From Heliophilum fasciatum (GTDB taxonomy: Bacteria; Bacillota; Desulfitobacteriia; Heliobacteriales; Heliobacteriaceae): a DNA stretch of 64,000 nucleotides. The notes below the pieces were generated by a model, which saw nothing but the letters and a program-made list of their open reading frames with translations, had not been told where the DNA came from and did not search any database. The DNA lies in the NCBI RefSeq assembly GCF_004341395.1, contig NZ_SLXT01000009.1, positions 1-64,000 on the forward strand, in the 5' to 3' direction. A program made the position numbers and the translations under genes. Positions within the stretch are counted from its first letter, which is position 1. Every line of letters starts with the position of its first letter. This document shows, piece after piece, positions 1 to 64,000 of the stretch.

Positions 1-186
1 ACGGTACGGTTTGCGGCTATTTTCTTGATTAATTTGGAAAAAACACGGTTTCAACGGATACCATACTTGGTTCCATTGGGTTCCTGGACGGACTCATTTA
101 GGTAATTAAGGAATATTTTTTGAGTTATGGGTAGATAGTAACCTAATTGCGCAGCGATGAGTTCGCCAATTGAAAATAATTTCTGA
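1..186. other. Non-coding region upstream of the nuo promoter
   Basis: This AT-rich stretch has no ORF with a credible ribosome binding site or family resemblance. A minus-strand open frame of about 89 codons overlaps it and the nuoA start, but it has no recognisable motif and crosses the nuo promoter. I see no terminator of an upstream gene and no repeat here. Confidence 0.5.
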
Positions 187-215
187 TTGCAGGGATTCGA
201 ATTGTCGTGTAGAAT
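187..215 (+). promoter_or_regulatory. Probable sigma-A promoter of the nuo operon
   Basis: TTGCAG (187-192) and TAGAAT (210-215) are separated by 17 bp, close to the sigma-A consensus. Transcription would start near 222, giving a leader of about 70 nt before the nuoA start at 292. No other good promoter was seen upstream of nuoA. Assigned by pattern only. Confidence 0.5.
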
Positions 216-291
216 AAATATGTTTTGGGGATATTGCACTTTCTGTTGACTCCTTATAGCTGATTTGAATGACCGGAGAGGGGGGATAGAT

Positions 292-648
292 ATGTTAAAA
301 GAGTATTTGGCGATAAGCATGTTTTTTATAGTCGCCTTACTGATCCCTGTAGCAGTTATTTTTATATCCAGATTGGTTGCGCCTAAAAAGACAACGCCGG
401 AAAAAGAAGAAGTCTACGAGTGTGGGGTAGACACCGTTGGTGACACATGGATTCGGTTCAAGACAAGCTACTTCTTGTATGCCCTTGTCTTTGTTGTCTT
501 CGACGTGGAAACAGTGTTTCTGTATCCCTGGGCCGTTCAGTTCCAGCAACTGGGGACCTTTGCGTTTGTAGAAATGTTTATCTTCATCGCAATTTTGGTT
601 GTTGGTTTCTGGTATGCCTGGAAGGAAGGAGCTTTGGAATGGAAATAG
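292..648 (+). CDS. nuoA: NADH-quinone oxidoreductase-type subunit A (NuoA)
   Basis: Small membrane subunit of complex I, 118 residues, the usual size. Three hydrophobic helices (about 5-28, 58-79, 91-110) flank the conserved YECG loop (42-45) and [12 protein letters not shown] (70-81), hallmarks of the family. It helps form the quinone-site region at the junction of peripheral and membrane arms. I chose the ATG at 292 because GGAGAGGGGGG lies just upstream; the in-frame TTG at 265 has no such site. First gene of an 11-gene operon, it overlaps nuoB by 10 bp, so the two are probably translationally coupled. Confidence 0.95.
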
Positions 649-1163
649 AGAAAGGGATTGAACGCCTCAATGATCAACAAGTTGAGGAATTCGTCCAAAA
701 AAACATTATTTTAACGAGTTTAGATGCAGTGTTCAACTGGGCACGGGGACGCTCGCTCTGGCCATTGTCATCAGGTTTGGCTTGCTGTGCCATTGAGATG
801 ATGGCTACCGGTGCCAGCCGCTTTGACATGGCGCGGTTTGGTTATGAAGTGTTCCGGCCTTCGCCGCGTCAAGCCGACGTGGTCATTGTCGCCGGTACGC
901 TGACTTGGAAGATGGCTCCGGCCATGAAGCGTGTCTATGAGCAGATGGCTGAGCCCAAGTGGGTCATTGCTATGGGCGCGTGTGCATGTACCGGCGGTCC
1001 TTTTAACGAGTCCTATGCAGTGGTGCCTGGTGTGGACAAGATTTTGCCTGTTGATGTGTATATCCCCGGATGTCCTCCCCGGCCGGAAGCATTGCTTGAC
1101 GGCATGTTGAAATTAAAAGAAAAAATTCAAGATCCGTCCAAGGCGAGGGTGAAGCATGGTTAA
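639..1163 (+). CDS. nuoB: Complex I subunit B (NuoB), carries cluster N2
   Basis: Peripheral-arm subunit, 174 residues, that holds the terminal 4Fe-4S cluster N2 passing electrons to quinone. All four expected ligands are visible: the Cys49-Cys50 pair in LACCAIEMM, Cys115 in GACACTGG and Cys145 in PGCPPRPE. A further Cys117 lies in the GACACTGG loop, as in some hydrogenase-like relatives. The ATG at 639 follows AAGGAAGGAG inside the end of nuoA; a much longer in-frame extension upstream only retraces nuoA in another frame. It overlaps nuoC by 8 bp. Confidence 0.96.
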
Positions 1164-1614
1164 GTTTTTACTTGATGAATTCGAACCGGCTCAATTGTCG
1201 AACCTGTTAGGTCAAGAAGTGGCCATTGCCGGTGAAGGTGTTTCCCGGGCGCTGATCGTAACACCGGAACAATTGATTGCTACGATGGAAGCGTTGGTAA
1301 CGAAGCTTGGTTTTGATTATCTCGGTGACTTGACTTCCGTTGACCGCGGTGCGGAAGGATTGGAAGTTGTTTATCATCTTTACTCCTTAACGAACCAACG
1401 GGAAATACGGGTCAAAGCCAAAGTAGACGCAGAAACAGCGACGGTACCAACAGTAACGACAATTTGGCCCGGTGCCGATTGGTTTGAACGGGAAGTCTAC
1501 GATTTGATGGGCATTTCGTTTGCCGGCCATCCCAATATGACCCGGCTTCTCTTGCCTGAGGATTTTGAAGGACACCCATTGCGAAAAAGCTACAAGCTTC
1601 AAAAGCGAGTATAG
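1156..1614 (+). CDS. nuoC: Complex I subunit C (NuoC, 30 kDa)
   Basis: Peripheral-arm subunit without cofactors, 152 residues. The C-terminal signature is clear: the [13 protein letters not shown] stretch followed by [20 protein letters not shown]. It is a separate protein, not fused to NuoD as in E. coli, and packs against NuoD and NuoB in the known complexes. The ATG at 1156 lies inside the last codons of nuoB, implying coupling. Ordinary for the family. Confidence 0.94.
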
Positions 1615-1633
1615 ATAGGTCAGGTGACATTGA

Positions 1634-2728
1634 TTGCAAACACAAACCTATGAATTGAATATGGGGCCGCAGCACCCCTCTACGCACGGGGTTTTGCGGA
1701 TTATCCTTGAGCTCGACGGAGAAGTTGTTGTCAAAGCGACGCCGGTAATTGGCTATCTGCACCGGGGAATCGAGAAGATCTGCGAAGGCAAGACCTATGG
1801 GCAGACCATTCCTTTTACCGACCGGATGGACTACATGCACAGCATGAACAACAACTTAGGGCTGTGTCAAGCTGTGGAAAAGCTCATGGGCCTGGAAGTG
1901 CCGGAGCGGGCCGAGTATATTCGTGTGATTATGGCAGAGCTTTCGCGCATTGCTTCTCACATGATTTATGCGGGCGCACTGGTGAATGACTTAGGCGGCG
2001 TAACCGGATTCGTCTTTTTGATTCGTGACCGCGAACGCATTTTGGAGCTCTTCAACAAAGCTTGCGGAGCGCGCATGACTTTCAACTACATCCGGATCGG
2101 CGGTGTCCAGCAGGATGTGCCGGAAGGTTGGGTCGAAGAATGTCGGCGTTTTGTTGATGATTTCCCGGAAATGATGCATACCTATAATGGTTTAATCATG
2201 GGAAATGAAATTTTCCAAGCGCGGATGAAGGACATTGCGATCTTACCGCCCGATCGTGCTGTGGCTATGGCCGCCAGCGGCGGTGTCTTGCGCGCCAGCG
2301 GCGTCAACTACGATGTGCGCAAAGACGATCCCTACGGTATCTATGATCGCTTTGATTTTGATGTACCCCTTGGCACCAAAGGGGACAACTGGGATCGCTT
2401 TATTGTACGGATGCAGGAAATGGAACAATCGATCCGGATTATCGATCAGGCGCTCAAGCAAATGCCGGAAGGACCGGTCATGGCCAAAGTGCCGAAAGTG
2501 ATCAAGCCGCCTGTTGGTGAGGTCTATCACCATGTGGAAAATTCCAAAGGTGATCTCGGATATTATGTAGTCAGTGATGGTGGGATGAAGCCCTATCGCT
2601 GGCACGCACGTCGTCCGGCCATGGTCAACCTGCAACTGCTGGACGAATTGTGTCGCGGTTATAAGATTGCTGATGTTGTCGCCATCCTGGGAACATTGGA
2701 CCCGGTGTTAGGCGAGGTTGACTGTTAA
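1634..2728 (+). CDS. nuoD: Complex I subunit D (NuoD, 49 kDa)
   Basis: Peripheral-arm subunit related to the large subunit of NiFe hydrogenases, 364 residues, forming much of the quinone pocket with NuoB. It begins [13 protein letters not shown] shortly after the start and ends DPVLGEVDC, the family terminus. The hydrogenase CxxC nickel ligands are absent, as expected for NuoD. Translation starts at TTG 1634, with AGGTCAGGTG upstream; no ATG fits without losing the conserved N-terminus. A 25-bp gap separates it from nuoH. Confidence 0.95.
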
Positions 2729-2753
2729 TGTCACAAGGTAGGGAGTCGATGAA

Positions 2754-3836
2754 ATGAACAGCAACCCGGATTTGTTGACAAGTCTGGCCGGCTCCATTCG
2801 CTCTGTTCTGTCACCGTTGATCGGCAATCCGGACGGTGTAGACATGGCTATGTATGGGGTCGGATTGCTTGCGGTGATCACCTTGATTTTTACAAATGCG
2901 GTGATCTTGGTTTGGGGCGAACGGAAAGTTGCCGGTTTTATGCAGTCTCGTTACGGTCCCAACCGCTTGGGCCCCTGGGGTCTTTTCCAGTCTATTGCTG
3001 ACGTCTTAAAGTTGATGTCCAAAGAAGATTATCGTCCGAAACTGGTCGATAAGTGGGTCTGGGCGCTGGCGCCAATCATTATGTTTGCCCCGGCCGTGGC
3101 TGCATATGCAGTCCTGCCTTTTGGCAAAGACTTGGTGCCCGTCGATCTGAACATTGGGATCTTTTACTTTATCGCTGTGTCATCAATTACGACAATACCG
3201 CTGTTGATGGCCGGATGGGGTTCCAATAACAAATATTCCTTAATCGGTGGTATGCGGGCTGTTGCCCAGATGGTCAGTTATGAAATCCCACTGGTTTTCT
3301 CCATGCTGGGAGCGATCATGCTGGTAGGCTCATTGAAAATGTCTTCCATTGTGGAAGCACAATCGCATATCTGGTTTGTCTTCCTACAACCGGTCGCTTT
3401 CTTGGTCTACGTGATTGCAGCGACAGCCGAAACGAACCGGGCACCCTTTGACCTCGTCGAAGGGGAATCGGAAATCGTTGCCGGTCCTTTGACGGAGTAT
3501 TCAGGGATGCGCTGGGCCATGTTCTTTCTCGGCGAATATGCTAACTTACTAGCAGTTTCGGCAATCGCTTCCGCTGTATTTCTCGGTGGTTGGCAACCGT
3601 TGCCGCTGCCTGGTGCACTTGGAGATATGATGCATGCGATTCCGGGTTGGATCTGGTTTGCCTTGAAGACATATATCATGATCTTCGTATTTATGTGGTT
3701 CCGTTGGACATTCCCCCGTTTTCGGGTGGATCAATTGATGGGCTTTGGATGGAAGGTTCTTTTGCCGCTGTCTTTGGCTAACATCCTGGTTACCGGTGTG
3801 GGGATTTTTCTGTACCGCGTAGCGATTGGAGGGTAA
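2754..3836 (+). CDS. nuoH: Complex I subunit H (NuoH)
   Basis: Multi-pass membrane subunit of 360 residues that couples quinone reduction to the proton channels. The signature [17 protein letters not shown] lies at about residues 55-71, and the acidic loop [15 protein letters not shown] near residue 222 is the E-channel/quinone-tunnel motif. About eight hydrophobic helices can be read. The GGTAGGGAG site precedes the ATG. It is followed after only 3 bp by nuoI. Confidence 0.96.
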
Positions 3837-3839
3837 ACG

Positions 3840-4280
3840 ATGCAGGGTAAGGGACTACTGACAGGAATGGGAATCACCTTCCGTGAGTTTTTTCGCAAGA
3901 AGGTTACGGAAGAGTATCCCGATGTACAACCGGATCTGGGTGACCGTTTTCGCGGCGGTAAGATTCATCTGGTAGCGAGCAAGTGTATTGCTTGCGGGCT
4001 TTGCCAGAATGCCTGTCCGAATGGTTCGGTTCGCCTGACAACGGTGAAAGATGCGAACAATAAACGGCAGTTGGCGACCTATGTGCACGATACAGGCCTT
4101 TGTCTTTATTGCAACCTTTGTATTGAGGCGTGCCCGACAAAATGCATTGAATGGACGAAGGAATTTGCTCTATCGAGCTACTCCCGCGATGGTCTGGTCT
4201 TTGACTGCCTGGAAGCGGCGCGTCAACGCGGTGATGTGAAACCGCCGGAAGCACCGCAACCGGACGGGGAGAAGGGGTGA
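3840..4280 (+). CDS. nuoI: Complex I subunit I (NuoI), two 4Fe-4S clusters
   Basis: Ferredoxin-like peripheral subunit, 146 residues, carrying clusters N6a and N6b. Two complete CxxCxxCxxxCP motifs are visible: Cys49/52/55/59 and Cys88/91/94/98. Because nuoEFG are absent from this operon, NuoI is the most exposed cluster-bearing subunit and a plausible docking point for a ferredoxin-type donor; this is inference from 11-subunit relatives. The GGAGGG site lies over the nuoH stop. Confidence 0.95.
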   Translation: MQGKGLLTGMGITFREFFRKKVTEEYPDVQPDLGDRFRGGKIHLVASKCIACGLCQNACPNGSVRLTTVKDANNKRQLATYVHDTGLCLYCNLCIEACPTKCIEWTKEFALSSYSRDGLVFDCLEAARQRGDVKPPEAPQPDGEKG

Positions 4281-4287
4281 GTGACCG

Positions 4288-4791
4288 GTGAATGACATGG
4301 TCTTTGCAACAGCGTTCTATATCCTGGCGGGGATAACAATACTTTCGGCAGTAGGTGTGGTTTTTCTCAAAAACATTGTTCATTCAGCTTTCTTGTTGGC
4401 TTTAGCCTTCTTTGGTGTAGCAGGAATTTACGTGCTTTTGAATGCGGAGTTCTTAGCTGCTGTACAACTGCTCGTCTATGGCGGTGCCATTGCCGTCTTA
4501 ATCGCTTTTGGTGTGATGTTGATTCAGCGCCGGGATATGAGTTCATCGAACCCGGATGCTGCCTGGTCACCCTTAGGTCTCGGCATGGCTGTGATGGCGA
4601 TGGTTGTTTTTATCGCAGCGATTGTGCTGACCCAGTTTCCGGTTACCAATGTGGCGCCGGAATTTTCTGTGGAGGGCCTGGCACGGTTGTTGTTAACCGA
4701 TTATGTAGTTGCTTTTGAAGCTGCTGCTGTGTTGCTCTTGGCAGCGATGGTCGGTGCGATTATCTTGGCGAAGGGGGCGAAAGAAGCGTGA
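4288..4791 (+). CDS. nuoJ: Complex I subunit J (NuoJ)
   Basis: Membrane subunit of 167 residues with five predicted helices. The conserved stretch [17 protein letters not shown] corresponds to the kinked third helix that takes part in coupling. The GTG at 4288 is chosen because GAAGGGG lies about 9 bp upstream; the next in-frame ATG at 4297 is too far from it. The stop codon overlaps the nuoK start in GTGA. Confidence 0.93.
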
Positions 4792-5099
4792 CTGTAGGCT
4801 TGACGCATTTTTTAATTCTGGGCACGATTCTTTTTAGCCTTGGCTTGTATACTGTCTTTGCCAAGCGCAGTGCCATTGCCATTTTAATGGGCATTGAGTT
4901 AATGCTCAATGCAGTCAACGTTAACCTCATAGCCTTTAACCGGTATGTGGCTCCTGAAAGTCACATTGGTCAGATTTTCTCGGTTTTTGTTATCGTTGTC
5001 GCTGCTGCGGAAGTAGCTGTGGGATTGGCGCTCGTGATCAGCATCTACCGGGATCGCATTAGCACCAATGTGGATGACTTAGACTGGCTGAAATGGTAG
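4788..5099 (+). CDS. nuoK: Complex I subunit K (NuoK)
   Basis: MrpC-like subunit of 103 residues with three membrane helices. Glu37, in [20 protein letters not shown], and Glu75, in [11 protein letters not shown], match the two buried glutamates needed for proton transfer in E. coli NuoK. The GTG start overlaps the nuoJ stop by 4 bp, the usual coupling arrangement. Confidence 0.95.
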
Positions 5100-5138
5100 A
5101 GGCTGTGAATCGGAGAAGAAGGTAGGTGTGGCAGGGCG

Positions 5139-7055
5139 ATGAGTTTTGCCCAGTTTAGCTTAAATAATGCCTGGCTGATTCCGATGTTGCCGTTTATTGG
5201 CTTTTTGCTGATCGTCACGTTTTTTAAACGGATGGAAAAGACGGCTTCGACGACAGCGATCATCTTTAGTGCGATGTCGCTGGCCCTGGCGTTGGGTGTA
5301 GTTGCTGCGATTGCGCAACGCCCCGAATTAATAGAAGAACCTTTTGTGCGCTCTTTCCGCTGGTTCTCCATGCCGGGATTAGAAATTTCCATGGGGATGA
5401 TGGTGGATACCGTAGCGGCTGTCATGCTGTTTGTGGTGACTTTGGTTGCTACGATGGTCATGATCTATTCGACCGGTTACATGCATGGTGATCCTGGATA
5501 TACGCGCTTTTTTGCGTATCTCTGTCTCTTTGCTTCGTCCATGCTGGGTTTGGTCATTGCAACGAACTTGTTGCAGATGTTTGTCTTTTGGGAACTAGTC
5601 GGTCTGTGTTCGTATCTCTTGATCGGCTATTACTACTTCAAAGATTCGGCGCGGGAAGCGGCAAAAAAAGCCTTTATGACCACGCGGATCGGCGACTTTG
5701 GCTTGCTCTTGGGGATTGTGGTTCTGCAACTTAACTTGGGTACGCTCGAATTTACCGAATTGGCCGAGAAGCTGCCTGCTTTTGCTGCAGCGAAGCCGGC
5801 GCTGCTGACCCTGATCGGTACGCTGATTTTCATCGGTCCGATCGGTAAATCCGGTCAGTTTCCCTTGCACGTGTGGCTGCCCGATGCGATGGAAGGTCCT
5901 TCGCCTGTGTCCGCTTTGATTCACGCGGCGACGATGGTTGTTGCCGGTGTTTATCTGGTGGCACGACTCTTTACCCTTTTCCATGTTTCACCGGAAGCGC
6001 AACATCTGGTCGCTTATATCGGCGGATTTACGGCCTTCTTTGCTGCTTCGATTGCCTTGACGCAACGAGAAATGAAGCGAATTCTGGCTTATTCTACGGT
6101 TTCGCAGCTGGGCTATATGATGATGGCCCTTGGTGTGGGCAGCTTAACTGCTTCCATGTTCCACTTGATGACGCACGCCTTTTTCAAAGCACTCATGTTC
6201 CTTGCTGCCGGTTCGGCGCTGCATGCGCTCCACGGCACGGCTGATATCTTTGAGATGGGTGGCCTGCGCAAAAAGATGCCTTGGACGGCTGCGTTCATGG
6301 TCATCGGGATGCTGGCGATTGCCGGGATTCCGCCCTTTGCCGGGTTCTGGTCGAAAGATGAGATTCTCTTGATGACCAAACTGCATGGGTTTACCGACCT
6401 CTATATTCTTGCCTCGCTGACGGCCTTTATGACCGCCTTCTATATGTCGCGTATGGTTTTTGTAGCCTTTTTCGGACCTGAAAATCCGAAAAATCATCCT
6501 CATGAATCGCCGGCGAGCATGCTGTTCCCGATGAGCGTTTTAGCTGTACTGGCTGTTGTTGGCGGCCTCGTCGGTACCCCTTGGACAGAGCATGGCTTTG
6601 GCTACTGGGTACGCTTTGGCGAGTATCACCATCCTGAAGCTGACTGGACAGTTATGGGCGGTTCCGTTGTCTTGGCCGTGGCAGGTATCGCTTTGGCTTG
6701 GGCTATCTATGGTGCGAAAGTAATTGATGCTGAAAAGCTCAAGCAACGTACAGGATTTCTGCATACGTTATCGTTCCGTAAATTCTTCATCGATGAGATC
6801 TATCAATGGTTTAACGAAAAAATTGTTACCGGTGCAGGAAAAATGCTTTACTGGGTTGACTTGCATATTGTTGATGGCTTGATTGACGGAATGGCCTACA
6901 TTACCGGTAAATTCGGTGAACAGTTGCGGCTGACGCAAACCGGCCAGTTACAGCATTATGCATTGGTCCTTGTTGGCGCGATTGTGTTGCTCGTTTTATT
7001 GATGGGTATCGTTGGCGCTGACTCGGCCATGGCATTGATGGGAGGTGGCAGGTAG
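5139..7055 (+). CDS. nuoL: Complex I proton-pumping subunit L (NuoL)
   Basis: Antiporter-like subunit of 638 residues, the distal proton pump. The conserved VFWELVGLCSYLLIGYY carries the channel glutamate (Glu152), and the block KSGQFPLHVWLPDAMEGP, then SALIHAATMVVAGVY, is the family core. A long C-terminal extension with a lateral helix and a final membrane segment near residue 610 separates it from NuoM/NuoN. The next gene begins on the base after its stop. Confidence 0.96.
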   Translation: MSFAQFSLNNAWLIPMLPFIGFLLIVTFFKRMEKTASTTAIIFSAMSLALALGVVAAIAQRPELIEEPFVRSFRWFSMPGLEISMGMMVDTVAAVMLFVVTLVATMVMIYSTGYMHGDPGYTRFFAYLCLFASSMLGLVIATNLLQMFVFWELVGLCSYLLIGYYYFKDSAREAAKKAFMTTRIGDFGLLLGIVVLQLNLGTLEFTELAEKLPAFAAAKPALLTLIGTLIFIGPIGKSGQFPLHVWLPDAMEGPSPVSALIHAATMVVAGVYLVARLFTLFHVSPEAQHLVAYIGGFTAFFAASIALTQREMKRILAYSTVSQLGYMMMALGVGSLTASMFHLMTHAFFKALMFLAAGSALHALHGTADIFEMGGLRKKMPWTAAFMVIGMLAIAGIPPFAGFWSKDEILLMTKLHGFTDLYILASLTAFMTAFYMSRMVFVAFFGPENPKNHPHESPASMLFPMSVLAVLAVVGGLVGTPWTEHGFGYWVRFGEYHHPEADWTVMGGSVVLAVAGIALAWAIYGAKVIDAEKLKQRTGFLHTLSFRKFFIDEIYQWFNEKIVTGAGKMLYWVDLHIVDGLIDGMAYITGKFGEQLRLTQTGQLQHYALVLVGAIVLLVLLMGIVGADSAMALMGGGR

Positions 7056-8573
7056 ATGGGCTTTCCGTTGTTGACGATCGCGCTGTTAGCGCCGATCATC
7101 GGTGCGTTGATCTTGATGTTTGTACCGGAAGACGAGCACCGGACGATCAAAGGAATCTCGGCTTTTTTTACCGGCATCTCTCTGATCTTGTCACTGGTCG
7201 CTTACTTTGGCTATGATTTTGCACTCGGCGGCTATCAATTTGTCGAAGATTTGGTTTGGATCAAGGAAATTGGCGTTACCTATGCCATGGGTGTTGACGG
7301 GATCTCGTTGCCGATGCTGCTTTTAACGAACTTGATCGGCTTTAGTGCTGTCTTTGCTTCATGGAATGTAAACAAACGTCCGAAAACCTTCTTCGTGCTA
7401 CTGTTGCTTTTGATTGCCGGGGTTATGGGTACCTTTATCTCGCGCGACCTCTTTATCTTCTTCCTCTTCTACGAAGTTGTGGTTATCCCGCTCTATATTA
7501 TGGTTGTCATCTGGGGTTCGACCAAGCGGGTCACCAAAGAGTATGCTGGTATGAAGTTAACCATTTACTTGTTAATTGGTTCGGCTTTTCTGCTCGTTGG
7601 TGTTATCGCACTGTACCTCAATGCGTTCCCCGTTGGCGAACGGACGTTCTTGATTGAAAAGCTGGCCCAAGCGCAGATGAGCGACTCCTTCCAGATCTTC
7701 GCCTTCTTGCTGCTTTTGATTGGCTTTGGTTCACTGTTGTCGATGTTCCCCTTCCACTCATGGTCACCGGACGGTTATGCTGGTGCGCCTACAGCCGTGT
7801 CGATGATTCACGCCGGGGTCTTGAAAAAAATCGGTGGTTACGGTTTGATCCGCATCGGCCTGCTGGTTCTACCGGTAGGGGCCAAGTTCTGGGCTCCCGT
7901 CATTGCTGTCTTAGCGGTATGTAACGTAGCCTATGCAGCGATGATTGCCTTGGCGCAAAAAGACCTCAAGTATGTTGTCGGTTATTCGTCAGTCAGTCAC
8001 ATGGGTTATGTGTTGATCGGTTTTGCTGCGCTGAACGTGATCGGTATCAACGGAGCGATTGCGAATATGTTTGCTCACGGTGTTATGTCGGCGCTGTTCT
8101 TTGCCATGATCGGTTTTGTCTATGAAAAAACCCATACCCGGTGGATTCCCGATATGGGCGGTTTAGCTCATCAAATGCCGCGAGCGGCGATTGGTTTGAT
8201 GATGGCCGGTATGGCATCCTTAGGTCTGCCCGGTTTAGTTTCTTTTATTCCGGAGTTCACGATCTTTATCGGTGCTTTTAAGGTTTATCCGGTGTTGGCG
8301 ACGATCTGTATTTCGGCGATCATCATCACAGCATTGTATACGCTGCGGGCCCTGGCAAATGTGCTCTTTGGGCCGCGTCGTCCTGAATTTGATCAGTATC
8401 AAGATGCTAAGGGCCCCGAATTAGTTCCGCTGGTTGTGCTTGGTTCGGTCTTGGTTCTGGCAGGCTTCTTCCCATCACTGTTGATGGATATGGTCAATTC
8501 CGGTGTTGAGCCGATGCTGAAGCCGTTGATGGATACGTTAAACTCGGCTCCTGCGATCGGAGGTGGCTTCTAA
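7056..8573 (+). CDS. nuoM: Complex I proton-pumping subunit M (NuoM)
   Basis: Second antiporter-like subunit, 505 residues and about 14 helices. Key residues are visible: channel Glu140 in FFLFYEVVVIPLYI, the PFHSWSPDGYAGAPTAVSM motif and the lysine pair 257-258 in GVLKKIGGYG. The ATG directly follows the nuoL stop, and the GGAGGTGG site lies within the nuoL end, so translation is coupled. Confidence 0.96.
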   Translation: MGFPLLTIALLAPIIGALILMFVPEDEHRTIKGISAFFTGISLILSLVAYFGYDFALGGYQFVEDLVWIKEIGVTYAMGVDGISLPMLLLTNLIGFSAVFASWNVNKRPKTFFVLLLLLIAGVMGTFISRDLFIFFLFYEVVVIPLYIMVVIWGSTKRVTKEYAGMKLTIYLLIGSAFLLVGVIALYLNAFPVGERTFLIEKLAQAQMSDSFQIFAFLLLLIGFGSLLSMFPFHSWSPDGYAGAPTAVSMIHAGVLKKIGGYGLIRIGLLVLPVGAKFWAPVIAVLAVCNVAYAAMIALAQKDLKYVVGYSSVSHMGYVLIGFAALNVIGINGAIANMFAHGVMSALFFAMIGFVYEKTHTRWIPDMGGLAHQMPRAAIGLMMAGMASLGLPGLVSFIPEFTIFIGAFKVYPVLATICISAIIITALYTLRALANVLFGPRRPEFDQYQDAKGPELVPLVVLGSVLVLAGFFPSLLMDMVNSGVEPMLKPLMDTLNSAPAIGGGF

Positions 8574-8574
8574 G

Positions 8575-9993
8575 ATGAACTTTTCGCTTCTTTCGTCGGA
8601 GATGTTAGCTGCTGGTCTGGGAACGGGGTTGTTAATACTCGGGTTGATAGCACCGAAAACAGAAAACCGTCGTGGCTTTGGTTATATCACAGCCTTTGGA
8701 TTGCTGGCGGTGCTTGTAGCAACGTTCTTTCAATATGGGATCAACCAGTCCACTTTTCATGAGCTATGGATCGTTGACGATTACTCGGTGTTCATGAAGC
8801 AAGTGTTCATCGTGGCAGCAATTCTTGTGGTGTTGTCAGCGGTGGACTTTGTGGAGACGCTGCCTCGTTTTCGCGGTGAATTTTTCGCCTTAATTGTCTA
8901 TGCCTTATTGGGCATGATGGTCATGGCTTCTGCCAATGATCTGATCACCATCTATGTTGGTTTGGAACTGATGACGATTACGTTCTTTGTCCTGGTTGCT
9001 TATCAACTGGGGGACGGACGTTCGTCGGAAGCCGGGATCAAATATCTGATCCTGGGCAGTGTTTCATCAGCGGTGCTCCTCTATGGGATGAGCATCCTTT
9101 ATGGCTTGACAGGTACGACGACTATTCCTGAAATGCTAACCAAGCTGACCTGGAGTCCGATTCTGGTTGTGGCCATTGTCATGCTGATCGGTGGTTTTGG
9201 CTTTAAAATCTCTTTGGTGCCGTTCCATATGTGGTCACCGGATATTTATGAAGGTGCGCCAACGCCGATCACAGCTTTCTTGGCGGTAGCTTCGAAGGCA
9301 GCCGGTTTCGCTGTAATGGTGCGGGTTTTCCTGCTCGGTCTGCCCTTGGAAGGTGCCGTAGATTGGATGCTCTTGATCTCGCTCCTGGCGGGGATTACGA
9401 TGGTTATCGGTAACGTAGTAGCTATCCCCCAGACGAATATCAAACGCATGCTGGCCTATTCTTCCGTGGCCCAAGCCGGTTATATGATCGCTGGCTTGAT
9501 GTCGATGGATGCGCCGGGCGTCAAAGGGATTCTTTTCTACTCGATGATTTATGTCGTAGCCAACGTCGGCGCTTTTACGGTAGCGACCTTGGTGCGCCGT
9601 GCCCTCGATACGGATACGATTGCTGATTATGCCGGTCTTGGTCAACGGCAACCGTTGCTTGCTTCAACGCTGACCATCTGCTTGCTTTCGCTGGCAGGGA
9701 TTCCGCCGTTGTCGGGATTTGTCGGGAAGTTTTATATCTTCCAGGCCGTTATGGATAAGGGCATCCTGTGGCCGGCATTTGTCGGGTTTGTCATGTCCAT
9801 GATCTCGGTGTATTACTATCTGAATGTAGCGCTCTACATGTGGCGTGATGATCCCAAAGATGATCGGCCGGTGCCGGTGCCTGGGCCTGCTAAACTGGTG
9901 ATTGTACTTTCACTCGTTGTTACAGTAGTTCTCGGGGTGTACCCAGGTCCGCTGGGCGAACTGGCCACAATGGCAGCTAAGTCACTCTTTTAA
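8575..9993 (+). CDS. nuoN: Complex I proton-pumping subunit N (NuoN)
   Basis: Third antiporter-like subunit, 472 residues. The conserved GLELMTITFFVLVAY and the block FKISLVPFHMWSPDIYEGAP identify NuoN. ATG 8575 is preferred, since GGAGGTGG (8559-8566) sits 8 bp upstream; an in-frame GTG at 8563 lies within that ribosome binding site. It is the last gene of the operon, and a strong terminator follows. Confidence 0.95.
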   Translation: MNFSLLSSEMLAAGLGTGLLILGLIAPKTENRRGFGYITAFGLLAVLVATFFQYGINQSTFHELWIVDDYSVFMKQVFIVAAILVVLSAVDFVETLPRFRGEFFALIVYALLGMMVMASANDLITIYVGLELMTITFFVLVAYQLGDGRSSEAGIKYLILGSVSSAVLLYGMSILYGLTGTTTIPEMLTKLTWSPILVVAIVMLIGGFGFKISLVPFHMWSPDIYEGAPTPITAFLAVASKAAGFAVMVRVFLLGLPLEGAVDWMLLISLLAGITMVIGNVVAIPQTNIKRMLAYSSVAQAGYMIAGLMSMDAPGVKGILFYSMIYVVANVGAFTVATLVRRALDTDTIADYAGLGQRQPLLASTLTICLLSLAGIPPLSGFVGKFYIFQAVMDKGILWPAFVGFVMSMISVYYYLNVALYMWRDDPKDDRPVPVPGPAKLVIVLSLVVTVVLGVYPGPLGELATMAAKSLF

Positions 9994-10015
9994 TGCGTAA
10001 TCAGTAAAGGAATAT

Positions 10016-10058
10016 AAAAAGCCGCTTCTCTACTTGTTAAGGTAGGGAAGCGGCTTTT
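10016..10058. terminator. Bidirectional terminator between nuoN and yjfB-like gene
   Basis: A 13-bp stem (GCCGCTTCTCTAC pairing with GTAGGGAAGCGGC, one G-U wobble) has an 8-nt loop, is preceded by five A and followed by five T. It can stop nuo transcription on the + strand and the convergent small gene on the - strand. Confidence 0.9.
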
Positions 10059-10103
10059 TGATTTTTTAAATAAGGAAAGCCACGTTTTTGTTCGTGTAAG
10101 AGC

Positions 10104-10280
10104 TTACGCTTTTATGTCCAGCAGGCTACCTAAGTGCGGTTGAAGCGATTTTTCCATCATTGCGACCATGGAAGCACTTGTTTGTTCAGCTGTATTCATT
10201 GACATTTTAAGAACGGAAATGGAAACCTGCTGTGCTACTTTTGCTTGACTCATTGTACTGGAAATAGCACCTATATCCAT
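10104..10280 (-). CDS. Small YjfB-family putative motility protein
   Basis: A 58-residue protein read on the minus strand. It starts MDIGAISSTMSQAKVAQQV and ends MMEKSLQPHLGSLLDIKA, which matches the YjfB-type putative motility family as I remember it (starting MDI.., ending PHLG..iDI). The site AAAGGTGTGAGGTAG lies directly before its ATG, so expression is credible. Composition is Ser/Met/Gln-rich with no membrane segment. The molecular role of the family is unknown; it is usually associated with flagellated Bacillota. It stands alone, convergent with nuoN, far from the flagellar operon in this window. Confidence 0.82.
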   Translation of the reverse strand: MDIGAISSTMSQAKVAQQVSISVLKMSMNTAEQTSASMVAMMEKSLQPHLGSLLDIKA

Positions 10281-10341
10281 CTACCTCACACCTTTATAAC
10301 GGTAATAATTCCCAAAACCAGATCCTCAATTACTTAAAATC

Positions 10342-10347
10342 ATTATA
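10342..10347 (-). promoter_or_regulatory. Candidate -10 box of the yjfB-like gene
   Basis: On the minus strand TATAAT is read at 10347-10342, 61 nt upstream of the start codon. No convincing -35 is found at 16-18 bp, so this is a weak candidate. A sigma-D type site was looked for and not clearly seen. Confidence 0.3.
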
Positions 10348-10543
10348 CATCAATTGCAGATGGAATGCTTGATCTTTTATCAGATTTATGATTTAGCTTC
10401 AGCGATACGTTGCGGTTCGACTGTAGTATATGGCTCTGGAAAACAAAATTGGTTAAAATTGATGCAATTAGCAGGACTGAGCCAATTGCTGACGAAAAGA
10501 TAGCGGAAGATTATCGGTAGCCGAATGAGTGAGGGGAAAAGTG

Positions 10544-10903
10544 ATGAATCGGCAGGAACTGGGTCGCTGGGGGGAAGAACAAGCATTTCTTCATTTAATT
10601 AATTTGGGATGGGCGCCGGTAGCGCGTAACTATCGCTGTCCCCATGGTGAGATGGATCTTATTTTTCAAAACAGTGATTGGCTGATTTTTGTCGAAGTGC
10701 GTACGCGATCATCAGGACGGTGGGGGTGGGGAGAAGAATCAATAAATTTTCGAAAAAAAAGACGATTGCTACAGATCGCGGGCTTCTTCATGCAACAATG
10801 GAAGGAAGGTTTTGTACGCTTACGTTTTGATTTGGTGGCGATTGATTATGAATCGATCGATCAATTTCGTTTGCGCCATCTGCAGGGGATCTTATTAAAT
10901 TAA
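10544..10903 (+). CDS. yraN: YraN/UPF0102 family protein
   Basis: Protein of 119 residues with the UPF0102 signature: GRWGEEQAFLHLINLGW, then HGEMDLIF and FVEVRTRS, the E...D...ExK-like nuclease-fold motif (Arg in place of the usual Lys). The family resembles Holliday-junction resolvase or restriction-endonuclease folds, but its role is not firmly established. ATG 10544 has GTGAGGGGA 6-7 bp upstream; the GTG at 10529 lies in that site. Its position before comM and dprA is common in Bacillota. Confidence 0.88.
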   Translation: MNRQELGRWGEEQAFLHLINLGWAPVARNYRCPHGEMDLIFQNSDWLIFVEVRTRSSGRWGWGEESINFRKKRRLLQIAGFFMQQWKEGFVRLRFDLVAIDYESIDQFRLRHLQGILLN

Positions 10904-10929
10904 CGACCAATAAGAGGGGATGAGAACGC

Positions 10930-12468
10930 TTGCTGGCACGGGTACAAAGTGTCGTCTTAGAAGGTTTGGAAGCTCACCCGGTATTAGTAGAGGTTGATGT
11001 AGCCAACGGACTACCTGCTTTTGATCTGGTAGGTTTAGCGGCTGCCTCCGTGCGTGAAGCGCGTGAACGTGTTCGAGCAGCCATCAAAAACAGCGCTTTT
11101 GATTTTCCTTTACAACGGATTACGGTGAATTTAGCACCGGCGAATGTACGTAAAGAAGGTTCGGGATTAGATGTAGCGATCGCGCTCGGTATCTTAGGGG
11201 CGACGGGACAGCTTCAAGGGGTCGATATAGGCAATGTTTTTGTTGTCGGCGAACTAGCCCTCGATGGAAGCATTCGGCCCGTAGATGGTGTACTGGCGAT
11301 GGCTCTGGGAATAGTTAAAAAAGCAGTTGGGCAAAAAGGTACTTGGTTTGTTGTGCCGGAAGAAAATGTTGATGAAGCTGTGCAAGTAGCAACACTGCCG
11401 GTAATGAAGGCTACTGCCTTACGGTCGCTGGTTGAAGAGTTAAGCACAGGACGTAAGCAAGCAAAGCGACAGTGTATTACTTCTTCTCCGGTCGTAACAG
11501 GTGTAGATTTAGCGGATATTCGCGATCAATCTACGGCAAAACGAGCTGTTGCAATAGCGGCAGCGGGTGGACATAACCTAGTTCTCGTAGGTTCGCCGGG
11601 TACAGGTAAAACCATGTTGGCACGAGCGTTGCCATCCATATTACCGGTGATGACGGAGCAGGAATCGTTAGATGCAACGATGATTCATTCTGTGGCGGCT
11701 CAATTACCGCATGGAGTAGGGCGCTTAGTTCATCGTCCTTTTCGGTCCCCCCACCATCACATTACCTTGCCGGCATTGATCGGTGGCGGTCGTAATCCAA
11801 GGCCTGGTGAAGTAAGCTTGGCCCATCATGGTGTGCTTTTTATGGACGAATGGCCGGAATTTTCTCGCGATGCATTAGAATCTTTACGACAACCCTTAGA
11901 AGATGGTCAGGTTACAGTGGCACGCAGTAATGGTACTGTTGTTTTCCCAACCAGGTTCATGCTTGTGGCCTCGATGAATCCTTGTCCTTGTGGGAACTTG
12001 CTTGCCGACGATAACGCATTGGAATGCACATGTACACCCAATGCCATTGAGCGATATCGCCAGCGTATTTCCGGTCCTCTTTGGGATCGTATGGATTTAC
12101 AGGTTCATGTAGCGCGGCCCCGATATGATGCATTACGTGGTGAGGGAGGAAGTGAAGAAACCTCCGCAGCAGTGCAAGCGCAGATCATGGCTGTGCGGGA
12201 AAAGCAACTATGGCGTTGGAGGCAAAAATTCGGTACGAAGGTGGCTTTTGTTAGTAACGGTCACTTGCGAACCGATATGCTTAGAGAGCTGACGACGGTT
12301 CGTCCTGAAGCGGAAGACCTTTTGAAGCAAGCTTATCAACGTTTAGGCTTAAGCGGACGTGCGGTTCATCGTACCTTGAAAGTAGCGTTGACGATTGCTG
12401 ATCTACGTGATCAGATGATCGTCGGCAGCGAAGAGGTGGCCGAAGCGTTACGTTACCGGTTACACTAA
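10930..12468 (+). CDS. comM: YifB/ComM family Mg-chelatase-like AAA+ ATPase
   Basis: Protein of 512 residues: an N-terminal Lon-protease-like (ChlI) domain (1-170), an AAA+ domain with Walker A GSPGTGKT (221-228) and Walker B GVLFMDEWPEF (301-311), and a C-terminal Mg-chelatase-like domain. A cysteine cluster (PCPCG at 351-355, CTC at 366-368) is typical of the family. ComM in Gram-negative bacteria is a branch-migration helicase aiding integration of transformed DNA; that role here is inferred. Translation starts at TTG 10930 after AGAGGGGATGAG. dprA follows. Confidence 0.9.
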   Translation: MLARVQSVVLEGLEAHPVLVEVDVANGLPAFDLVGLAAASVREARERVRAAIKNSAFDFPLQRITVNLAPANVRKEGSGLDVAIALGILGATGQLQGVDIGNVFVVGELALDGSIRPVDGVLAMALGIVKKAVGQKGTWFVVPEENVDEAVQVATLPVMKATALRSLVEELSTGRKQAKRQCITSSPVVTGVDLADIRDQSTAKRAVAIAAAGGHNLVLVGSPGTGKTMLARALPSILPVMTEQESLDATMIHSVAAQLPHGVGRLVHRPFRSPHHHITLPALIGGGRNPRPGEVSLAHHGVLFMDEWPEFSRDALESLRQPLEDGQVTVARSNGTVVFPTRFMLVASMNPCPCGNLLADDNALECTCTPNAIERYRQRISGPLWDRMDLQVHVARPRYDALRGEGGSEETSAAVQAQIMAVREKQLWRWRQKFGTKVAFVSNGHLRTDMLRELTTVRPEAEDLLKQAYQRLGLSGRAVHRTLKVALTIADLRDQMIVGSEEVAEALRYRLH

Positions 12469-12545
12469 CCGATGATGAGCAGGATATTCATGGTGATGGT
12501 AAAGTATATCCCATGGGGTAAAGCTGCTTTTGTGAAAAGACGGTC

Positions 12546-12575
12546 TTGACAAAATTACAGCCAACCCGTTATCGT
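12546..12575 (+). promoter_or_regulatory. Candidate sigma-A promoter of dprA
   Basis: TTGACA (12546-12551) and TATCGT (12570-12575) are 18 bp apart within the 164-bp gap between comM and dprA. The position argues that dprA starts at 12633 rather than at the upstream in-frame TTG, which is part of this -35 box. Confidence 0.4.
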
Positions 12576-12632
12576 AGTAGCGATTATGGCATGAATATCC
12601 AAAGATCAGGTGATGGAAGGTGTGGATTGTTC

Positions 12633-13730
12633 ATGCAACCAACTACAGCGGCAGAACGTGTGTTTTGGATTGCTCTGGCTTCATTGCCTATGATCGGCGC
12701 ACGACGTTTTTATCGGATCTTAGACCATTTCGGTTCAGCCAAAGCGGCTTGGTCAGCACCGACTCAAGCTTGGGACGGTGTTGCCGGAGTGTCTTTGATG
12801 CGTTGGTTGCCGACACTGAAAGAGCGTCATGACGATAGAATTGAGCAGTTACGCGAAAAATTGTATCGATCGTCTGTACAAGCCTTGACGATGATTGATT
12901 CATCCTATCCTGAATGGTTACGACAAATTCCCGATCCGCCGCCGGTGCTTTATATCCGTGGTGAACTGCGCCCTGAAGATAGCAAAGCCATTGCGGTGGT
13001 AGGAACGCGGCGACCATCTGCCTATGGAGAACGTGTTTGTCGTACACTGGTTAAAGAACTGACGTTGCGAGGTTGTTGCATTGTCAGTGGCTTAGCCCGG
13101 GGTATCGATGGTATTGCCCATCAAGTTGCACTGGAGAATGGGGGACGGACGATTGCTGTCATGGCGAGTGGTGTGGATATTATCTATCCCTCGGAGCATC
13201 AGCGTTTAGCCGAAGCGATCACACGCCAAGGAGCGCTGGTTAGTGAATACCCGCCAGGCTTGCCGCCGGAACCGGGACTTTTTCCGGCTCGCAACCGCGT
13301 GATTGCTGGATTATCACAAGGTGTTTTGGTGATTGAGGCCGGTGAACGTTCTGGTGCTTTGATCACGACGGACCAAGCTTTGGAGCAAGGACGGGAAGTT
13401 TTTGCTGTGCCAGGACCCATTACGCAAAAACAAAATGCCGGCACGAATCGCTTGATTCAACAAGGGGCAAAACTGGTGATGAATGTGAATGATATTTTGG
13501 CCGATGAGCAGGGCTGTTTACCTTTTGGAGATACTGCTGTTAGCGTGCCACCGGTTTTGTCGTCGACAGAACAGCAAGTGTTGGGTTGCCTCAATTGGGA
13601 TCCTCAGGGCGCCGATGAAATTATCCGCCTGACGGGCTTGCCGGAGAGGACCGTTGCTACCACCTTGACCTTATTAGAACTAAAAAACATGATTCGTACC
13701 CTGCCGGGTGAACGTTTTGTGATTGCCTAA
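12633..13730 (+). CDS. dprA: DNA-processing protein DprA
   Basis: Protein of 365 residues that in the family binds incoming single-stranded DNA and loads RecA during transformation. An N-terminal HhH/SAM-like part precedes the Rossmann core with GTRRPSAYGE, SGLARGIDGIAHQVA, FPARNRVIAGLS and SGALITTDQAL, all conserved. A winged-helix (DML1-like) C-terminus follows from about residue 300. ATG 12633 is chosen with GGAAGGTG upstream; the longer in-frame start overlaps a likely promoter. Neighbours comM and topA are usual. Confidence 0.93.
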   Translation: MQPTTAAERVFWIALASLPMIGARRFYRILDHFGSAKAAWSAPTQAWDGVAGVSLMRWLPTLKERHDDRIEQLREKLYRSSVQALTMIDSSYPEWLRQIPDPPPVLYIRGELRPEDSKAIAVVGTRRPSAYGERVCRTLVKELTLRGCCIVSGLARGIDGIAHQVALENGGRTIAVMASGVDIIYPSEHQRLAEAITRQGALVSEYPPGLPPEPGLFPARNRVIAGLSQGVLVIEAGERSGALITTDQALEQGREVFAVPGPITQKQNAGTNRLIQQGAKLVMNVNDILADEQGCLPFGDTAVSVPPVLSSTEQQVLGCLNWDPQGADEIIRLTGLPERTVATTLTLLELKNMIRTLPGERFVIA

Positions 13731-13834
13731 GTGAAAAATAGATGCATATTTTTTATTTCTAGGCCATAATAGGCGTTAACGGGTTTCTTCCGGATGCAGA
13801 TCATGTAAAGCAAGCAGCATGGACAGATTCCTGC

Positions 13835-13843
13835 TGGTATAAG
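13835..13843 (+). promoter_or_regulatory. Candidate extended -10 promoter of topA
   Basis: TGGTATAAG is an extended -10 (TGn plus TATAAG) about 40 nt before the topA start. No proper -35 lies at the right distance, which extended -10 promoters tolerate. The 153-bp gap after dprA otherwise holds no gene. Confidence 0.35.
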
Positions 13844-13883
13844 AATAAATCCTGAGGATATGGAAATAAACGAGGTGAACTGG

Positions 13884-16004
13884 TTGTCCAAGATGTCCAA
13901 GGTGCTTGTTATTGTAGAATCACCAGCCAAAGCCAAGACGATCGGTAAGTTTTTAGGGCGCCGTTATCAGGTGAAGGCGTCCATGGGACATGTACGTGAT
14001 TTACCGAAAAGTCAATTTGGTGTCGATGTGGAGCAAGATTTTGAGCCGAAATATATTACCATACGCGGCAAAGGCGATCTGTTGAAAGAACTCCGCACTG
14101 CTGCCAAAAAGGCCGATAAGATTTTGTTAGGCCCTGACCCGGATCGAGAAGGTGAAGCGATTGCTTGGCATTTAAGTCAAGTCTTGGGCGTGGAAGCGAT
14201 GCAGCCTTGCCGGATCGAATTTCATGAAATCACCAAGTCGGCCATCCAGAACGCTGTTAAACATCCCCGGCAGATCGATTTACATCGAGTTGAAGCTCAG
14301 CAGGCTCGGCGTATTCTTGACCGCCTTGTCGGCTATAACCTAAGTCCCCTGCTTTGGCGTAAGATCCGTAAAGGACTTTCGGCAGGACGCGTACAGTCAG
14401 TAGCTGTTTCCATGATCTGTGAACGGGAAGAGGAGATTCGTGCCTTCCAAAAGGAAGAGTACTGGACGCTTACCGTTCTCTTAAAAGCAGGCAAAGGCAA
14501 ATTAAAGGCTCGTTTACTACGCCAAGGTGATCAAAAGCTGGAGATCACTTCGGAAGAGCAGATGAATCAAGTGTTACAAACGCTTGATGGCCGAGAATTT
14601 ATCGTTAAAGAGATTAAAAAGCGTGAAAAACGTCGTAATCCGGCACCGCCGTTTACGACGAGTTCGCTGCAACAGGAAGCCTATCGTAAACTTGGCTTCA
14701 CGGCACGACGAACGATGATGGTGGCCCAACAGCTTTATGAAGGGATTGACCTGGGAGAAGAAGGTACGGTAGGTTTGGTAACTTATATTCGTACCGACTC
14801 GGTTCGTGTTGCCGATACGGCCTTAGCTGATGTACGAGATTATATTGGTCAGCGTTTCGGAGCGGACTATGTGCCGGAAGAAGCCCGTGTTTTTCCCACC
14901 AAAAGCCGTTCCCAAGATGCTCATGAAGCGATTCGCCCTACATCGTTGGAGCGAGTGCCGGAAGCGATGCGCTCCGTATTAACGTCGGAACAGTACAAAT
15001 TATATAAGCTGATCTTTGAACGCTTTGTTGCCAGTCAGATGAGTGTAGCGGTTTTGGATACAACGACATTGGAAATCGAAGCCGGTGACTACGGGTTTCG
15101 TGCCAATGGTTCGGTTGTTAAGTTCTTTGGTTTTATGAAAGTATATATAGAAGGAAAAGATGAAGAAAGTAGCGACGATGAAGGCTTGCTGCCCGATGTA
15201 GCTGTAGGAGAAACATTACATCAAGTTCAGTTGGAGCCAAAGCAGCATTTCACCCAACCGCCACCGCGATTTACGGAAGCGACACTGGTGAAGACCTTGG
15301 AAGAGAACGGCATTGGTCGTCCCTCTACTTATGCACCGACCATTGAGACGATTGTTATGCGTGGCTATGTAGCACGAGAAGATAAGCAGTTTTTTCCAAC
15401 GGAGCTCGGTGAAATTGTGGTTGACCTGCTCAAAGAGCATTTTACTGAGATTGTTGATGTAGAATTTACGGCCGGTATGGAACATCAACTCGATGAAATT
15501 GCTGAGGGCCAGGTTGCTTGGCGCGATGTGTTGCGCCGTTTTTACGAGCCATTTAAACACACCCTTGAAGAAGCTGAACAACAAATTGGTACGATTGACA
15601 TTGTTCCGGAAGTATCGGATCAAACATGCGATCTGTGCGGTGCGAATCTTGTCGTTAAGATGGGTCGTTTTGGCAAATTTTTAGCTTGCCCACGTTTTCC
15701 CGAGTGTCGCTTTACGAAGCCCTTGCTGGAGGAAATCGGCGTAACTTGTCCAAGATGTGATGGTGCTGTTGTAGCGCGTCGTTCCAAAAAAGGGCGCAAG
15801 TTTTTTGGCTGTGCCAAATACCCGGAATGTGATTATGTGTCTTGGGATCGACCGACGAATCTTGCTTGTCCGCAATGCAATCAACGTTTGGTGATCAAAG
15901 AATCGAAGAAAAACGGTGCACGCCACATCTGTCCGGAACCGGGCTGTGGTTATGAAGAAGTGGTTGTCGAAACAAATGAGCAGGAACAGGGGACAGGATC
16001 GTGA
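13884..16004 (+). CDS. topA: DNA topoisomerase I
   Basis: Type IA topoisomerase of 706 residues that relaxes negative supercoils. The Toprim domain shows [12 protein letters not shown] at the N-terminus and the acidic [15 protein letters not shown]; the catalytic tyrosine is Tyr301 in [14 protein letters not shown]. The C-terminus (about 580-700) has three zinc-ribbon units with Cys4-type spacing (CDLC..CPRFPEC, CPRC..CAKYPEC, CPQC..CPEPGC). TTG 13884 is preferred because GAGGTG ends 6 bp upstream; ATG 13893 and ATG 13860 are alternatives. It overlaps trmFO by 4 bp. Confidence 0.95.
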
Positions 16005-17296
16005 AAGTTACAGTGATAGGCGGCGGTTTAGCCGGCGCCGAGGCAGCGTGGCAGATTGCTGAGCGCGGAATTGATGTGCAACTTTATGAAATGCGGCCAA
16101 CGACAATGACGCCAGCCCATCATACGGGCGACTTGGCTGAATTGGTTTGCTCGAATTCCCTGCGCGGGGCAGCGCTGGAGAATGCTGTTGGCCTATTGAA
16201 GGAAGAATTGAGGCAACTGGGCTCATTGATCATGAGAGCTGCTGACGCCAGTTCGGTGCCGGCAGGCGGTGCATTAGCCGTTGATCGTCAGACCTTTTCG
16301 CGAATGATTACGGAACATCTTGAGGCTCATCCGCGGGTACGCATTGAGCGAAGAGAAGTAACCGATATTCCTGATGAGGGCATTGTGATCATTGCCAGTG
16401 GTCCTTTGACTTCATCCGATCTTTCGCAGGCAATCGGCAAACTTACCGGTCAAGAAAAACTTTATTTTTATGATGCGGCTGCGCCCATCGTCGACGGAGA
16501 GACGATCGATCATGCAGTCGCTTTTTGGGCGTCCCGCTATGACAAGGGTGATGCTGACTACCTGAATTGTCCCATGACTCAAGAGGAATATGAGCGGTTT
16601 TACGATGCATTGATCACCGCAGAGATTCATCCCCGTAAGGACTTTGAAAAAGAGATCTTTTTTGAAGGTTGTATGCCTGTTGAGGTGATGGCCAAACGGG
16701 GACGGCAAACGCTGTTATTTGGCCCGCTTAAGCCGGTGGGCCTCATTGATCCGCGCAATGGACGGCAGGCTTACGCTGTGGTGCAATTGCGACGGGAAAA
16801 TCGCGAAGGTACTATGTTTAATTTGGTTGGTTTTCAGACGCACTTGAAGTGGCCTGAGCAGAAACGTGTTTTCCGGATGATCCCAGGTCTGGAGCAAGCC
16901 GAGTTTCTCCGCTATGGTGTCATGCATCGCAATACTTTTATCAATGGTCCTCTTTTGTTAACACCGACGTATCAACTACGTACGGACAAGCGAATTTTCT
17001 TTGCCGGACAAATTACCGGTGTCGAAGGTTATGTCGAATCGGCTTCTTCCGGGTTTGTCGCCGGAGTGAATGCCGTCCGTCAAGTACTCGGTCAGCCAAG
17101 AGCCCTTTTCCCAGCGGCAACAGCCATCGGTGCGTTAGCGACGTATGTGTCCAGTGCTGATCCGGCCCATTTTCAACCAATGAATGTAACCTACGGTTTG
17201 TTTCCGCCATTACCGCATAAAATCAAAGGCAAGCGTTTGCGCCAAGCAGCTCATGCAGAGCGGGCCTTGCAGATGATCGAATGTTGTCATGTATGA
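16001..17296 (+). CDS. trmFO: tRNA (uracil-54-C5) methyltransferase, folate/FAD-dependent TrmFO
   Basis: Flavoenzyme of 431 residues that methylates U54 of the tRNA T-loop using methylenetetrahydrofolate. The FAD-binding [11 protein letters not shown] is at 7-17. Cys50 in [12 protein letters not shown] and Cys224 in [11 protein letters not shown] correspond in spacing to the catalytic pair known in the B. subtilis enzyme (Cys53/Cys226). The GTG start overlaps the topA stop as GTGA. The folate-dependent form is typical of Bacillota. Confidence 0.96.
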
Positions 17297-18249
17297 GTAA
17301 GAAAGTTTTTCCACAACACCAGGGAGAAAATGATCCGGCAGTACGGCGATTTTTAGATTACCTCTTGGTGGAGCGTGCTGCCTCTCCCCATACACTGCTG
17401 GCCTATGGCGCGGATTTGCGGGAGTTAATGCGCTTGCTGGAGCAACGCTACGGTCATGTACCTGCCTGGACAACAATCCAACCAGAGATGTTGCGGCTGG
17501 CCTTAAGCGGCTTGCATAGCGCTGGCAACAGCCGAGCTTCGATGGCGCGCAAACTGGCTGCTTGGCGCAGTTTCTTTCGCTTTTTACAGCGAGAAGGTCT
17601 GCGTCACGACAATCCGATGCGGCGCTTGCGCGCACCCAAGTTAGGGCACCGTTTACCTAAGGCGTTGGCGCAGAAGGAAACAGAGCATTTGCTCGATGAT
17701 CAGCCACCACGTCCTTTGGATGATCCGCGACAACGTGCGTTGATCTGGCGCGATCAAGCGATTTTGGAACTACTCTATGGTTGCGGTTTACGGGTTAGCG
17801 AGCTTTGCCAGTTACATCTCGCGGATTTGGATTTAGATCTTGCTTACGTGCGCGTCTGGGGTAAGGGTAGCAAAGAGCGGATTGTTCCGATGGGCGAAAT
17901 GGCGAAGGAAGCACTACGCCTTTATATCGATGAGGGAAGGCCTTGGCTGCTGCAGTCCAATGAGGAAGCGTCAACGGCCCTCTTTCTTAACGCGCGCGGT
18001 GGTGCTTTAGGTGTGCGGGCGATACAAATGATGATACATAAACTGGCACAAGGGGCAGGGTTGAATCAAAAAGTGACGCCACATACGTTTCGCCATTCTT
18101 TTGCAACGCACTTACTGGAAGGTGGCGCCGATTTGCGAACAGTGCAAGAATTATTAGGTCATAGTCAGCTTTCAACAACGCAGATCTATACATCGGTATC
18201 GGTGGAACGGTTGAAAAAAACCTATGACCGCACGCACCCGCGAGCGTAA
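17293..18249 (+). CDS. xerC: Tyrosine recombinase XerC
   Basis: Site-specific recombinase for chromosome dimer resolution, 318 residues from ATG 17293. An N-terminal SAM-like DNA-binding domain precedes the catalytic domain, where Arg167, Lys191 (GKGSK), His264, Arg267 ([11 protein letters not shown]), His290 (LGHSQLS) and the nucleophile Tyr299 are all present. ATG 17293 overlaps the trmFO stop as ATGA; an in-frame ATG at 17281 is a possible alternative, and neither has a strong ribosome binding site. The trmFO-xerC-hslVU-codY order is as in B. subtilis. Confidence 0.94.
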
Positions 18250-18283
18250 CGTTGCCCAGGCATATTTTTAAGGAGGCTTTCGA

Positions 18284-18832
18284 ATGGAGTTTCGCGGCAC
18301 GACGATTGTGGCTGTAAAAAAAGGCAATCAAGTTGCAGTGGCCGGTGACGGGCAAATTACCTTAGGTGACAAAACGATCATGAAGTCTACGGCCAGGAAG
18401 GTGCGCCGTCTCTATCACGATCAAGTGATCGTCGGTATTGCCGGTTCGGTAGCTGATGCATTGACCTTGCTGGATAAATTAGAAAGCAAACTGAATGAGC
18501 ATCGCGGTAACTTGCAGCGGGCTGCTGTTGATCTGGCCCGTGAATGGCGTACGGATCGGTATTTACGCAAGCTTGAAGCGTTGATGTTAGCCGCTGATGC
18601 ACGGCAGTTATTATTGATTGCCGGGTCTGGTGAAGTGATCGAACCGGATGATGGCGTAGCGGCCATCGGCTCTGGGGGACCTTATGCGCTGGCGGCAGCT
18701 CGATCACTGTCTCGGCATACGGATTTACCACCAAGTCAAATTGCCCGTCATGCCTTGCAGATTGCTGCGGAGATCTGCGTTTATACCAATGATCAAATCA
18801 CGGTGGAAGAGATAGGGGGAACAAAGCCGTGA
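18284..18832 (+). CDS. hslV: ATP-dependent protease proteolytic subunit HslV (ClpQ)
   Basis: Proteasome-beta-like peptidase of 182 residues, partner of HslU. The short propeptide MEFRG precedes the TTIVAV motif, so the presumed N-terminal nucleophile after processing is Thr6. AGDGQITLG and [12 protein letters not shown] are conserved family segments. A consensus AAGGAGG lies upstream of the ATG. Its last bases overlap hslU as GTGA, matching obligatory co-production. Confidence 0.95.
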
Positions 18833-20220
18833 GTACAGAACAACTGACGCCACGGGCCATTGTCGAAGAGCTCGATCGTTATATTGTCGGTCAGCGTGCG
18901 GCCAAAAAAGCTGTAGCTATTGCCTTACGCAATCGTTACCGTCGTCACTGTCTGCCTGAAGCGATGCGTGATGAAATTACGCCCAAAAATATCTTGATGA
19001 TTGGACCGACCGGTGTAGGCAAGACGGAAATTGCTCGCCGCCTCGCTCGCCTTGTACAAGCGCCTTTTATTAAGGTCGAAGCGACGAAGTTTACCGAAGT
19101 GGGCTACGTTGGACGGGATGTCGAATCGATGGTACGCGATCTTGTAGAGATGGCGATTCGGATGATCAAAGCAGAAAAACTGGAAGATGTACAGCAAGCA
19201 GCAGTTCGGGAAGCCAATGAACGTTTGCTGGAGCACCTTGTGCCACAGCCCAAGCCAACGCGCCCGGGGATCAATCCTTTTGAGATGATTTTTGGCGGGT
19301 CGGCAAATACACCAACAACACAGGAACTCGATCCGGCGATTCGCGAAAAGCGTGCCATTATCCGGGAGAAGCTAAAACGTTTGGAACTGGAAGACGATTG
19401 GGTCGAAGTCGAAATAGAAGATCATGCTCAACCCCTTGGTGGTTTCATGAATCAGGGCGGTATGGATGATATGGGCATGAATCTGCAAAATATGCTCGGC
19501 CAGATGCTACCGCGGATCAAGAAAAAAAAGCGAGTTAAAGTTAAGGAAGCGCGCGAGATTCTGGCTGTGCAAGAAGCACAAAAGCTGATCGACATGGAAG
19601 CAGTGCAGCGGTTAGCCGTTGAGCGGGCGGAACAATCAGGGATCATCTTTCTTGACGAAATCGATAAGATTGCCCAGCGTGAAGGTGGCCAAGGTCCCGA
19701 TGTTTCACGAGGTGGTGTTCAAAGGGATATTTTGCCGATTGTTGAAGGGTCGACTGTGATGACCAAATACGGACCGGTAAAGACGGACCATATTCTGTTC
19801 ATTGCCGCCGGCGCTTTTCATGTATCAAAGCCATCCGATCTGATTCCCGAACTGCAAGGACGGTTTCCCTTGCGTGTGGAATTAGAAGCATTGAGTCAAG
19901 AGGATTTTCAACGGATTCTTACGGAACCGGAAAATTCACTTTTGAAGCAATATGTGGCCTTATTATCAACGGAGAACCTCCATTTGGAATTCACAGAAGA
20001 TGGTATCGAAGCCATGGCCTCGATCGCTTTTCGTGTCAACGGGCAAACTGAAAATATCGGAGCACGGCGCTTGCACACGATCTTGGAAAAGGTTTTAGAA
20101 GAGATCTCTTTTGAAGCACCGGAATGGAAGGAACCGAAGGTGGTCATCGACAAGCATTATGTCGAAAAGCGCCTCAACGATATTGTCGAAAAAGAAGATC
20201 TAAGTAGATATATTTTATGA
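18829..20220 (+). CDS. hslU: HslU (ClpY) unfoldase ATPase
   Basis: AAA+ ATPase of 463 residues that unfolds substrates for HslV. Walker A GPTGVGKT lies at 59-66 and Walker B FLDEID at about 274-279; a Met/Gly-rich intermediate domain (about 140-230) includes [15 protein letters not shown]. The C-terminal LSRYIL is the tail that docks into HslV and opens its pore. Translation starts at GTG, overlapping hslV. Confidence 0.96.
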
Positions 20221-20225
20221 ATAAG

Positions 20226-20234
20226 TGTTATAAT
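20226..20234 (+). promoter_or_regulatory. Extended -10 promoter of codY
   Basis: TGTTATAAT is a perfect extended -10, 76 nt upstream of the codY start, just after the hslU stop. No good -35 is seen. It would let codY be transcribed independently of hslVU. Confidence 0.5.
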
Positions 20235-20309
20235 ACAAAATTAGAACGGTATTGATTGAGCTCCCGCCAGATTTTTGGGCGAGCGACGTAAGGAGGAACG
20301 TAAGGCAGT

Positions 20310-21098
20310 ATGGCAATGGCAACGTTATTAGAAAAAACACGTATCGTCAACCGCCTTATTCAAAAGTCTGCTGGACATCCGGTTAATTTTGAAGAAATGG
20401 CTAAAATTGTATCCGAGCTAATTAACTCGAATTGCTATATCATCGATCGCCGAGGCAAAATCCTCGGCTATGCTTTTATGCCCAACTTTGATTGTGGCAT
20501 CATGATTGATATTGTTCATCATACAGAGCGATTTCCGGAAAGCTATAATCAGGATTTGTTACGTGTAACGGAGACACAAGCCAACTATTGTCAGTTAACT
20601 AATGCTTGTGTGTTTAACTACGGTGAAAAATGCTCCTATGGGCATAAATTAATGACGGTGACGCTGATTTTGGGCGGTGGTCAGCGTCTTGGGACGCTAG
20701 TCCTGGCGAAGTTTAATGAGGAGTTTACGAATGAAGATTTAATTTTAGCGGAGTATGCTGCTACTGTCGTTGGCATGGAGATCTTGCGTGCCAAAGCAGA
20801 GCGCTTGGAAGAAGAAGCTCGTAAAAAAGCAGCTGTACAAATCGCCATCGGTACACTTTCCTATAGTGAACTGGAAGCAGTAGAGCATATCTTCTCTGAG
20901 CTTGATGGGAACGAAGGGCTGCTAGTCGCTTCCAAAATTGCTGATCGTGTCGGTATTACTCGTTCGGTGATCGTCAATGCCTTGCGCAAATTTGAGAGTG
21001 CCGGCGTTATTGAATCAAAGTCATTAGGCATGAAGGGGACCTATATTCGCATCCTTAACGATAATCTGCTGGAGGAGTTGGAAAAACTCCGCCATTAA
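20310..21098 (+). CDS. codY: Global nutrient-sensing repressor CodY
   Basis: DNA-binding regulator of 262 residues that senses branched-chain amino acids and, in many species, GTP. The N-terminal GAF domain (about 1-160) starts [13 protein letters not shown]; the C-terminal winged helix near 205-250 contains [19 protein letters not shown], the conserved recognition helix region. AGGAGG lies 13 bp before the ATG, rather far. In B. subtilis CodY represses the fla/che promoter lying directly downstream; the same arrangement is seen here, but I found no convincing CodY box. Confidence 0.97.
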
Positions 21099-21159
21099 TA
21101 ATTGCTTCTCTTTGATGTTTTTAGGTTGGAATGTCATAGTTTTATCGGATATCAGCGTT

Positions 21160-21193
21160 AAAGGTGACGGTTATCGTCACCTTTTTCTTTTTT
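21160..21193 (+). terminator. Terminator after codY
   Basis: A 10-bp stem AAAGGTGACG / CGTCACCTTT with a 5-nt loop GTTAT, followed by a T-rich tract. It separates codY from the flagellar operon. Confidence 0.88.
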
Positions 21194-21316
21194 ATTTAAG
21201 CAACAAAATTCGATTAATTGTTGTCAAAATGAAAGAGGATTTGCCGAAATTATAGCGAAATTAAAACGAGGGAGACTGTGCAATTCGTTTTAAAAGGTCG
21301 CCATAGCTGGTAATTA

Positions 21317-21325
21317 TGCTATAAT
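21317..21325 (+). promoter_or_regulatory. Extended -10 promoter of the flagellar operon
   Basis: TGCTATAAT is a perfect extended -10 ending 27 nt before the flgB start codon. No -35 match is seen at 17 bp. It lies downstream of the codY terminator and is the best candidate for driving the long fla/che operon. No clear sigma-D site was found. Confidence 0.5.
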
Positions 21326-21352
21326 TCGACAGACAGATATGAGGTGGAAGGG

Positions 21353-21769
21353 ATGGCCGGCTTTTTTGATACCCCGCTGCAACGCATGTTGGAACAAGGG
21401 CTTGACGCAGCTGCGTTGCGTCACCGGGTGATTTCTAATAACTTAGCTAACGTTGATACACCTGGTTATAAGCGTCAGGAAGTTGCATTCGAAGACGAAT
21501 TAGCACAGGCACTGCGGCAAGAACGAAGTGGATTGGTTGGTAAGACGAGCAATCCGCGGCATCTGCCGATCAATGGTGTAGAGAATGCTGATGTAAAGCC
21601 AAAGATGATCACTGTAAACGATGAAGTGTTTCGCAATGATAAAAATAATGTTGATATAGACAAAGAAATGGCTGTACTTGCTAAAAATACGCTTTGGTAT
21701 GATGCGCTGATCACTCGTACCGCCGGTCGATTGGCCGGTATCAAGAATGTGATCCGGGAGGTGCGTTAA
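21353..21769 (+). CDS. flgB: Flagellar basal-body rod protein FlgB
   Basis: Proximal rod protein of 138 residues, secreted by the flagellar type III system. The N-terminal rod motif NNLANVDTPGYKRQEV is clear and the C-terminal helix ends with NVIREVR. ATG 21353 follows GAGGTGG; a GTG 9 bp upstream lies in that site. It is the first gene of the flagellar operon, 2 bp before flgC. Confidence 0.94.
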   Translation: MAGFFDTPLQRMLEQGLDAAALRHRVISNNLANVDTPGYKRQEVAFEDELAQALRQERSGLVGKTSNPRHLPINGVENADVKPKMITVNDEVFRNDKNNVDIDKEMAVLAKNTLWYDALITRTAGRLAGIKNVIREVR

Positions 21770-21771
21770 CG

Positions 21772-22257
21772 ATGCGGTTTCTTAATGCAGTGGATACAAG
21801 TGCTTCAGCACTGACGGCGCAACGTTTGCGTATGGATATCATTGCCAACAATTTAGCCAATGTGAATTCCACCCGTACCGGTCAAACCGATGCGGAGGGT
21901 AATCAAATTCCCTATCGGCGTCAAGCCCCTGTTTTTGAAACGCGGACGCGTGGAGTTTCCTTTGCGGAAGCTTTGCGCGATGCCGGTGAGCCAGGAGCAA
22001 CTGATGCTCCCGGATCGGGCGTTCGGGTCGTACAAATTGTTGAAGACGAAGCACCCTTTAAGTTTGTTTATGATCCTCAGCATCCCGATGCGATCCGTAA
22101 TGGTCCGCAAGCAGGTTATGTACGAATGCCTAATGTGAATACCGTCACGGAGATGGTTGATATGATCTCGGCTACACGTGCCTATGAAGCCAATGTCACA
22201 GCTGTAAACGCCGCCAAAGGAATGGCCACAAAGGCACTGGAAATCGGTAAAGGGTAA
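21772..22257 (+). CDS. flgC: Flagellar basal-body rod protein FlgC
   Basis: Proximal rod protein of 161 residues. It shows NNLANVNSTRTGQT with the expected insertion, RRQAPVFE, and the C-terminal motif NVNTVTEMVDMISATRAYEA. GGGAGGTG lies over the end of flgB. Ordinary for the family. Confidence 0.95.
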   Translation: MRFLNAVDTSASALTAQRLRMDIIANNLANVNSTRTGQTDAEGNQIPYRRQAPVFETRTRGVSFAEALRDAGEPGATDAPGSGVRVVQIVEDEAPFKFVYDPQHPDAIRNGPQAGYVRMPNVNTVTEMVDMISATRAYEANVTAVNAAKGMATKALEIGKG

Positions 22258-22294
22258 TTTTTGGTATAACAAATCTTCCAAGGAGGGATGAATA

Positions 22295-22603
22295 ATGGGA
22301 AGTTCACCAATCTCCATGTTGAAGCCGCTAACGCCGATGATCGAGCGTGAAACGACAGGTCCTGCCAAGGCAACTGTCGAAGGCCAAAACTTTGGAGATT
22401 TTTTGCAAAGTGCAGTAAAAGGCGTACAACAACTTGAAAAAGAGGCGAATCAACAAGCGGTTGCTTTAGTTTCAGGGCAATCGAATGATCTTCATCAGGT
22501 CATGATTGCGGCGGAGAAAGCGAGTATGGCCGTTCAATTAACCGTTCAGGTCCGCAACAAAGCGATTGAGGCATATAACGAAATTATGCGTCTGCAAGTT
22601 TAA
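22295..22603 (+). CDS. fliE: Flagellar hook-basal body adaptor FliE
   Basis: Protein of 102 residues linking the MS ring to the proximal rod. The family core is visible: FGDFLQSAVKGVQQLE, the SGQSNDLHQVMIAAEKAS motif and the C-terminal VRNKAIEAYNEIMRLQV. AAGGAGGGA lies before the ATG. Confidence 0.94.
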   Translation: MGSSPISMLKPLTPMIERETTGPAKATVEGQNFGDFLQSAVKGVQQLEKEANQQAVALVSGQSNDLHQVMIAAEKASMAVQLTVQVRNKAIEAYNEIMRLQV

Positions 22604-22630
22604 TCGCGCGGGGAAAAGGACTATTAACCG

Positions 22631-24235
22631 ATGAATGAACTCTTTGAACAGATCCGATCGCAACTCAGTGAACTGTTAGGTAGATTTTCCTTACAGCAAA
22701 AACTGATTATCGGTGGATCGGTTTTGACCGTGTTGATTGCCTTAGGGGGCTTTGTTTTTTGGGCGGGACAGCCTGACTATGTGCCGCTCTATCCAAAGCT
22801 TGATCCGGCAGATGCCGGTGCGATTCGCGCCAAGTTGTTGGAAGCCAAAGTTGATTTTAAGATACCTGAAGATGGTTCGACCATTCTCGTGCCAGCGAAA
22901 GATCAGGCGAACCTACGATTGGAGTTAGCGAATGCTCAACTGCCGAAAGGTTCAGGCTGGGGCTTTGAAACGTTTAATGAAAGCCGCTTCAGTGAAACCG
23001 ATAAAGAACGAGACATTCGACTAAAAGTCGCCACCGAAACGGAACTGGCCAGGACATTACAAAATGTCCCTGGCGTTGAAAATGCTCGTGTCATGATTGT
23101 GCCGGCACAAGATGCTTTATTTAAAACGAATGCTTCGGAAGCAACGGCATCAGTCATGTTGGTATTAAAGCCATATACCGAATTAGAGCCTAAACAAATC
23201 CAAGGGATTATTCATTTAGTTTCACGCAGTGTAAAATCACTGAAACCTGAAAATGTTACCGTCACTGATCACACAGGGACGGTTTTATCGGACGGTTTGA
23301 TCCAATCAGCGGACAAACCAAACCTAGAGGGCCTTACAAGCCAACAGATTGCGGCGAAACGTGAATTTGAAAAATACTTGGAGCAAAAAGCCCAAGATAT
23401 GCTTAACCGCGTTGTCGGACCGGGTAATGGGATTGTTAAAGTCGCGACAGAACTTGATTTCTCACAGTCCGAAACCAAAGGATCGCAATATGGCAAACCT
23501 GTAGGCCCCTTGTCGCAACGAGAGATCATCGAGTCCGGTACTGGTTCAAGTTCCGGCGGAACACCGGGAACGAATGCGAACATACCAACGCAACAAAGTA
23601 CGGCAACGGGAACAAGTAATTACAGCAAGACGGACATAACGACAAATAATGAAATTCCCAAGACGGAGACATTTGTAGTAACACCACCGGGTTCAACGAT
23701 CAAACGTCTCAGCGTCTCCGTTATTGTCAATCGTGATGGACTGACTCCGGAAGAAACTCAAAAATACGAACAGGCCGTAGCTCAAGCTGTAGGGATTCAG
23801 TATCCCATTCAACAACCGTTACCGGGACAAGTACCGGCCCGTGTGGAACAGGTTAGTGTCGTGGGTATGGCCTTTGATCGCACCCAGACTGACGAATTGA
23901 ATCGAATTGCTGAACAGCAGAAGATGCAGCAACTTTACATCTGGATTGGTGTGGCCGTGGCAGCGTTACTTTTTCTTAGTGGCGCAGGATATCTTGGATG
24001 GCGTGCTTACCAGCGCAAACAAGCGGCGGCCCGCGCAGAAGCGGAAAGATTGGCAGCCCTTATGCCGCCACCACCACCCCCGCCTCCGCCGCCGATTCCA
24101 GCACCAGTAGTTGAATTAACGCCGGAAGAGAAAAGAAAGCAAGAGCTTCGTGATCAGTTGGATGAGATATCTGACACCAACCCAGAAGCGATTGCCCGTT
24201 TAATCAAGACTTGGATGAACGATGAAATGGGGTGA
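22631..24235 (+). CDS. fliF: Flagellar MS-ring protein FliF
   Basis: Protein of 534 residues that builds the MS ring and the base of the export gate. One transmembrane helix is near residues 25-46 and a second near 434-457; the periplasmic part has the ring-building motifs, including LPKGSGWGFETF and the PGVENARVMI segment. A run of ten prolines (479-488) follows the second helix. The cytoplasmic tail DTNPEAIARLIKTWMND is the FliG-binding helix. The proline run is longer than I would expect and is likely to need EF-P for translation. Confidence 0.96.
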   Translation: MNELFEQIRSQLSELLGRFSLQQKLIIGGSVLTVLIALGGFVFWAGQPDYVPLYPKLDPADAGAIRAKLLEAKVDFKIPEDGSTILVPAKDQANLRLELANAQLPKGSGWGFETFNESRFSETDKERDIRLKVATETELARTLQNVPGVENARVMIVPAQDALFKTNASEATASVMLVLKPYTELEPKQIQGIIHLVSRSVKSLKPENVTVTDHTGTVLSDGLIQSADKPNLEGLTSQQIAAKREFEKYLEQKAQDMLNRVVGPGNGIVKVATELDFSQSETKGSQYGKPVGPLSQREIIESGTGSSSGGTPGTNANIPTQQSTATGTSNYSKTDITTNNEIPKTETFVVTPPGSTIKRLSVSVIVNRDGLTPEETQKYEQAVAQAVGIQYPIQQPLPGQVPARVEQVSVVGMAFDRTQTDELNRIAEQQKMQQLYIWIGVAVAALLFLSGAGYLGWRAYQRKQAAARAEAERLAALMPPPPPPPPPPIPAPVVELTPEEKRKQELRDQLDEISDTNPEAIARLIKTWMNDEMG

Positions 24236-24244
24236 CCGTAGGTA

Positions 24245-25258
24245 ATGGCAACAGCTAAACCGAACTTGACGGGTAAGCAAAAAGCGGCGATCTTGCTGAT
24301 TTCGTTAGGTCCGGAGAAGTCTGCCAATGTATTTAAGCACCTAAAAGATGAAGAAATTGAGCAGATGACGCTGGAGATTGCAACGATCCGGAAAGTCCCG
24401 CCGGAAAACCGTGACGCTGTGTTGGAAGAGTTTAATCAGCTTTACATGGCAACAGAGTACATCAACAATGGCGGGATTGATTATGCCAAAGAAATATTAG
24501 AAAAAGCTGTGGGGTCGCAAAAAGCGATTGAGATCATTAATCGTCTGACGGCATCCTTGCAAGTTCGTCCTTTTGAATTTGTCCGTCGTACTGATCCGGC
24601 GCAGTTGCTGAACTTTATTCAATCAGAGCATCCGCAAACGATTGCATTAATCCTTGCATACTTAAGCCCTGATCAAGCTTCCGTCATTCTCTCGGCTTTA
24701 CCGCCGGAACGGCAGTGCGATGTAGCCCGACGTATTGCTTTGATGGATCGCACTTCACCTGAAGTGATCCGGGAAGTTGAGATGGTTTTGGAACGAAAAT
24801 TATCGTCCTTGGTAACACAGGAGCAAACCGTAGCCGGTGGTATTGATGCCGTCGTGGAAATGCTCAACCGTGTCGATCGTAGCACCGAAAAAGCCATCAT
24901 CGAGTCACTGGAAGTGCAAGATCCGGAACTGGCCGAAGAAGTCAAGAAACGCATGTTTGTCTTTGAAGACATTGTCTTGCTGGACGATCGTGGCATTCAA
25001 CAAGTGTTGCGCGAAGTCGATACCAAAGACCTGGCACTGGCACTCAAAGGATCGAGTGATGACGTGGCACAGAAGATTTTCAAAAACGTATCCAAACGGG
25101 CTGCCGACATGCTGCGCGAAGATATGGAATTCATGGGTCCTGTACGTTTGCGTGATGTAGAAGATGCGCAGCAGCGTATCGTTAATGTGATTCGCAGACT
25201 AGAGGATTCCGGCGAGATCATCATTGCCCGCGGAGGAGGCGATGAACTCATTGTCTAA
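24245..25258 (+). CDS. fliG: Flagellar motor switch protein FliG
   Basis: Rotor protein of 337 residues, joining FliF to FliM and making the torque-generating contact with the stator. Visible are the N-terminal GKQKAAILLISLG, the EHPQ motif near residue 128, and the charged torque helix region after MFVFEDIVLLDDRGIQ near 239. Its end overlaps fliH by 17 bp. Confidence 0.96.
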   Translation: MATAKPNLTGKQKAAILLISLGPEKSANVFKHLKDEEIEQMTLEIATIRKVPPENRDAVLEEFNQLYMATEYINNGGIDYAKEILEKAVGSQKAIEIINRLTASLQVRPFEFVRRTDPAQLLNFIQSEHPQTIALILAYLSPDQASVILSALPPERQCDVARRIALMDRTSPEVIREVEMVLERKLSSLVTQEQTVAGGIDAVVEMLNRVDRSTEKAIIESLEVQDPELAEEVKKRMFVFEDIVLLDDRGIQQVLREVDTKDLALALKGSSDDVAQKIFKNVSKRAADMLREDMEFMGPVRLRDVEDAQQRIVNVIRRLEDSGEIIIARGGGDELIV

Positions 25259-26054
25259 GGTAATCAAGCATTCTTCCTTGGCGATTAATTCGCCCAAGGT
25301 GATGACCTTATTTCCGCGTGTTCCGCTACCGGAAACGATTCCCGCGCAACCGAGCGTAACGGAAATCACTGAAAATGATCATAAAGAAAAAACTCGCCAT
25401 GCAGAGGAAGAAGCACGACGAATTCTTGAAGAAGCCCGAGGACATGTACAATCACTCCTGGAAACAGCGCGAGAACAGACCGGGGTGATTTTACGCGAAG
25501 CCAGGGAAGAAGCTCAGTCGATTATTAACCAAGCGATCGCTGAAGGAAATACACTCAAAGCAAAGGCTGTTGAGCAAGGTTATCAGGAAGGTTATGGGCA
25601 AGCACTTCAGGATGTCCAAGGGCAAGCGGAACAGATCATGGCCAATGCTTGGCAAGAGGCCGAGGTAGCTCGTCAGGCGAAAGCTGCTTATCTTACTAAT
25701 CATGAAGTAGAAATTGTTGAATTAGCCTTGGAAATTGCAGCTAAGATTTTACACCGAGAAATCGAAAGTAACAGCGAAACGGTCATCGCTGTTACTACGG
25801 CCGCTTTAAGCAAGGTACAGGATATGAGCCAAGTTGTCGTTCGTGTTCATCCTGATGACTATCCATTGATTGATCGCATTAAGCCCGAACTTTACAGCTT
25901 AATCAAAGGCTTGCGAACCATGTCCATTGAGAAAGACGATACCATTGCTCGCGGCGGATGCATTGTAGAAACAGGTAACGGTTATGTCGATGCGCGGATT
26001 GATGCCCAGTTTGAAGAAGTGCGGCGCGTAATTTGTGACATTATGAACGGGTGA
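25242..26054 (+). CDS. fliH: Flagellar export stalk/ATPase regulator FliH
   Basis: Protein of 270 residues related to the V/F-ATPase peripheral stalk. A long Ala/Glu/Arg-rich coiled coil (about 50-120) precedes GYQEGYGQALQDVQGQ, typical of FliH, and a globular C-terminus that binds FliI. ATG 25242 follows GGAGGAGG and lies within fliG; TTG 25251 is a possible alternative. It regulates the FliI ATPase and brings it to the export gate in known systems. Confidence 0.88.
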   Translation: MNSLSKVIKHSSLAINSPKVMTLFPRVPLPETIPAQPSVTEITENDHKEKTRHAEEEARRILEEARGHVQSLLETAREQTGVILREAREEAQSIINQAIAEGNTLKAKAVEQGYQEGYGQALQDVQGQAEQIMANAWQEAEVARQAKAAYLTNHEVEIVELALEIAAKILHREIESNSETVIAVTTAALSKVQDMSQVVVRVHPDDYPLIDRIKPELYSLIKGLRTMSIEKDDTIARGGCIVETGNGYVDARIDAQFEEVRRVICDIMNG

Positions 26055-26058
26055 TCAC

Positions 26059-27363
26059 TTGATAAAAAAATGTCTACAAGCGGTCAAACGGCTTGAACCG
26101 GTGCGCATGAACGGTAAGGTTAGCCAGGTCATTGGCCTCGTGGTTCAGGCCGATGGACCCGGTGCTAATCTGGGGGAAATTTGTTTATTGTCCACACGAG
26201 ATGGCCGTGAACGCGTTCGAGCCGAAGTCGTTGGTTTTCGTGAAAAAAAGACCTTGTTGATGCCCTTTGGTGAAATGACCGGAATCGGACCAGGCTCACA
26301 AGTGTTAGCTACGGGCGATGTCTTGCGGATTCACGTGGGCGATGCCATGCTTGGCCGTGTCATTGACGGACTTGGCTATCCCCTTGACGGTAAAAGTTTT
26401 TGGGAAGCGCGCCAAGCTTACCCTTTAGTTGCCCAACCGCCCAGCCCTTTGACGCGGGCACGTATTAGCGAAGTATTGCCCTTAGGTGTTAAGGCGATTG
26501 ACGGGCTTTTGACGTGCGGAAGGGGGCAGCGCCTCGGCATCTTTGCCGGTTCCGGTGTAGGCAAAAGTACGCTATTAGGGATGATTGCTCGAAATACGAC
26601 GGCCGATGTTAACGTGATCGGTCTAATCGGTGAGCGGGGCCGGGAAGTTCGTGAATTCATTGAAAAAGATCTGGGGCCAGAAGGGTTAGCCCGTTCCGTA
26701 GTTGTCGTGGCTACTTCCGATCAACCGGCCTTAGTTCGCTTAAAAGGCGCTTTTGTCGCTACGGCGATCGCGGAATATTTTCGCGATCAAGGGCGTGACG
26801 TCTTATTGATGATGGATTCGGTTACTCGTTTTGCCATGGCCCAACGGGAAGTCGGATTGGCTGTTGGCGAGCCACCGGCTACCCGTGGTTATACACCATC
26901 AGTCTTTGCGATGTTACCGAAGTTGCTTGAGCGTTCCGGCACAGCTGACAAAGGAACAATTACGGCACTCTATACGGTACTTGTTGATGGCGATGACATG
27001 AATGAACCGATCGCTGATGCTGTTCGCGGTATTCTTGATGGACATATTGTCTTATCCCGTAATCTGGCGGCGCAGAACCATTATCCCGCTATTGATGTAC
27101 TTAGCAGTGTCAGTCGTGTAATGATTCAATTAGTAGACGAAAAACATCGAGCTGCAGCAGCACAATTAAGACAAGTATTGGCCACCTACCGGGAGGCAAA
27201 AGATTTGATTGACATCGGGGCGTACCAACGAGGGGCCAATGAACGTATTGATTTTGCCATCGCACGCGTTGATGATTGTCGTCGTTTTTTATGTCAGGGC
27301 ATTGATGAGCGCAATTCTTTTGCGGATACAGTTGGCCGCATGCAGAATCTGTTCTCATCATGA
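26059..27363 (+). CDS. fliI: Flagellar export ATPase FliI
   Basis: F1-beta-like ATPase of 434 residues energising flagellar protein export. Walker A GSGVGKST is at 164-171; LIGERGREVREFIE and VLLMMDSVTRFAMAQRE are the conserved catalytic segments. The start is TTG 26059; an upstream ATG in frame is lacking. The stop overlaps the fliJ ATG as ATGA. Confidence 0.96.
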   Translation: MIKKCLQAVKRLEPVRMNGKVSQVIGLVVQADGPGANLGEICLLSTRDGRERVRAEVVGFREKKTLLMPFGEMTGIGPGSQVLATGDVLRIHVGDAMLGRVIDGLGYPLDGKSFWEARQAYPLVAQPPSPLTRARISEVLPLGVKAIDGLLTCGRGQRLGIFAGSGVGKSTLLGMIARNTTADVNVIGLIGERGREVREFIEKDLGPEGLARSVVVVATSDQPALVRLKGAFVATAIAEYFRDQGRDVLLMMDSVTRFAMAQREVGLAVGEPPATRGYTPSVFAMLPKLLERSGTADKGTITALYTVLVDGDDMNEPIADAVRGILDGHIVLSRNLAAQNHYPAIDVLSSVSRVMIQLVDEKHRAAAAQLRQVLATYREAKDLIDIGAYQRGANERIDFAIARVDDCRRFLCQGIDERNSFADTVGRMQNLFSS

Positions 27364-27809
27364 AGCGCTTTCAATTTCGTTTACAAACAGCGCTGATGGT
27401 CAAGACGCATCAAGAAGAAATGGTCAAACGTGAGATGCAAGTTCAACAGCAAGCGCTGGAACAGCAAGAAACATTGCTAGCAGAAATTCGTCAACACATG
27501 GATTCAGCCATGCAAAATGTTCGTAACCGGTCGGCCGTGAACATTGATGTGCAAGAGCGTATGATGTTTGTCCGATACTGGCAGCGAATGCAGGCTCAGG
27601 AACAAAGACAATTACGTCAGGTTGATCAGGAAAAACAAAAACTGGAGGCTGTCCGGCAGCGCTTAATCGCTGCGATGCAGGAGCGCAAAGTTTTGGAAAA
27701 GCTTCGGGAAAAACATCTAACTGAATACAAGAAACAAATGTTAGAAGAAGAACAGATCTACCTTGATGAGTTAGCGACGATGCGACATGGAAGAGCCGAA
27801 CTTGAGTGA
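27360..27809 (+). CDS. fliJ: Flagellar export chaperone FliJ
   Basis: Coiled-coil protein of 149 residues beginning MKRFQFRLQTALMVKTHQEE, the usual FliJ opening. It is almost wholly helical, rich in Gln, Glu and Arg, and resembles the gamma-subunit-like stalk that sits in the FliI hexamer. It overlaps fliI by 4 bp. Confidence 0.9.
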   Translation: MKRFQFRLQTALMVKTHQEEMVKREMQVQQQALEQQETLLAEIRQHMDSAMQNVRNRSAVNIDVQERMMFVRYWQRMQAQEQRQLRQVDQEKQKLEAVRQRLIAAMQERKVLEKLREKHLTEYKKQMLEEEQIYLDELATMRHGRAELE

Positions 27810-27826
27810 TCGATGGAGGGAAGGGT

Positions 27827-28687
27827 GTGGCAGAATCAGCGAATCGAAAAAAAACCGCAACATCGTCGTTGATGTGGTTGCTTATTCTGGCAATACCCGT
27901 TGTCGGGATGGCCGCCGTAGCAGCTGCTCAGGTCGCAGGTATTATCGATGCACGTCCCTGGCTACAACAAATCCCGGTAGTTGGAGCTTGGATTCCCCAA
28001 AAAACACCGGACCAGATTGGTTTTCAGCAGACGTTAGAAGAACGCAACATGGCCAAGTTGCAAGCAGAAAATGCAGATCTCGCTTTAAAATTAGCCGAGG
28101 CAGAGGCTGCTAAAGCAGCCTCTGCCTCGGCACCGCCGCAGCCATCAGCAGAAGAGGTAGAAAAGAAAAAACAGGTCGAAGCAGAAAAACAAAAGCAAGC
28201 CGCCTTGTTGCAAGAACAAATTAAATTGGCAGAAGAAGCAAAAGCTCGTGATCAAAAACTTCTGGAAAAACTGCTGGCGATGAAACCGGCCGCGGCGGCC
28301 AAGATCATGCAGGAATTTCCTGATGACGATATCAGTCGCTTGCTGGGCTTAATGGAAGTTGAAGATGCAGCAAAAATGATGGCAGCTTTTGAACCAGCTC
28401 GGGCGGCGCGAATCATCTATCCGTCCGGAGGAACAGAGTATGATAACCGGCTGAAGGATCAACTGCAAACCGCACAAATGAAAGAAAAATACCAGCAATT
28501 AGGAGCAACCTTAGCGGCAATGAATTCTGCAGATGCCGTATTGATGATGGAACAGATGCAAGATAACATGGCTGCCTCTGTGCTTAGAGCAATGAATCAG
28601 GATGCTGCCGGCAAATTGCTTTCCGCGATTGCAGCAGCAAACCCTTCCCGTGCGGCCATGCTGGTTAATCTGATGACTTCGGTGTAG
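27827..28687 (+). CDS. YlxF/MotE-like membrane protein of the flagellar operon
   Basis: Protein of 286 residues with one N-terminal membrane helix (about 17-40, LLILAIPVVGMAAVAAAQVA), a long charged Ala/Glu/Lys/Gln coiled coil (60-140) and a C-terminal helical domain of the MgtE-N-like type (AAAKIMQEFPDDDISRLLGLM; PARAARIIYP). It occupies the position of ylxF in B. subtilis, between fliJ and fliK. MotE-type relatives act as chaperones or stator-associated factors, but the role here is inference. GTG 27827 follows GGAGGG 6 bp upstream. A perfect 18-bp inverted repeat lies inside the coiled-coil coding region. Confidence 0.82.
   Translation: MAESANRKKTATSSLMWLLILAIPVVGMAAVAAAQVAGIIDARPWLQQIPVVGAWIPQKTPDQIGFQQTLEERNMAKLQAENADLALKLAEAEAAKAASASAPPQPSAEEVEKKKQVEAEKQKQAALLQEQIKLAEEAKARDQKLLEKLLAMKPAAAAKIMQEFPDDDISRLLGLMEVEDAAKMMAAFEPARAARIIYPSGGTEYDNRLKDQLQTAQMKEKYQQLGATLAAMNSADAVLMMEQMQDNMAASVLRAMNQDAAGKLLSAIAAANPSRAAMLVNLMTSV
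28094..28131. repeat. Perfect 18-bp inverted repeat within the ylxF-like gene
   Basis: The arms 28094-28111 and 28114-28131 are exact reverse complements (GCCGAGGCAGAGGCTGCT and its complement) with only AA between. They encode an Ala/Glu/Ser stretch in the coiled coil. No T tract follows, so it is not a usual terminator. Confidence 0.9.
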
Positions 28688-28778
28688 TTCGATTTTTTGA
28701 AAGGTGGCGATGCCTTGCCAGCTAAAACAGTATGATACCGTTCGTGAACTAGGAATGACAGAAACAGGAGGTTTTAGA

Positions 28779-30266
28779 ATGGGACAACTTGTTTCCCCAC
28801 TTTCCGGAATGAATGTACCAGTAGAAAAAACAGCAGTAAAAACCATGAACAGTTCCTCGAAACAAGCGTTGTTTCAAGATTGTTTGCAACAATGGGTCAG
28901 TGCATCGGGGCGGAATGTGAGCAATGGCCAAAGCAGTACCATTGCCAATTATTCTTTCCTAACTGCACAAAGTGATATGAATCGTGAACGAATTCAGGCT
29001 ATGGCCAGTCAAAAACAAGCAGCACAAAGTAAAGCTGCAACCAGTAAGGCCAATCAGAATAAATCATCATCAATAAAAGATGAACCGCAAGAACAAGTGG
29101 TGGCTAAAGATAATTCAGCGCAACGAATAAATCGTGGAACTTCAAAGAACAATGAAAATTACGGTAAAGAAAAAGTAAACCGTTCTCCAACGGCCGATCG
29201 TGCTGTACAGGATCGACAGGATGTTAAAGATACTGATCAGCTTGATGGAAACGAACAAGCGCTTGAGGTCAACGGCAACGGACTCGTCACGAATCCTTTG
29301 ATACAAAACCAAGTAATTCAGCAAAATGATGAAGTGGCCACCACCTCAATGGCAGCGCAAACCTCGATCGTTGCAACACCAACGGAACAAAGCGCTAAAG
29401 CCAATCAACTGCAGCAAGATGAACAAGTACTAAGTGCTTTGCAAGAAGAAGGTCAACTGGATGCAGAAAAAGCTTTGCAGTCGAAGTTGATACGGCAGGA
29501 TCTCCGTGAGGACGGGAAAAGACGAGATAGCAAGCAAGATGGAATGTTGACGAATGATATGCAAATGCTAGTAGGTAACAGTGACGGAAAACCTGAGCAA
29601 GCGGAAATCATGGGACAACGCCAGATCAACAGCACCGTTCAGGTAATGACAAAGGACAACCTTTTGACACAAGATGGTGGAATCAAAGGAAAAACAGCTG
29701 ATCTGACCGTGACAAACGATGGTAGCAAGGGAGTGGCATTAACAGACGCTGCTACAAGTACAAAAGATATCGCTGCACAAGGAGCAAAGCAAACTGCCGA
29801 AGCTTCAACAGCAACTGAGGACCGCTATGAAATTATTCGACAAATTGTTGATCAAGTCAAAGGTGTCCATAAGCCCGGTTCCCATGAAATGCAAATTCGT
29901 CTAAAGCCGGAATTCCTCGGTAATCTTGATGTGCGGGTGCGTATGGAAGGCGCTGTCTTTACCGCACAATTTATTGCCGATAATCCTCAAGTCAAACAGT
30001 TGATTGAATCACAACTCGATCAATTACGTCAATCGCTGGAAGATATGGGCCTACGTTTTGACAGTCTTGATGTAGGGCTTAACGATCGCGGTATGGGCCA
30101 GCAATACCCAGGAGATCAGCAAGGGCTGTGGACGAATAACTTTTCTAAACAAAGCATGAATGGTCTCGAGCGTGACTTTTATATTAGCAACGAAGAGACG
30201 GAAACGACTACGACACCGTCGGTAGAGCGCTTGGGTAGCACCGCTTCTATTGAATATTTAGCATGA
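28779..30266 (+). CDS. fliK: Flagellar hook-length control protein FliK
   Basis: Protein of 495 residues. A long, poorly structured Gln/Lys/Asp/Asn-rich N-terminal part (to about 360) acts as the ruler in known systems; the conserved C-terminal hook domain has [20 protein letters not shown] and [22 protein letters not shown] 28779 is chosen, with AGGAGG 7 bp upstream; a frame extending to 28704 lacks this. The C-terminal domain would switch FlhB specificity. Confidence 0.9.
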
Positions 30267-30291
30267 TAAGTTAGCGAAAGGAAGTGATACC

Positions 30292-30822
30292 ATGAGTGTT
30301 GTTGCCAATGTAGGACCTGTAGTTACCAACCCTGCACCAGCCAACAGTCGGTCAGTGGACAATAACCTAGGTAAGGATGATTTTTTAAATCTGCTAGTCA
30401 CTCAATTACGTTATCAAGATCCGATGAACCCCATGGACAATACTCAGTTTATTGCGCAGATGGCGCAATTCAGTTCCTTGGAACAGATGAAAAATATGAC
30501 CGAAGGGTTAGCAGAATTACAAAAGACGCAAGAAGAGCAACTAAGCACTATGAATAATGTGTTGACGCAACTGATGGGCTCGCAAAGCCAATTTTATTCG
30601 GTCACGATGATCGGTAAGAACGTAGAAGCGACAGTTCCCAAGTTGGATGAACAAGGTAATGCCTTGACCGACGGCAGTACGGAGATCTTATCGGGACAAG
30701 TCACGGGTGTACGCAACAAAAATGGAGTTTCATTGTTGGTCGTTAACGGCAAAATTGGCGAAACAACGGTTACCCGTGAAGTAAAGATGACTGATCTCCA
30801 ATCGATTACCAATGCCCAGTAA
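30292..30822 (+). CDS. flgD: Flagellar hook-capping protein FlgD
   Basis: Protein of 176 residues that caps the growing hook. The N-terminal export and capping region has [19 protein letters not shown], then [20 protein letters not shown], the strongest FlgD signature. The C-terminal domain is short, as in many Bacillota. GAAAGGAAGTG precedes the ATG. Confidence 0.95.
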
Positions 30823-30875
30823 CTCGACAAACAAGTCGATGAAAAGCAGGTGCAAAAGGGGTGAGAAGCAACTTT

Positions 30876-31262
30876 ATGGATCAGCGCCTTTGGATACAGC
30901 CAGCACCGATGACTACCAAACTACCCGGAATCAATAAAGCAGAACATCGAGCCCATCCTTCATCTTCGCGTAGCTTTCAGCAGGTGCTCCATCAAGAAGT
31001 TGATCAGATTACTTTTTCTTCACATGCTGCCCAACGAATGTCAACACGGGGCATTCCCTGGGGTGAGAAAGAAATGAGACAATTAACAGCTGCTGTTGAT
31101 AAGGCTGAGCAAAAAGGCTCTCGCTCTTCGCTGATCGTCATGCCCAATTTGGCCTTGGTTGTTTCTATTAGTAATCGAAAAGTGATCACAGCTATTGATA
31201 AAGCAGGAATGCAAGATAATATTTTCACTAATATTGACAGTACCGTTATTGTCACAGAATGA
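30876..31262 (+). CDS. Flagellar operon protein, TIGR02530-like
   Basis: Protein of 128 residues. The central part ITFSSHAAQRMSTRGIPW and the C-terminal KAGMQDNIFTNIDSTVIVT match the small flagellar operon protein family found between flgD and flgE in many Clostridia; function unknown. ATG 30876 is used; a GTG at 30861 would add five residues and cannot be excluded. No membrane segment. Confidence 0.8.
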   Translation: MDQRLWIQPAPMTTKLPGINKAEHRAHPSSSRSFQQVLHQEVDQITFSSHAAQRMSTRGIPWGEKEMRQLTAAVDKAEQKGSRSSLIVMPNLALVVSISNRKVITAIDKAGMQDNIFTNIDSTVIVTE

Positions 31263-31309
31263 ACATTTGATTGATCGCGATAAGGCCGGACCTCAAGAGA
31301 GGATGCCTT

Positions 31310-31335
31310 TAACCGCTGAATGACAGAAGCGGTTA
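31310..31335 (+). other. Short hairpin upstream of flgE
   Basis: TAACCGCT and AGCGGTTA form an 8-bp perfect stem with a 10-nt loop in the 108-bp gap before flgE. There is no T tract. It may shape the flgE leader; function unknown. Confidence 0.4.
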
Positions 31336-31370
31336 CGATCGAACACAACGTTGGGAGGTCAGATAACGCT

Positions 31371-32270
31371 ATGATGCGATCGCTTTATTCTGCTGTAACT
31401 GCGTTACGTAACCACCAGACCAAGATGGATGTTATTGGTAATAACATTGCTAACGTCAATACAACCGGGTTCAAAAAAAGCCGGGTGGTTTTTCAAGATA
31501 TTCTTAATCAAACCATTCGCGGTTCTGCTGCACCGGCGGGAGTGCGTGGCGGCGTCAACGCGATGCAAGTTGGTTTAGGCATGCAAACGGGAGCTATCGA
31601 AACGGTTCAGACGAGCGGTAGTCCGTCCTCAACTGGCAAAAACTCCGATTTAGCTATAGCCGGTGATGGCTATTTTATGTTGGATAGTGGTGGCCCTGAG
31701 CCTTACTATACAAGGGCAGGCAACTTTGATTTCGATAAAGATTATAATCTAGTTCGCACTGATAACGGTGGTAAGGTTATGGGATGGGTCGTCCAAACCG
31801 GTGGGGAATTTCCAGAAATACCGGCGCCACCAACACCGCTTCCTGATGCCAGCTTGCCGAAGGCGATCAATATTAAAGAATCGATCGCTAATTTGGGCAA
31901 TGAAGATGCAACCATTGAAACGTTACAATCCTACTCCATTGATGCAACCGGTATGATCACCGGGATTTTTCAAGGTGTGAGCATCCCTATCGCTAAAATT
32001 GCTACAGCAACTTTTCCCAATCCCAGCGGCTTGGTCAAGACCGGTGAAAATATGTATATAATTTCAATGAACTCTGGTACCCGAGATATCGGTATGCCGG
32101 GCACCGGTCAGCGTGGAGCACTTATGCCTGGCAACTTAGAGATGTCGAACGTAGAGCTGGCACAAGAGTTTACCGACATGATCACAACCCAGCGGGGCTT
32201 CCAAGCAAATAACCGGATTATCACCGTTTCGGACACGATGCTTGAGGAGTTAGTCAACTTAAAACGCTAG
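31371..32270 (+). CDS. flgE: Flagellar hook protein FlgE (FlgE/F/G family)
   Basis: Protein of 299 residues. The N-terminal axial motif NNIANVNTTGFKKSRVVFQ and the C-terminal NVELAQEFTDMITTQRGFQAN are diagnostic of hook and rod proteins. The middle part (SSTGKNSDLAIAGDGYF) is the family core. Its place after flgD and before flbD points to the hook subunit, as in B. subtilis; FlgG-like annotation is an alternative. ATG 31371 follows GGGAGG by 12 bp. Confidence 0.9.
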   Translation: MMRSLYSAVTALRNHQTKMDVIGNNIANVNTTGFKKSRVVFQDILNQTIRGSAAPAGVRGGVNAMQVGLGMQTGAIETVQTSGSPSSTGKNSDLAIAGDGYFMLDSGGPEPYYTRAGNFDFDKDYNLVRTDNGGKVMGWVVQTGGEFPEIPAPPTPLPDASLPKAINIKESIANLGNEDATIETLQSYSIDATGMITGIFQGVSIPIAKIATATFPNPSGLVKTGENMYIISMNSGTRDIGMPGTGQRGALMPGNLEMSNVELAQEFTDMITTQRGFQANNRIITVSDTMLEELVNLKR

Positions 32271-32280
32271 ATAAGCTAAG

Positions 32281-32315
32281 GTCAGCAAGCCTGCCGAAGC
32301 GGCAGGCTTGCTGAC
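32281..32315 (+). other. Perfect 15-bp hairpin between flgE and flbD
   Basis: GTCAGCAAGCCTGCC and GGCAGGCTTGCTGAC flank a 5-nt loop GAAGC. The stem is GC-rich and perfect, but the following bases CCTCGTCGG hold no T tract. It lies right after the flgE stop and just before the flbD ribosome binding site, so an mRNA processing or stability role is likely; this is inference. Confidence 0.85.
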
Positions 32316-32336
32316 CCTCGTCGGAGGAATGCGAAT

Positions 32337-32540
32337 TTGATCAAGGTACACTTGCTAAATGGTGAAGAATTTGTGATCAATGCGGAAATGATTGAAACAA
32401 TGGAAGCAAGACCAGATTCAACGATTACCTTAATCGGTGGCAAAAGGCTTATTGTTAGCGAAAGCATTGATTGCTTGATTGAACGTATCGTTGCTTATCG
32501 ACATGCTTGTTTGCAAGGGCCAAAATTCTTGCAATTATAA
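32337..32540 (+). CDS. flbD: Flagellar protein FlbD/SwrD
   Basis: Small protein of 67 residues beginning MIKVHLLNGEEFVINAEMIE, with ATPDSTITL-like core EARPDSTITLIGGKRLIV, the FlbD/SwrD family. SwrD in B. subtilis is needed for motor power during swarming. Starts at TTG 32337, supported by CGGAGGAATG. It is followed by a 100-bp gap without gene before fliL. Confidence 0.9.
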   Translation: MIKVHLLNGEEFVINAEMIETMEARPDSTITLIGGKRLIVSESIDCLIERIVAYRHACLQGPKFLQL

Positions 32541-32648
32541 AAAAGCAGGAGCTGATACACTGATAACGAATATAAAGAGGGAACAGGATAGTCAGTGGTA
32601 TGAGCAGATTAGGAATCGATTAACCGGACGGAAGGAGCGCATTTGGTC

Positions 32649-33143
32649 ATGGAAGATAAAGAAGAAAAGGAAAAAGAACCAAATGCCAAGGGCGGCGGAA
32701 TGTCAAAGCTGCTAATCATTGGGGCTGTTGTTGTCCTTGTTGCAGCGATTGCAGCCGGTGCAGTTTGGTATTTTTTCTTTTCTGCGACGGATCATGCAGG
32801 TGAGGAAGCGGCAAAAACACCGAAAACACCTGGTGTTGTCTTCGATGTCGGTGAGTTCAAAACGAACTTGGCTGATCCGGGCGGTAAACGCTACCTGGTG
32901 ACGAAAGTAGCCATCGAGCTTAACGAAGAGAAAAAAGACGAAAAGAAGATGGCTGCACTAAAAGAGCAAACACCGTTGATCCGTGACCGGATTCTGATGA
33001 TTCTTTCGGCAAAGACGGTTGAAGATCTGCAAACACCGGAAGCACGTGAAAAGGTAAAAAAGGAAATACTTGTGTCATTGAATAAATATTTTGGTCCTGA
33101 TAAATTCCGTGGAGTTTATTTTTCCGATTTTATTTATCAATAG
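32649..33143 (+). CDS. fliL: Flagellar basal-body-associated protein FliL
   Basis: Single-pass membrane protein of 164 residues that surrounds or stabilises stators in known systems. A charged N-terminus is followed by a membrane helix (about 20-45) and a C-terminal domain ending LVSLNKYFGPDKFRGVYFSDFIYQ, the family signature. ATG 32649 is used; TTG 32643 with AAGGAG 5 bp upstream is equally possible and adds two residues. motAB are not adjacent. Confidence 0.9.
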   Translation: MEDKEEKEKEPNAKGGGMSKLLIIGAVVVLVAAIAAGAVWYFFFSATDHAGEEAAKTPKTPGVVFDVGEFKTNLADPGGKRYLVTKVAIELNEEKKDEKKMAALKEQTPLIRDRILMILSAKTVEDLQTPEAREKVKKEILVSLNKYFGPDKFRGVYFSDFIYQ

Positions 33144-33182
33144 TATGATTTTAAAGATAGTACAGGGAGGTGGGGGGCGGAA

Positions 33183-34181
33183 GTGGCTGAGGTACTTTCC
33201 CAAGCAGAAATTGATGCATTACTAGCCGCCCTCGCCAGTGGTGATGTTACGGCCGATGAGGCTAAGCAGGAAGAGCTGGCTTCCAAGATCCGCATGTATG
33301 ACTTCAAACGGCCGAATAAGTTTTCTAAGGATCAGATTCACACACTGCAAGTTATTTATGAGAACTATTGCCGTAGCTTAACTACTTATTTTTCGGCCAA
33401 TCTGCGTACGCTTGTGCAAATTTCCGTGATGTCCGTTGATCAGTTGACTTATGAAGAGTTTATTCGATCAATACCTAACCCAACGATCATCAACATTTTC
33501 ACCATGGCCCCTTTAGATGGCAATGGTATCATGGAGATTAACCCGAATATCGCCTTTTCCATTATTGAGCGTCTTTTTGGCGGGTTGGGTCAAGCCCCTG
33601 AGAAGATCCGTGCTTTGACGGAGATTGAACAGTCTGTATTTCAACGTACAACGCGACGTATGCTCGACAATTTTACCGAAGCATGGGAGAACATTGCCCG
33701 TGTAAAAGCCCGTTTGGAATTGATTGAGACCAACCCGCAATTCATTCAGATTGTCGCGCCCACTGAAATGGTTGTGCTAATCACCATCTCATGTAAAATC
33801 GGTGGCGTTGAAGGTTTGATGAATATATGTCTACCTTATATTTTGTTAGAGCCGATTATTAACAAGTTAAGCGCTCATTTCTGGTTTTCCAATACAGGAA
33901 AAGAGCGAACACCGGAACAACTGGAAGTTCTGCGTAATCGCCTTGAAAGAGCTGCCATTCCCTTATCTGTGTTGCTAGGTCGAACAACGTTGACCATTGG
34001 TGAACTTCTGGATTTGCAAAAAGGGGATGTGATCCAACTCGATAATCGTGCTGATCAAGAATTAGAGATTTTGATTGGTCAACGTCCCAAATATCGGGGG
34101 CGTCCAGGCACATTTGGTGCCAAGATGGGCATCCAGATTGTTTCAACCTTAAGTGAAGGAGTTGAGCTCGATGATGAATAG
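33183..34181 (+). CDS. fliM: Flagellar motor switch protein FliM
   Basis: C-ring protein of 332 residues. The N-terminal [15 protein letters not shown] is the CheY-P binding motif; the middle CheC-like domain includes [22 protein letters not shown]; the C-terminal SpoA domain (about 255-325) pairs with FliY. GTG start preceded by GGGAGGTGGGG. It overlaps fliY by 11 bp. Confidence 0.96.
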
Positions 34182-35700
34182 CGGCGTCTTGTCACAAGAA
34201 GAGATTGATGCCTTGTTACGAGGCGCAGAGATTCCGGAAGGTGATACGGAAAATGAATTAGACTATAGTCATCTCGATTTCACTGATATGGAAAAAGACG
34301 TTATCGGTGAGATCTCGAACATTTCTATGGGTACGGCAGCCACGACGTTGTCTACGCTGTTAGGGCGCAAAGTTGATATTACAACGCCACAAGTTTCTGT
34401 AACATCTAGGTCAGATATTGAAAAAGATCATCCTGCTTACTTTGTTGTCGTTGATGTAAAATACACTGCCGGTCTGGAAGGTAACAATGTCCTAATCATT
34501 CATCAAAAAGATGTAGCCGTCATCGTTGATTTAATGATGGGTGGTGATGGAACGGCGCCACCGGTTGATCTGACAGAATTACATTTTAGTGCGATTTCGG
34601 AAGCGATGAACCAGATGATGGGTTCAGCTTCCACCTCTATGGCGACGATGCTCAATAAAAAAATTGATATCTCGCCGCCTGATCTTAACTATATAAACTT
34701 AGCTACCGAGAAATTAGAATATCCCATTGGCGATCCGATCGTGAAAGTTTCTTTTCGCATGGTTATCGAAGGGTTAGTTGACAGTGAATTAATGCAGATC
34801 TATCCCATTCCCTTTGCGAAGATGTTGGTACGTGGTTTAATTGGTGACCCCTCTGAACCTGGTATGGGGGCAGAAGAAATACCTGTGTCAACTGCGATGC
34901 CGGAAGTACCGGGGATGATGCCGGAAGCACCAGGAATGATGCCGGGAGCCCCGGGGATGATGCCGGGAGCACCGGGGATGATGCCAGGGGCACCAGGGAT
35001 GATGCCGGGAGCCCCGGGGATGATGCCGGGAGCACCAGGGATGATGCCAGGAGCACCGGGGATGATGCCAGGAGCACCGGGGATGATGCCAGGAGCACCG
35101 GGGATGATGCCGGGAGCACCAGGGATGATGCCGGGAGCACCAGGGATGATGCCAGGAGCACCAGGGATGATGCCAGGAGCACCGGGGATGATGCCGGGAG
35201 CACCGGGGATGATGCCGGGAGCACCAGGGATGATGCCAGGAGCACCAGGGATGATGCCAGGAGCACCAGGGATGATGCCGGGGGCACCGTCTGGTATGGG
35301 TAGTTATCCCGGTTGGGGATATCCACCACCGGCTTATGGGAACTATCCACCATCACCCAGTCCGATGCCAGTTCCGCCTCCAGTGCCAGTACAACCTGTG
35401 CAATTTACACCACTTCAAGAACAAGCTACGGGTAAGGATCTCACCAATCTTGGATTGATCATGGATGTGCCCTTACAAGTCACCGTGGAATTAGGGAAAG
35501 CCAAAAAGACGATTCGAGATATTCTGGAACTTGGACCTGGTTCCGTCATCGAACTTGATAAACTGGCCGGTGAACCCGTTGACATCTTGGTCAATGGGAA
35601 ACTGGTAGCTAAAGGGGAAGTGGTGGTTATTGACGAAAACTTTGGCGTCCGAATCACCGATATTGTTCAACCGATGGAGCGTATCTTAAATTTGCAATAA
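34171..35700 (+). CDS. fliY: Motor switch phosphatase FliY with a heptad tandem repeat linker
   Basis: C-ring protein of 509 residues, longer than the roughly 380 of B. subtilis FliY. In order: an N-terminal CheY-P binding motif ([11 protein letters not shown], 6-16), a CheC-like phosphatase domain with both active-site pairs intact (Glu47/Asn50 in GEISNISMG and Glu144/Asn147 in SEAMNQMMG), a repeat linker of 18 heptads GMMPGAP (248-373), a Pro/Tyr-rich segment with PPP motifs, and the C-terminal FliN domain (about 415-505, [19 protein letters not shown]). The repeat accounts for most of the extra length. ATG 34171 has AAGGAG upstream. Confidence 0.95.
34912..35289 (+). repeat. 18 x 21-bp in-frame tandem repeat in fliY
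   Basis: Exactly 18 units of 21 bp with no indels, each encoding Gly-Met-Met-Pro-Gly-Ala-Pro; only unit 1 differs in protein (Glu for Gly). The DNA differences among units are otherwise third-position synonymous changes (CCG/CCA, GGA/GGG, GCA/GCC). All six frames across it tend to stay open, which produces false ORFs. Confidence 0.97.
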
Positions 35701-35718
35701 AAAATGGAGGTTTTGAAA

Positions 35719-36081
35719 GTGTCAAATCGGATTTTAATTGTGGATGATGCAGCTTTTATGCGCATGATGGTGAAAGATATCCTGACAAAAAACGGGTATC
35801 AAGTTGTTGCGGAAGCTGAAAATGGTGCAATTGCCGTAGAACGCTGGAAAGAACATAAACCGGATTTGACGACGATGGACATTACGATGCCAGAAATGGA
35901 TGGAATTAATGCAGTGCGGGCAATCCGGGCGATTGATCCGAATGCACGTATTGTCATGTGCAGCGCTATGGGGCAACAAGCGATGGTTATCGATGCTATT
36001 CAAGCGGGTGCCAAGGACTTTATCGTTAAACCTTTTCAGCCGGCCCGGGTACTTGAAGCAGTTCGTAAAGCCTTAAGTTAA
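35719..36081 (+). CDS. cheY: Chemotaxis response regulator CheY
   Basis: Single receiver domain of 120 residues. The acidic pocket (Asp10/Asp11 in VDDAAFM), the phosphoacceptor Asp54 in TTMDITMPEMDG and the conserved lysine in FIVKPFQ are present. GTG 35719 is preferred with GGAGG 8 bp upstream; ATG 35704 would put that site inside the gene. CheY-P would bind the EIDALL motifs of FliM and FliY, encoded just upstream. Confidence 0.95.
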   Translation: MSNRILIVDDAAFMRMMVKDILTKNGYQVVAEAENGAIAVERWKEHKPDLTTMDITMPEMDGINAVRAIRAIDPNARIVMCSAMGQQAMVIDAIQAGAKDFIVKPFQPARVLEAVRKALS

Positions 36082-36111
36082 ACCAGAAAATTCAGGGGGG
36101 AGGTTAAACAT

Positions 36112-36762
36112 GTGAGTTTTTTCTGGCGAACCCGCACATATCAAAGCATGCGCATTGGGGTTGCGACACTTTTGCTAGCGGTATTCGCCTGTGCTCATCC
36201 GGTGTTGGCTGCCCCTGAAAAAGAAACGGCGAATTTTCAAGATCAAGCGTACCTTGCGGTAGATACAGCTGTAAGTCCACCGGCAGCAACGAGCACAGTT
36301 GAATTGCTTTTTCGTATGATCATTGTCATTGGTGTGCTTGGGGCTGTTGGTTGGGGAGCAGCGCGATTTTTGCGCCGTAGTATGGCCTCGACAGCCATAG
36401 GTGATTGGGTAGCCGTCATCGATCAAGCGAGTTTAGGCCCAAATCGTAGCCTTTATGTAACGGAACTTGCCGGACGTTTTTTTGTTCTTGCTATTACAGA
36501 GCATGCGGTGCAGCCGATTATGGAAATTACCGATCCGGCGATCATCGAAGCAATGCGTCAATCACGAGATAATCAGAAAAATGCCCTATTATCGACAGAG
36601 GGGACGCTACCTTGGCAAAAATGGTTAACTCATTTGCAGCGATTGACAAAGCCGGCTACCGATGATTCTTTTCAAGAAAAAATTAATCATCAGCTTGCCC
36701 TTTTGCAACAAACCAAGATGAGCAATGAAGATAAGTCTCCCCAAAAGGGGGAGCAACCATGA
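36112..36762 (+). CDS. fliO: Flagellar biosynthesis protein FliO (FliZ)
   Basis: Protein of 216 residues with an N-terminal signal-like helix ending VLAA (about residue 34), a transmembrane helix (about 66-92, LLFRMIIVIGVLGAVGWGAARFL, read across) and a cytoplasmic domain containing GPNRSLYVTELAGRFFVLA, the FliO signature. It scaffolds assembly of the FliP ring. GTG start with GGGGAGG upstream; the stop overlaps fliP as ATGA. Confidence 0.87.
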   Translation: MSFFWRTRTYQSMRIGVATLLLAVFACAHPVLAAPEKETANFQDQAYLAVDTAVSPPAATSTVELLFRMIIVIGVLGAVGWGAARFLRRSMASTAIGDWVAVIDQASLGPNRSLYVTELAGRFFVLAITEHAVQPIMEITDPAIIEAMRQSRDNQKNALLSTEGTLPWQKWLTHLQRLTKPATDDSFQEKINHQLALLQQTKMSNEDKSPQKGEQP

Positions 36763-37523
36763 AGAAGTGGAACCGCTGGCTCATCTTGTTTTGCCTATTC
36801 ATAGCGATAGGCTTTATGGATGCTACGGTTGCTTCGGCTGCACCGATTCAGTTTCCGACGGTAAGTATTGGTGTCGAGTCATCGACGGAACCGGCTGACG
36901 TGTCGAAAAATTTACAAATCCTTTTTTTGCTGACGGTGTTGTCGCTTGCTCCGTCCATCTTGATCATGATGACGAGTTTTACCCGTATCTTGATCGTGAT
37001 GCATTTTACTCGTACCGCTTTAGCCTTGCAAACGATGCCGCCGAACCAAATCTTGATTGGATTGTCACTTTTTCTTACGTTTTTTATCATGCAGCCTACA
37101 TGGACTCAGATTAATGATCAGGCGCTGCAACCGTATCTTGCCGGAACAATTCAGCAGGATGAGGCATTGGAAAAAGCACTTGATCCGCTCCGTACCTTTA
37201 TGTTTAAGCAAACACGGGAAAAAGATCTGGCTTTGTTCGTTAATTTAGCAGATATCGAGCAACCCCAAACCTATCGAGATATACCTACACGTGTGGTTAT
37301 TCCGGCCTATATTCTCAGCGAATTAAAGACCGCCTTCCAAATTGGTGCAGTTATCTATTTGCCTTTTATTGTGATCGATATGATTGTCGCTTCGGTCCTG
37401 ATGTCCATGGGGATGATGATGCTGCCACCGATGATGATTTCGCTTCCGTTTAAGGTGATTGTATTTGTTTTAGCTGATGGCTGGTACTTAATCATCCGGT
37501 CACTCATCATCAGCTATCAATAA
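36759..37523 (+). CDS. fliP: Flagellar export gate protein FliP
   Basis: Export-gate component of 254 residues with a cleavable signal sequence and four helices. TSFTRILIVMHFTRTALA, then MPPNQILIGLSLFLTFF, and IPAYILSELKTAFQIG are strong family motifs. GGGGGAG lies before the ATG, which overlaps fliO. Confidence 0.97.
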   Translation: MKKWNRWLILFCLFIAIGFMDATVASAAPIQFPTVSIGVESSTEPADVSKNLQILFLLTVLSLAPSILIMMTSFTRILIVMHFTRTALALQTMPPNQILIGLSLFLTFFIMQPTWTQINDQALQPYLAGTIQQDEALEKALDPLRTFMFKQTREKDLALFVNLADIEQPQTYRDIPTRVVIPAYILSELKTAFQIGAVIYLPFIVIDMIVASVLMSMGMMMLPPMMISLPFKVIVFVLADGWYLIIRSLIISYQ

Positions 37524-37543
37524 GTCTGGAGTTGGTTAGTTCT

Positions 37544-37819
37544 ATGACAGCAGATCTTGTCAATCAATTAGCCAGGGAAGCCTTATGGGCCGTGCTTTGG
37601 ATTTCGGCACCGTTGCTGATCGGTAGTTTGGCTAGCGGTCTGTTGGTCAGTATTTTTCAAGCGACAACGCAAATCCAAGAAGCGACCTTGGCTTTTATTC
37701 CGAAGATCGTTGTTGTGTTGGTGATTATGATTTTTTTTGGCCCTTGGATGCTGCAGTCCATGTTGGAATATGCCATCGGCATTTTGGGGGAACTTCAACG
37801 CTTTGCAGTGATCCGATGA
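37544..37819 (+). CDS. fliQ: Flagellar export gate protein FliQ
   Basis: Two-helix membrane protein of 91 residues. SIFQATTQIQEATLAFIPKI is the family core. ATG 37544 gives the usual FliQ length; an in-frame TTG at 37532 is possible but less likely. It lies between fliP and fliR as in nearly all flagellar systems. Confidence 0.95.
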   Translation: MTADLVNQLAREALWAVLWISAPLLIGSLASGLLVSIFQATTQIQEATLAFIPKIVVVLVIMIFFGPWMLQSMLEYAIGILGELQRFAVIR

Positions 37820-37840
37820 GCCAAAGGAAGGTCGCATAAA

Positions 37841-38656
37841 GTGGATAATATTCTCACGGTACTGCAAATGCGCTTGGATACGTTGTTATTAATTATTGTC
37901 CGTGTATCCGGTATTATGCTTCTGGCACCGATTTTTAACCAGCGCGGCTTTTCAACATTGGGAAAAGCCGGTACATCTTTTTTCTTGGCGTTGATCGTAT
38001 TTTTTTCATTACCGGCGGAAAAGTTGCCACCCGTACCGAGTGAGCTTTTTCCCTATGCTTTAACCGTTGTCCAAGAAGCTTTACTGGGTGTAGCGATCGG
38101 CTTTATTCTTCAATTTGTTTTTTCAGCGATCATGATCGCCGGACAAATGATCGATGTACAACTCGGTTTAGGGATCGTCAGTGTAATTGATCCCTTATGG
38201 GGTGGACAGGCGCCGATCTCCGGCAACTTTCTACAGTTACTGGCCTTACTGATCTTTGTTATCTTTGACGGACATCTATTGATAGTTAAAGCGTTGATTG
38301 AAAGCTTCCATACGATTCCGATTACGCAAGCGCTTTGGGGGCAAGTTGATGCCGGGGCCATGGCCGATTATATGGCACGTGTATTTTCGGGCGTCTTCTT
38401 AACCGGTATTCAACTGGCCATGCCGATCTTGGCAGTTACGTTGATTACTGATTTTGCTCTGGCCATCGTGGCAAGAACGGTACCGCAGTTAAATATTTTT
38501 GTCGTCGGTGTACCGCTGAAATTACTGGTTGGGTTAGCTGCCATGTGGGTGCTTATTCCTTTTTATCTTGATGCTCTAGACAAGCTTTTTTCCATTGACT
38601 TTGATCAACTAAGTGGCTTTTTGCGGTTTTTTTATCCATCGACACCGCAGCAATGA
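37841..38656 (+). CDS. fliR: Flagellar export gate protein FliR
   Basis: Multi-helix membrane protein of 271 residues that joins FliP5Q4 to complete the gate. Family segments include GLGIVSVIDPLWGG and the helix TDFALAIVARTVPQLNIFVVG. GTG start preceded by AAAGGAAGG; the stop overlaps an upstream in-frame ATG of flhB. Confidence 0.95.
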   Translation: MDNILTVLQMRLDTLLLIIVRVSGIMLLAPIFNQRGFSTLGKAGTSFFLALIVFFSLPAEKLPPVPSELFPYALTVVQEALLGVAIGFILQFVFSAIMIAGQMIDVQLGLGIVSVIDPLWGGQAPISGNFLQLLALLIFVIFDGHLLIVKALIESFHTIPITQALWGQVDAGAMADYMARVFSGVFLTGIQLAMPILAVTLITDFALAIVARTVPQLNIFVVGVPLKLLVGLAAMWVLIPFYLDALDKLFSIDFDQLSGFLRFFYPSTPQQ

Positions 38657-38670
38657 TGAAGGTGAATAGT

Positions 38671-39750
38671 ATGATTGACTGGCATCTGCAGTGGTTTGCC
38701 GGAGAAAAAACTGAAAAACCAACCGAAAAAAAGCGTCAAGATGCTCGTAAAAAAGGCCAAATTGCGCGAAGTATTGAAGTTAATTCCGCACTGATTATGT
38801 TGTGTTGTTTTGTTGCCTTAAACAGTTTTGCACCGTCGATTTTTCACGGGACGAAATTGATTATGGTGCGCATTTTTACTGAAACGATTTTGCAGCCAGT
38901 TACTCCGACATTAGTGTTTACCGTTGCCTTAGATTTATTTAGCCAAGTACTTTTATTAATTGCACCGATTCTACTTGTTGCTTTACTGGCGGGATTGGTG
39001 GCCAACTATCTGCAAGTGGGTTTTTATTTTTCCGTAGAAGGCCTGAAAGTGGACTTTGCTCGTCTTAATCCCTTGAACGGATTTAAACGGATCTTCTCCA
39101 TTCAGTCAGTTGCGGAATTAGTTAAATCGATGTTAAAAATCTTCATTGTTGGCTACGTAGCAATCTCCACTGTAATGGACTATATCGGCCTTTTTCCCAA
39201 AATGCTTGGCTTGGATGTACAACTGGCGATCACCTTGATCTGTCAAATCGCTTATGATGTTGCTTATCGTGTTGCTTGGTTGTTAATTCTTGTGGCAGCG
39301 CTGGATTATTTCTTCCAACGTTATCGCACCGAAGACTCGCTCAAAATGAGTAAGCAAGAAGTAAAAGATGAAAATAAGCAATCGGAAGGCGATCCGCAAA
39401 TCAAAGGACGTATTCGACAAAAAATGCGACAAATGGCAATGCAACGAATGATGCAGGAATTACCGAAAGCTGATGTTGTCATTACCAACCCGACGCATTT
39501 TGCTGTGGCTTTGCGTTACGATGGTGCCAGTATGACAGCGCCGGTTGTACTGGCGAAAGGTCAAGACTTGATTGCTTTTCGTATACGTGAAGTGGCGAAA
39601 CAGCATGAGATCCCCCTGGTTGAGGACAAACCGTTAGCTCGTGCCCTTTATCAAGTTGTAGAGATTGGCCAGGAAATTCCAGCGGAATTTTTTCAAGCGG
39701 TTGCAGAGGTGCTGGCCTTTGTCTATCGCTTGAAGCGTAAACGGGCGTAA
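38671..39750 (+). CDS. flhB: Flagellar export switch protein FlhB
   Basis: Protein of 359 residues. It starts IDWHLQWFAGEKTEKPTEKK, followed by four membrane helices and the cytoplasmic domain with the self-cleavage site NPTH (cut between Asn273 and Pro274), which switches export from hook to filament substrates. ATG 38671 has GAAGGTG 6 bp upstream; ATG 38653, overlapping fliR, is the alternative. Confidence 0.96.
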   Translation: MIDWHLQWFAGEKTEKPTEKKRQDARKKGQIARSIEVNSALIMLCCFVALNSFAPSIFHGTKLIMVRIFTETILQPVTPTLVFTVALDLFSQVLLLIAPILLVALLAGLVANYLQVGFYFSVEGLKVDFARLNPLNGFKRIFSIQSVAELVKSMLKIFIVGYVAISTVMDYIGLFPKMLGLDVQLAITLICQIAYDVAYRVAWLLILVAALDYFFQRYRTEDSLKMSKQEVKDENKQSEGDPQIKGRIRQKMRQMAMQRMMQELPKADVVITNPTHFAVALRYDGASMTAPVVLAKGQDLIAFRIREVAKQHEIPLVEDKPLARALYQVVEIGQEIPAEFFQAVAEVLAFVYRLKRKRA

Positions 39751-39818
39751 TCGAGAAATGATGAATGCGGTGGATGGAACCATCTGACTGATCAGCATCG
39801 AGGAGAGGAGGCGCATTC

Positions 39819-41879
39819 ATGTCCGTACCCCAAGTATCGACACCATCGATTCGATATACAGATTTAGCCGTAGCGGTAGCGATTTTGGGTACCGTTGTCA
39901 TGATGATCATTCCTTTGCCTTCGTTTCTGCTGGACATGATGCTGATCATCAATATTACCATCGCCATGATTTTGTTGCTGGTGACGATCTTTATTCAAGG
40001 GGCATTGGAAATCTCAGTATTTCCCTCGCTTCTGTTAATTACGACCTTGTTTCGCTTATCACTGAACGTATCATCGACGCGGTTGGTCTTATTGAACGGG
40101 TATGCCGGAGAAGTGATCGAAAAGTTCGGCACTTTTGTGCTCGCTGGAAATCCTGTTGTCGGCTTTGTCGTGTTTTTGATTCTGGTGATCATTCAGTTTA
40201 TCGTGATCACCAAGGGCGCCGAGCGGGTAGCGGAAGTTGCAGCTCGATTTACCCTTGATGCGATGCCCGGTAAGCAAATGGCGATCGATGCCGACTTAAA
40301 CGCAGGTATGATTAACGAAGCTGAAGCCAAACGACGCCGTAAAGATATTCAACGAGAAGCTGATTTTTTTGGCGCCATGGACGGTGCTACCAAGTTTGTC
40401 AAAGGTGACGCGATAGCCGGGATCATTATCGTGGCCATCAACGTTATCGGCGGTTTTATTATTGGCGTATTACAAAAAGGGTTATCGATTTCTCAGGCAG
40501 CCCTGAAATATACCATATTAACTGTCGGTGACGGTCTGGTGACGCAAATACCGGCACTGCTGATCTCCACCGCAACCGGTATTATTGTTACACGGGCAGC
40601 CTCGGAATCGAATCTCGCTGAAGATTTACGGAACCAGCTCTTCAATTACCCTCGTGTTCTACAGATCGCCGCAGGTATGCTCGCGTTACTTGGGTTAATT
40701 GGGTTGCCGCCGCTACCGTTATTATCGATGAGTGGCGTACTGTTTTTTCTCGGTTATCGACTCAGTAAAGAACAAAAAGAATCGGTTGTTGCTGAGATGG
40801 AAAAGGCGCAGGAAAAAGAAATCGAAGAGATCAAGAAACCCGAAAATGTTATCTCTCTCTTGGATGTGGATCCTTTGGAATTAGAGATGGGCTATGCCTT
40901 AATCCCCCTTGTCGATACGCAACAAGGTGGCGATTTACTTGATCGTGTGATCATGATCCGGCGTCAATGTGCCTTGGAACTAGGCTTGATTGTGCCACCC
41001 ATTCGTCTACGCGATAATATGCAACTCAAGCCAAGTGCCTATTCGATTAAAATTAAGGGCGTTGAAGTGGCCGGAGGAGAATTGTTAATTGATCACTACC
41101 TGGCCATGTCTCCGGGATATGATGATGGCAGTATTGGGGGCATCGATACAAAAGAGCCGGCCTTTGGTTTACCGGCCAAATGGATTCCTTCCCAGATGCG
41201 CGATCAAGCAGAATTGGCCGGATATACCGTCGTCGATCCACCCAGCGTAGTAGCGACTCATTTGACCGAAGTGATTAAATCCCATGCGGCAGAGGTTCTT
41301 GGACGTCAAGATGTGCAGACCTTGCTCGATCATGTCAAGCAATCGAACCCGACGGTAGTATCTGAGTTGATTCCCGACTTGATGACCGTGGGTGATTTGC
41401 AAAAAGTTTTGGCAGGACTGCTTAATGAACGGGTACCGATCCGGGATCTGGTGACGATCATGGAATCACTGGCTGATCATGCGCGGATGACGAAAGATCC
41501 TGATATTTGGATTGAGTATGCACGCCAAGCACTGGCTCGCCAGATTGTAAAACCTTATCTGATGCCAGGGACTAATCAATTGAATGTGATTACCTTAAAT
41601 CCCATGCTTGAGAATAAAATTCGCGAAGCGATTCAACAAACGGAACAAGGAAGTTATTTAGCTCTTGATCCGATGGAGGTCCAGATTATCGCCAATAAGC
41701 TTGTAAGTGAAGTAGAACGGGTCACACAAATGGGTTATCAACCGGTTGTGCTTTGTGCGCCAATTGTTCGACTTTATTTCAAGCGCATGACAGAACGTGT
41801 GATACCTCAGTTGGTTGTTCTATCCTACAACGAGGTTGGTATGCAAATTGAAGTTCAATCGATTGGAATGGTGAGCTAA
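39819..41879 (+). CDS. flhA: Flagellar export protein FlhA
   Basis: Protein of 686 residues: eight membrane helices (about 20-330) with the FHIPEP segment (RFTLDAMPGKQMAIDADLNAG split by the loop motif) and a cytoplasmic ring domain (350-686) that receives substrates and chaperones. GAGGAGAGGAGG precedes the ATG. Ordinary length and motifs. Confidence 0.97.
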   Translation: MSVPQVSTPSIRYTDLAVAVAILGTVVMMIIPLPSFLLDMMLIINITIAMILLLVTIFIQGALEISVFPSLLLITTLFRLSLNVSSTRLVLLNGYAGEVIEKFGTFVLAGNPVVGFVVFLILVIIQFIVITKGAERVAEVAARFTLDAMPGKQMAIDADLNAGMINEAEAKRRRKDIQREADFFGAMDGATKFVKGDAIAGIIIVAINVIGGFIIGVLQKGLSISQAALKYTILTVGDGLVTQIPALLISTATGIIVTRAASESNLAEDLRNQLFNYPRVLQIAAGMLALLGLIGLPPLPLLSMSGVLFFLGYRLSKEQKESVVAEMEKAQEKEIEEIKKPENVISLLDVDPLELEMGYALIPLVDTQQGGDLLDRVIMIRRQCALELGLIVPPIRLRDNMQLKPSAYSIKIKGVEVAGGELLIDHYLAMSPGYDDGSIGGIDTKEPAFGLPAKWIPSQMRDQAELAGYTVVDPPSVVATHLTEVIKSHAAEVLGRQDVQTLLDHVKQSNPTVVSELIPDLMTVGDLQKVLAGLLNERVPIRDLVTIMESLADHARMTKDPDIWIEYARQALARQIVKPYLMPGTNQLNVITLNPMLENKIREAIQQTEQGSYLALDPMEVQIIANKLVSEVERVTQMGYQPVVLCAPIVRLYFKRMTERVIPQLVVLSYNEVGMQIEVQSIGMVS

Positions 41880-41880
41880 C

Positions 41881-43095
41881 GTGCGAGTCAAACGATTTGT
41901 CGGGGCCACGATGCAAGAAGCTATGGCGCGATTGAAAAGCGAAATGGGAGCGGATGCCGTGATTTTGCATACACGCAAAGTCCAAAACCGTCGTTTTTTT
42001 GGTTTGATCTCGCGAGAAATGATTGAGATCACCGGAGCGGTAGAAGAACCGACGTTCGCAGCGAAAGAAACGACGCTTTCAAAGCTCAATCCTTCAACGT
42101 TACAACTAAAACCAACGCAAACCCGATTAAGCGCTTCAACCATAGCACCGCCGTCACAACCGGCCGTGGGAAGTAGCTTTACCTTAATTCCGAGTTCGCC
42201 TGCGCCCAATCCAATGAAAGAAAGTGATCCACTAAAAGAAACCATGGCAGCAGAAATGGTTGAAATCAAAGGAATGGTTGGAGAGATCTTAGAGCGTTTG
42301 AATCAACCAGCCGAAGATCTGCCTTCCGACATTCACCGAATTCATCAGCTACTGATTAAAAATGATGTTGAACTCCGGTTAGCTGATCAAATCTGTTCTA
42401 AAATCATGCCACTTGATACGCGACAAAATAACCAGCAAGCAATCGCGTTAATTCAAGCGATACTTGGTCAGCCGAAACCGATTGTTTTACCTCCACCAGG
42501 TAATGGTTCTCACGTGGTGATGATGATTGGACCGACAGGTGTAGGCAAAACAACGACCATTGCCAAATTAGCAGCAACCTTCTCCATTGTACAAAAACGT
42601 AAAGTCGGCTTGATTACGGCCGATACCTATCGTATCGCAGCGGTAGAACAATTACGAACGTTTGGGGAAATCATTGGTGTACCTGTAGAAGTCGTGTTCT
42701 CACCACCGACGCTGCGTACAGCCATTGAGCGTAACTGGGATAAAGACTTGATCTTGATCGATACGGCCGGGCGCAGCCATAAGCATGAACGACAAATGGA
42801 AGAATTACGCGCCTTTGTGGAGGCAGCGCAACCATCAAGCCTCTGTTTAGTATTATCGATGACCACCAAAGGCAAGGATTTAGACCAAATTCTCAATTCC
42901 TATAATCACTTAAATTTTGAACGGATTATCTTTACGAAAATGGATGAAACAACACAATACGGCACAATGTTGCAAGTAATTCAGCAAACTGGAAACCCGC
43001 TTTCTTACGTTACTACGGGGCAAAATGTACCTGATGATATTGAAATCGCCGATCCGGCTAAACTGGCACGCTTGATTTTTGGAGAAATGCAATGA
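41881..43095 (+). CDS. flhF: Flagellar SRP-type GTPase FlhF
   Basis: Protein of 404 residues setting flagellar number or place. An N-terminal basic region (MRVKRFVGATMQEAMARLK) precedes a variable linker and the NG domain, with [10 protein letters not shown] at 217-226, TADTYRIAAVEQL, and DTAGRSH. GTG start is 1 bp after the flhA stop; the end overlaps flhG as ATGA. Confidence 0.95.
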   Translation: MRVKRFVGATMQEAMARLKSEMGADAVILHTRKVQNRRFFGLISREMIEITGAVEEPTFAAKETTLSKLNPSTLQLKPTQTRLSASTIAPPSQPAVGSSFTLIPSSPAPNPMKESDPLKETMAAEMVEIKGMVGEILERLNQPAEDLPSDIHRIHQLLIKNDVELRLADQICSKIMPLDTRQNNQQAIALIQAILGQPKPIVLPPPGNGSHVVMMIGPTGVGKTTTIAKLAATFSIVQKRKVGLITADTYRIAAVEQLRTFGEIIGVPVEVVFSPPTLRTAIERNWDKDLILIDTAGRSHKHERQMEELRAFVEAAQPSSLCLVLSMTTKGKDLDQILNSYNHLNFERIIFTKMDETTQYGTMLQVIQQTGNPLSYVTTGQNVPDDIEIADPAKLARLIFGEMQ

Positions 43096-43979
43096 ACGAT
43101 CAAGCAGAAAAGTTACGCACAATGATGCGCAATGTTAAACGACAAGTTGAAGAAGAAATTACCGGCAAGCGACCGACAACAAGAATTATTTGTATATCAA
43201 GTGGCAAAGGAGGAGTCGGTAAAACCAATGTCACGCTAAATCTTGGATTGGCCCTTACGGAATATGGTCAACGAGTGATGATCATCGATGCCGATATGGG
43301 TATGGCTAATATTGATGTAATTTTGGGTAAGGTACATCCCTTCAATCTTTATCATGTATTCCGAGGTGAAAAACAACTCCGGGACATTATCTTTGATGGT
43401 CCCAATGGAATACGACTTATTTCCGGAGGATCGGGAATCGCCGAACTGGCCAATCTAAGTGAACAAGAATTAGACTTGCTTATCGCGGGACTTGCTGACA
43501 TTGAAAATGCTACCGATATTCTGCTTATTGATACTGGGGCGGGGATATCACGGAATGTCTTATCTTATATATACGCTGCTGATGAATTGATTGTTGTAAC
43601 CACTCCGGAGCCAACATCAATCACCGATGCCTATGGACTGATTAAATCGGTTGTTGTGAAGCAAAAAAACAAACCAATCAGCTTGATTGTTAATCGAGTA
43701 GAAAATAACCTTGAAGGCGAAATGGTAACTAAAAAACTTTCAACAGCAGTAGAACGATTTCTCAATCGAGAAATTAAATTATTAGGTTTTATTCCTGAAG
43801 ATGTGAACATATCCAAGGCGGTAAAACAGCAGACCCCTTTTTACTTGCAAAATGAACAAACTCCGGCAGCCCAAGCAATCTCGATACTTGCAGCAGGGAT
43901 TTGTCGGGTATCACCTAAAAATATACAAACTGGTGGAATGACTCGTTTATTTATGAGAGTAAAGCAATTTTTCGCCTAG
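43092..43979 (+). CDS. flhG: MinD-like ATPase FlhG (YlxH)
   Basis: ParA/MinD-family ATPase of 295 residues that controls flagellar number and placement with FlhF. The deviant Walker A GKGGVGKT lies at 38-45, DADMGMANIDVILG is the switch region, and IDTGAGISRNV the Walker B side. The N-terminal DQAEKLRTMM is the FlhF-activating type helix. It ends before an AT-rich gap. Confidence 0.94.
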   Translation: MNDQAEKLRTMMRNVKRQVEEEITGKRPTTRIICISSGKGGVGKTNVTLNLGLALTEYGQRVMIIDADMGMANIDVILGKVHPFNLYHVFRGEKQLRDIIFDGPNGIRLISGGSGIAELANLSEQELDLLIAGLADIENATDILLIDTGAGISRNVLSYIYAADELIVVTTPEPTSITDAYGLIKSVVVKQKNKPISLIVNRVENNLEGEMVTKKLSTAVERFLNREIKLLGFIPEDVNISKAVKQQTPFYLQNEQTPAAQAISILAAGICRVSPKNIQTGGMTRLFMRVKQFFA

Positions 43980-44119
43980 TTCCCATTTATAGGAATCCGT
44001 TGATAAATTATAGAATTATAAGATTAGATAAGCAGGAGATTATAGCGTTATTGTGGAATTTAAAATTTTATTTTTCATGATACGTTTTTTCTTGATACAG
44101 GTAGCCAGGAGTGATAGGT
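43980..44119 (+). other. AT-rich gap between flhG and cheB
   Basis: At 140 bp this is the longest gene-free gap inside the fla/che cluster and is markedly AT-rich. A weak TTGATA (44000) with TTAGAT at 18 bp can be read, but no terminator and no sigma-D site. It may hold an internal promoter for cheBAWD-sigD; this is a guess. Confidence 0.3.
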
Positions 44120-45217
44120 TTGCAAAATATAAAAGTTCTTGTTGTTGATGATTCTGCATTCATGCGTAAAGTTATATCCGATATGCTTAGCTCGGAATCA
44201 GATATTGTTGTTGTTGGTACAGCACGTAATGGTCAGGAAGCGTTAGAAAAGGTTAAACAACTATCTCCCCATGTAATTACGCTTGATGTAGAGATGCCGG
44301 TCATGGATGGCTTAACAACGCTTGAGCGTCTCATGCGTGAAAGCCCAGTGCCGGTTGTGATGCTATCAAGCTTAACGAAAGCCGGAGAAGTAGCCACGTT
44401 GCAAGCATTGCAGTTGGGTGCAGTTGATTTTGTTGCAAAGCCATCTGGAACAATATCACTTGACATTCATAAGGTGCGTGATGAATTGATCACGAAATTA
44501 CGTGTGGCGGCGTCAGTCAAAATACGCACGAAGTCCACGCTACATGTTACCGCGCCCGTGGCACCGACCATCGCTAAGACTTCTCAGCGTCCTTCTGTAC
44601 TACCTACCGCTAAAATGGGTGAACGGCTCGAGAAACTGGTCTTATTGGGTACTTCAACAGGAGGTCCGAAAGCGCTTTACGAAGTGATCCCACGATTACC
44701 GGCCAATTTAGGTGCTGCCGTGCTTGTAGTTCAACATATGCCTCCCGGTTTTACCCGATCTTTAGCGGAACGACTAAATCTATCGTCGGCATTAAAAGTT
44801 AAGGAAGCACAGCATGATGAGCCGATTCTACCGGGTGTTGTTTACATTGCCCCCGGTGACTACCATTTGACAGTACGAGTAACAGGGACTTCCGGTGGCA
44901 GTTCACAGATGTGGATAAATCTTAATCAAGAGCCTGCTGTGGGGGGGCATCGACCTGCTGTTGATGTCATGATGAAATCGGCAGCTTCACAATTTTGGTC
45001 ACATATGGTTGGCGTCATTCTAACTGGTATGGGTAGTGATGGAACGGAGGGGATGAAGTTGATCAAGCAACGGTCAGGTCGTACAATCGCTGAAGATGCT
45101 TCGACTTGCGTTGTCTTTGGGATGCCAAAAGTAGCGATAGAATCTGGTTGTGTTGACCGTGTTGTTCCTTTAACGGATGTGGCTGATGAAATTGTTAAAC
45201 AGTTGTATTACAAGTAG
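44120..45217 (+). CDS. cheB: Chemotaxis protein-glutamate methylesterase CheB
   Basis: Protein of 365 residues that demethylates and deamidates chemoreceptors. The receiver domain has VDDSAFMRK and Asp56 ([11 protein letters not shown]); the catalytic domain has Ser179 (GTSTGGPKA), His206 ([10 protein letters not shown]) and Asp307 ([10 protein letters not shown]). TTG 44120 is chosen because AGGAG lies 8 bp upstream; GTG 44111 lies within that site. The partner cheR is not in this window. Confidence 0.95.
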
Positions 45218-45245
45218 TTTGGCAAAGATGGAGGTGTGCTCCCCG

Positions 45246-47327
45246 ATGGATATGAATCAATATATGGACATGTTTATGGAAGAATCACGGGAACACTTAC
45301 AATCGTTAAATCAGAAAATTTTAGAGCTGGAAGCTAATCCCGATAATCATGCGATTCTTGATGAGATCTTTCGATCGGCCCATACGCTCAAAGGAATGTC
45401 AGCCACCATGGGGTATGAACGGATCGCGGAATTAACCCATGAAATGGAGAATGTTCTCTCCGAGTTGCGTAATGCAAAAATGGCCGTAAACACAAACATT
45501 ATCGACTTACTTTTCCGTTGTCTTGATGCATTAGAAAATATGGTCGAGTCCATTGTCGGTGGCGATAACGGTGATATGAATGTAACGGATTTAGTTAATC
45601 GCTTACGTAGTGCCAGTCAAGGTGGATTTGTTGCTGCACCACCACCGAAAATGGTAAAACAGCAAGATGTGCCTACCGCCATTAAGCCGCTCATTAATGG
45701 GCCCGTTTCTTTCGAATTCAATTCCTATGAACTTTCCCTTTTGCATGAGGCGCAGCGTAAAAACCTTAACGCTTTTCTGCTTAATGTCGAGATTGAGCAA
45801 AGTTGTGTAATGCGGGCAGCTCGGGTTTATATGGTATTTCGCAATATTGAAGAGATCGGTGAAGTCATCAAGTCGGTACCGTCTGTACAAGAGCTTGAGG
45901 ATGAAAAATTCGACTATACGTTTGAAGTCGTTGTGGTTACTCAGGAAGATCAGCAGCGATTAGTCGAGGCGTTAGAGACGATTTCTGAGATTAAAATTGC
46001 CTCGATCAGAAGCATTGATTTTGAAACGAGGCCCAATGATGAAATCATGCCAAAAGAAACAGAAGAAACCCATAAAACCCATGAAACTCATGAAACTGAG
46101 CAATCGCCGAAACATGCTGATGTGATCGATACAACGGTTGTAAAAGCTCAACCGACTACGGAGCAAGTGCGTAAGAGCAAGGGAAGCCAAACGGTTCGTG
46201 TAGATATTGAACGCCTGGACAGCCTCATGAATCTGGTTGGAGAATTAGTCATTAACAAAACAAGGTTGGAACAAATATCAACGACCAGCAACATTTCTGA
46301 ACTAAATGAAACCATTGAACATATCGATCGCATCACAACGGATTTACAAAATGTTGTGATGAAAGTGCGGATGGTACCGGTTGAGCAAGTATTTAATCGT
46401 TTCCCCCGGATGGTTCGCGATCTGGCGAAGGAATTAGGGAAAGAAATCAATTTGATCATTGAGGGCAGCGAAACAGAGTTGGATCGTACCGTCATTGATG
46501 AAATCGGTGATCCCTTAGTTCATTTAATTCGTAACGCTATCGATCATGGGGTAGAAGTTCCTTCGGTACGTCTTAATGCCGGCAAGCCGGTAGAAGCGGT
46601 TGTTCGTTTGATCGCCAAACACGAAGGTAACCACGTAGTGATTGAAGTTAATGATGATGGTAAAGGCATTGATGGTGCTAAGATTCGAGAAAAAGCACTG
46701 AAGAAAGGAATAATTACGGCCCAAGAAGCAGAGCAGATGGATGATGCTGCTTCCGTTCAGTTGATCTGGCTGCCAGGATTCTCAATGGCTGAAAAAGTGT
46801 CCGATATCTCCGGTCGGGGCGTTGGATTGGACGTTGTGCGCAGCAAGATTGAGGCATTGAGCGGTTTTGTAGAGATTGAAAGCAAACCTGGGATCGGAAC
46901 GAAGTTTAAAATTCGCTTGCCTTTGACATTGGCGATTATCCAAGCACTGCTGGTTCATGTTGGTTCGGAAATCTATGCGATTCCATTAGGTACGATTGAT
47001 GAAACCACCAGTATTCAACCAGAACAAATTCGCAACGTACAAAATCAAGAAGTTATCTTGTTGCGTAGCAACGTGTTACCGTTAGTGCGGTTACGTAACT
47101 TGTTAGAAGTGCATGAAGAGGCGATTGAGGAAGAAGAACTTTATGTGGTTGTTGTTCGTAAAGGTGACAAAAAAGCAGGATTAATTGTCGATTCGTTAAT
47201 TGGGCAACAAGAAATTGTTATCAAATCTCCCGGGAAATTATTGCAAGGGGTCCGAGGAATTGCCGGAGCAGCGATCCTTGGCAATGGTCATGTTTCTTTA
47301 ATTCTCGATGTAGGAACGCTATATTAG
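45246..47327 (+). CDS. cheA: Chemotaxis sensor histidine kinase CheA
   Basis: Protein of 693 residues with all five domains: P1 Hpt with His46 ([14 protein letters not shown]), P2 near 170-260, a linker rich in His/Thr/Glu (about 271-285), P3 dimerisation, P4 ATPase with [12 protein letters not shown] and GRGVGLDVV, and a CheW-like P5. ATG 45246 has GGAGGTG 9 bp upstream; ATG 45252 is possible. It phosphorylates CheY and CheB, both encoded in the cluster. Confidence 0.96.
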
Positions 47328-47339
47328 GAGTTGATAACA

Positions 47340-47792
47340 ATGGACGAAACGCAATCTTTACAGGAGATTCAATTGGTCGCCTTTTCTCTGGCTGATGAAG
47401 AGTACGGTGTCGATATTCATTATGTACAAGAAATAGTTCGATTGTTGACCATCACACGTGTTCCTAAAGCACCAGGTTATGTGGAGGGTGTAGTCAATCT
47501 TCGTGGTAATGTAGTACCTGTTATTGATTTACGTAAACTTTTTTCCCTACCCATGCGTGATGTAACGGATCGAACGCGCATTATCATTGTTAAGATAAAA
47601 GATATCACCGTAGGGATTATTGTTGATGGTGTATCGGAAGTGTTGACCGTTCCTGTCAATGACATTGAGCCACCACCGATGGCCAATAACAACATTGATC
47701 AAGAATTTATCTCTGGTGTAGGTAAATTAGGGCAACGCTTACTGATGTTGATTAACTTGGATAAAGTGATTCTTAATTTAACGCAACAATAA
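47340..47792 (+). CDS. cheW: Chemotaxis coupling protein CheW
   Basis: Protein of 150 residues with a single CheW domain joining receptors to CheA. IQLVAFSLADEEYGVDIHYV, PKAPGYVEGVVNLRGNVVPV and IDLRK are family segments. ATG 47340 has AGGAG 8 bp upstream. cheD follows directly; in B. subtilis cheC lies between the two. Confidence 0.95.
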   Translation: MDETQSLQEIQLVAFSLADEEYGVDIHYVQEIVRLLTITRVPKAPGYVEGVVNLRGNVVPVIDLRKLFSLPMRDVTDRTRIIIVKIKDITVGIIVDGVSEVLTVPVNDIEPPPMANNNIDQEFISGVGKLGQRLLMLINLDKVILNLTQQ

Positions 47793-47839
47793 TCAGTTTT
47801 CGTTTGAACCGCAGGCAATTGGGATGGGGAGGTGATGGC

Positions 47840-48319
47840 GTGCTTGTTAAGGTGGGAATGGCTGATCTAAAGACAGCAAAAGCACCTGCTAATTTAATGA
47901 CTGCCGGTCTTGGATCTTGTATTGGAATATGCCTCTTTGATCCGGTGGCTAAAATTGGTGGGCTAGCTCATATCATGTTACCCTTATCTACACAAGCCCG
48001 CAGCTCAGACAATAAAGCGAAATTTGCAGATACAGCCATCCCGGTATTGGTTGATGATATGATCAAACTTGGGGCATCGAAATCCCGAATTGTGGCGAAA
48101 ATTGCGGGTGGCGCACAGATGTTTGCCTTTCCGGGTACTTCCGATGTGATGCGCATCGGTGACAGGAACGCAGAATCTGTAGTTAATGGCCTAAAAAAGA
48201 TGAATATTCCCCTGTTGGCTCGGGAAACAGGAGGGAATTTTGGACGCACAATTGAACTAAATACAACGACCGGAATGCTCCACATTCGCACTGTTGACCG
48301 AGGTGAGAAGGTGGTGTAG
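47840..48319 (+). CDS. cheD: Chemoreceptor glutamine deamidase CheD
   Basis: Protein of 159 residues that deamidates receptor glutamines. Cys27 (LGSCIGICLFD), His44 (GGLAHIMLP) and Thr21 (LMTAGLG) fit the catalytic triad, with the same numbering as known for the Thermotoga enzyme, which supports GTG 47840 as the start (GGGGAGGTGA upstream). Its usual regulator CheC is not encoded beside it. Confidence 0.95.
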   Translation: MLVKVGMADLKTAKAPANLMTAGLGSCIGICLFDPVAKIGGLAHIMLPLSTQARSSDNKAKFADTAIPVLVDDMIKLGASKSRIVAKIAGGAQMFAFPGTSDVMRIGDRNAESVVNGLKKMNIPLLARETGGNFGRTIELNTTTGMLHIRTVDRGEKVV

Positions 48320-48332
48320 GGAGGAAGAAGAA

Positions 48333-48707
48333 TTGTTTGGGCCAAAATTTTGGCTCCCCCTCGGCTTGGCCATAATAACGATGATAATAACCACTGCTGT
48401 TGGCATTCATGCATCGGTAACATGGTTTATTCTTTTGTTACGTAGTTTCTTTTTTTCCGTGGTTATGGGAGGATGCACTTTTGCTCTGGTCGCTTATATT
48501 GACCATATTTTAGCCGAGAAAAAAATTTCTTCACCGGGGACTGCACAAGAGCAAGTTGGTGCAGGAAATGACAGTACGTTAGACATGCAAATACCTTCGG
48601 TCCTTCCTTTTGCACCTAGTCAGATTGAACAAGATCTAGAACGTTTATTGTCAGCGGATCCCGAACGGGCTGCAGAAATTATTCGAAAAATGCAGTTGGA
48701 TGACTAG
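48333..48707 (+). CDS. Two-helix membrane protein with FliF-like C-terminal helix
   Basis: Unrecognised protein of 124 residues. Two hydrophobic helices (about 5-25, LPLGLAIITMIITTAVGI, and 28-55) are followed by a polar linker and a C-terminal helix QIEQDLERLLSADPERAAEI, then IRKMQLDD. That end resembles the FliG-binding tail of FliF (NPEAIARLIKTWMND) encoded at the start of this operon, although the key Trp is not kept. TTG 48333 has GGAGG 8 bp upstream, and the start lies 13 bp after cheD. It sits between cheD and sigD, where a small membrane protein is not part of the B. subtilis operon. Confidence 0.75.
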   Translation: MFGPKFWLPLGLAIITMIITTAVGIHASVTWFILLLRSFFFSVVMGGCTFALVAYIDHILAEKKISSPGTAQEQVGAGNDSTLDMQIPSVLPFAPSQIEQDLERLLSADPERAAEIIRKMQLDD

Positions 48708-48770
48708 CCAGAGTCGAAAGAGCAAGGGTTATAATTTTAGGAGCAGGATCGTAGGTAGGTGGCGAATGAT

Positions 48771-49565
48771 ATGACTTCGACAAAGTCGGCTGTGCTGGCG
48801 GCGCCACTTTGGACTCGATACAAGGTTCATCATGATCGTGTGGCGAGAGATGAGTTGATCGTTCTGTACGCACCATTAGTGAAGTATGTAGCTGGTCGAT
48901 TGGCCATTGGGTTGCCGTCCAACGTGGACCGCGATGACTTATACAGTTATGGTGTATTTGGATTGATCGATGCGATTGAGAAATTTGATCCAACGCGTGG
49001 ACTTAAATTTGAAACGTACGCTGTATCGCGCGTACGTGGCTCCATGTTTGATGGGTTGCGAGCGATGGATTGGGTTCCTGCTTCGGTTCGCCAACGAGCG
49101 AAAGAATTAGAGAAGCTTTTACATTCCTTATCGGGCAAATTAGGGCGTGTAGCAACAGATCAAGAAGTAGCCGAGGCGATGGGAATTACGGAAGCCGAAT
49201 ACCAAAAGCTACTTCATGATCTGCAAGCTACCTCACTACTTTCACTTGATGAACCTTGGACAACTGATGGCGGAAAGAGCGAGAGTGTTCGCTTATTAGA
49301 CACACTTATCGATGTTCGGGGGCATGATCCGGTTACCGCTGCCGAAGTCTCTGAGTTACGAAATACATTAATTCGTTCCATTGACCGCTTACCCGAAAAG
49401 GAACGTCTGGTGATTACCCTTTATTATTATGAAGATTTGACACTTAAAGAAATCGGCAGTTTAATGAATCTTTCCGAATCTCGTATTTCTCAACTTCACA
49501 CCAAAGCGATTTTGCGGTTGCGTGGTCAGTTATCACGCCATAAGAAGAAGTTGATTGAAAATTAA
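48771..49565 (+). CDS. sigD: Flagellar sigma factor SigD/FliA
   Basis: Sigma-28 factor of 264 residues for late flagellar and chemotaxis genes. Region 2 holds LIVLYAPLVKYVAGRLA and DRDDLYSYGVFGLIDAIEKF; region 3 is ELEKLLHSLSGKLGR; region 4 holds LPEKERLVITLYYYEDLTLK and the helix-turn-helix ending LSESRISQLHTKAI. ATG 48771 has TAGGTGG upstream; GTG 48759 would add four residues. Confidence 0.95.
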   Translation: MTSTKSAVLAAPLWTRYKVHHDRVARDELIVLYAPLVKYVAGRLAIGLPSNVDRDDLYSYGVFGLIDAIEKFDPTRGLKFETYAVSRVRGSMFDGLRAMDWVPASVRQRAKELEKLLHSLSGKLGRVATDQEVAEAMGITEAEYQKLLHDLQATSLLSLDEPWTTDGGKSESVRLLDTLIDVRGHDPVTAAEVSELRNTLIRSIDRLPEKERLVITLYYYEDLTLKEIGSLMNLSESRISQLHTKAILRLRGQLSRHKKKLIEN

Positions 49566-49627
49566 ACGTAACAAGTATCATTAAGATTACACGCAACCAA
49601 TCTGTTCATCCGAGGGGGAACAATCGC

Positions 49628-51142
49628 ATGGTTACATCGAATGGGCTATTCAAAAGTGAAGGGAACCTGTCGAACGATTCGCGGGAGACTGTTCAAGAAG
49701 TCCATAATAATGAACTACCTGAACAAACAGAACTGCCTGAAGATGTTCCGGCCTATCAAGAAGGCAAAGTGACTGTGCAGATTGACCGTGATGGGATGCA
49801 TGCATATGTTATTGTTTTGGGTGCAGGAAGCGCGAATGATGCAACCAAAAACGTTGATCCCTCGATTGTTCAAGAGGCATTGCAAAAAAATGGTGTGATC
49901 TTTGGTATTATCGATGGCGCTATTGAAAAAGCGGTGCAACCGTTGAATTTTGGCCAAAAAATTACAGTAGCTAAAGGAATTCCGCCTCAACCAGGAACAG
50001 ATGCACAATTAAATTATTGTTTTGATCCTGACCAAAGAATAAAACTCACCGAACTTGAAGATGGTCGTGTTGATTATTATAATTTGAGTTTGATCAAAAA
50101 CGTTCAAGTTGGCGACATCTTGATGATTCGTGTTCCACCTACCAGCGGTACACCGGGAACGACGGTCATGGGGCATGAAGTTAAACCAAAGGCTGGGAAA
50201 GATCGCCGTATTCCTGCCGGTAAAAACACGATATTAAGCGAAGATGGAAAACTTTTGACAGCTACGGTAGCAGGTCATGTTCATATTGCCGGTGGGCGTG
50301 TACATATTGATCCGGTTTTTGAATGGCCCGGTGATGTTGACTTTTCTTCGGGGAACTTATCCTTTCTTGGCTCGATTATCGTTCGTGGGAATATTTCTTA
50401 TGGCTTTAAGGTCGAATGTGCAGGTAATCTGGAGGTCTTTGGATCCATTGATGGAGGATCTGTTGACATTGGTGGTAACTTAACGGTTCGACAAGGTATT
50501 CAAGGGCAACAGCGCTCACTGCTTAAAGTCAAAGGGAATATTGCGGCCCACTTTATTGAAAACTGTACAGTTCAAGCTGATGGTGATATTGTTGTTGGTG
50601 AAGGGATTATTCACTCACAAGTTGATGCCGGTGGCAAGATTCATGTTGGCGGTAAAAAAAGTGTAATTGTTGGCGGGCGAGTTCGTGCTGTTGAAGAAAT
50701 CGAGGCAAAAATTATTGGTTCACCTCATGCAACAGTGACTGAAATTGAAGTGGGAATTCGCCCGGAACGTCGAGAGTATTTTCAAGAATTATTGAATCGG
50801 GAAAAGCTTAATGCTTCAAAAGTTGAACAAACCGAGAAAACTATCGCTTTACTTAAAGACTGGGAGAAAAAACAAGGCCGTCTGTCACCGGACAAGCGGC
50901 AAATCTTATTGCGGTTAACGCGTTCACAGTTTCAATTGTTAAAAGAAGCTGACGATTTAATGAAGGAAAAAGCGCAGATTGAAAAAGAGTTTGAGCAAGT
51001 GGCGCACGGTAAAGTGTGCGCTCATACCATTATTTATCCTGGTGTAATGATCAGAATTGGAACTGCTTCGATGCGGGTCCGTGACAATATTCGGGCTTCT
51101 ACAGTAGTCATTCGTGATGGGCTATTAGAAGTCATTCCATGA
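49628..51142 (+). CDS. FapA (DUF342) family protein
   Basis: Protein of 504 residues. An acidic N-terminal tail (1-45) precedes the DUF342 core, with PPTSGTPGTTVMG and GRDRRIPAGKN-like motif (KAGKDRRIPAGKNTILSEDG), a right-handed beta-helix of Gly/Val-rich turns (about 220-370), a coiled coil (about 380-450) and a short C-terminal beta part. FapA proteins are polymer-forming, and in Vibrio one is linked to polar flagellar assembly; here the setting right after sigD supports a motility link. GAGGGGGAA precedes the ATG. Confidence 0.85.
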   Translation: MVTSNGLFKSEGNLSNDSRETVQEVHNNELPEQTELPEDVPAYQEGKVTVQIDRDGMHAYVIVLGAGSANDATKNVDPSIVQEALQKNGVIFGIIDGAIEKAVQPLNFGQKITVAKGIPPQPGTDAQLNYCFDPDQRIKLTELEDGRVDYYNLSLIKNVQVGDILMIRVPPTSGTPGTTVMGHEVKPKAGKDRRIPAGKNTILSEDGKLLTATVAGHVHIAGGRVHIDPVFEWPGDVDFSSGNLSFLGSIIVRGNISYGFKVECAGNLEVFGSIDGGSVDIGGNLTVRQGIQGQQRSLLKVKGNIAAHFIENCTVQADGDIVVGEGIIHSQVDAGGKIHVGGKKSVIVGGRVRAVEEIEAKIIGSPHATVTEIEVGIRPERREYFQELLNREKLNASKVEQTEKTIALLKDWEKKQGRLSPDKRQILLRLTRSQFQLLKEADDLMKEKAQIEKEFEQVAHGKVCAHTIIYPGVMIRIGTASMRVRDNIRASTVVIRDGLLEVIP

Positions 51143-51190
51143 AAACAATGAATCAAAATTGATGAAAAATAGCCTGTAGGGGGGATTCCA

Positions 51191-51508
51191 TTGACCATTC
51201 GATCGGTTGATATGCAGGTTATTGTACCGAAAGTCACAGAAATTAGCCGAACTCAACAAATTCAGCAACAACAAGGTCAAAATGAACAGCAGTTTCAATC
51301 CCAGCTAAATCAACAAACAACACAATGGAAACAACAAAGTGTACCTACTACAGGACAAGCTGATAAAGGAGCAATCAAAGATCGCGAATCAAAACAACAA
51401 CAAAGAAAACAACACGAGCAAAAAAGTGACGAAGATAAAGAGCAAAACAAAGATGTACTTGACAACGAAGGACTATTACGGGGACATCATTTAGATTTAA
51501 GAATATAA
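51191..51508 (+). CDS. Gln-rich small protein of the flagellar cluster
   Basis: Not recognised with certainty. A 105-residue, highly hydrophilic protein, rich in Gln, Lys, Asp and Glu from residue 18 onward. Its N-terminus RSVDMQVIVPKVTEISRTQQ appears ordered and is the likely conserved part; similar short proteins occur near sigD in other Clostridia, from memory. No signal peptide or membrane helix. TTG 51191 is supported by AGGGGGGA. Probably co-transcribed with fapA and the following gene. Confidence 0.65.
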   Translation: MTIRSVDMQVIVPKVTEISRTQQIQQQQGQNEQQFQSQLNQQTTQWKQQSVPTTGQADKGAIKDRESKQQQRKQHEQKSDEDKEQNKDVLDNEGLLRGHHLDLRI

Positions 51509-51533
51509 TTAGCAAGGAGGCGAGTTTTACACG

Positions 51534-52922
51534 ATGCTCACAGTGCTAACAGTAGCAGGTATCATCATTATGATTATTGGTATTGGACTGATTCTAAAAG
51601 AGCAATCGGAAAAACACCTAGATGGGGAAGAGTTAGGTAATTGGCAACAACGTCAAAAAGAAGCACAACGGCTTCAAAACGATCTGGATTTATTGATGCG
51701 TACCTTAAGTAGACGCAGTGAAGAGGCAATCGAAAAATTGCGTGTACAAATTGAACAGGGTCGGCAATTAACATCACAATTAGAAGTTGAACGAGCCTAT
51801 ATCGCGGAAATGAGCCAAGATATTTCGGCGAAACGCAAAGAACTTTTATTGCATGCCCAAGCCATAGCACCCACACCCACTGTGGTTGCTGAAGCTTTTG
51901 TAGCATCGCCAAGTGAAGCCTCTGTAATGGTCACAGAGCCCTCAACGGCAGAAGCGCCTGTAATGGTCGAGGAGTACGAAGCTCCAGCGGCAGAAGCGCC
52001 TACAATGGTCGAGGAGTACGAAGCTCCAGCGGCAGAAGCACCTGCAATGGTCGAGGAGTACGAAGCCCCGGCGGTAGAAGCGCCTGCAATCGTCGAGGAG
52101 TACGAAGCCCCGGCGGTAGAAGCGCCTGCAATCGTCGAGGAATATGAAGCCCCAGCGGCAGAAGCGCCTGCAATGGTCGAGGAGTACGAAGCCCCAGCGG
52201 CAGAAGCGCCTGCAATGGTCGAGGAGTACGAAGCCCCAGCGGCAGAAGCGCCTGCAATCGTCGAGGAGAACGAAGCCCCAGCGGCAGAAGCGCCTGCAAT
52301 GGTCGAGGAGAACGAAGCCCCAGCGGCAGAAGCGCCTGCAATGGTCGAGGAGTATGAAGCTCCAGCGGCAGAAGCACCTGCAATCGTCGAGGAGTACGAA
52401 GCTCCAGCGGCAGAAGCGCCTGCAATGGTCGAGGAGTACGAAGCCCCGGCGGCAGAAGTGCCTGCAATGGTCGAGGAGTATGAAGCCCCGGCGGCAGAAG
52501 TGCCTGCAATGGTCGAGGAGAACGAAGCCCCAGCGGCAGAAGCGCCTGCAATCGTCGAGGAATATGATGCTCCGGGCGTTGAGACACCTGTTTTAAAAGA
52601 TAAGGTTGTTTCGATTAATGATTATGCAACATTATTAGAGGCACCCTCAGAAGTTGAAGCACCGGAGAGTGGATTGATCTCCTATCCATTGCGTCAATAT
52701 GCACAGATTCAAGAGCTTACAAAACCTCAAAAGCCCGAGCGCAATTTAGCCCAACTTTTCCCGCCTGAAAAAGGAGATCCCCGCCTATGGCCACGGGAAG
52801 AACGTTATGAGAAAGTAGGCCCGTTATATCTTCTGGGGGTAAGTGATGAAGAAATTGCGGAGTTTCTGAATTTAGGAAAAGATGAAGTTAAGCTCATCCG
52901 CCAACTCCGGAGGCAGGAGTAG
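51534..52922 (+). CDS. SwrB-like membrane protein with 15 acidic tandem repeats
   Basis: Protein of 462 residues: an N-terminal membrane helix (about 3-21), a coiled coil (35-108), 15 repeats of 14 residues of the type MVEEYEAPAAEAPA (144-353), and a C-terminal segment KVGPLYLLGVSDEEIAEFLN then LGKDEVKLIRQL that looks like a small helix-turn-helix. Helix, coiled coil and this C-terminus match the layout of SwrB, the flagellar assembly activator encoded next to sigD in B. subtilis, which lacks the repeats and is far shorter (about 165 residues). Family link by layout and place; sequence identity is not checked. AAGGAGGCG lies before the ATG. Confidence 0.7.
   Translation: MLTVLTVAGIIIMIIGIGLILKEQSEKHLDGEELGNWQQRQKEAQRLQNDLDLLMRTLSRRSEEAIEKLRVQIEQGRQLTSQLEVERAYIAEMSQDISAKRKELLLHAQAIAPTPTVVAEAFVASPSEASVMVTEPSTAEAPVMVEEYEAPAAEAPTMVEEYEAPAAEAPAMVEEYEAPAVEAPAIVEEYEAPAVEAPAIVEEYEAPAAEAPAMVEEYEAPAAEAPAMVEEYEAPAAEAPAIVEENEAPAAEAPAMVEENEAPAAEAPAMVEEYEAPAAEAPAIVEEYEAPAAEAPAMVEEYEAPAAEVPAMVEEYEAPAAEVPAMVEENEAPAAEAPAIVEEYDAPGVETPVLKDKVVSINDYATLLEAPSEVEAPESGLISYPLRQYAQIQELTKPQKPERNLAQLFPPEKGDPRLWPREERYEKVGPLYLLGVSDEEIAEFLNLGKDEVKLIRQLRRQE
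51963..52592 (+). repeat. 15 x 42-bp in-frame tandem repeat
   Basis: Fifteen units of exactly 42 bp; the last is degenerate. Each encodes a 14-residue Glu/Ala/Pro unit, with exchanges ATG/ATC (Met/Ile), TAC/AAC (Tyr/Asn) and GCA/GTA (Ala/Val) among units. The exchanges appear in blocks of shared variants, suggesting duplication or gene conversion. Spurious open frames exist on both strands. Confidence 0.97.
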
Positions 52923-52931
52923 GAGGGGGAT

Positions 52932-53675
52932 ATGGTGAACGAAGATCGTACAAACGTTGACCATGACAAAAGCATGGTACCGAGCGTAGGGATGAAAGTC
53001 TTTCTAAGCGGTGCTATGTTATTTATGATTAGTGTATCACTTTATGTTTGGGGTCCAACTGATGTGGCTTCTACGGCTGTATCGTCAGCACCACCTGAGC
53101 AAGAAAGCGTAGCGCCACCGCAACCTGAAGCAGAAGATTCAAAGCCGCAGGGGATAGCAGCCGGAACTGCCGCTACTCCAACGATGACAGGCACAAACAC
53201 CCCTATTCAGCCTGCGGCGACCGCAAAAGGAACTGCTTCAGAGCCATCGACACCGAAAAAAACTGTTGACACTACATCCCCAGCGAAAAGAACTTCTGAA
53301 GAAACAGCAGCAAAGAAATCTACGACCACGGCCGCCGTAAAATCACGAGTTACGACTGAGCCGGCTGCTTCGGCGCCAGTGAAACCACAGCTAAAACAAG
53401 AACCGCTTGCCGATAAAGTTCCAGTGAAACCGCGAACAGAAGAAGAACCACTTACCGACAAAGCTCCAGCAAAACCGCGAACAGAGCAAGAACCGCTTGC
53501 CGACAAAGTTCCAGTAAAACCGTGGACCGATGAGGAACCAATTGCTGAGAGAGCGTCGACAAGACCGGAACCGGCACAAGAACCGCCGGCATGGCTTAAT
53601 TATAATCAGCCATCGCAAGCCCCTAGAGAAGATGATTGCCCAACGTGGTTGAAATGTGTGAAATCTCATAAATAA
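52932..53675 (+). CDS. Single-pass membrane protein, Pro/Ala/Thr/Lys-rich
   Basis: Unrecognised protein of 247 residues. A short polar N-terminus leads into a membrane helix (about 22-40, KVFLSGAMLFMISVSLYVWG), followed by a low-complexity Pro/Ala/Thr/Lys/Glu segment with four 15-residue repeats of type KPRTEEEPLTDKAPA (151-210), and a short C-terminal end containing PAWLNYNQPS and CPTWLKC. Probably anchored with the long part outside or in the cell-wall zone; orientation is not certain. GGAGGGGG precedes ATG 52932, 9 bp after the SwrB-like gene. It is the last gene before the terminator. Confidence 0.7.
   Translation: MVNEDRTNVDHDKSMVPSVGMKVFLSGAMLFMISVSLYVWGPTDVASTAVSSAPPEQESVAPPQPEAEDSKPQGIAAGTAATPTMTGTNTPIQPAATAKGTASEPSTPKKTVDTTSPAKRTSEETAAKKSTTTAAVKSRVTTEPAASAPVKPQLKQEPLADKVPVKPRTEEEPLTDKAPAKPRTEQEPLADKVPVKPWTDEEPIAERASTRPEPAQEPPAWLNYNQPSQAPREDDCPTWLKCVKSHK
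53382..53561 (+). repeat. 4 x 45-bp in-frame tandem repeat
   Basis: Four units of 45 bp encode KPQLKQEPLADKVPV, KPRTEEEPLTDKAPA, KPRTEQEPLADKVPV and KPWTDEEPIAERAST. The units are more diverged than the two larger repeats in the cluster, which suggests an older duplication. Confidence 0.9.
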
Positions 53676-53687
53676 TCAAGTAAATGG

Positions 53688-53723
53688 AAAACGCAGTCTT
53701 CATGGAGAAGACCGCGTTTTTTT
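53688..53723 (+). terminator. Terminator at the end of the flagellar cluster
   Basis: AAAACGC-A-GTCTTC pairs with GAAGAC-C-GCGTTTT around a 5-nt loop, with one mismatch, and is followed by a run of T. It closes the flagellar and chemotaxis cluster before rpsB. Confidence 0.85.
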
Positions 53724-53746
53724 ATCGATTAGAGGCGGAACAACAC

Positions 53747-53775
53747 TTGCGAGTGTAATTAAAATATGATACTAT
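53747..53775 (+). promoter_or_regulatory. Promoter of rpsB
   Basis: TTGCGA (53747-53752), a 17-bp spacer and TACTAT (53770-53775) preceded by TGA form an extended -10 sigma-A promoter. Transcription would begin near 53782, giving a leader of about 110 nt. Confidence 0.55.
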
Positions 53776-53812
53776 TACCAACGGTGTTAAAATCCGCACG
53801 GTCGTGGACTGG

Positions 53813-53845
53813 CTCGCCGGGTCTCCTGATTTCGGGAGAAGCGAG
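53813..53845 (+). promoter_or_regulatory. Structured leader hairpin of rpsB
   Basis: CTCGC/GCGAG and, nested inside, TCTCC/GGAGA form a two-part stem with an asymmetric internal loop. A small AGGT/ACCT hairpin follows just before the ribosome binding site AAAGGAGGTGG. This is the layout of a ribosomal-protein autoregulatory leader; binding by S2 is inferred and not shown. Confidence 0.45.
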
Positions 53846-53893
53846 GAGAGATGAAGCAACCGGAGGTAAAAAAACCTAAAGGAGGTGGAGATA

Positions 53894-54592
53894 GTGGCGG
53901 TTATTTCGATGAAACAGCTGCTGGAGGCCGGGGTACATTTCGGTCACCAAACCCGCCGCTGGAACCCCAAGATGGCTCCGTATATCTTCACGGAGCGCAA
54001 TGGTATTTATATCATTGATCTGCAAAAGACGGTGCGCAAAGTCGATGAGGCCTATAACTTCATCCGCGACGTCGCAGCCCAAGGCAAAAAGATTCTTTTT
54101 GTCGGCACGAAAAAACAAGCCCAAGACTCCGTCAAAGAAGAAGCAGAACGTTGCGGCATGTACTTCGTGAACCAACGCTGGCTCGGTGGTATGCTGACCA
54201 ACTTCCAAACCATCCAAAAACGCATCTCCCGTTTGCGTGACTTGGAGAAAATGGAGACAGATGGCACCTTTCAACTGCTTCCCAAAAAAGAAGTAGCTCA
54301 ACTGATTCATGAAAAAGAAAAGTTAGAGCGATTCCTTGGCGGGATCAAAGACATGAAAGAATTGCCCGGTGCGGTATTCGTGATCGATCCGCGCAAAGAA
54401 CGGATTGCTGTTGCCGAAGCACGTCGATTAGGGATTCCTCTCGTTGGTATTGTTGATACCAACTGTGATCCCGATGAAATCGACCACGTGATTCCTGGCA
54501 ACGACGATGCAATTCGTGCAGTGAAGTTGCTGACCGCAAAAATGGCCGATGCAGTTCTTGAAGGCAATCAAGGACAATCAGAAGCCCAGTAA
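53894..54592 (+). CDS. rpsB: 30S ribosomal protein S2
   Basis: Protein of 232 residues. [20 protein letters not shown] at the N-terminus, [17 protein letters not shown], and [12 protein letters not shown] then [20 protein letters not shown] are strong S2 signatures. GTG 53894 lies 6 bp after GGAGGTGG; the in-frame GTG 9 bp upstream is within that site. It has its own promoter and terminator, so it is uncoupled from tsf at the transcript level. Confidence 0.97.
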
Positions 54593-54599
54593 GCTTGTG

Positions 54600-54637
54600 G
54601 GGTGACCCCGGGGACAACCCCGCGGTCACCTTTTTGT
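54600..54637 (+). terminator. Terminator between rpsB and tsf
   Basis: GGTGACC-CCGGGG pairs with CCCCGC-GGTCACC around ACAA, followed by five T. It is strongly GC-rich and should stop most rpsB transcripts. Confidence 0.92.
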
Positions 54638-54690
54638 TTCGTGTCAGAAGCGATAGGTACTTGATAGAGAAACCGCAGATTCTGATGTTG

Positions 54691-54696
54691 TATAAT
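54691..54696 (+). promoter_or_regulatory. Candidate -10 box of tsf
   Basis: A perfect TATAAT, 75 nt before tsf and downstream of the rpsB terminator. No good -35 at 16-18 bp; a TTGATA lies too far away (24 bp). A short inverted repeat ATTTAGT/ACTAAAT at 54724-54740 lies in the leader. Confidence 0.35.
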
Positions 54697-54770
54697 AATG
54701 ATACAGGGAATAAATCAGATTATATTTAGTAAAACTAAATAAATGATACACAAATGAGGAGGAAACTGTT

Positions 54771-56802
<2,032 letters not shown>

Positions 56803-56806
<4 letters not shown>

Positions 56807-57042
56807 CAAGCGTAGCACCGCAGGATGAACAGTTAAAGGTGCTGATCGGTAAAACGGTTGAGCAAGCGGAGGCTTATTGTTCTGAATGGGCATGTTCATT
56901 ACGGCTAACCTTGACAGGAACGGCTAATGAAGCGTCGGATCGCATTGCGCGAATCGTTCAGGTCTATTCATCTCTCGATGGTGAGATACACGCCATTTAC
57001 GCCTATTTTCCCGCCCAATTGACCATATCGCAAAGGATATGA
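56803..57042 (+). CDS. Small hypothetical protein between frr and uppS
   Basis: Open frame of 79 residues overlapping the frr stop by 4 bp (TTGA). The sequence LIGKTVEQAEAYCSEWACSL and the following beta-like part (RIVQVYSSLDGEIHAIYAYF) look like a small PASTA- or I78-inhibitor-like fold: a helix after a GKTxxxA turn, then strands. There is no signal peptide. The ribosome binding site is weak (CGGAG about 9 bp upstream). Real gene likely because of the overlap and coding look, but unrecognised. Confidence 0.55.
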
Positions 57043-57065
57043 CCCCCTCGGGGCTCCGAGGGGGT
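57042..57065 (+). terminator. GC-rich hairpin after the small ORF
   Basis: ACCCCCTCGG pairs perfectly with CCGAGGGGGT around GGCT. The following TCAATCTTA is a poor T tract, so termination may be partial. A second small stem TTACATG/CATGTAA follows at 57072-57090. Confidence 0.55.
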
Positions 57066-57120
57066 TCAATCTTACATGAACCCCATGTAAAATGACAGCC
57101 AAGAATGAGGAGGGGTTAGC

Positions 57121-57903
57121 TTGCAATGGCGTTTTTGGCCTTTTCACCGTCGTAGAAAAGGCGCAGGATCTGATGATTTGTCAGCGCAACTGAATGCGCA
57201 AAAATTACCTAAACATGTAGCGATTATCATGGACGGTAACGGGCGATGGGCCAAACGTCGTGGATTGCCACGTGCGGCCGGTCATCGTGCTGGTGTAGAA
57301 TCCCTGCGGCAAGTGCTGGAAACATGCACGGATCTAGGGATTCAAGTGTTAACAGTTTACGCTTTCTCCACGGAAAACTGGAAACGACCGGCCGATGAAG
57401 TATCTGCACTTATGGATCTCTTAGTTGAGTACTTACGTAAAGAAATTAAAGAGCTTCATGAAAAGGGTGTCCGCGTACGGGCGATTGGCAAAGTGGATGA
57501 TCTTCCCCAAGTGGCCCAGCGTGAGTTAGCATCGGCGATCAAGAAAACCCAAGACAATCGCAAAATCACCTTAAATCTCGCCTTAAATTACGGTGGTCGT
57601 GTAGAGATTGTGGAAGCCGTCAAAAAAGTTGTTGCCAATGTAACGGCTGGCACGATTCAGATCGATGACATTAATGAGCAATATCTGGAGCAGCATCTGT
57701 ATACGGCCGGTCTGCCCGATCCGGATTTGTTGATTCGCCCTTCCGGTGAATTACGGTTGTCAAACTTTCTATTATGGCAATCAGCCTATACGGAGATTTG
57801 TGTGACATCGACATTATGGCCAGATTTCGGGCGGCAGGAGTTGTTACAAGCACTTATCGATTATCAAGGGCGCGACCGCAGATTTGGTGGCGTCAAGGTC
57901 TAG
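57121..57903 (+). CDS. uppS: Undecaprenyl diphosphate synthase
   Basis: Cis-prenyltransferase of 260 residues making the C55 carrier lipid for wall synthesis. The catalytic Asp38 lies in IMDGNGRWAKRRG; AFSTENWKRP, LNYGGRVEIV and PDLLIRPSGELRLSNFLLWQ are conserved. TTG 57121 follows GAGGAGGGG. cdsA follows 12 bp later. Confidence 0.97.
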   Translation: MQWRFWPFHRRRKGAGSDDLSAQLNAQKLPKHVAIIMDGNGRWAKRRGLPRAAGHRAGVESLRQVLETCTDLGIQVLTVYAFSTENWKRPADEVSALMDLLVEYLRKEIKELHEKGVRVRAIGKVDDLPQVAQRELASAIKKTQDNRKITLNLALNYGGRVEIVEAVKKVVANVTAGTIQIDDINEQYLEQHLYTAGLPDPDLLIRPSGELRLSNFLLWQSAYTEICVTSTLWPDFGRQELLQALIDYQGRDRRFGGVKV

Positions 57904-57915
57904 GGGGCCTGCCCT

Positions 57916-58704
57916 ATGCTCTGGATGCGTACAGTTAGTGCCGCCGTTGGTATTCCTTTGCTTCTTTATCTAGTCTATCTTGGCGGTTGGTTTTTCACGA
58001 TCACTGTAGGTGTTCTTGCACTGATTGGTTTCTATGAATACGACAAAATGATGAAAAATCTGGATGTGGAAGGGCCAACCTGGTTAGGCTATTTGATAGC
58101 GGGTCTATTGCCACTAACGGCACATTTCCAAAGTGGTCTGGTGTTGGGGCTTACTGTGAGTTTCTGGGCCGGATTAGCGTTATGGGTAATCGCCTACCCA
58201 CGCATTTCGCCGGTTGCAGTCGGCACAACGATTTTTGGTGCTTTAATGGTAGGTGGTCTGCTTAGCTACTTGCTATTACTGCGCCAATTTCCTCAAGGGG
58301 AATGGACTGTTCTTTTGACCTTTTTGCTTACTTGGGCAACCGATACCGGTGCTTACTTTGCCGGTCGTTTTCTCGGACGTCATCGCCTAGCACCTCGTGT
58401 GAGTCCGAAAAAAACCTGGGAAGGCAGTATCGGTGGAGCCTTATTGGCTAGTTTAGTTGCTATGGTTTGTGGTCCTTTGTGGTTTCCACAGATCGATGTA
58501 CTATCATGGGCAATCGCTGCACTGATCATTTCGGCACTTGGCCAGTTTGGTGATTTAGTTGAATCGGCGCTAAAACGGATGGCAGGAATTAAGGACTCAG
58601 GAACGATATTACCAGGACATGGTGGGGTATTGGATCGCTTTGACAGTACATTGTGGACGGCGCCGGCGATGTATTATTTTCTGACGTGGGTAGCGAGGTT
58701 TTGA
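57916..58704 (+). CDS. cdsA: Phosphatidate cytidylyltransferase (CDP-diacylglycerol synthase)
   Basis: Membrane enzyme of 262 residues making CDP-diacylglycerol for phospholipids. About seven helices, and the C-terminal signature GDLVESALKRMAGIKDSG, then PGHGGVLDRFDS, is complete. AGGGGG lies over the end of uppS. The next gene starts 2 bp after its stop. Confidence 0.96.
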   Translation: MLWMRTVSAAVGIPLLLYLVYLGGWFFTITVGVLALIGFYEYDKMMKNLDVEGPTWLGYLIAGLLPLTAHFQSGLVLGLTVSFWAGLALWVIAYPRISPVAVGTTIFGALMVGGLLSYLLLLRQFPQGEWTVLLTFLLTWATDTGAYFAGRFLGRHRLAPRVSPKKTWEGSIGGALLASLVAMVCGPLWFPQIDVLSWAIAALIISALGQFGDLVESALKRMAGIKDSGTILPGHGGVLDRFDSTLWTAPAMYYFLTWVARF

Positions 58705-58706
58705 GC

Positions 58707-59810
58707 ATGAATCCTTGGCAAGATTGGTTGACGCGTTTTTTGCGCTTAGCGATATGGGCGTTGGCACTGGTGGTCACCTATTTTGTCATTGAGTTTTTGC
58801 TACCGATGACGGTTCAGGTGATTAACCAGGTGGTCACCTATTTATTGCCCTTTGTGCTAGGTGCCATGATTGCCTTGTTGGTCGATCCGATCGTTGACTT
58901 GATCGTCAGCAGAACCAAACTTGAACGTGGCTGGGCCACTTTTATTTCCTTGATCTTGTTATTGGGTTTGATGACACTGGCAGCAATCCTCCTGATTGGC
59001 AAACTGGGCGTGGAATTGATTCGTCTCGCTGGCAATTTGCCTTCGCCTCAACAAATCAGCCAATTTTTTAATGAACTGGTCAGTGGGGCTGCTCCTTATT
59101 ATGCAGCTATTCATTCTTCGCCTGAGGTACTGACAACATTGCAACGAACTGTCGATGAATTGTTGGCTGTTGTCAAGGGCTTTTTGCTTTCCGGTTCTAA
59201 TTATATTTTGGACACGGTAGCATCGTTGCCGAGTTTTTTCACCGTGTTAGTTTTCAGCTTGATGGCCAGCTTTTTTCTCAGTCGAGATAAAAGATTGGTA
59301 TTACAGGCGATTTATTGGGGACTGCCGGGGCGCTATGCTCGGCAATTGCGCTTAATTTTGCTGGACATGAGTAAAACCTTTATGGGGTTTATTCGAGCTC
59401 AGATTGTTTTGATTAGCATTACGGCTTTGATTGCGATTATCGCTTTCTACTTAATGCAAATTGAGTTTTCCTTTACGCTGGGCATTTTGGTCGGACTTTT
59501 TGATTTGCTGCCGATCTTGGGGCCGGGGCTGATTTTACTTCCTTGGATCATCTGGGAATCTGTAGGCGGTAATTATGCGTTAGCTACCCAACTGGCGATT
59601 TTGTATGGCATTTTAGTGTTGAACCGGCAATTCATTGAACCAAAAATAGTGGCTGATTCGATTGGACTTCATCCGTTAGCAACATTGATGGCTTTATATA
59701 TTGGGATGAAGGCATTTGGCGTTGTTGGCGTAGTGCTTGGTCCGGCTGTTGTCATGTTGCTCTTAGCCATGTATCGAGCCGGAGTTTTTCATAACTTTCA
59801 AAAGAGGTGA
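58707..59810 (+). CDS. AI-2E/YtvI family membrane protein
   Basis: Protein of 367 residues with about seven or eight helices and the PF01594 core: FDLLPILGPGLILLPWIIWE and the C-terminal GLHPLATLMALYIGMKAFG. The family covers the sporulation protein YtvI and permeases of unclear substrate. ATG 58707 follows GCGAGG and begins right after cdsA; the longer frame into cdsA is rejected. It overlaps the upstream part of dxr by a few bases before the dxr start. Confidence 0.85.
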   Translation: MNPWQDWLTRFLRLAIWALALVVTYFVIEFLLPMTVQVINQVVTYLLPFVLGAMIALLVDPIVDLIVSRTKLERGWATFISLILLLGLMTLAAILLIGKLGVELIRLAGNLPSPQQISQFFNELVSGAAPYYAAIHSSPEVLTTLQRTVDELLAVVKGFLLSGSNYILDTVASLPSFFTVLVFSLMASFFLSRDKRLVLQAIYWGLPGRYARQLRLILLDMSKTFMGFIRAQIVLISITALIAIIAFYLMQIEFSFTLGILVGLFDLLPILGPGLILLPWIIWESVGGNYALATQLAILYGILVLNRQFIEPKIVADSIGLHPLATLMALYIGMKAFGVVGVVLGPAVVMLLLAMYRAGVFHNFQKR

Positions 59811-59815
59811 TACCT

Positions 59816-60991
59816 GTGACTCGTCGAATTGCTATTCTCGGCTCAACAGGCTCCATTGGTCGACAAACGTTGGAAGTTGTTGATCAAAGCGGCGATGCGC
59901 TGCAAGTGGTAGCGTTGGCGGCTGGTGGCAATTGGTCATTGTTATTTGAGCAGGTAAAAAAATATCGCCCTGCCGTTGTAGCGATGATGGATCCAATAGC
60001 GGCAGAACAATTGCAAGCTGCGTTGCAAGCTGCTTCGATTATGGTGGAAGTGCACACCGGTCAAGACGGACTGATTGCTGTGGCTACCGCGCCTACGGCC
60101 GATATGGTGGTTACGGCTGTTAGCGGGGCCATTGGTTTGATGCCGACCATGGCAGCCATCAATTCTGGAAAAACCATTGCTTTGGCAAATAAAGAGACGC
60201 TGGTGGCTGCCGGACAACTGGTCATGGCAGCAGCCAAGGAGAAAAATGTGGCCATCTTGCCGGTTGACAGTGAGCATTCAGCCATTTACCAATGCTTACA
60301 AGGCCAAGATTGCCGCGATTTACGCTTAATCCTGACCGCTTCAGGCGGACCTTTTCGCGATTTTTCGTTGGAAGAACTGGTCCAGGTATCTCCGGAGCAA
60401 GCATTGCGTCATCCCAACTGGGCAATGGGTGCGAAAATTACCATTGATTCAGCTTCGTTGATGAATAAAGCACTGGAAGTTATTGAAGCTCATTGGCTTT
60501 TTGACGTTTCCTTTGATGCCATTGAGGTATTGATTCACCCCCAAAGTGTCATTCACTCGATGATCGAACTGCGTGACGGTGCGGTGCTGGCGCAACTAGG
60601 TATTCCTGATATGCGCTTACCGATTCAATATGCCTTGTCTTATCCTGAACGTTGGACAGCCAGTTGGCCACGATTGCGTTTTAGCGATCATCCGAATTTA
60701 ACCTTCCGTGCACCGGATCACGAACGGTTTCCTTGTCTCGCCTTGGCTATCGAAGCAGGGCGCGCAGGAGGCACAGCACCGGTGGTGATGAATGCAGCCA
60801 ATGAAGTGGCTGTCCATGCCTTTTTGGCTCACCAAATTGGTTTTATGGATATTCCTCGGATTGTCCGCGAAACAATCCAAGCTCATGCCTGGCAGGCATC
60901 CCCCAATCTGGATGGAATTTTAGCCAGTGACCAGTGGGCTCGAGAAAATGCTGCGATGCGTGTAGCAGGTGGGAGGGAATTCTCAGGATGA
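59816..60991 (+). CDS. dxr: 1-deoxy-D-xylulose 5-phosphate reductoisomerase
   Basis: Second enzyme of the MEP isoprenoid pathway, 391 residues. NADPH-binding GSTGSIGRQTLEVV at the N-terminus, metal and substrate motifs VDSEHSAIYQCLQ and LMNKALEVIEAHWLF, and LASGGPFRDF-like TASGGPFRDFS are present. GTG 59816 has AAGAGGTG 7 bp upstream; GTG 59807 overlaps that site. The stop overlaps rasP as ATGA. Confidence 0.96.
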   Translation: MTRRIAILGSTGSIGRQTLEVVDQSGDALQVVALAAGGNWSLLFEQVKKYRPAVVAMMDPIAAEQLQAALQAASIMVEVHTGQDGLIAVATAPTADMVVTAVSGAIGLMPTMAAINSGKTIALANKETLVAAGQLVMAAAKEKNVAILPVDSEHSAIYQCLQGQDCRDLRLILTASGGPFRDFSLEELVQVSPEQALRHPNWAMGAKITIDSASLMNKALEVIEAHWLFDVSFDAIEVLIHPQSVIHSMIELRDGAVLAQLGIPDMRLPIQYALSYPERWTASWPRLRFSDHPNLTFRAPDHERFPCLALAIEAGRAGGTAPVVMNAANEVAVHAFLAHQIGFMDIPRIVRETIQAHAWQASPNLDGILASDQWARENAAMRVAGGREFSG

Positions 60992-62043
60992 TCACTGCGA
61001 TTGCGTCGATCTTTGTTTTTGGTTTGATGATCGTTTTTCACGAATTCGGCCATTTTGCTACAGCTAAACTAGCCGGAGTGCGGGTGCTGGAATTCAGCAT
61101 TGGCATGGGACCGAAGCTTTTCGGGATGCGCCGTGGTGATACGTTGTATTCGCTGCGTATGTTACCGCTCGGCGGTTTTGTACGGATGGCCGGTATGGAT
61201 GCGGAAGAAGGACGAGACATTGAATCATTGCGTCATGATCCGGAGAACTTCAACAATAAAACAGTTTGGAAAAGAGCGGTAATCATTGCTGCCGGTTCGA
61301 TCATGAATTTTATCTTGGCGTTTTTACTTTTTCTTTATATCTTTATGATCATCGGGGTTCCGGCTTTTTCCAATGTGATTGGTGATGTGGTACCGGGAAA
61401 GCCTGCACAGCAAGCGGGAATTTTACCGGGTGATCGGATCGTAGCCGCAAATGACAAGACGGTGCAGAAGTGGTCTGATTTGATTGCTGAGATCCATCCC
61501 AATGCTGGGAAGCAAATTGTGCTTAAAGTGGACCGCCAGGGCCAAATACGGGAAGTGCCCGTAACGCCTCTGATGGATGAACAGCGTAAAGTCGGTCAAC
61601 TGGGAATTATGGCCGATGAAGATTCCATGTTCATGCAGCGGCAAGGTGTTTTTGAATCATTGCGCATGGGAATTGTCAATACGATTGGAATCACGGGGCT
61701 GATCATTCGCTCCCTTCTCGATATGATCGCCGGTACAGTACCGGCCGATGTGGGGGGGCCGGTGATGATTGTCAGTGAGATCGGCAAGGCTGCGCAAACG
61801 GGCTTAAGCAATTTGTTGATGTTGGCAGCTGTGCTATCCATCAACCTCGGTGTACTCAACCTTTTTCCGATTCCGGCGCTCGATGGCAGCCGTTTGGTTT
61901 TTCTGGGCTTAGAAGCACTGCGGGGTCGCCCGATTGATCCGGCAAAGGAAAACATGATCCATCTGGCCGGCTTTGCCTTGTTGATGGCTTTTATGGTCTT
62001 TATCGCTTATAACGATATCGTTCGCTTGTTGGGAGGCATGTGA
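60988..62043 (+). CDS. rasP: Site-2 intramembrane protease RasP/RseP
   Basis: Zinc metalloprotease of 351 residues. HEFGH (His18, Glu19, His22) is in the first helix; a PDZ domain spans about 125-205 (GKPAQQAGILPGDRI); the second zinc ligand motif NLFPIPALDGS (Asp299) is near the C-terminus. In B. subtilis RasP cleaves anti-sigma factors and signal peptides. ATG 60988 overlaps dxr by 4 bp. Confidence 0.95.
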   Translation: MITAIASIFVFGLMIVFHEFGHFATAKLAGVRVLEFSIGMGPKLFGMRRGDTLYSLRMLPLGGFVRMAGMDAEEGRDIESLRHDPENFNNKTVWKRAVIIAAGSIMNFILAFLLFLYIFMIIGVPAFSNVIGDVVPGKPAQQAGILPGDRIVAANDKTVQKWSDLIAEIHPNAGKQIVLKVDRQGQIREVPVTPLMDEQRKVGQLGIMADEDSMFMQRQGVFESLRMGIVNTIGITGLIIRSLLDMIAGTVPADVGGPVMIVSEIGKAAQTGLSNLLMLAAVLSINLGVLNLFPIPALDGSRLVFLGLEALRGRPIDPAKENMIHLAGFALLMAFMVFIAYNDIVRLLGGM

Positions 62044-63122
62044 AATTGGAACGTACTTTTCCACGCCGGCCGACGCGGCAAATTCAGCTTGGCTCCGTAG
62101 CCATTGGCGGTAATGCACCTGTTTCTGTGCAGTCCATGTGCAATACAGATACGCGCGATCCCCAAACGACACTGTCACAAATCGAGCAACTGGTGGCTGT
62201 CGGATGTGAGATTGTTCGTGTAGCTGTACCGGATGAACAAGCCGCTGAGGCACTAGCGGCGATTGTTGCCGGTTCAGCGATACCGGTGATCGCCGATATT
62301 CACTTTGATTATCGCCTGGCCATCGCTTCGTTGCGAGCCGGTGTTCATGGGTTGCGACTAAACCCCGGTAATATTGGCGGTACTGAGAAGGTAAAAGCTG
62401 TCTTGGATGTGGCCAAAGAGCGGCAAGTACCGATTCGCATCGGTGTAAATGCAGGTTCACTGGAGAAGTCTTTGTTAGTGAAGTATGGTGGGGTAACACC
62501 GGAAGCGATGGTCGAAAGTGCCCTTGCCCATATTCACTTGTTAGAAGAATGTAACTATCCTTGGATGAAGATTTCATTAAAGGCGTCTTCTGTACCGTTA
62601 ATGGTGCAAGCTTATCAAGCGTTGTCACAAGTTGTTGATTATCCGATGCATGTTGGGGTGACGGAAGCGGGAACGATTCGTTCCGGCGTTGTTAAATCGG
62701 CCGTTGGGATTGGTGCTCTGCTTGCCCAAGGCATTGGTGATACCATTCGAGTTTCCCTAACGGGCGATCCTGTCCCGGAAGTAACCACAGGATGGCAAAT
62801 CTTATCTTCCTTAGGCCTGCGACATCGGGGCCCCGAATTGATCTCTTGCCCTACTTGTGGCCGCTGTCAAATCGCTTTGGCTTCCGTTGCTGAAGCGGTA
62901 GAACAAGCGCTGCTGGCAGAAACAAGGCCTATCAAGGTGGCCGTCATGGGTTGTGTTGTCAACGGCCCTGGAGAAGCGCGCGATGCCGATGTGGGCATCG
63001 CCGGCGGCAAGGATTGTGGACTCCTGTTTCGTAAAGGGGAAGTCGTCCGCAAAGTTCCACAAGATCAATTAGTAGAAGCATTACTGGCTGAGATTGACCG
63101 CTTACCTGGCGGCGATACCTAG
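62040..63122 (+). CDS. ispG: 4-hydroxy-3-methylbut-2-en-1-yl diphosphate synthase (IspG)
   Basis: 4Fe-4S enzyme of the MEP pathway, 360 residues. An N-terminal TIM barrel (QSMCNTDTRD onward) precedes the cluster domain with Cys270, Cys273 (CPTCGRC) and Cys305 (MGCVVNGPGE), plus Glu312 as the fourth ligand. GTG start overlaps rasP as GTGA. The electron donor is usually ferredoxin or flavodoxin. Confidence 0.96.
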   Translation: MKLERTFPRRPTRQIQLGSVAIGGNAPVSVQSMCNTDTRDPQTTLSQIEQLVAVGCEIVRVAVPDEQAAEALAAIVAGSAIPVIADIHFDYRLAIASLRAGVHGLRLNPGNIGGTEKVKAVLDVAKERQVPIRIGVNAGSLEKSLLVKYGGVTPEAMVESALAHIHLLEECNYPWMKISLKASSVPLMVQAYQALSQVVDYPMHVGVTEAGTIRSGVVKSAVGIGALLAQGIGDTIRVSLTGDPVPEVTTGWQILSSLGLRHRGPELISCPTCGRCQIALASVAEAVEQALLAETRPIKVAVMGCVVNGPGEARDADVGIAGGKDCGLLFRKGEVVRKVPQDQLVEALLAEIDRLPGGDT

Positions 63123-63138
63123 AGGAGCGTGAACATAG

Positions 63139-64000
63139 ATGCGCATGTCCCAATTATTGATGCCCACATTACGGGAGACCCCTGCGGAAGCTGAAATCGT
63201 CAGCCATCAATTGCTGTTGCGGGCCGGATATATTCGACGTTCATCAGCAGGAATTTATCATTATTTACCCTTAGCACACCGGGTATTACAAAAGATCATG
63301 GCGATTGTTCGTGAGGAAATGAACAAAGCCGGTGGTCAGGAAATTCTCATGCCGATTGTTCAACCGGCAGAACTTTGGCAAGAATCAGGACGCTGGCAAG
63401 TTTATGGTGACGAACTGTTCCGTTTAAAAGATCGCCACGATCGTGATTTTTGTCTCAGTCCCACCCATGAGGAGATCGTTACCGATCTGGTGCGCAGCAC
63501 TGTCCGGTCCTACCGGGATTTGCCGCTGTCCGTGTATCAAATCGCTAATAAATATCGTGATGAACGGCGTCCACGTTTTGGCTTGATGCGCGGCCGCGAA
63601 TTTATCATGAAGGATCAATATTCTTTCGATCGTGATGAGGCTGGTCTGGATCAAGCCTATCAAACCATGTATGAAGCCTATAAACGTGTGTTTACCCGTT
63701 GCGGTTTGACTTTCCGTCCGGTGGAAGCGGATGCCGGAGCGATTGGCGGTGCCGGTGGAACCCATGAATTCATGGTGCTCGCTGAATCCGGGGAAGCAAG
63801 CCTTGTCTACTGCGATGCTTGTGATTACGCAGCGAACGTAGAAAAAGCCGAATGCCAAGCACCGGCACTGGCGGAGAACGTTACGGAATTTCCTCTGGAG
63901 AAAAAAAGTACTCCCGGCCAAAAGACGATTGAGCAAGTCGCTGCTTTTCTTGCAGTTGCACCGGCTACAACGATCAAAACGTTAGTTTATCGTGCTGATG
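63139..64000 (+). CDS. proS: Prolyl-tRNA synthetase, 5' part (cut by window end)
   Basis: The first 287 codons of a bacterial-type class II prolyl-tRNA synthetase. [17 protein letters not shown], the motif 1 region with [30 protein letters not shown], and motif 2 [20 protein letters not shown] are visible; the editing-insertion domain has begun ([16 protein letters not shown]). The ATG at 63139 follows AGAGGAG. The gene continues beyond base 64000; it is not broken within the window. Confidence 0.95.

Follow-up and report, generated by a model that had tools for sequence, protein, structure and literature searches.

A long in-frame array of GMMPGAP heptads in the inter-domain linker of the flagellar switch protein FliY of Heliophilum fasciatum

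The flagellar switch proteins FliM and FliY bind CheY-P by means of their N-terminal peptides. FliY of Bacillota and Thermotoga (378 aa in Bacillus subtilis) contains such a peptide (EIDALL), a CheC-like phosphatase domain with two active-site helices (PDB 4hyn), a disordered-looking linker, and a FliN domain (1o6a, 1yab), and its gene is located after fliM. The same domain order and all of these features were found for FliY of H. fasciatum, which is encoded in the 64,000-nucleotide stretch of DNA analysed here (the window; contig NZ_SLXT01000009.1, Table 1). Unlike the FliY proteins compared in this study, it has a linker of 187 aa instead of 54-159 aa, two thirds of which consist of one and the same heptad. 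A Gly/Met repeat in a bacterial machine is likewise known from the C-terminal (GGM)n tail of GroEL, which was long thought to be flexible and is reported to adopt polyproline II in part (PMC12571646). This tail differs from the FliY array in that it belongs to a chaperonin, has only ~4 repeats, is free rather than a tether between domains, and shows no homology. In SctQ/YscQ/Spa33 and in T. maritima fliY (FliN*), translation from an internal start is reported to yield a FliN-like domain as a protein of its own (PMC4832279), whereas for fliY of the window such a product is only a candidate, with start signals that are weak and not conserved.

Table 1. Features of the fliY locus of H. fasciatum (positions in the window)
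Feature	Position	Strand	Basis
fliM, upstream neighbour	33183..34181	+	Pfam FliM (2.9e-72) and FliMN_C
fliY CDS, 509 aa	34171..35700	+	ORF from ATG 34171; start choice inferred
N-terminal FliM-like peptide, predicted CheY-P-binding motif	34180..34218	+	sequence
CheC-like phosphatase domain, two ExxN-type active-site helices	34282..34869	+	Pfam, PDB, sequence
Degenerate edge unit TAMPEVP	34891..34911	+	in-frame reading
Tandem array, GMMPEAP then 17 perfect GMMPGAP, 21 bp each	34912..35289	+	TRF, in-frame reading
Pro/Tyr/Gly-rich remainder of the linker, resembling the whole linker of sister species	35290..35388	+	
VQPVQFTPL, motif closing the linker	35389..35415	+	linker comparison
FliN-like SpoA domain (FliMN_C)	35458..35667	+	Pfam, genome search, PDB 1o6a, 1yab, 8umd
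cheY-like response regulator, downstream neighbour	35704..36081	+	sequence
fliO, after the cheY-like gene	begins 36112		Pfam

The longest open reading frame of fliY opens earlier than the start given in Table 1, at GTG 34153. We placed the start at ATG 34171 because AAGGAG is located 9 bases upstream of it and the sister proteins begin with MMSSGVLSQ; with this start, the last 11 bases of fliM are also the first 11 of fliY. The assignment to FliY, already made in a first-pass annotation of the window, was confirmed by the domain matches: the N-terminal half matches Pfam CheC (8.6e-31, in two stretches) and CheX (6.8e-09), the C-terminal part matches FliMN_C (1.3e-27), and a PDB match, 4hyn, is annotated as a CheC / FliN fusion protein (E = 4.5e-42). 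Both ExxN motifs are legible in the CheC-like part, and FliM of the same window begins with a peptide nearly identical to the N-terminus of FliY. CheC-like domain, SpoA domain, N-terminal peptide and a place beside fliM in a fli/che operon (fliL-fliM-fliY-cheY-like-fliO) are all present. A search for FliMN_C gave exactly two matches per genome, FliM and FliY, in nine of nine family genomes and no separate fliN in any of them; FliY would therefore have to take the place of FliN in the ring. In one of these relatives, H. modesticaldum Ice1, which is listed as flagellar-motile (PMC9147875), fliY is broken after ~63 codons by an insertion (L102:3404-6764, genome G004) carrying a DDE transposase of 540 aa (DUF772/DDE_Tnp_1_6). 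This severs the N-terminal peptide and the first phosphatase helix from the remainder of the gene, which is open from an internal TTG.

The array is located in the linker between the CheC-like and FliN domains, and its 21-bp unit keeps the reading frame, both as described in the first-pass annotation. That annotation also counted 18 perfect heptads. The 18 in-frame units and their 126 residues were found again, but only 17 of them (34933-35289) are perfect GMMPGAP, the unit at 34912 being GMMPEAP. TRF reported the array at 34896-35288 with a period of 21, 18.7 copies, 92% match, no indels and a score of 611. The heptad autocorrelation of the linker was 120, a value reached by none of 200 residue shuffles, and methionine makes up 21% of its residues. 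Among the 17 perfect units five positions vary (3, 12, 15, 18, and 21), each of them the third position of a four-fold degenerate codon, so that the differences, first described as almost all synonymous, are entirely so within these units. The longest exact repeat within the array is 62 bp, and four-gamete violations among the variable sites are a sign of earlier duplication or exchange. The RNA of the array (34900-35300) is predicted to form a single long hairpin (-191 kcal/mol, z = -6.2) made of two-base-pair steps with 1x1 mismatches between them, similar to triplet-repeat hairpins. An antisense open reading frame at 34763-35356 was rejected as a gene and regarded as a by-product of the stop-free 21-bp unit.

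We subsequently compared the linkers of 49 FliY genes, defining the linker as the segment from the end of the CheC-like part to the start of the FliN part. The 48 other genes were from the class and the phylum, mostly from genomes picked with long open frames, and although this sampling over-represents the upper end, none of the other linkers (median 110.5 aa) is as long or as regular as that of the window. Without its 18 units the window linker would shrink to 61 aa and be among the shorter ones of the observed range. The linkers of the 48 others are rich in P, Q, A, and G; those of the eight family relatives comprise 89-126 aa with 26-41% proline, and GMMPGAP is absent from all eight. The best-kept part of the otherwise free linker is the motif V-Q-P-(V/A)-Q-F-x-x-L, which lies shortly ahead of the FliN domain; the strict pattern V[QKE]xxxF was kept in 42 of the 49.

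Several FliY linkers of other Bacillota contain short tandem repeats of other motifs that were significant by residue shuffling. The linker of G204 (L103) shows heptads of the Met/Pro/Gly type (NPPQGGM, FPPQGGM, YPPQGGM and similar), that of G465 (L104) GMYGMPQQPQ decads, those of G073/G076 (L054, L059) PPPQAP-type repeats, that of G005 (L012) PPPGYGS repeats, and a further one (L046) QPQ-type repeats, while the linkers of G103/G295/G406 contain many GMP runs. The repeats of G204, G465, G073/G076, and G005 occupy the same place in the protein and are likewise short and rich in Pro, Gly, Met, and Gln, but they have fewer and less regular copies than the window array. Because their motifs also differ, an independent origin is likely. 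The first-pass annotation knew of no such Met/Pro/Gly repeat in FliY. For the class of repeat as such, this is not correct, given the (Y/F)PPQGGM heptads of G204, the decads of G465 and the GMP-rich linkers. For the unit itself, no distant FliY carrying it was found: in a scan of ~85,000 species genomes for the tandem unit in any codon form, in a collection that may omit the host genome, the only match came from a MAG of the Armatimonadota, where an unrelated protein of PKD-like type, packed with MPGM/GSGG runs, carries the unit. Judged from the sequences compared, the GMMPGAP heptad is lineage-specific, and the array is a more extreme case of a feature that other FliY linkers also have. Further candidates were dismissed. 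The phmmer matches to the RNA polymerase II CTD and SF3A2 cover the repeat region only and reflect low-complexity matching at equal period, not homology; the CTD consensus YSPTSPS differs from GMMPGAP. Treponema fliY offers no parallel, since the paper in question deals with point heterogeneity in cheC-fliY and not with repeats.

The best reading of these results, to which we assign a probability of roughly 0.78, is a lineage-specific lengthening of a disordered tether between the phosphatase and rotor halves of FliY, a tether that is expandable by in-frame duplication and whose peptide is kept by purifying selection. Speaking for it are the intact domains on either side, FliY as the sole FliN-like protein in the family genomes, the length range and the repeats of other FliY linkers, the in-frame arrays elsewhere in this genome and the purely synonymous variation of the 17 units. 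An ancestral proline-rich linker with an MPEVP/MPEAP-like seed may have been the starting point, and the seed would have been multiplied by in-frame 21-bp tandem duplication, through slippage or unequal exchange. Heptads of Gly, Pro, Met, and Ala would be soluble, uncharged and either unstructured or polyproline-II-like, presumably with no specific binding partner. With the FliN half held fast in the C-ring, the phosphatase half could reach CheY-P on neighbouring FliM subunits. Disordered chains generally scale as 0.55 nm x N^0.588. The reach estimated in this way is ~8.7 nm for 110 aa versus 11.9 nm for 187 aa, with a 2.5-fold lower local concentration for the longer linker; the likely role is that of a longer leash for the predicted phosphatase half. 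The methionine content of 21% speaks against the tether reading, as it is unusual for such tethers. Furthermore, sister linkers drift freely and the 17 units are identical in peptide, which is stricter than a mere spacer needs, and a heptad-specific function is therefore possible. A link to EF-P was also considered and dropped: the pausing of B. subtilis FliY at SPP164-166 (PMC6613710) would fall in the CheC part and not in the linker.

One such specific function would be an elastomer-like or self-associating tether serving bundle motility, given that H. fasciatum cells swim in bundles (PMC9147875), another the use of internal starts that set the FliY:FliN ratio; together we regard these as unlikely. 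It is somewhat less likely still that the array is a contingency locus, in which unit number changes fast by slippage and produces cells with differing tether length and CheY-P turnover. The frame-preserving unit, the near-identity of the units with exact repeats up to 62 bp, the four-gamete violations and the long hairpin of the strand (z = -6.2), which may favour slippage, are all compatible with such a locus. But synonymous sites have diverged by 32%, and the array is thus not freshly made. In addition, one unit more or less would change the end-to-end distance by ~2% and the local concentration by ~6% according to the scaling estimate, a step hardly felt, so that slippage by a single unit would be nearly silent.

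The array could also be neutral filler, its pure peptide being an accident of the recent expansion of a small array with synonymous differences, and array expansion is indeed a habit of this genome. To count arrays we ran TRF, with a score of at least 100, on the window together with 20 contigs sampled at 20 kb apiece (464 kb, 50.3% G+C; published genome 50.9%, PMC9147875). This census yielded 12 tandem arrays, 9 of them in the 400 kb that remain without the window, which had been chosen for its own array. The period is a multiple of three in all 12, and each of them lies in an open frame; in-frame tandem arrays are common in the H. fasciatum genome. The same census over 200 kb each gave 2 arrays in H. 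convoluta and 8 in H. modesticaldum, and array richness is therefore not confined to H. fasciatum. The H. fasciatum genome also encodes the photosystem Fx-type motif PCLGPAYGGTC, as do seven of eight other family genomes, which marks them as heliobacteria. Several individual arrays were recorded. At 51937-52561 of the window, a 42-bp, 14.9-copy in-frame array (APAAEAPAMVEEYE) is part of a protein of 462 aa that has a hydrophobic segment at its N-terminus and matches no Pfam family, and the next gene contains a second, 45-bp array (53395-53522). The GerQ spore-coat protein of H. fasciatum carries an MPGVMPGT-type Met/Pro/Gly repeat (L067:9261-9468). On the same contig as the window (C9, ~73 kb; L071:8780-9523), a 1062-aa open frame contains ~20 copies of RGPRPEGQG; this array was dropped from the pN/pS comparison, because the pattern matched the exact peptide and pN was 0 by construction.

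For the 17 perfect FliY units we obtained pN = 0 and pS = 0.32, a comparison favoured by the fact that these units were selected for being perfect. With the GMMPEAP unit added, pN/pS was 0.02, and with TAMPEVP 0.14; for the 42-bp array at 52 kb it was about 0.3. We then simulated neutral evolution of 17 units by block duplication, block deletion and point mutation and sampled at pS 0.22-0.45. None of the 2,215 samples, which are mutually non-independent, was a single-peptide array. From the minimum count of five mutations, P was 0.0008 without constraint, 0.035 at a constraint of 0.3, and 0.18 at 0.13. The earlier proposal that the peptide is under selection therefore stands as far as zero constraint is concerned, which the simulation rejects, while mild constraint (pN/pS about 0.3) is rejected only marginally. 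On these sequence data, some purifying selection on the array peptide appears well supported, whereas selection for the exact heptad beyond that seen in other repeats of the genome is not supported. The P values of 0.035 and 0.18 under constraint leave some room for neutral filler, but with a P of 0.0008 without constraint and with single-peptide arrays missing from the simulation, we consider it a slim chance.

Ribosomes might furthermore start inside the array, at the GGAG-N8-ATGATG present in most units, and produce a separate FliN-like protein as in SctQ/YscQ/Spa33, which would provide a genome lacking fliN with additional FliN domains (FliM:FliN 1:3). In T. maritima, fliY gives rise to FliN* (residues 235-343), and 1:3 FliM/FliN* complexes have been reported (PMC4832279); as mentioned above, none of the nine family genomes has a separate fliN. 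A search for the 16S 3' end with GGATCACCTCCTTTCT found nothing in the draft genome, and a general anti-SD sequence was therefore used for pairing energies. The predicted pairing was -5.7 to -6.6 kcal/mol for 16 of 18 first-ATG sites (-6.6 for most array sites), placing them among the strongest ~6% of in-frame internal ATGs. The real starts of the window, however, have a median of -11.1, and 88% of them equal or exceed the array median in strength. Comparable sites are mostly absent from sister linkers and not conserved in the class, unlike the strong and conserved ribosome-binding site that would be expected of an internal FliN start of the SctQ-C type, and the array RNA is predicted to be strongly folded. 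Moreover, GGAG derives from the GGA-GCN codons of one ancestral unit, so the 17 copies are not 17 independent lines of evidence. We regard such internal starts as very improbable.

The array is real: although the draft genome consists of 73 contigs and the published sequence is Illumina-only (NovaSeq, 300-bp library; PMC9147875), a collapsed or expanded short-read assembly is an extremely improbable source of the array or its unit count, since the units carry distinguishing synonymous marks, the frame is uninterrupted up to and including a complete FliN domain, and the longest exact repeat of 62 bp is shorter than the common Illumina read length (150 bases assumed), so that unique assembly is expected and the count from these short-read data is probably correct.

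Taken together, we favour the lengthened tether. FliY is at the same time a part of the rotor and a CheY-P phosphatase, and its rarely studied linker would set the reach of the phosphatase. The linker of H. fasciatum is a natural extreme (187 aa versus a median of ~110), and the compared FliY proteins form a graded series from 54 aa upwards. On this basis, a laboratory FliY, for example that of B. subtilis, would allow a direct test of whether tether length matters to switching. The array also suggests that a core machine protein has room for minisatellite growth within a disordered segment.

Follow-up and report, generated by a model that had tools for sequence, protein, structure and literature searches.

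In the window, by which we mean the whole 64-kb stretch of Heliophilum fasciatum DNA that was analysed, the gene of a 462-aa protein, hereafter the host gene, lies directly behind fliA, a FapA-like gene and a small ORF, and contains the strongest tandem array that TRF finds in this stretch (Table 1). The flhF gene of the same cluster is adjoined by a gene for an FlhG-like ATPase of the MinD family. The small ORF directly upstream is Gln-rich and is found in all heliobacteria at this place. The ORF between the host gene and rpsB (52932-53675) harbours a short repeat of its own (45 bp x 2.8); its counterparts in seven heliobacterial relatives have at their end a stretch similar to the beginning of the YceG family (three were tested by Pfam), and this stretch was not detected in the H. 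fasciatum copy.

Table 1. Features of the host gene and its surroundings, in coordinates of the window.
Feature	Position	Strand	Basis and remarks
flhF, candidate partner by analogy with FipA	41881..43095	+	TIGR03499 above its cut-off
fliA/sigD sigma factor, upstream neighbour	48759..49565	+	
FapA-like (DUF342) gene, upstream neighbour	49628..51142	+	
Small ORF directly upstream of the host gene	51191..51508	+	present in every relative and at many DUF6115 loci
Host gene, 462 aa, putative membrane-anchored flagellar protein of the DUF6115/FipA type, "SwrB-like" by position	51534..52922	+	ORF, syntenic orthologues, DUF6115 profile match
Residues 2-111, predicted membrane helix at the N-terminus, then a long helix (coiled coil)	51537..51866	+	AlphaFold pLDDT about 70-92; sequence; kept in relatives
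Degenerate 36-bp unit (MVTEPSTAEAPV) preceding unit 1	51927..51962	+	unit-by-unit listing
Tandem array, 15 x 42 bp, consensus MVEEYEAPAAEAPA	51963..52592	+	TRF, register, composition
Unit 15, diverged edge unit (IVEEYDAPGVETPV)	52551..52592	+	15/42 sites off consensus
Residues 401-461, conserved C-terminal helical (HTH-like) domain, putative DUF6115/DUF2802 core	52734..52916	+	alignment, AlphaFold, weak HTH fold matches
G435, E451, L454: motif G-x15-E-x2-L, corresponding to FipA G110, E126, L129	52836..52895	+	DUF2802 profile alignment; 9 heliobacterial sequences

Read in register, the array consists of exactly 15 units of 42 bp in frame with the surrounding ORF, which bears out what had been noticed from the letters alone. 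TRF places it at 51937-52561 with a period of 42, 14.9 copies, 93% matches and a score of 1038. The GC content is 0.62 within the array and 0.44 in the remainder of the gene, and the 210 encoded residues carry a net charge of -60. The 42-bp unit was not found elsewhere in the rest of the H. fasciatum genome. Two further ORFs that overlap the array, one antisense (52000-52587) and one in an alternative frame (52144-52596), were rejected as genes and regarded as stop-free by-products of the repeat.

Units 1 to 14 are nearly identical, with a mean of 3.1 of the 42 sites differing per pair (92.6% identity). They comprise ten variable sites, five of which change an amino acid: the Met/Ile (codon 1), Tyr/Asn (codon 5) and Ala/Val exchanges (codons 10 and 12) had been named correctly in the sequence-only reading, and one Ala/Thr exchange has to be added. 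The Glu and Pro codons are untouched by any amino-acid exchange in these units (P about 0.05), which hints at selection on composition. That the exchanges are arranged in short blocks is weakly supported; variants are common to units 3-4, 8-9 and 12-13, unit 6 equals unit 7, and compared with a shuffled order the similarity of neighbours is raised, but only somewhat (P = 0.028). Nine of the 45 pairs of variable sites fail the four-gamete test, and such conflicts require either conversion or unequal recombination, or else recurrent mutation. Together with the comparison of the units they support the earlier suggestion of recurrent duplication or conversion. Diverged edges around a homogenised interior are the usual picture for an array that is kept up by unequal exchange.

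In the full-length AlphaFold model of the host protein a helix extends from residue 2 to residue 111, residues 112-400 are almost without structure and residues 401-461 are helical. The C-terminal domain reaches a pLDDT of about 85 in this model and of about 82-84 over its core when it is modelled alone. A fold search with this domain matched HTH folds with E-values that are not significant, and a PDB sequence search gave weak matches alone, to unrelated or designed proteins. The N-terminus before the membrane helix is uncharged and the segment behind it is charged, a pattern that predicts a cytoplasmic C-terminus, as was mapped for FipA; by this analogy the C-terminal side of the host protein is most likely cytoplasmic. 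Taking low model confidence as an indirect sign of disorder, we infer that the linker of approximately 290 residues, most of which is the array, is disordered and lies in the cytoplasm. The stalk rich in Glu, Ala and Pro that had been proposed from the sequence is thus acidic and probably extended, but most likely it would not span the envelope. The Pfam scan of the host protein revealed no cell-wall anchor family and neither a LysM-like nor a FimV/TPR domain.

A syntenic orthologue of the host gene is present in all eight other Heliobacteriaceae genomes, which come from genera other than Heliophilum. These orthologues encode proteins of 202-248 aa, none of them with an array, in the gene order cheW, cheD, small ORF, fliA, FapA, small ORF, host gene, rpsB, tsf and pyrH. 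Since the array is missing from all eight relatives it is specific to the lineage of H. fasciatum. The linkers of the relatives measure about 65-110 residues, and their net charge of -4 to +11 is close to neutral; G435, E451 and L454 are invariant across the nine heliobacterial proteins. When genome contigs were searched with a profile of the family alignment, the closest named relatives were Heliobacterium chlorum, H. mobile and Heliorestis; a contig search with the C-terminus of the host protein alone gave no matches. The genome also carries a BchY-like gene, with a score below the cut-off of the model. The assembly used here is a draft of 3,142,229 bp in 73 contigs, and the published draft of Heliophilum fasciatum, which is placed in a genus of its own, has 3.14 Mbp in 75 contigs (PMC9147875). 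Eight relatives still show the array-free state, which makes the array an unusually clean example of a linker expanded in one lineage.

The recurring Pfam match of the host protein is DUF6115 (PF19610). It is a weak one, with 14.3 bits in the scan and 17.2 bits in the genome search, and the highest score among the heliobacterial relatives in the latter search is 26 bits; all lie below the cut-off of 27 bits. As a reference set we used 30 loci with DUF6115 above the cut-off, taken from other genomes of the phylum. An hhalign comparison of the nine heliobacterial C-termini with the 30 C-termini of DUF6115 proteins gives a probability of 98.5% and an E-value of 1.8e-15 (single target). FapA and/or FliA are encoded nearby in 30 of the 30 loci, with rpsB also within range in 13, and the host gene and its eight relatives occupy the same place, beside fliA/FapA and before rpsB. 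According to the model and the alignment the host protein also has the architecture of these proteins, namely an N-terminal membrane helix, a coiled coil and a C-terminal helical domain. Synteny and profile comparison thus argue that it belongs with DUF6115, proteins of which occur in 56 of the 150 genomes that were sampled from the phylum. DUF6115-like matches in class-level relatives were dropped as orthologues; they lie mostly at other loci, and some of those listed are response regulators with an HTH tail. In the DUF6115 gene of another genome (L238) the same linker contains a short Glu/Pro-rich repeat (9 bp x 9.8).

DUF6115 in turn appears to be homologous to DUF2802 (PF10975), the domain of FipA, so that both would form one superfamily. 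Six DUF6115 members were scanned, and DUF2802 came second among the families matched by each of them (E 3.7e-6 to 0.005). The host protein itself scores 14.4 bits against DUF2802 and its best relative 19.1 bits, and neither reaches the cut-off of 33.5. The match is ungapped and aligns host residues 422-460 with profile positions 30-68. As DUF2802 spans residues 68-135 of FipA, the FipA residues G110, E126 and L129 correspond to profile positions 43, 59 and 62, and it is on these positions that G435, E451 and L454 fall. Of the 30 DUF6115 sequences, 29 keep the spacing G-x15-E-x2-L when conservative exchanges are allowed at the last two positions, Q for E in one and I for L in another (one of the 29, L250, was counted by eye). 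FipA is a membrane protein whose gene lies just downstream of the flhA-flhF-flhG-fliA-che operon; G110, E126 and L129 are invariant in it, and G110 and L129 are needed for the binding of FlhF (PMC11620751). If the homology holds, it leads to a prediction for a family of unknown function, namely that DUF6115 proteins bind FlhF via the face formed by G-x15-E-x2-L, and by analogy FlhF would be the best candidate for a partner of the C-terminal head of the host protein. Our literature search found no paper in which the term DUF6115 occurs together with FipA, DUF2802 or SwrB. The connection between DUF6115 and FipA is the more useful by-product of this analysis and its most useful lead.

The array in the host gene is not the only one in this genome. 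In 800 kb of sampled sequence we found five further strong arrays, to which the fliY array within the window has to be added; the periods are all divisible by 3, and the six other arrays have a GC content of 0.66-0.79 and all lie in open frames. The fliY array (34896-35288) is built of 18.7 copies of a 21-bp unit (MPGAPGM) and separates the CheC-like part from the FliN domain at the C-terminus. One of the five further arrays resides in a polyphosphate kinase; the other four (loci L149, L150, L152 and L223) belong to a PRC-barrel protein, a GerQ-type spore coat protein and two proteins for which Pfam gave no match. The polyphosphate kinase (L154, 9419-12025) has an acidic APEESD array of 14 units of 24 bp in its C-terminal tail, and its frame of 871 aa compares with 738-767 aa in six relatives, which stop before the array and are about 105-130 aa shorter. 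In one of the relatives (G001) the polyphosphate kinase is split over two overlapping open frames (L265, L266). A 400-kb sample of another heliobacterium with a complete genome of 3.08 Mb (G004) contained four strong arrays, and in the sample of a third, likewise complete genome (G001) no strong arrays were found. The presence of at least six more GC-rich arrays, all of them in frame and spread over proteins of unrelated kinds, speaks for a genome-wide tendency to expansion rather than for a tuning specific to the flagellum, and we favour the view that GC-rich in-frame repeats expand wherever the protein tolerates it. The idea from the sequence-only reading that unit number tunes the length of the stalk finds no support so far, with the array missing from every relative in the family and comparable arrays present in proteins of other kinds.

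We therefore consider it probable that a disordered linker in a flagellar protein of the DUF6115/FipA type has recently expanded in this lineage alone, by slippage or unequal recombination, and that the array is the result. The N-terminal helix would anchor the protein in the membrane and continue into a cytoplasmic coiled coil, and the small HTH-like head at the C-terminus probably binds a flagellar assembly factor, with FlhF as the candidate. In the linker between them, a site that may tolerate any in-frame length, the 42-bp unit would have been multiplied through replication slippage or unequal recombination, accompanied by conversion between units. The outcome would be a strongly acidic, flexible tether of roughly 290 residues for the head, compared with about 65-110 residues in the relatives; by standard polymer scaling the estimated end-to-end distance rises from about 7-9 nm to about 16 nm. 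The extra length would mainly be tolerated rather than finely selected.

A different reading is that selection acted on the array because it serves, as in HubP, as an acidic scaffold or spacer; its many negative repeats would hold the head at a useful distance or bind basic partners, and its unit number would be tuned to flagellation or bundling. We regard this as possible, though rather unlikely. HubP is anchored in the membrane at its N-terminus and binds clients through a C-terminal domain; its cytoplasmic region is unstructured and carries acidic, imperfect repeats that vary in number and length between close species (PMC12918733). The same plan in the host protein would suit such a role, as would the constant Glu and Pro codons and the fact that the array is the top-scoring one in 864 kb of the H. 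fasciatum genome. Moreover, Heliophilum swims in bundles of cells, for which the authors of the genome paper found no obvious genetic explanation (PMC9147875); the link from the array to this bundle motility is circumstantial. However, the short and near-neutral linkers of the relatives indicate that acidity is no conserved need, and arrays of a similar kind in the polyphosphate kinase, the PRC-barrel protein and the GerQ-type coat protein likewise argue against a scaffold. HubP and the host protein have a plan in common; the comparison is one between proteins that may work alike and not one of membership. An adaptive, length-tuned HubP-like scaffold built on a FipA/DUF6115 placement protein seems improbable to us. 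If it were true, a tandem-repeat tether would set flagellar number, position or bundling in a bacterium of the Gram-positive lineage.

The length of the array, its near-identical units and the signs of exchange between them could also point to a hypermutable switch, the unit number of which often changes within the population and adjusts the activity reversibly. This we think distinctly improbable, as the many point differences between units speak against an extremely fast turnover, changes by a multiple of three cannot turn the gene off, and the 26 intragenic arrays of Legionella, with units of 9-261 bp, stayed unchanged over three months of passage (PMC2639597). The 15 assembled units might also misstate how many units there really are, or in which order they stand, since the published Heliophilum genome was sequenced with Illumina (PMC9147875) and the draft used here has 73 contigs. 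Such an artefact is very improbable, however, for the longest exact repeat within the array measures 71 bp, so that every ambiguity is bridged by ordinary reads, and the array lies far inside a contig of 111 kb. With exact repeats shorter than a typical Illumina read the assembled unit count is credible, though not proven. Hardly credible at all is a stalk that is extracellular or spans the cell wall. Stalks rich in Ala, Pro and Glu are common among surface proteins, but Pfam detects no cell-wall anchor family in the host protein. The charges around the membrane helix, too, predict a C-terminus on the cytoplasmic side, as in FipA (PMC11620751).

Among known systems, the DUF6115 proteins of Bacillota are close to the host protein. 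They share the locus (fliA/FapA, small ORF, this gene, rpsB, tsf) and the sequence of membrane helix, coiled coil, variable linker and C-terminal G-x15-E-x2-L domain, but at 116-339 aa in 37 measured homologues they are all shorter than the 462 aa of the host protein, and the array is unmatched among them. FipA of gammaproteobacteria resembles the host protein in its membrane helix, its coiled region and a C-terminal domain in which the three conserved residues line up, and FlhF (above its cut-off) and an FlhG-like protein are encoded in the cluster of the host protein as well; with 163 aa, however, FipA of Vibrio is too short for such an array. The label "SwrB-like" is a positional one, the gene of SwrB in Bacillus subtilis being located between sigD and rpsB. 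SwrB is likewise a single-pass membrane protein of flagellar assembly and has been stated to be conserved only in Bacillus (PMC4526659). The polar landmark HubP/FimV shares the membrane anchor, the acidic, repeat-rich unstructured stretch and the C-terminal client domain, but its LysM and TPR/FimV domains are missing from the host protein according to Pfam. The intragenic in-frame repeats of bacteria such as Legionella, where fimV is among the genes concerned, likewise have periods divisible by 3 and expand within open frames; variation from strain to strain has been shown there (PMC2639597), whereas the H. fasciatum array is known from one genome. What the array shows is no new system but repeat expansion of a known kind, in a form that is conspicuous and specific to this lineage.
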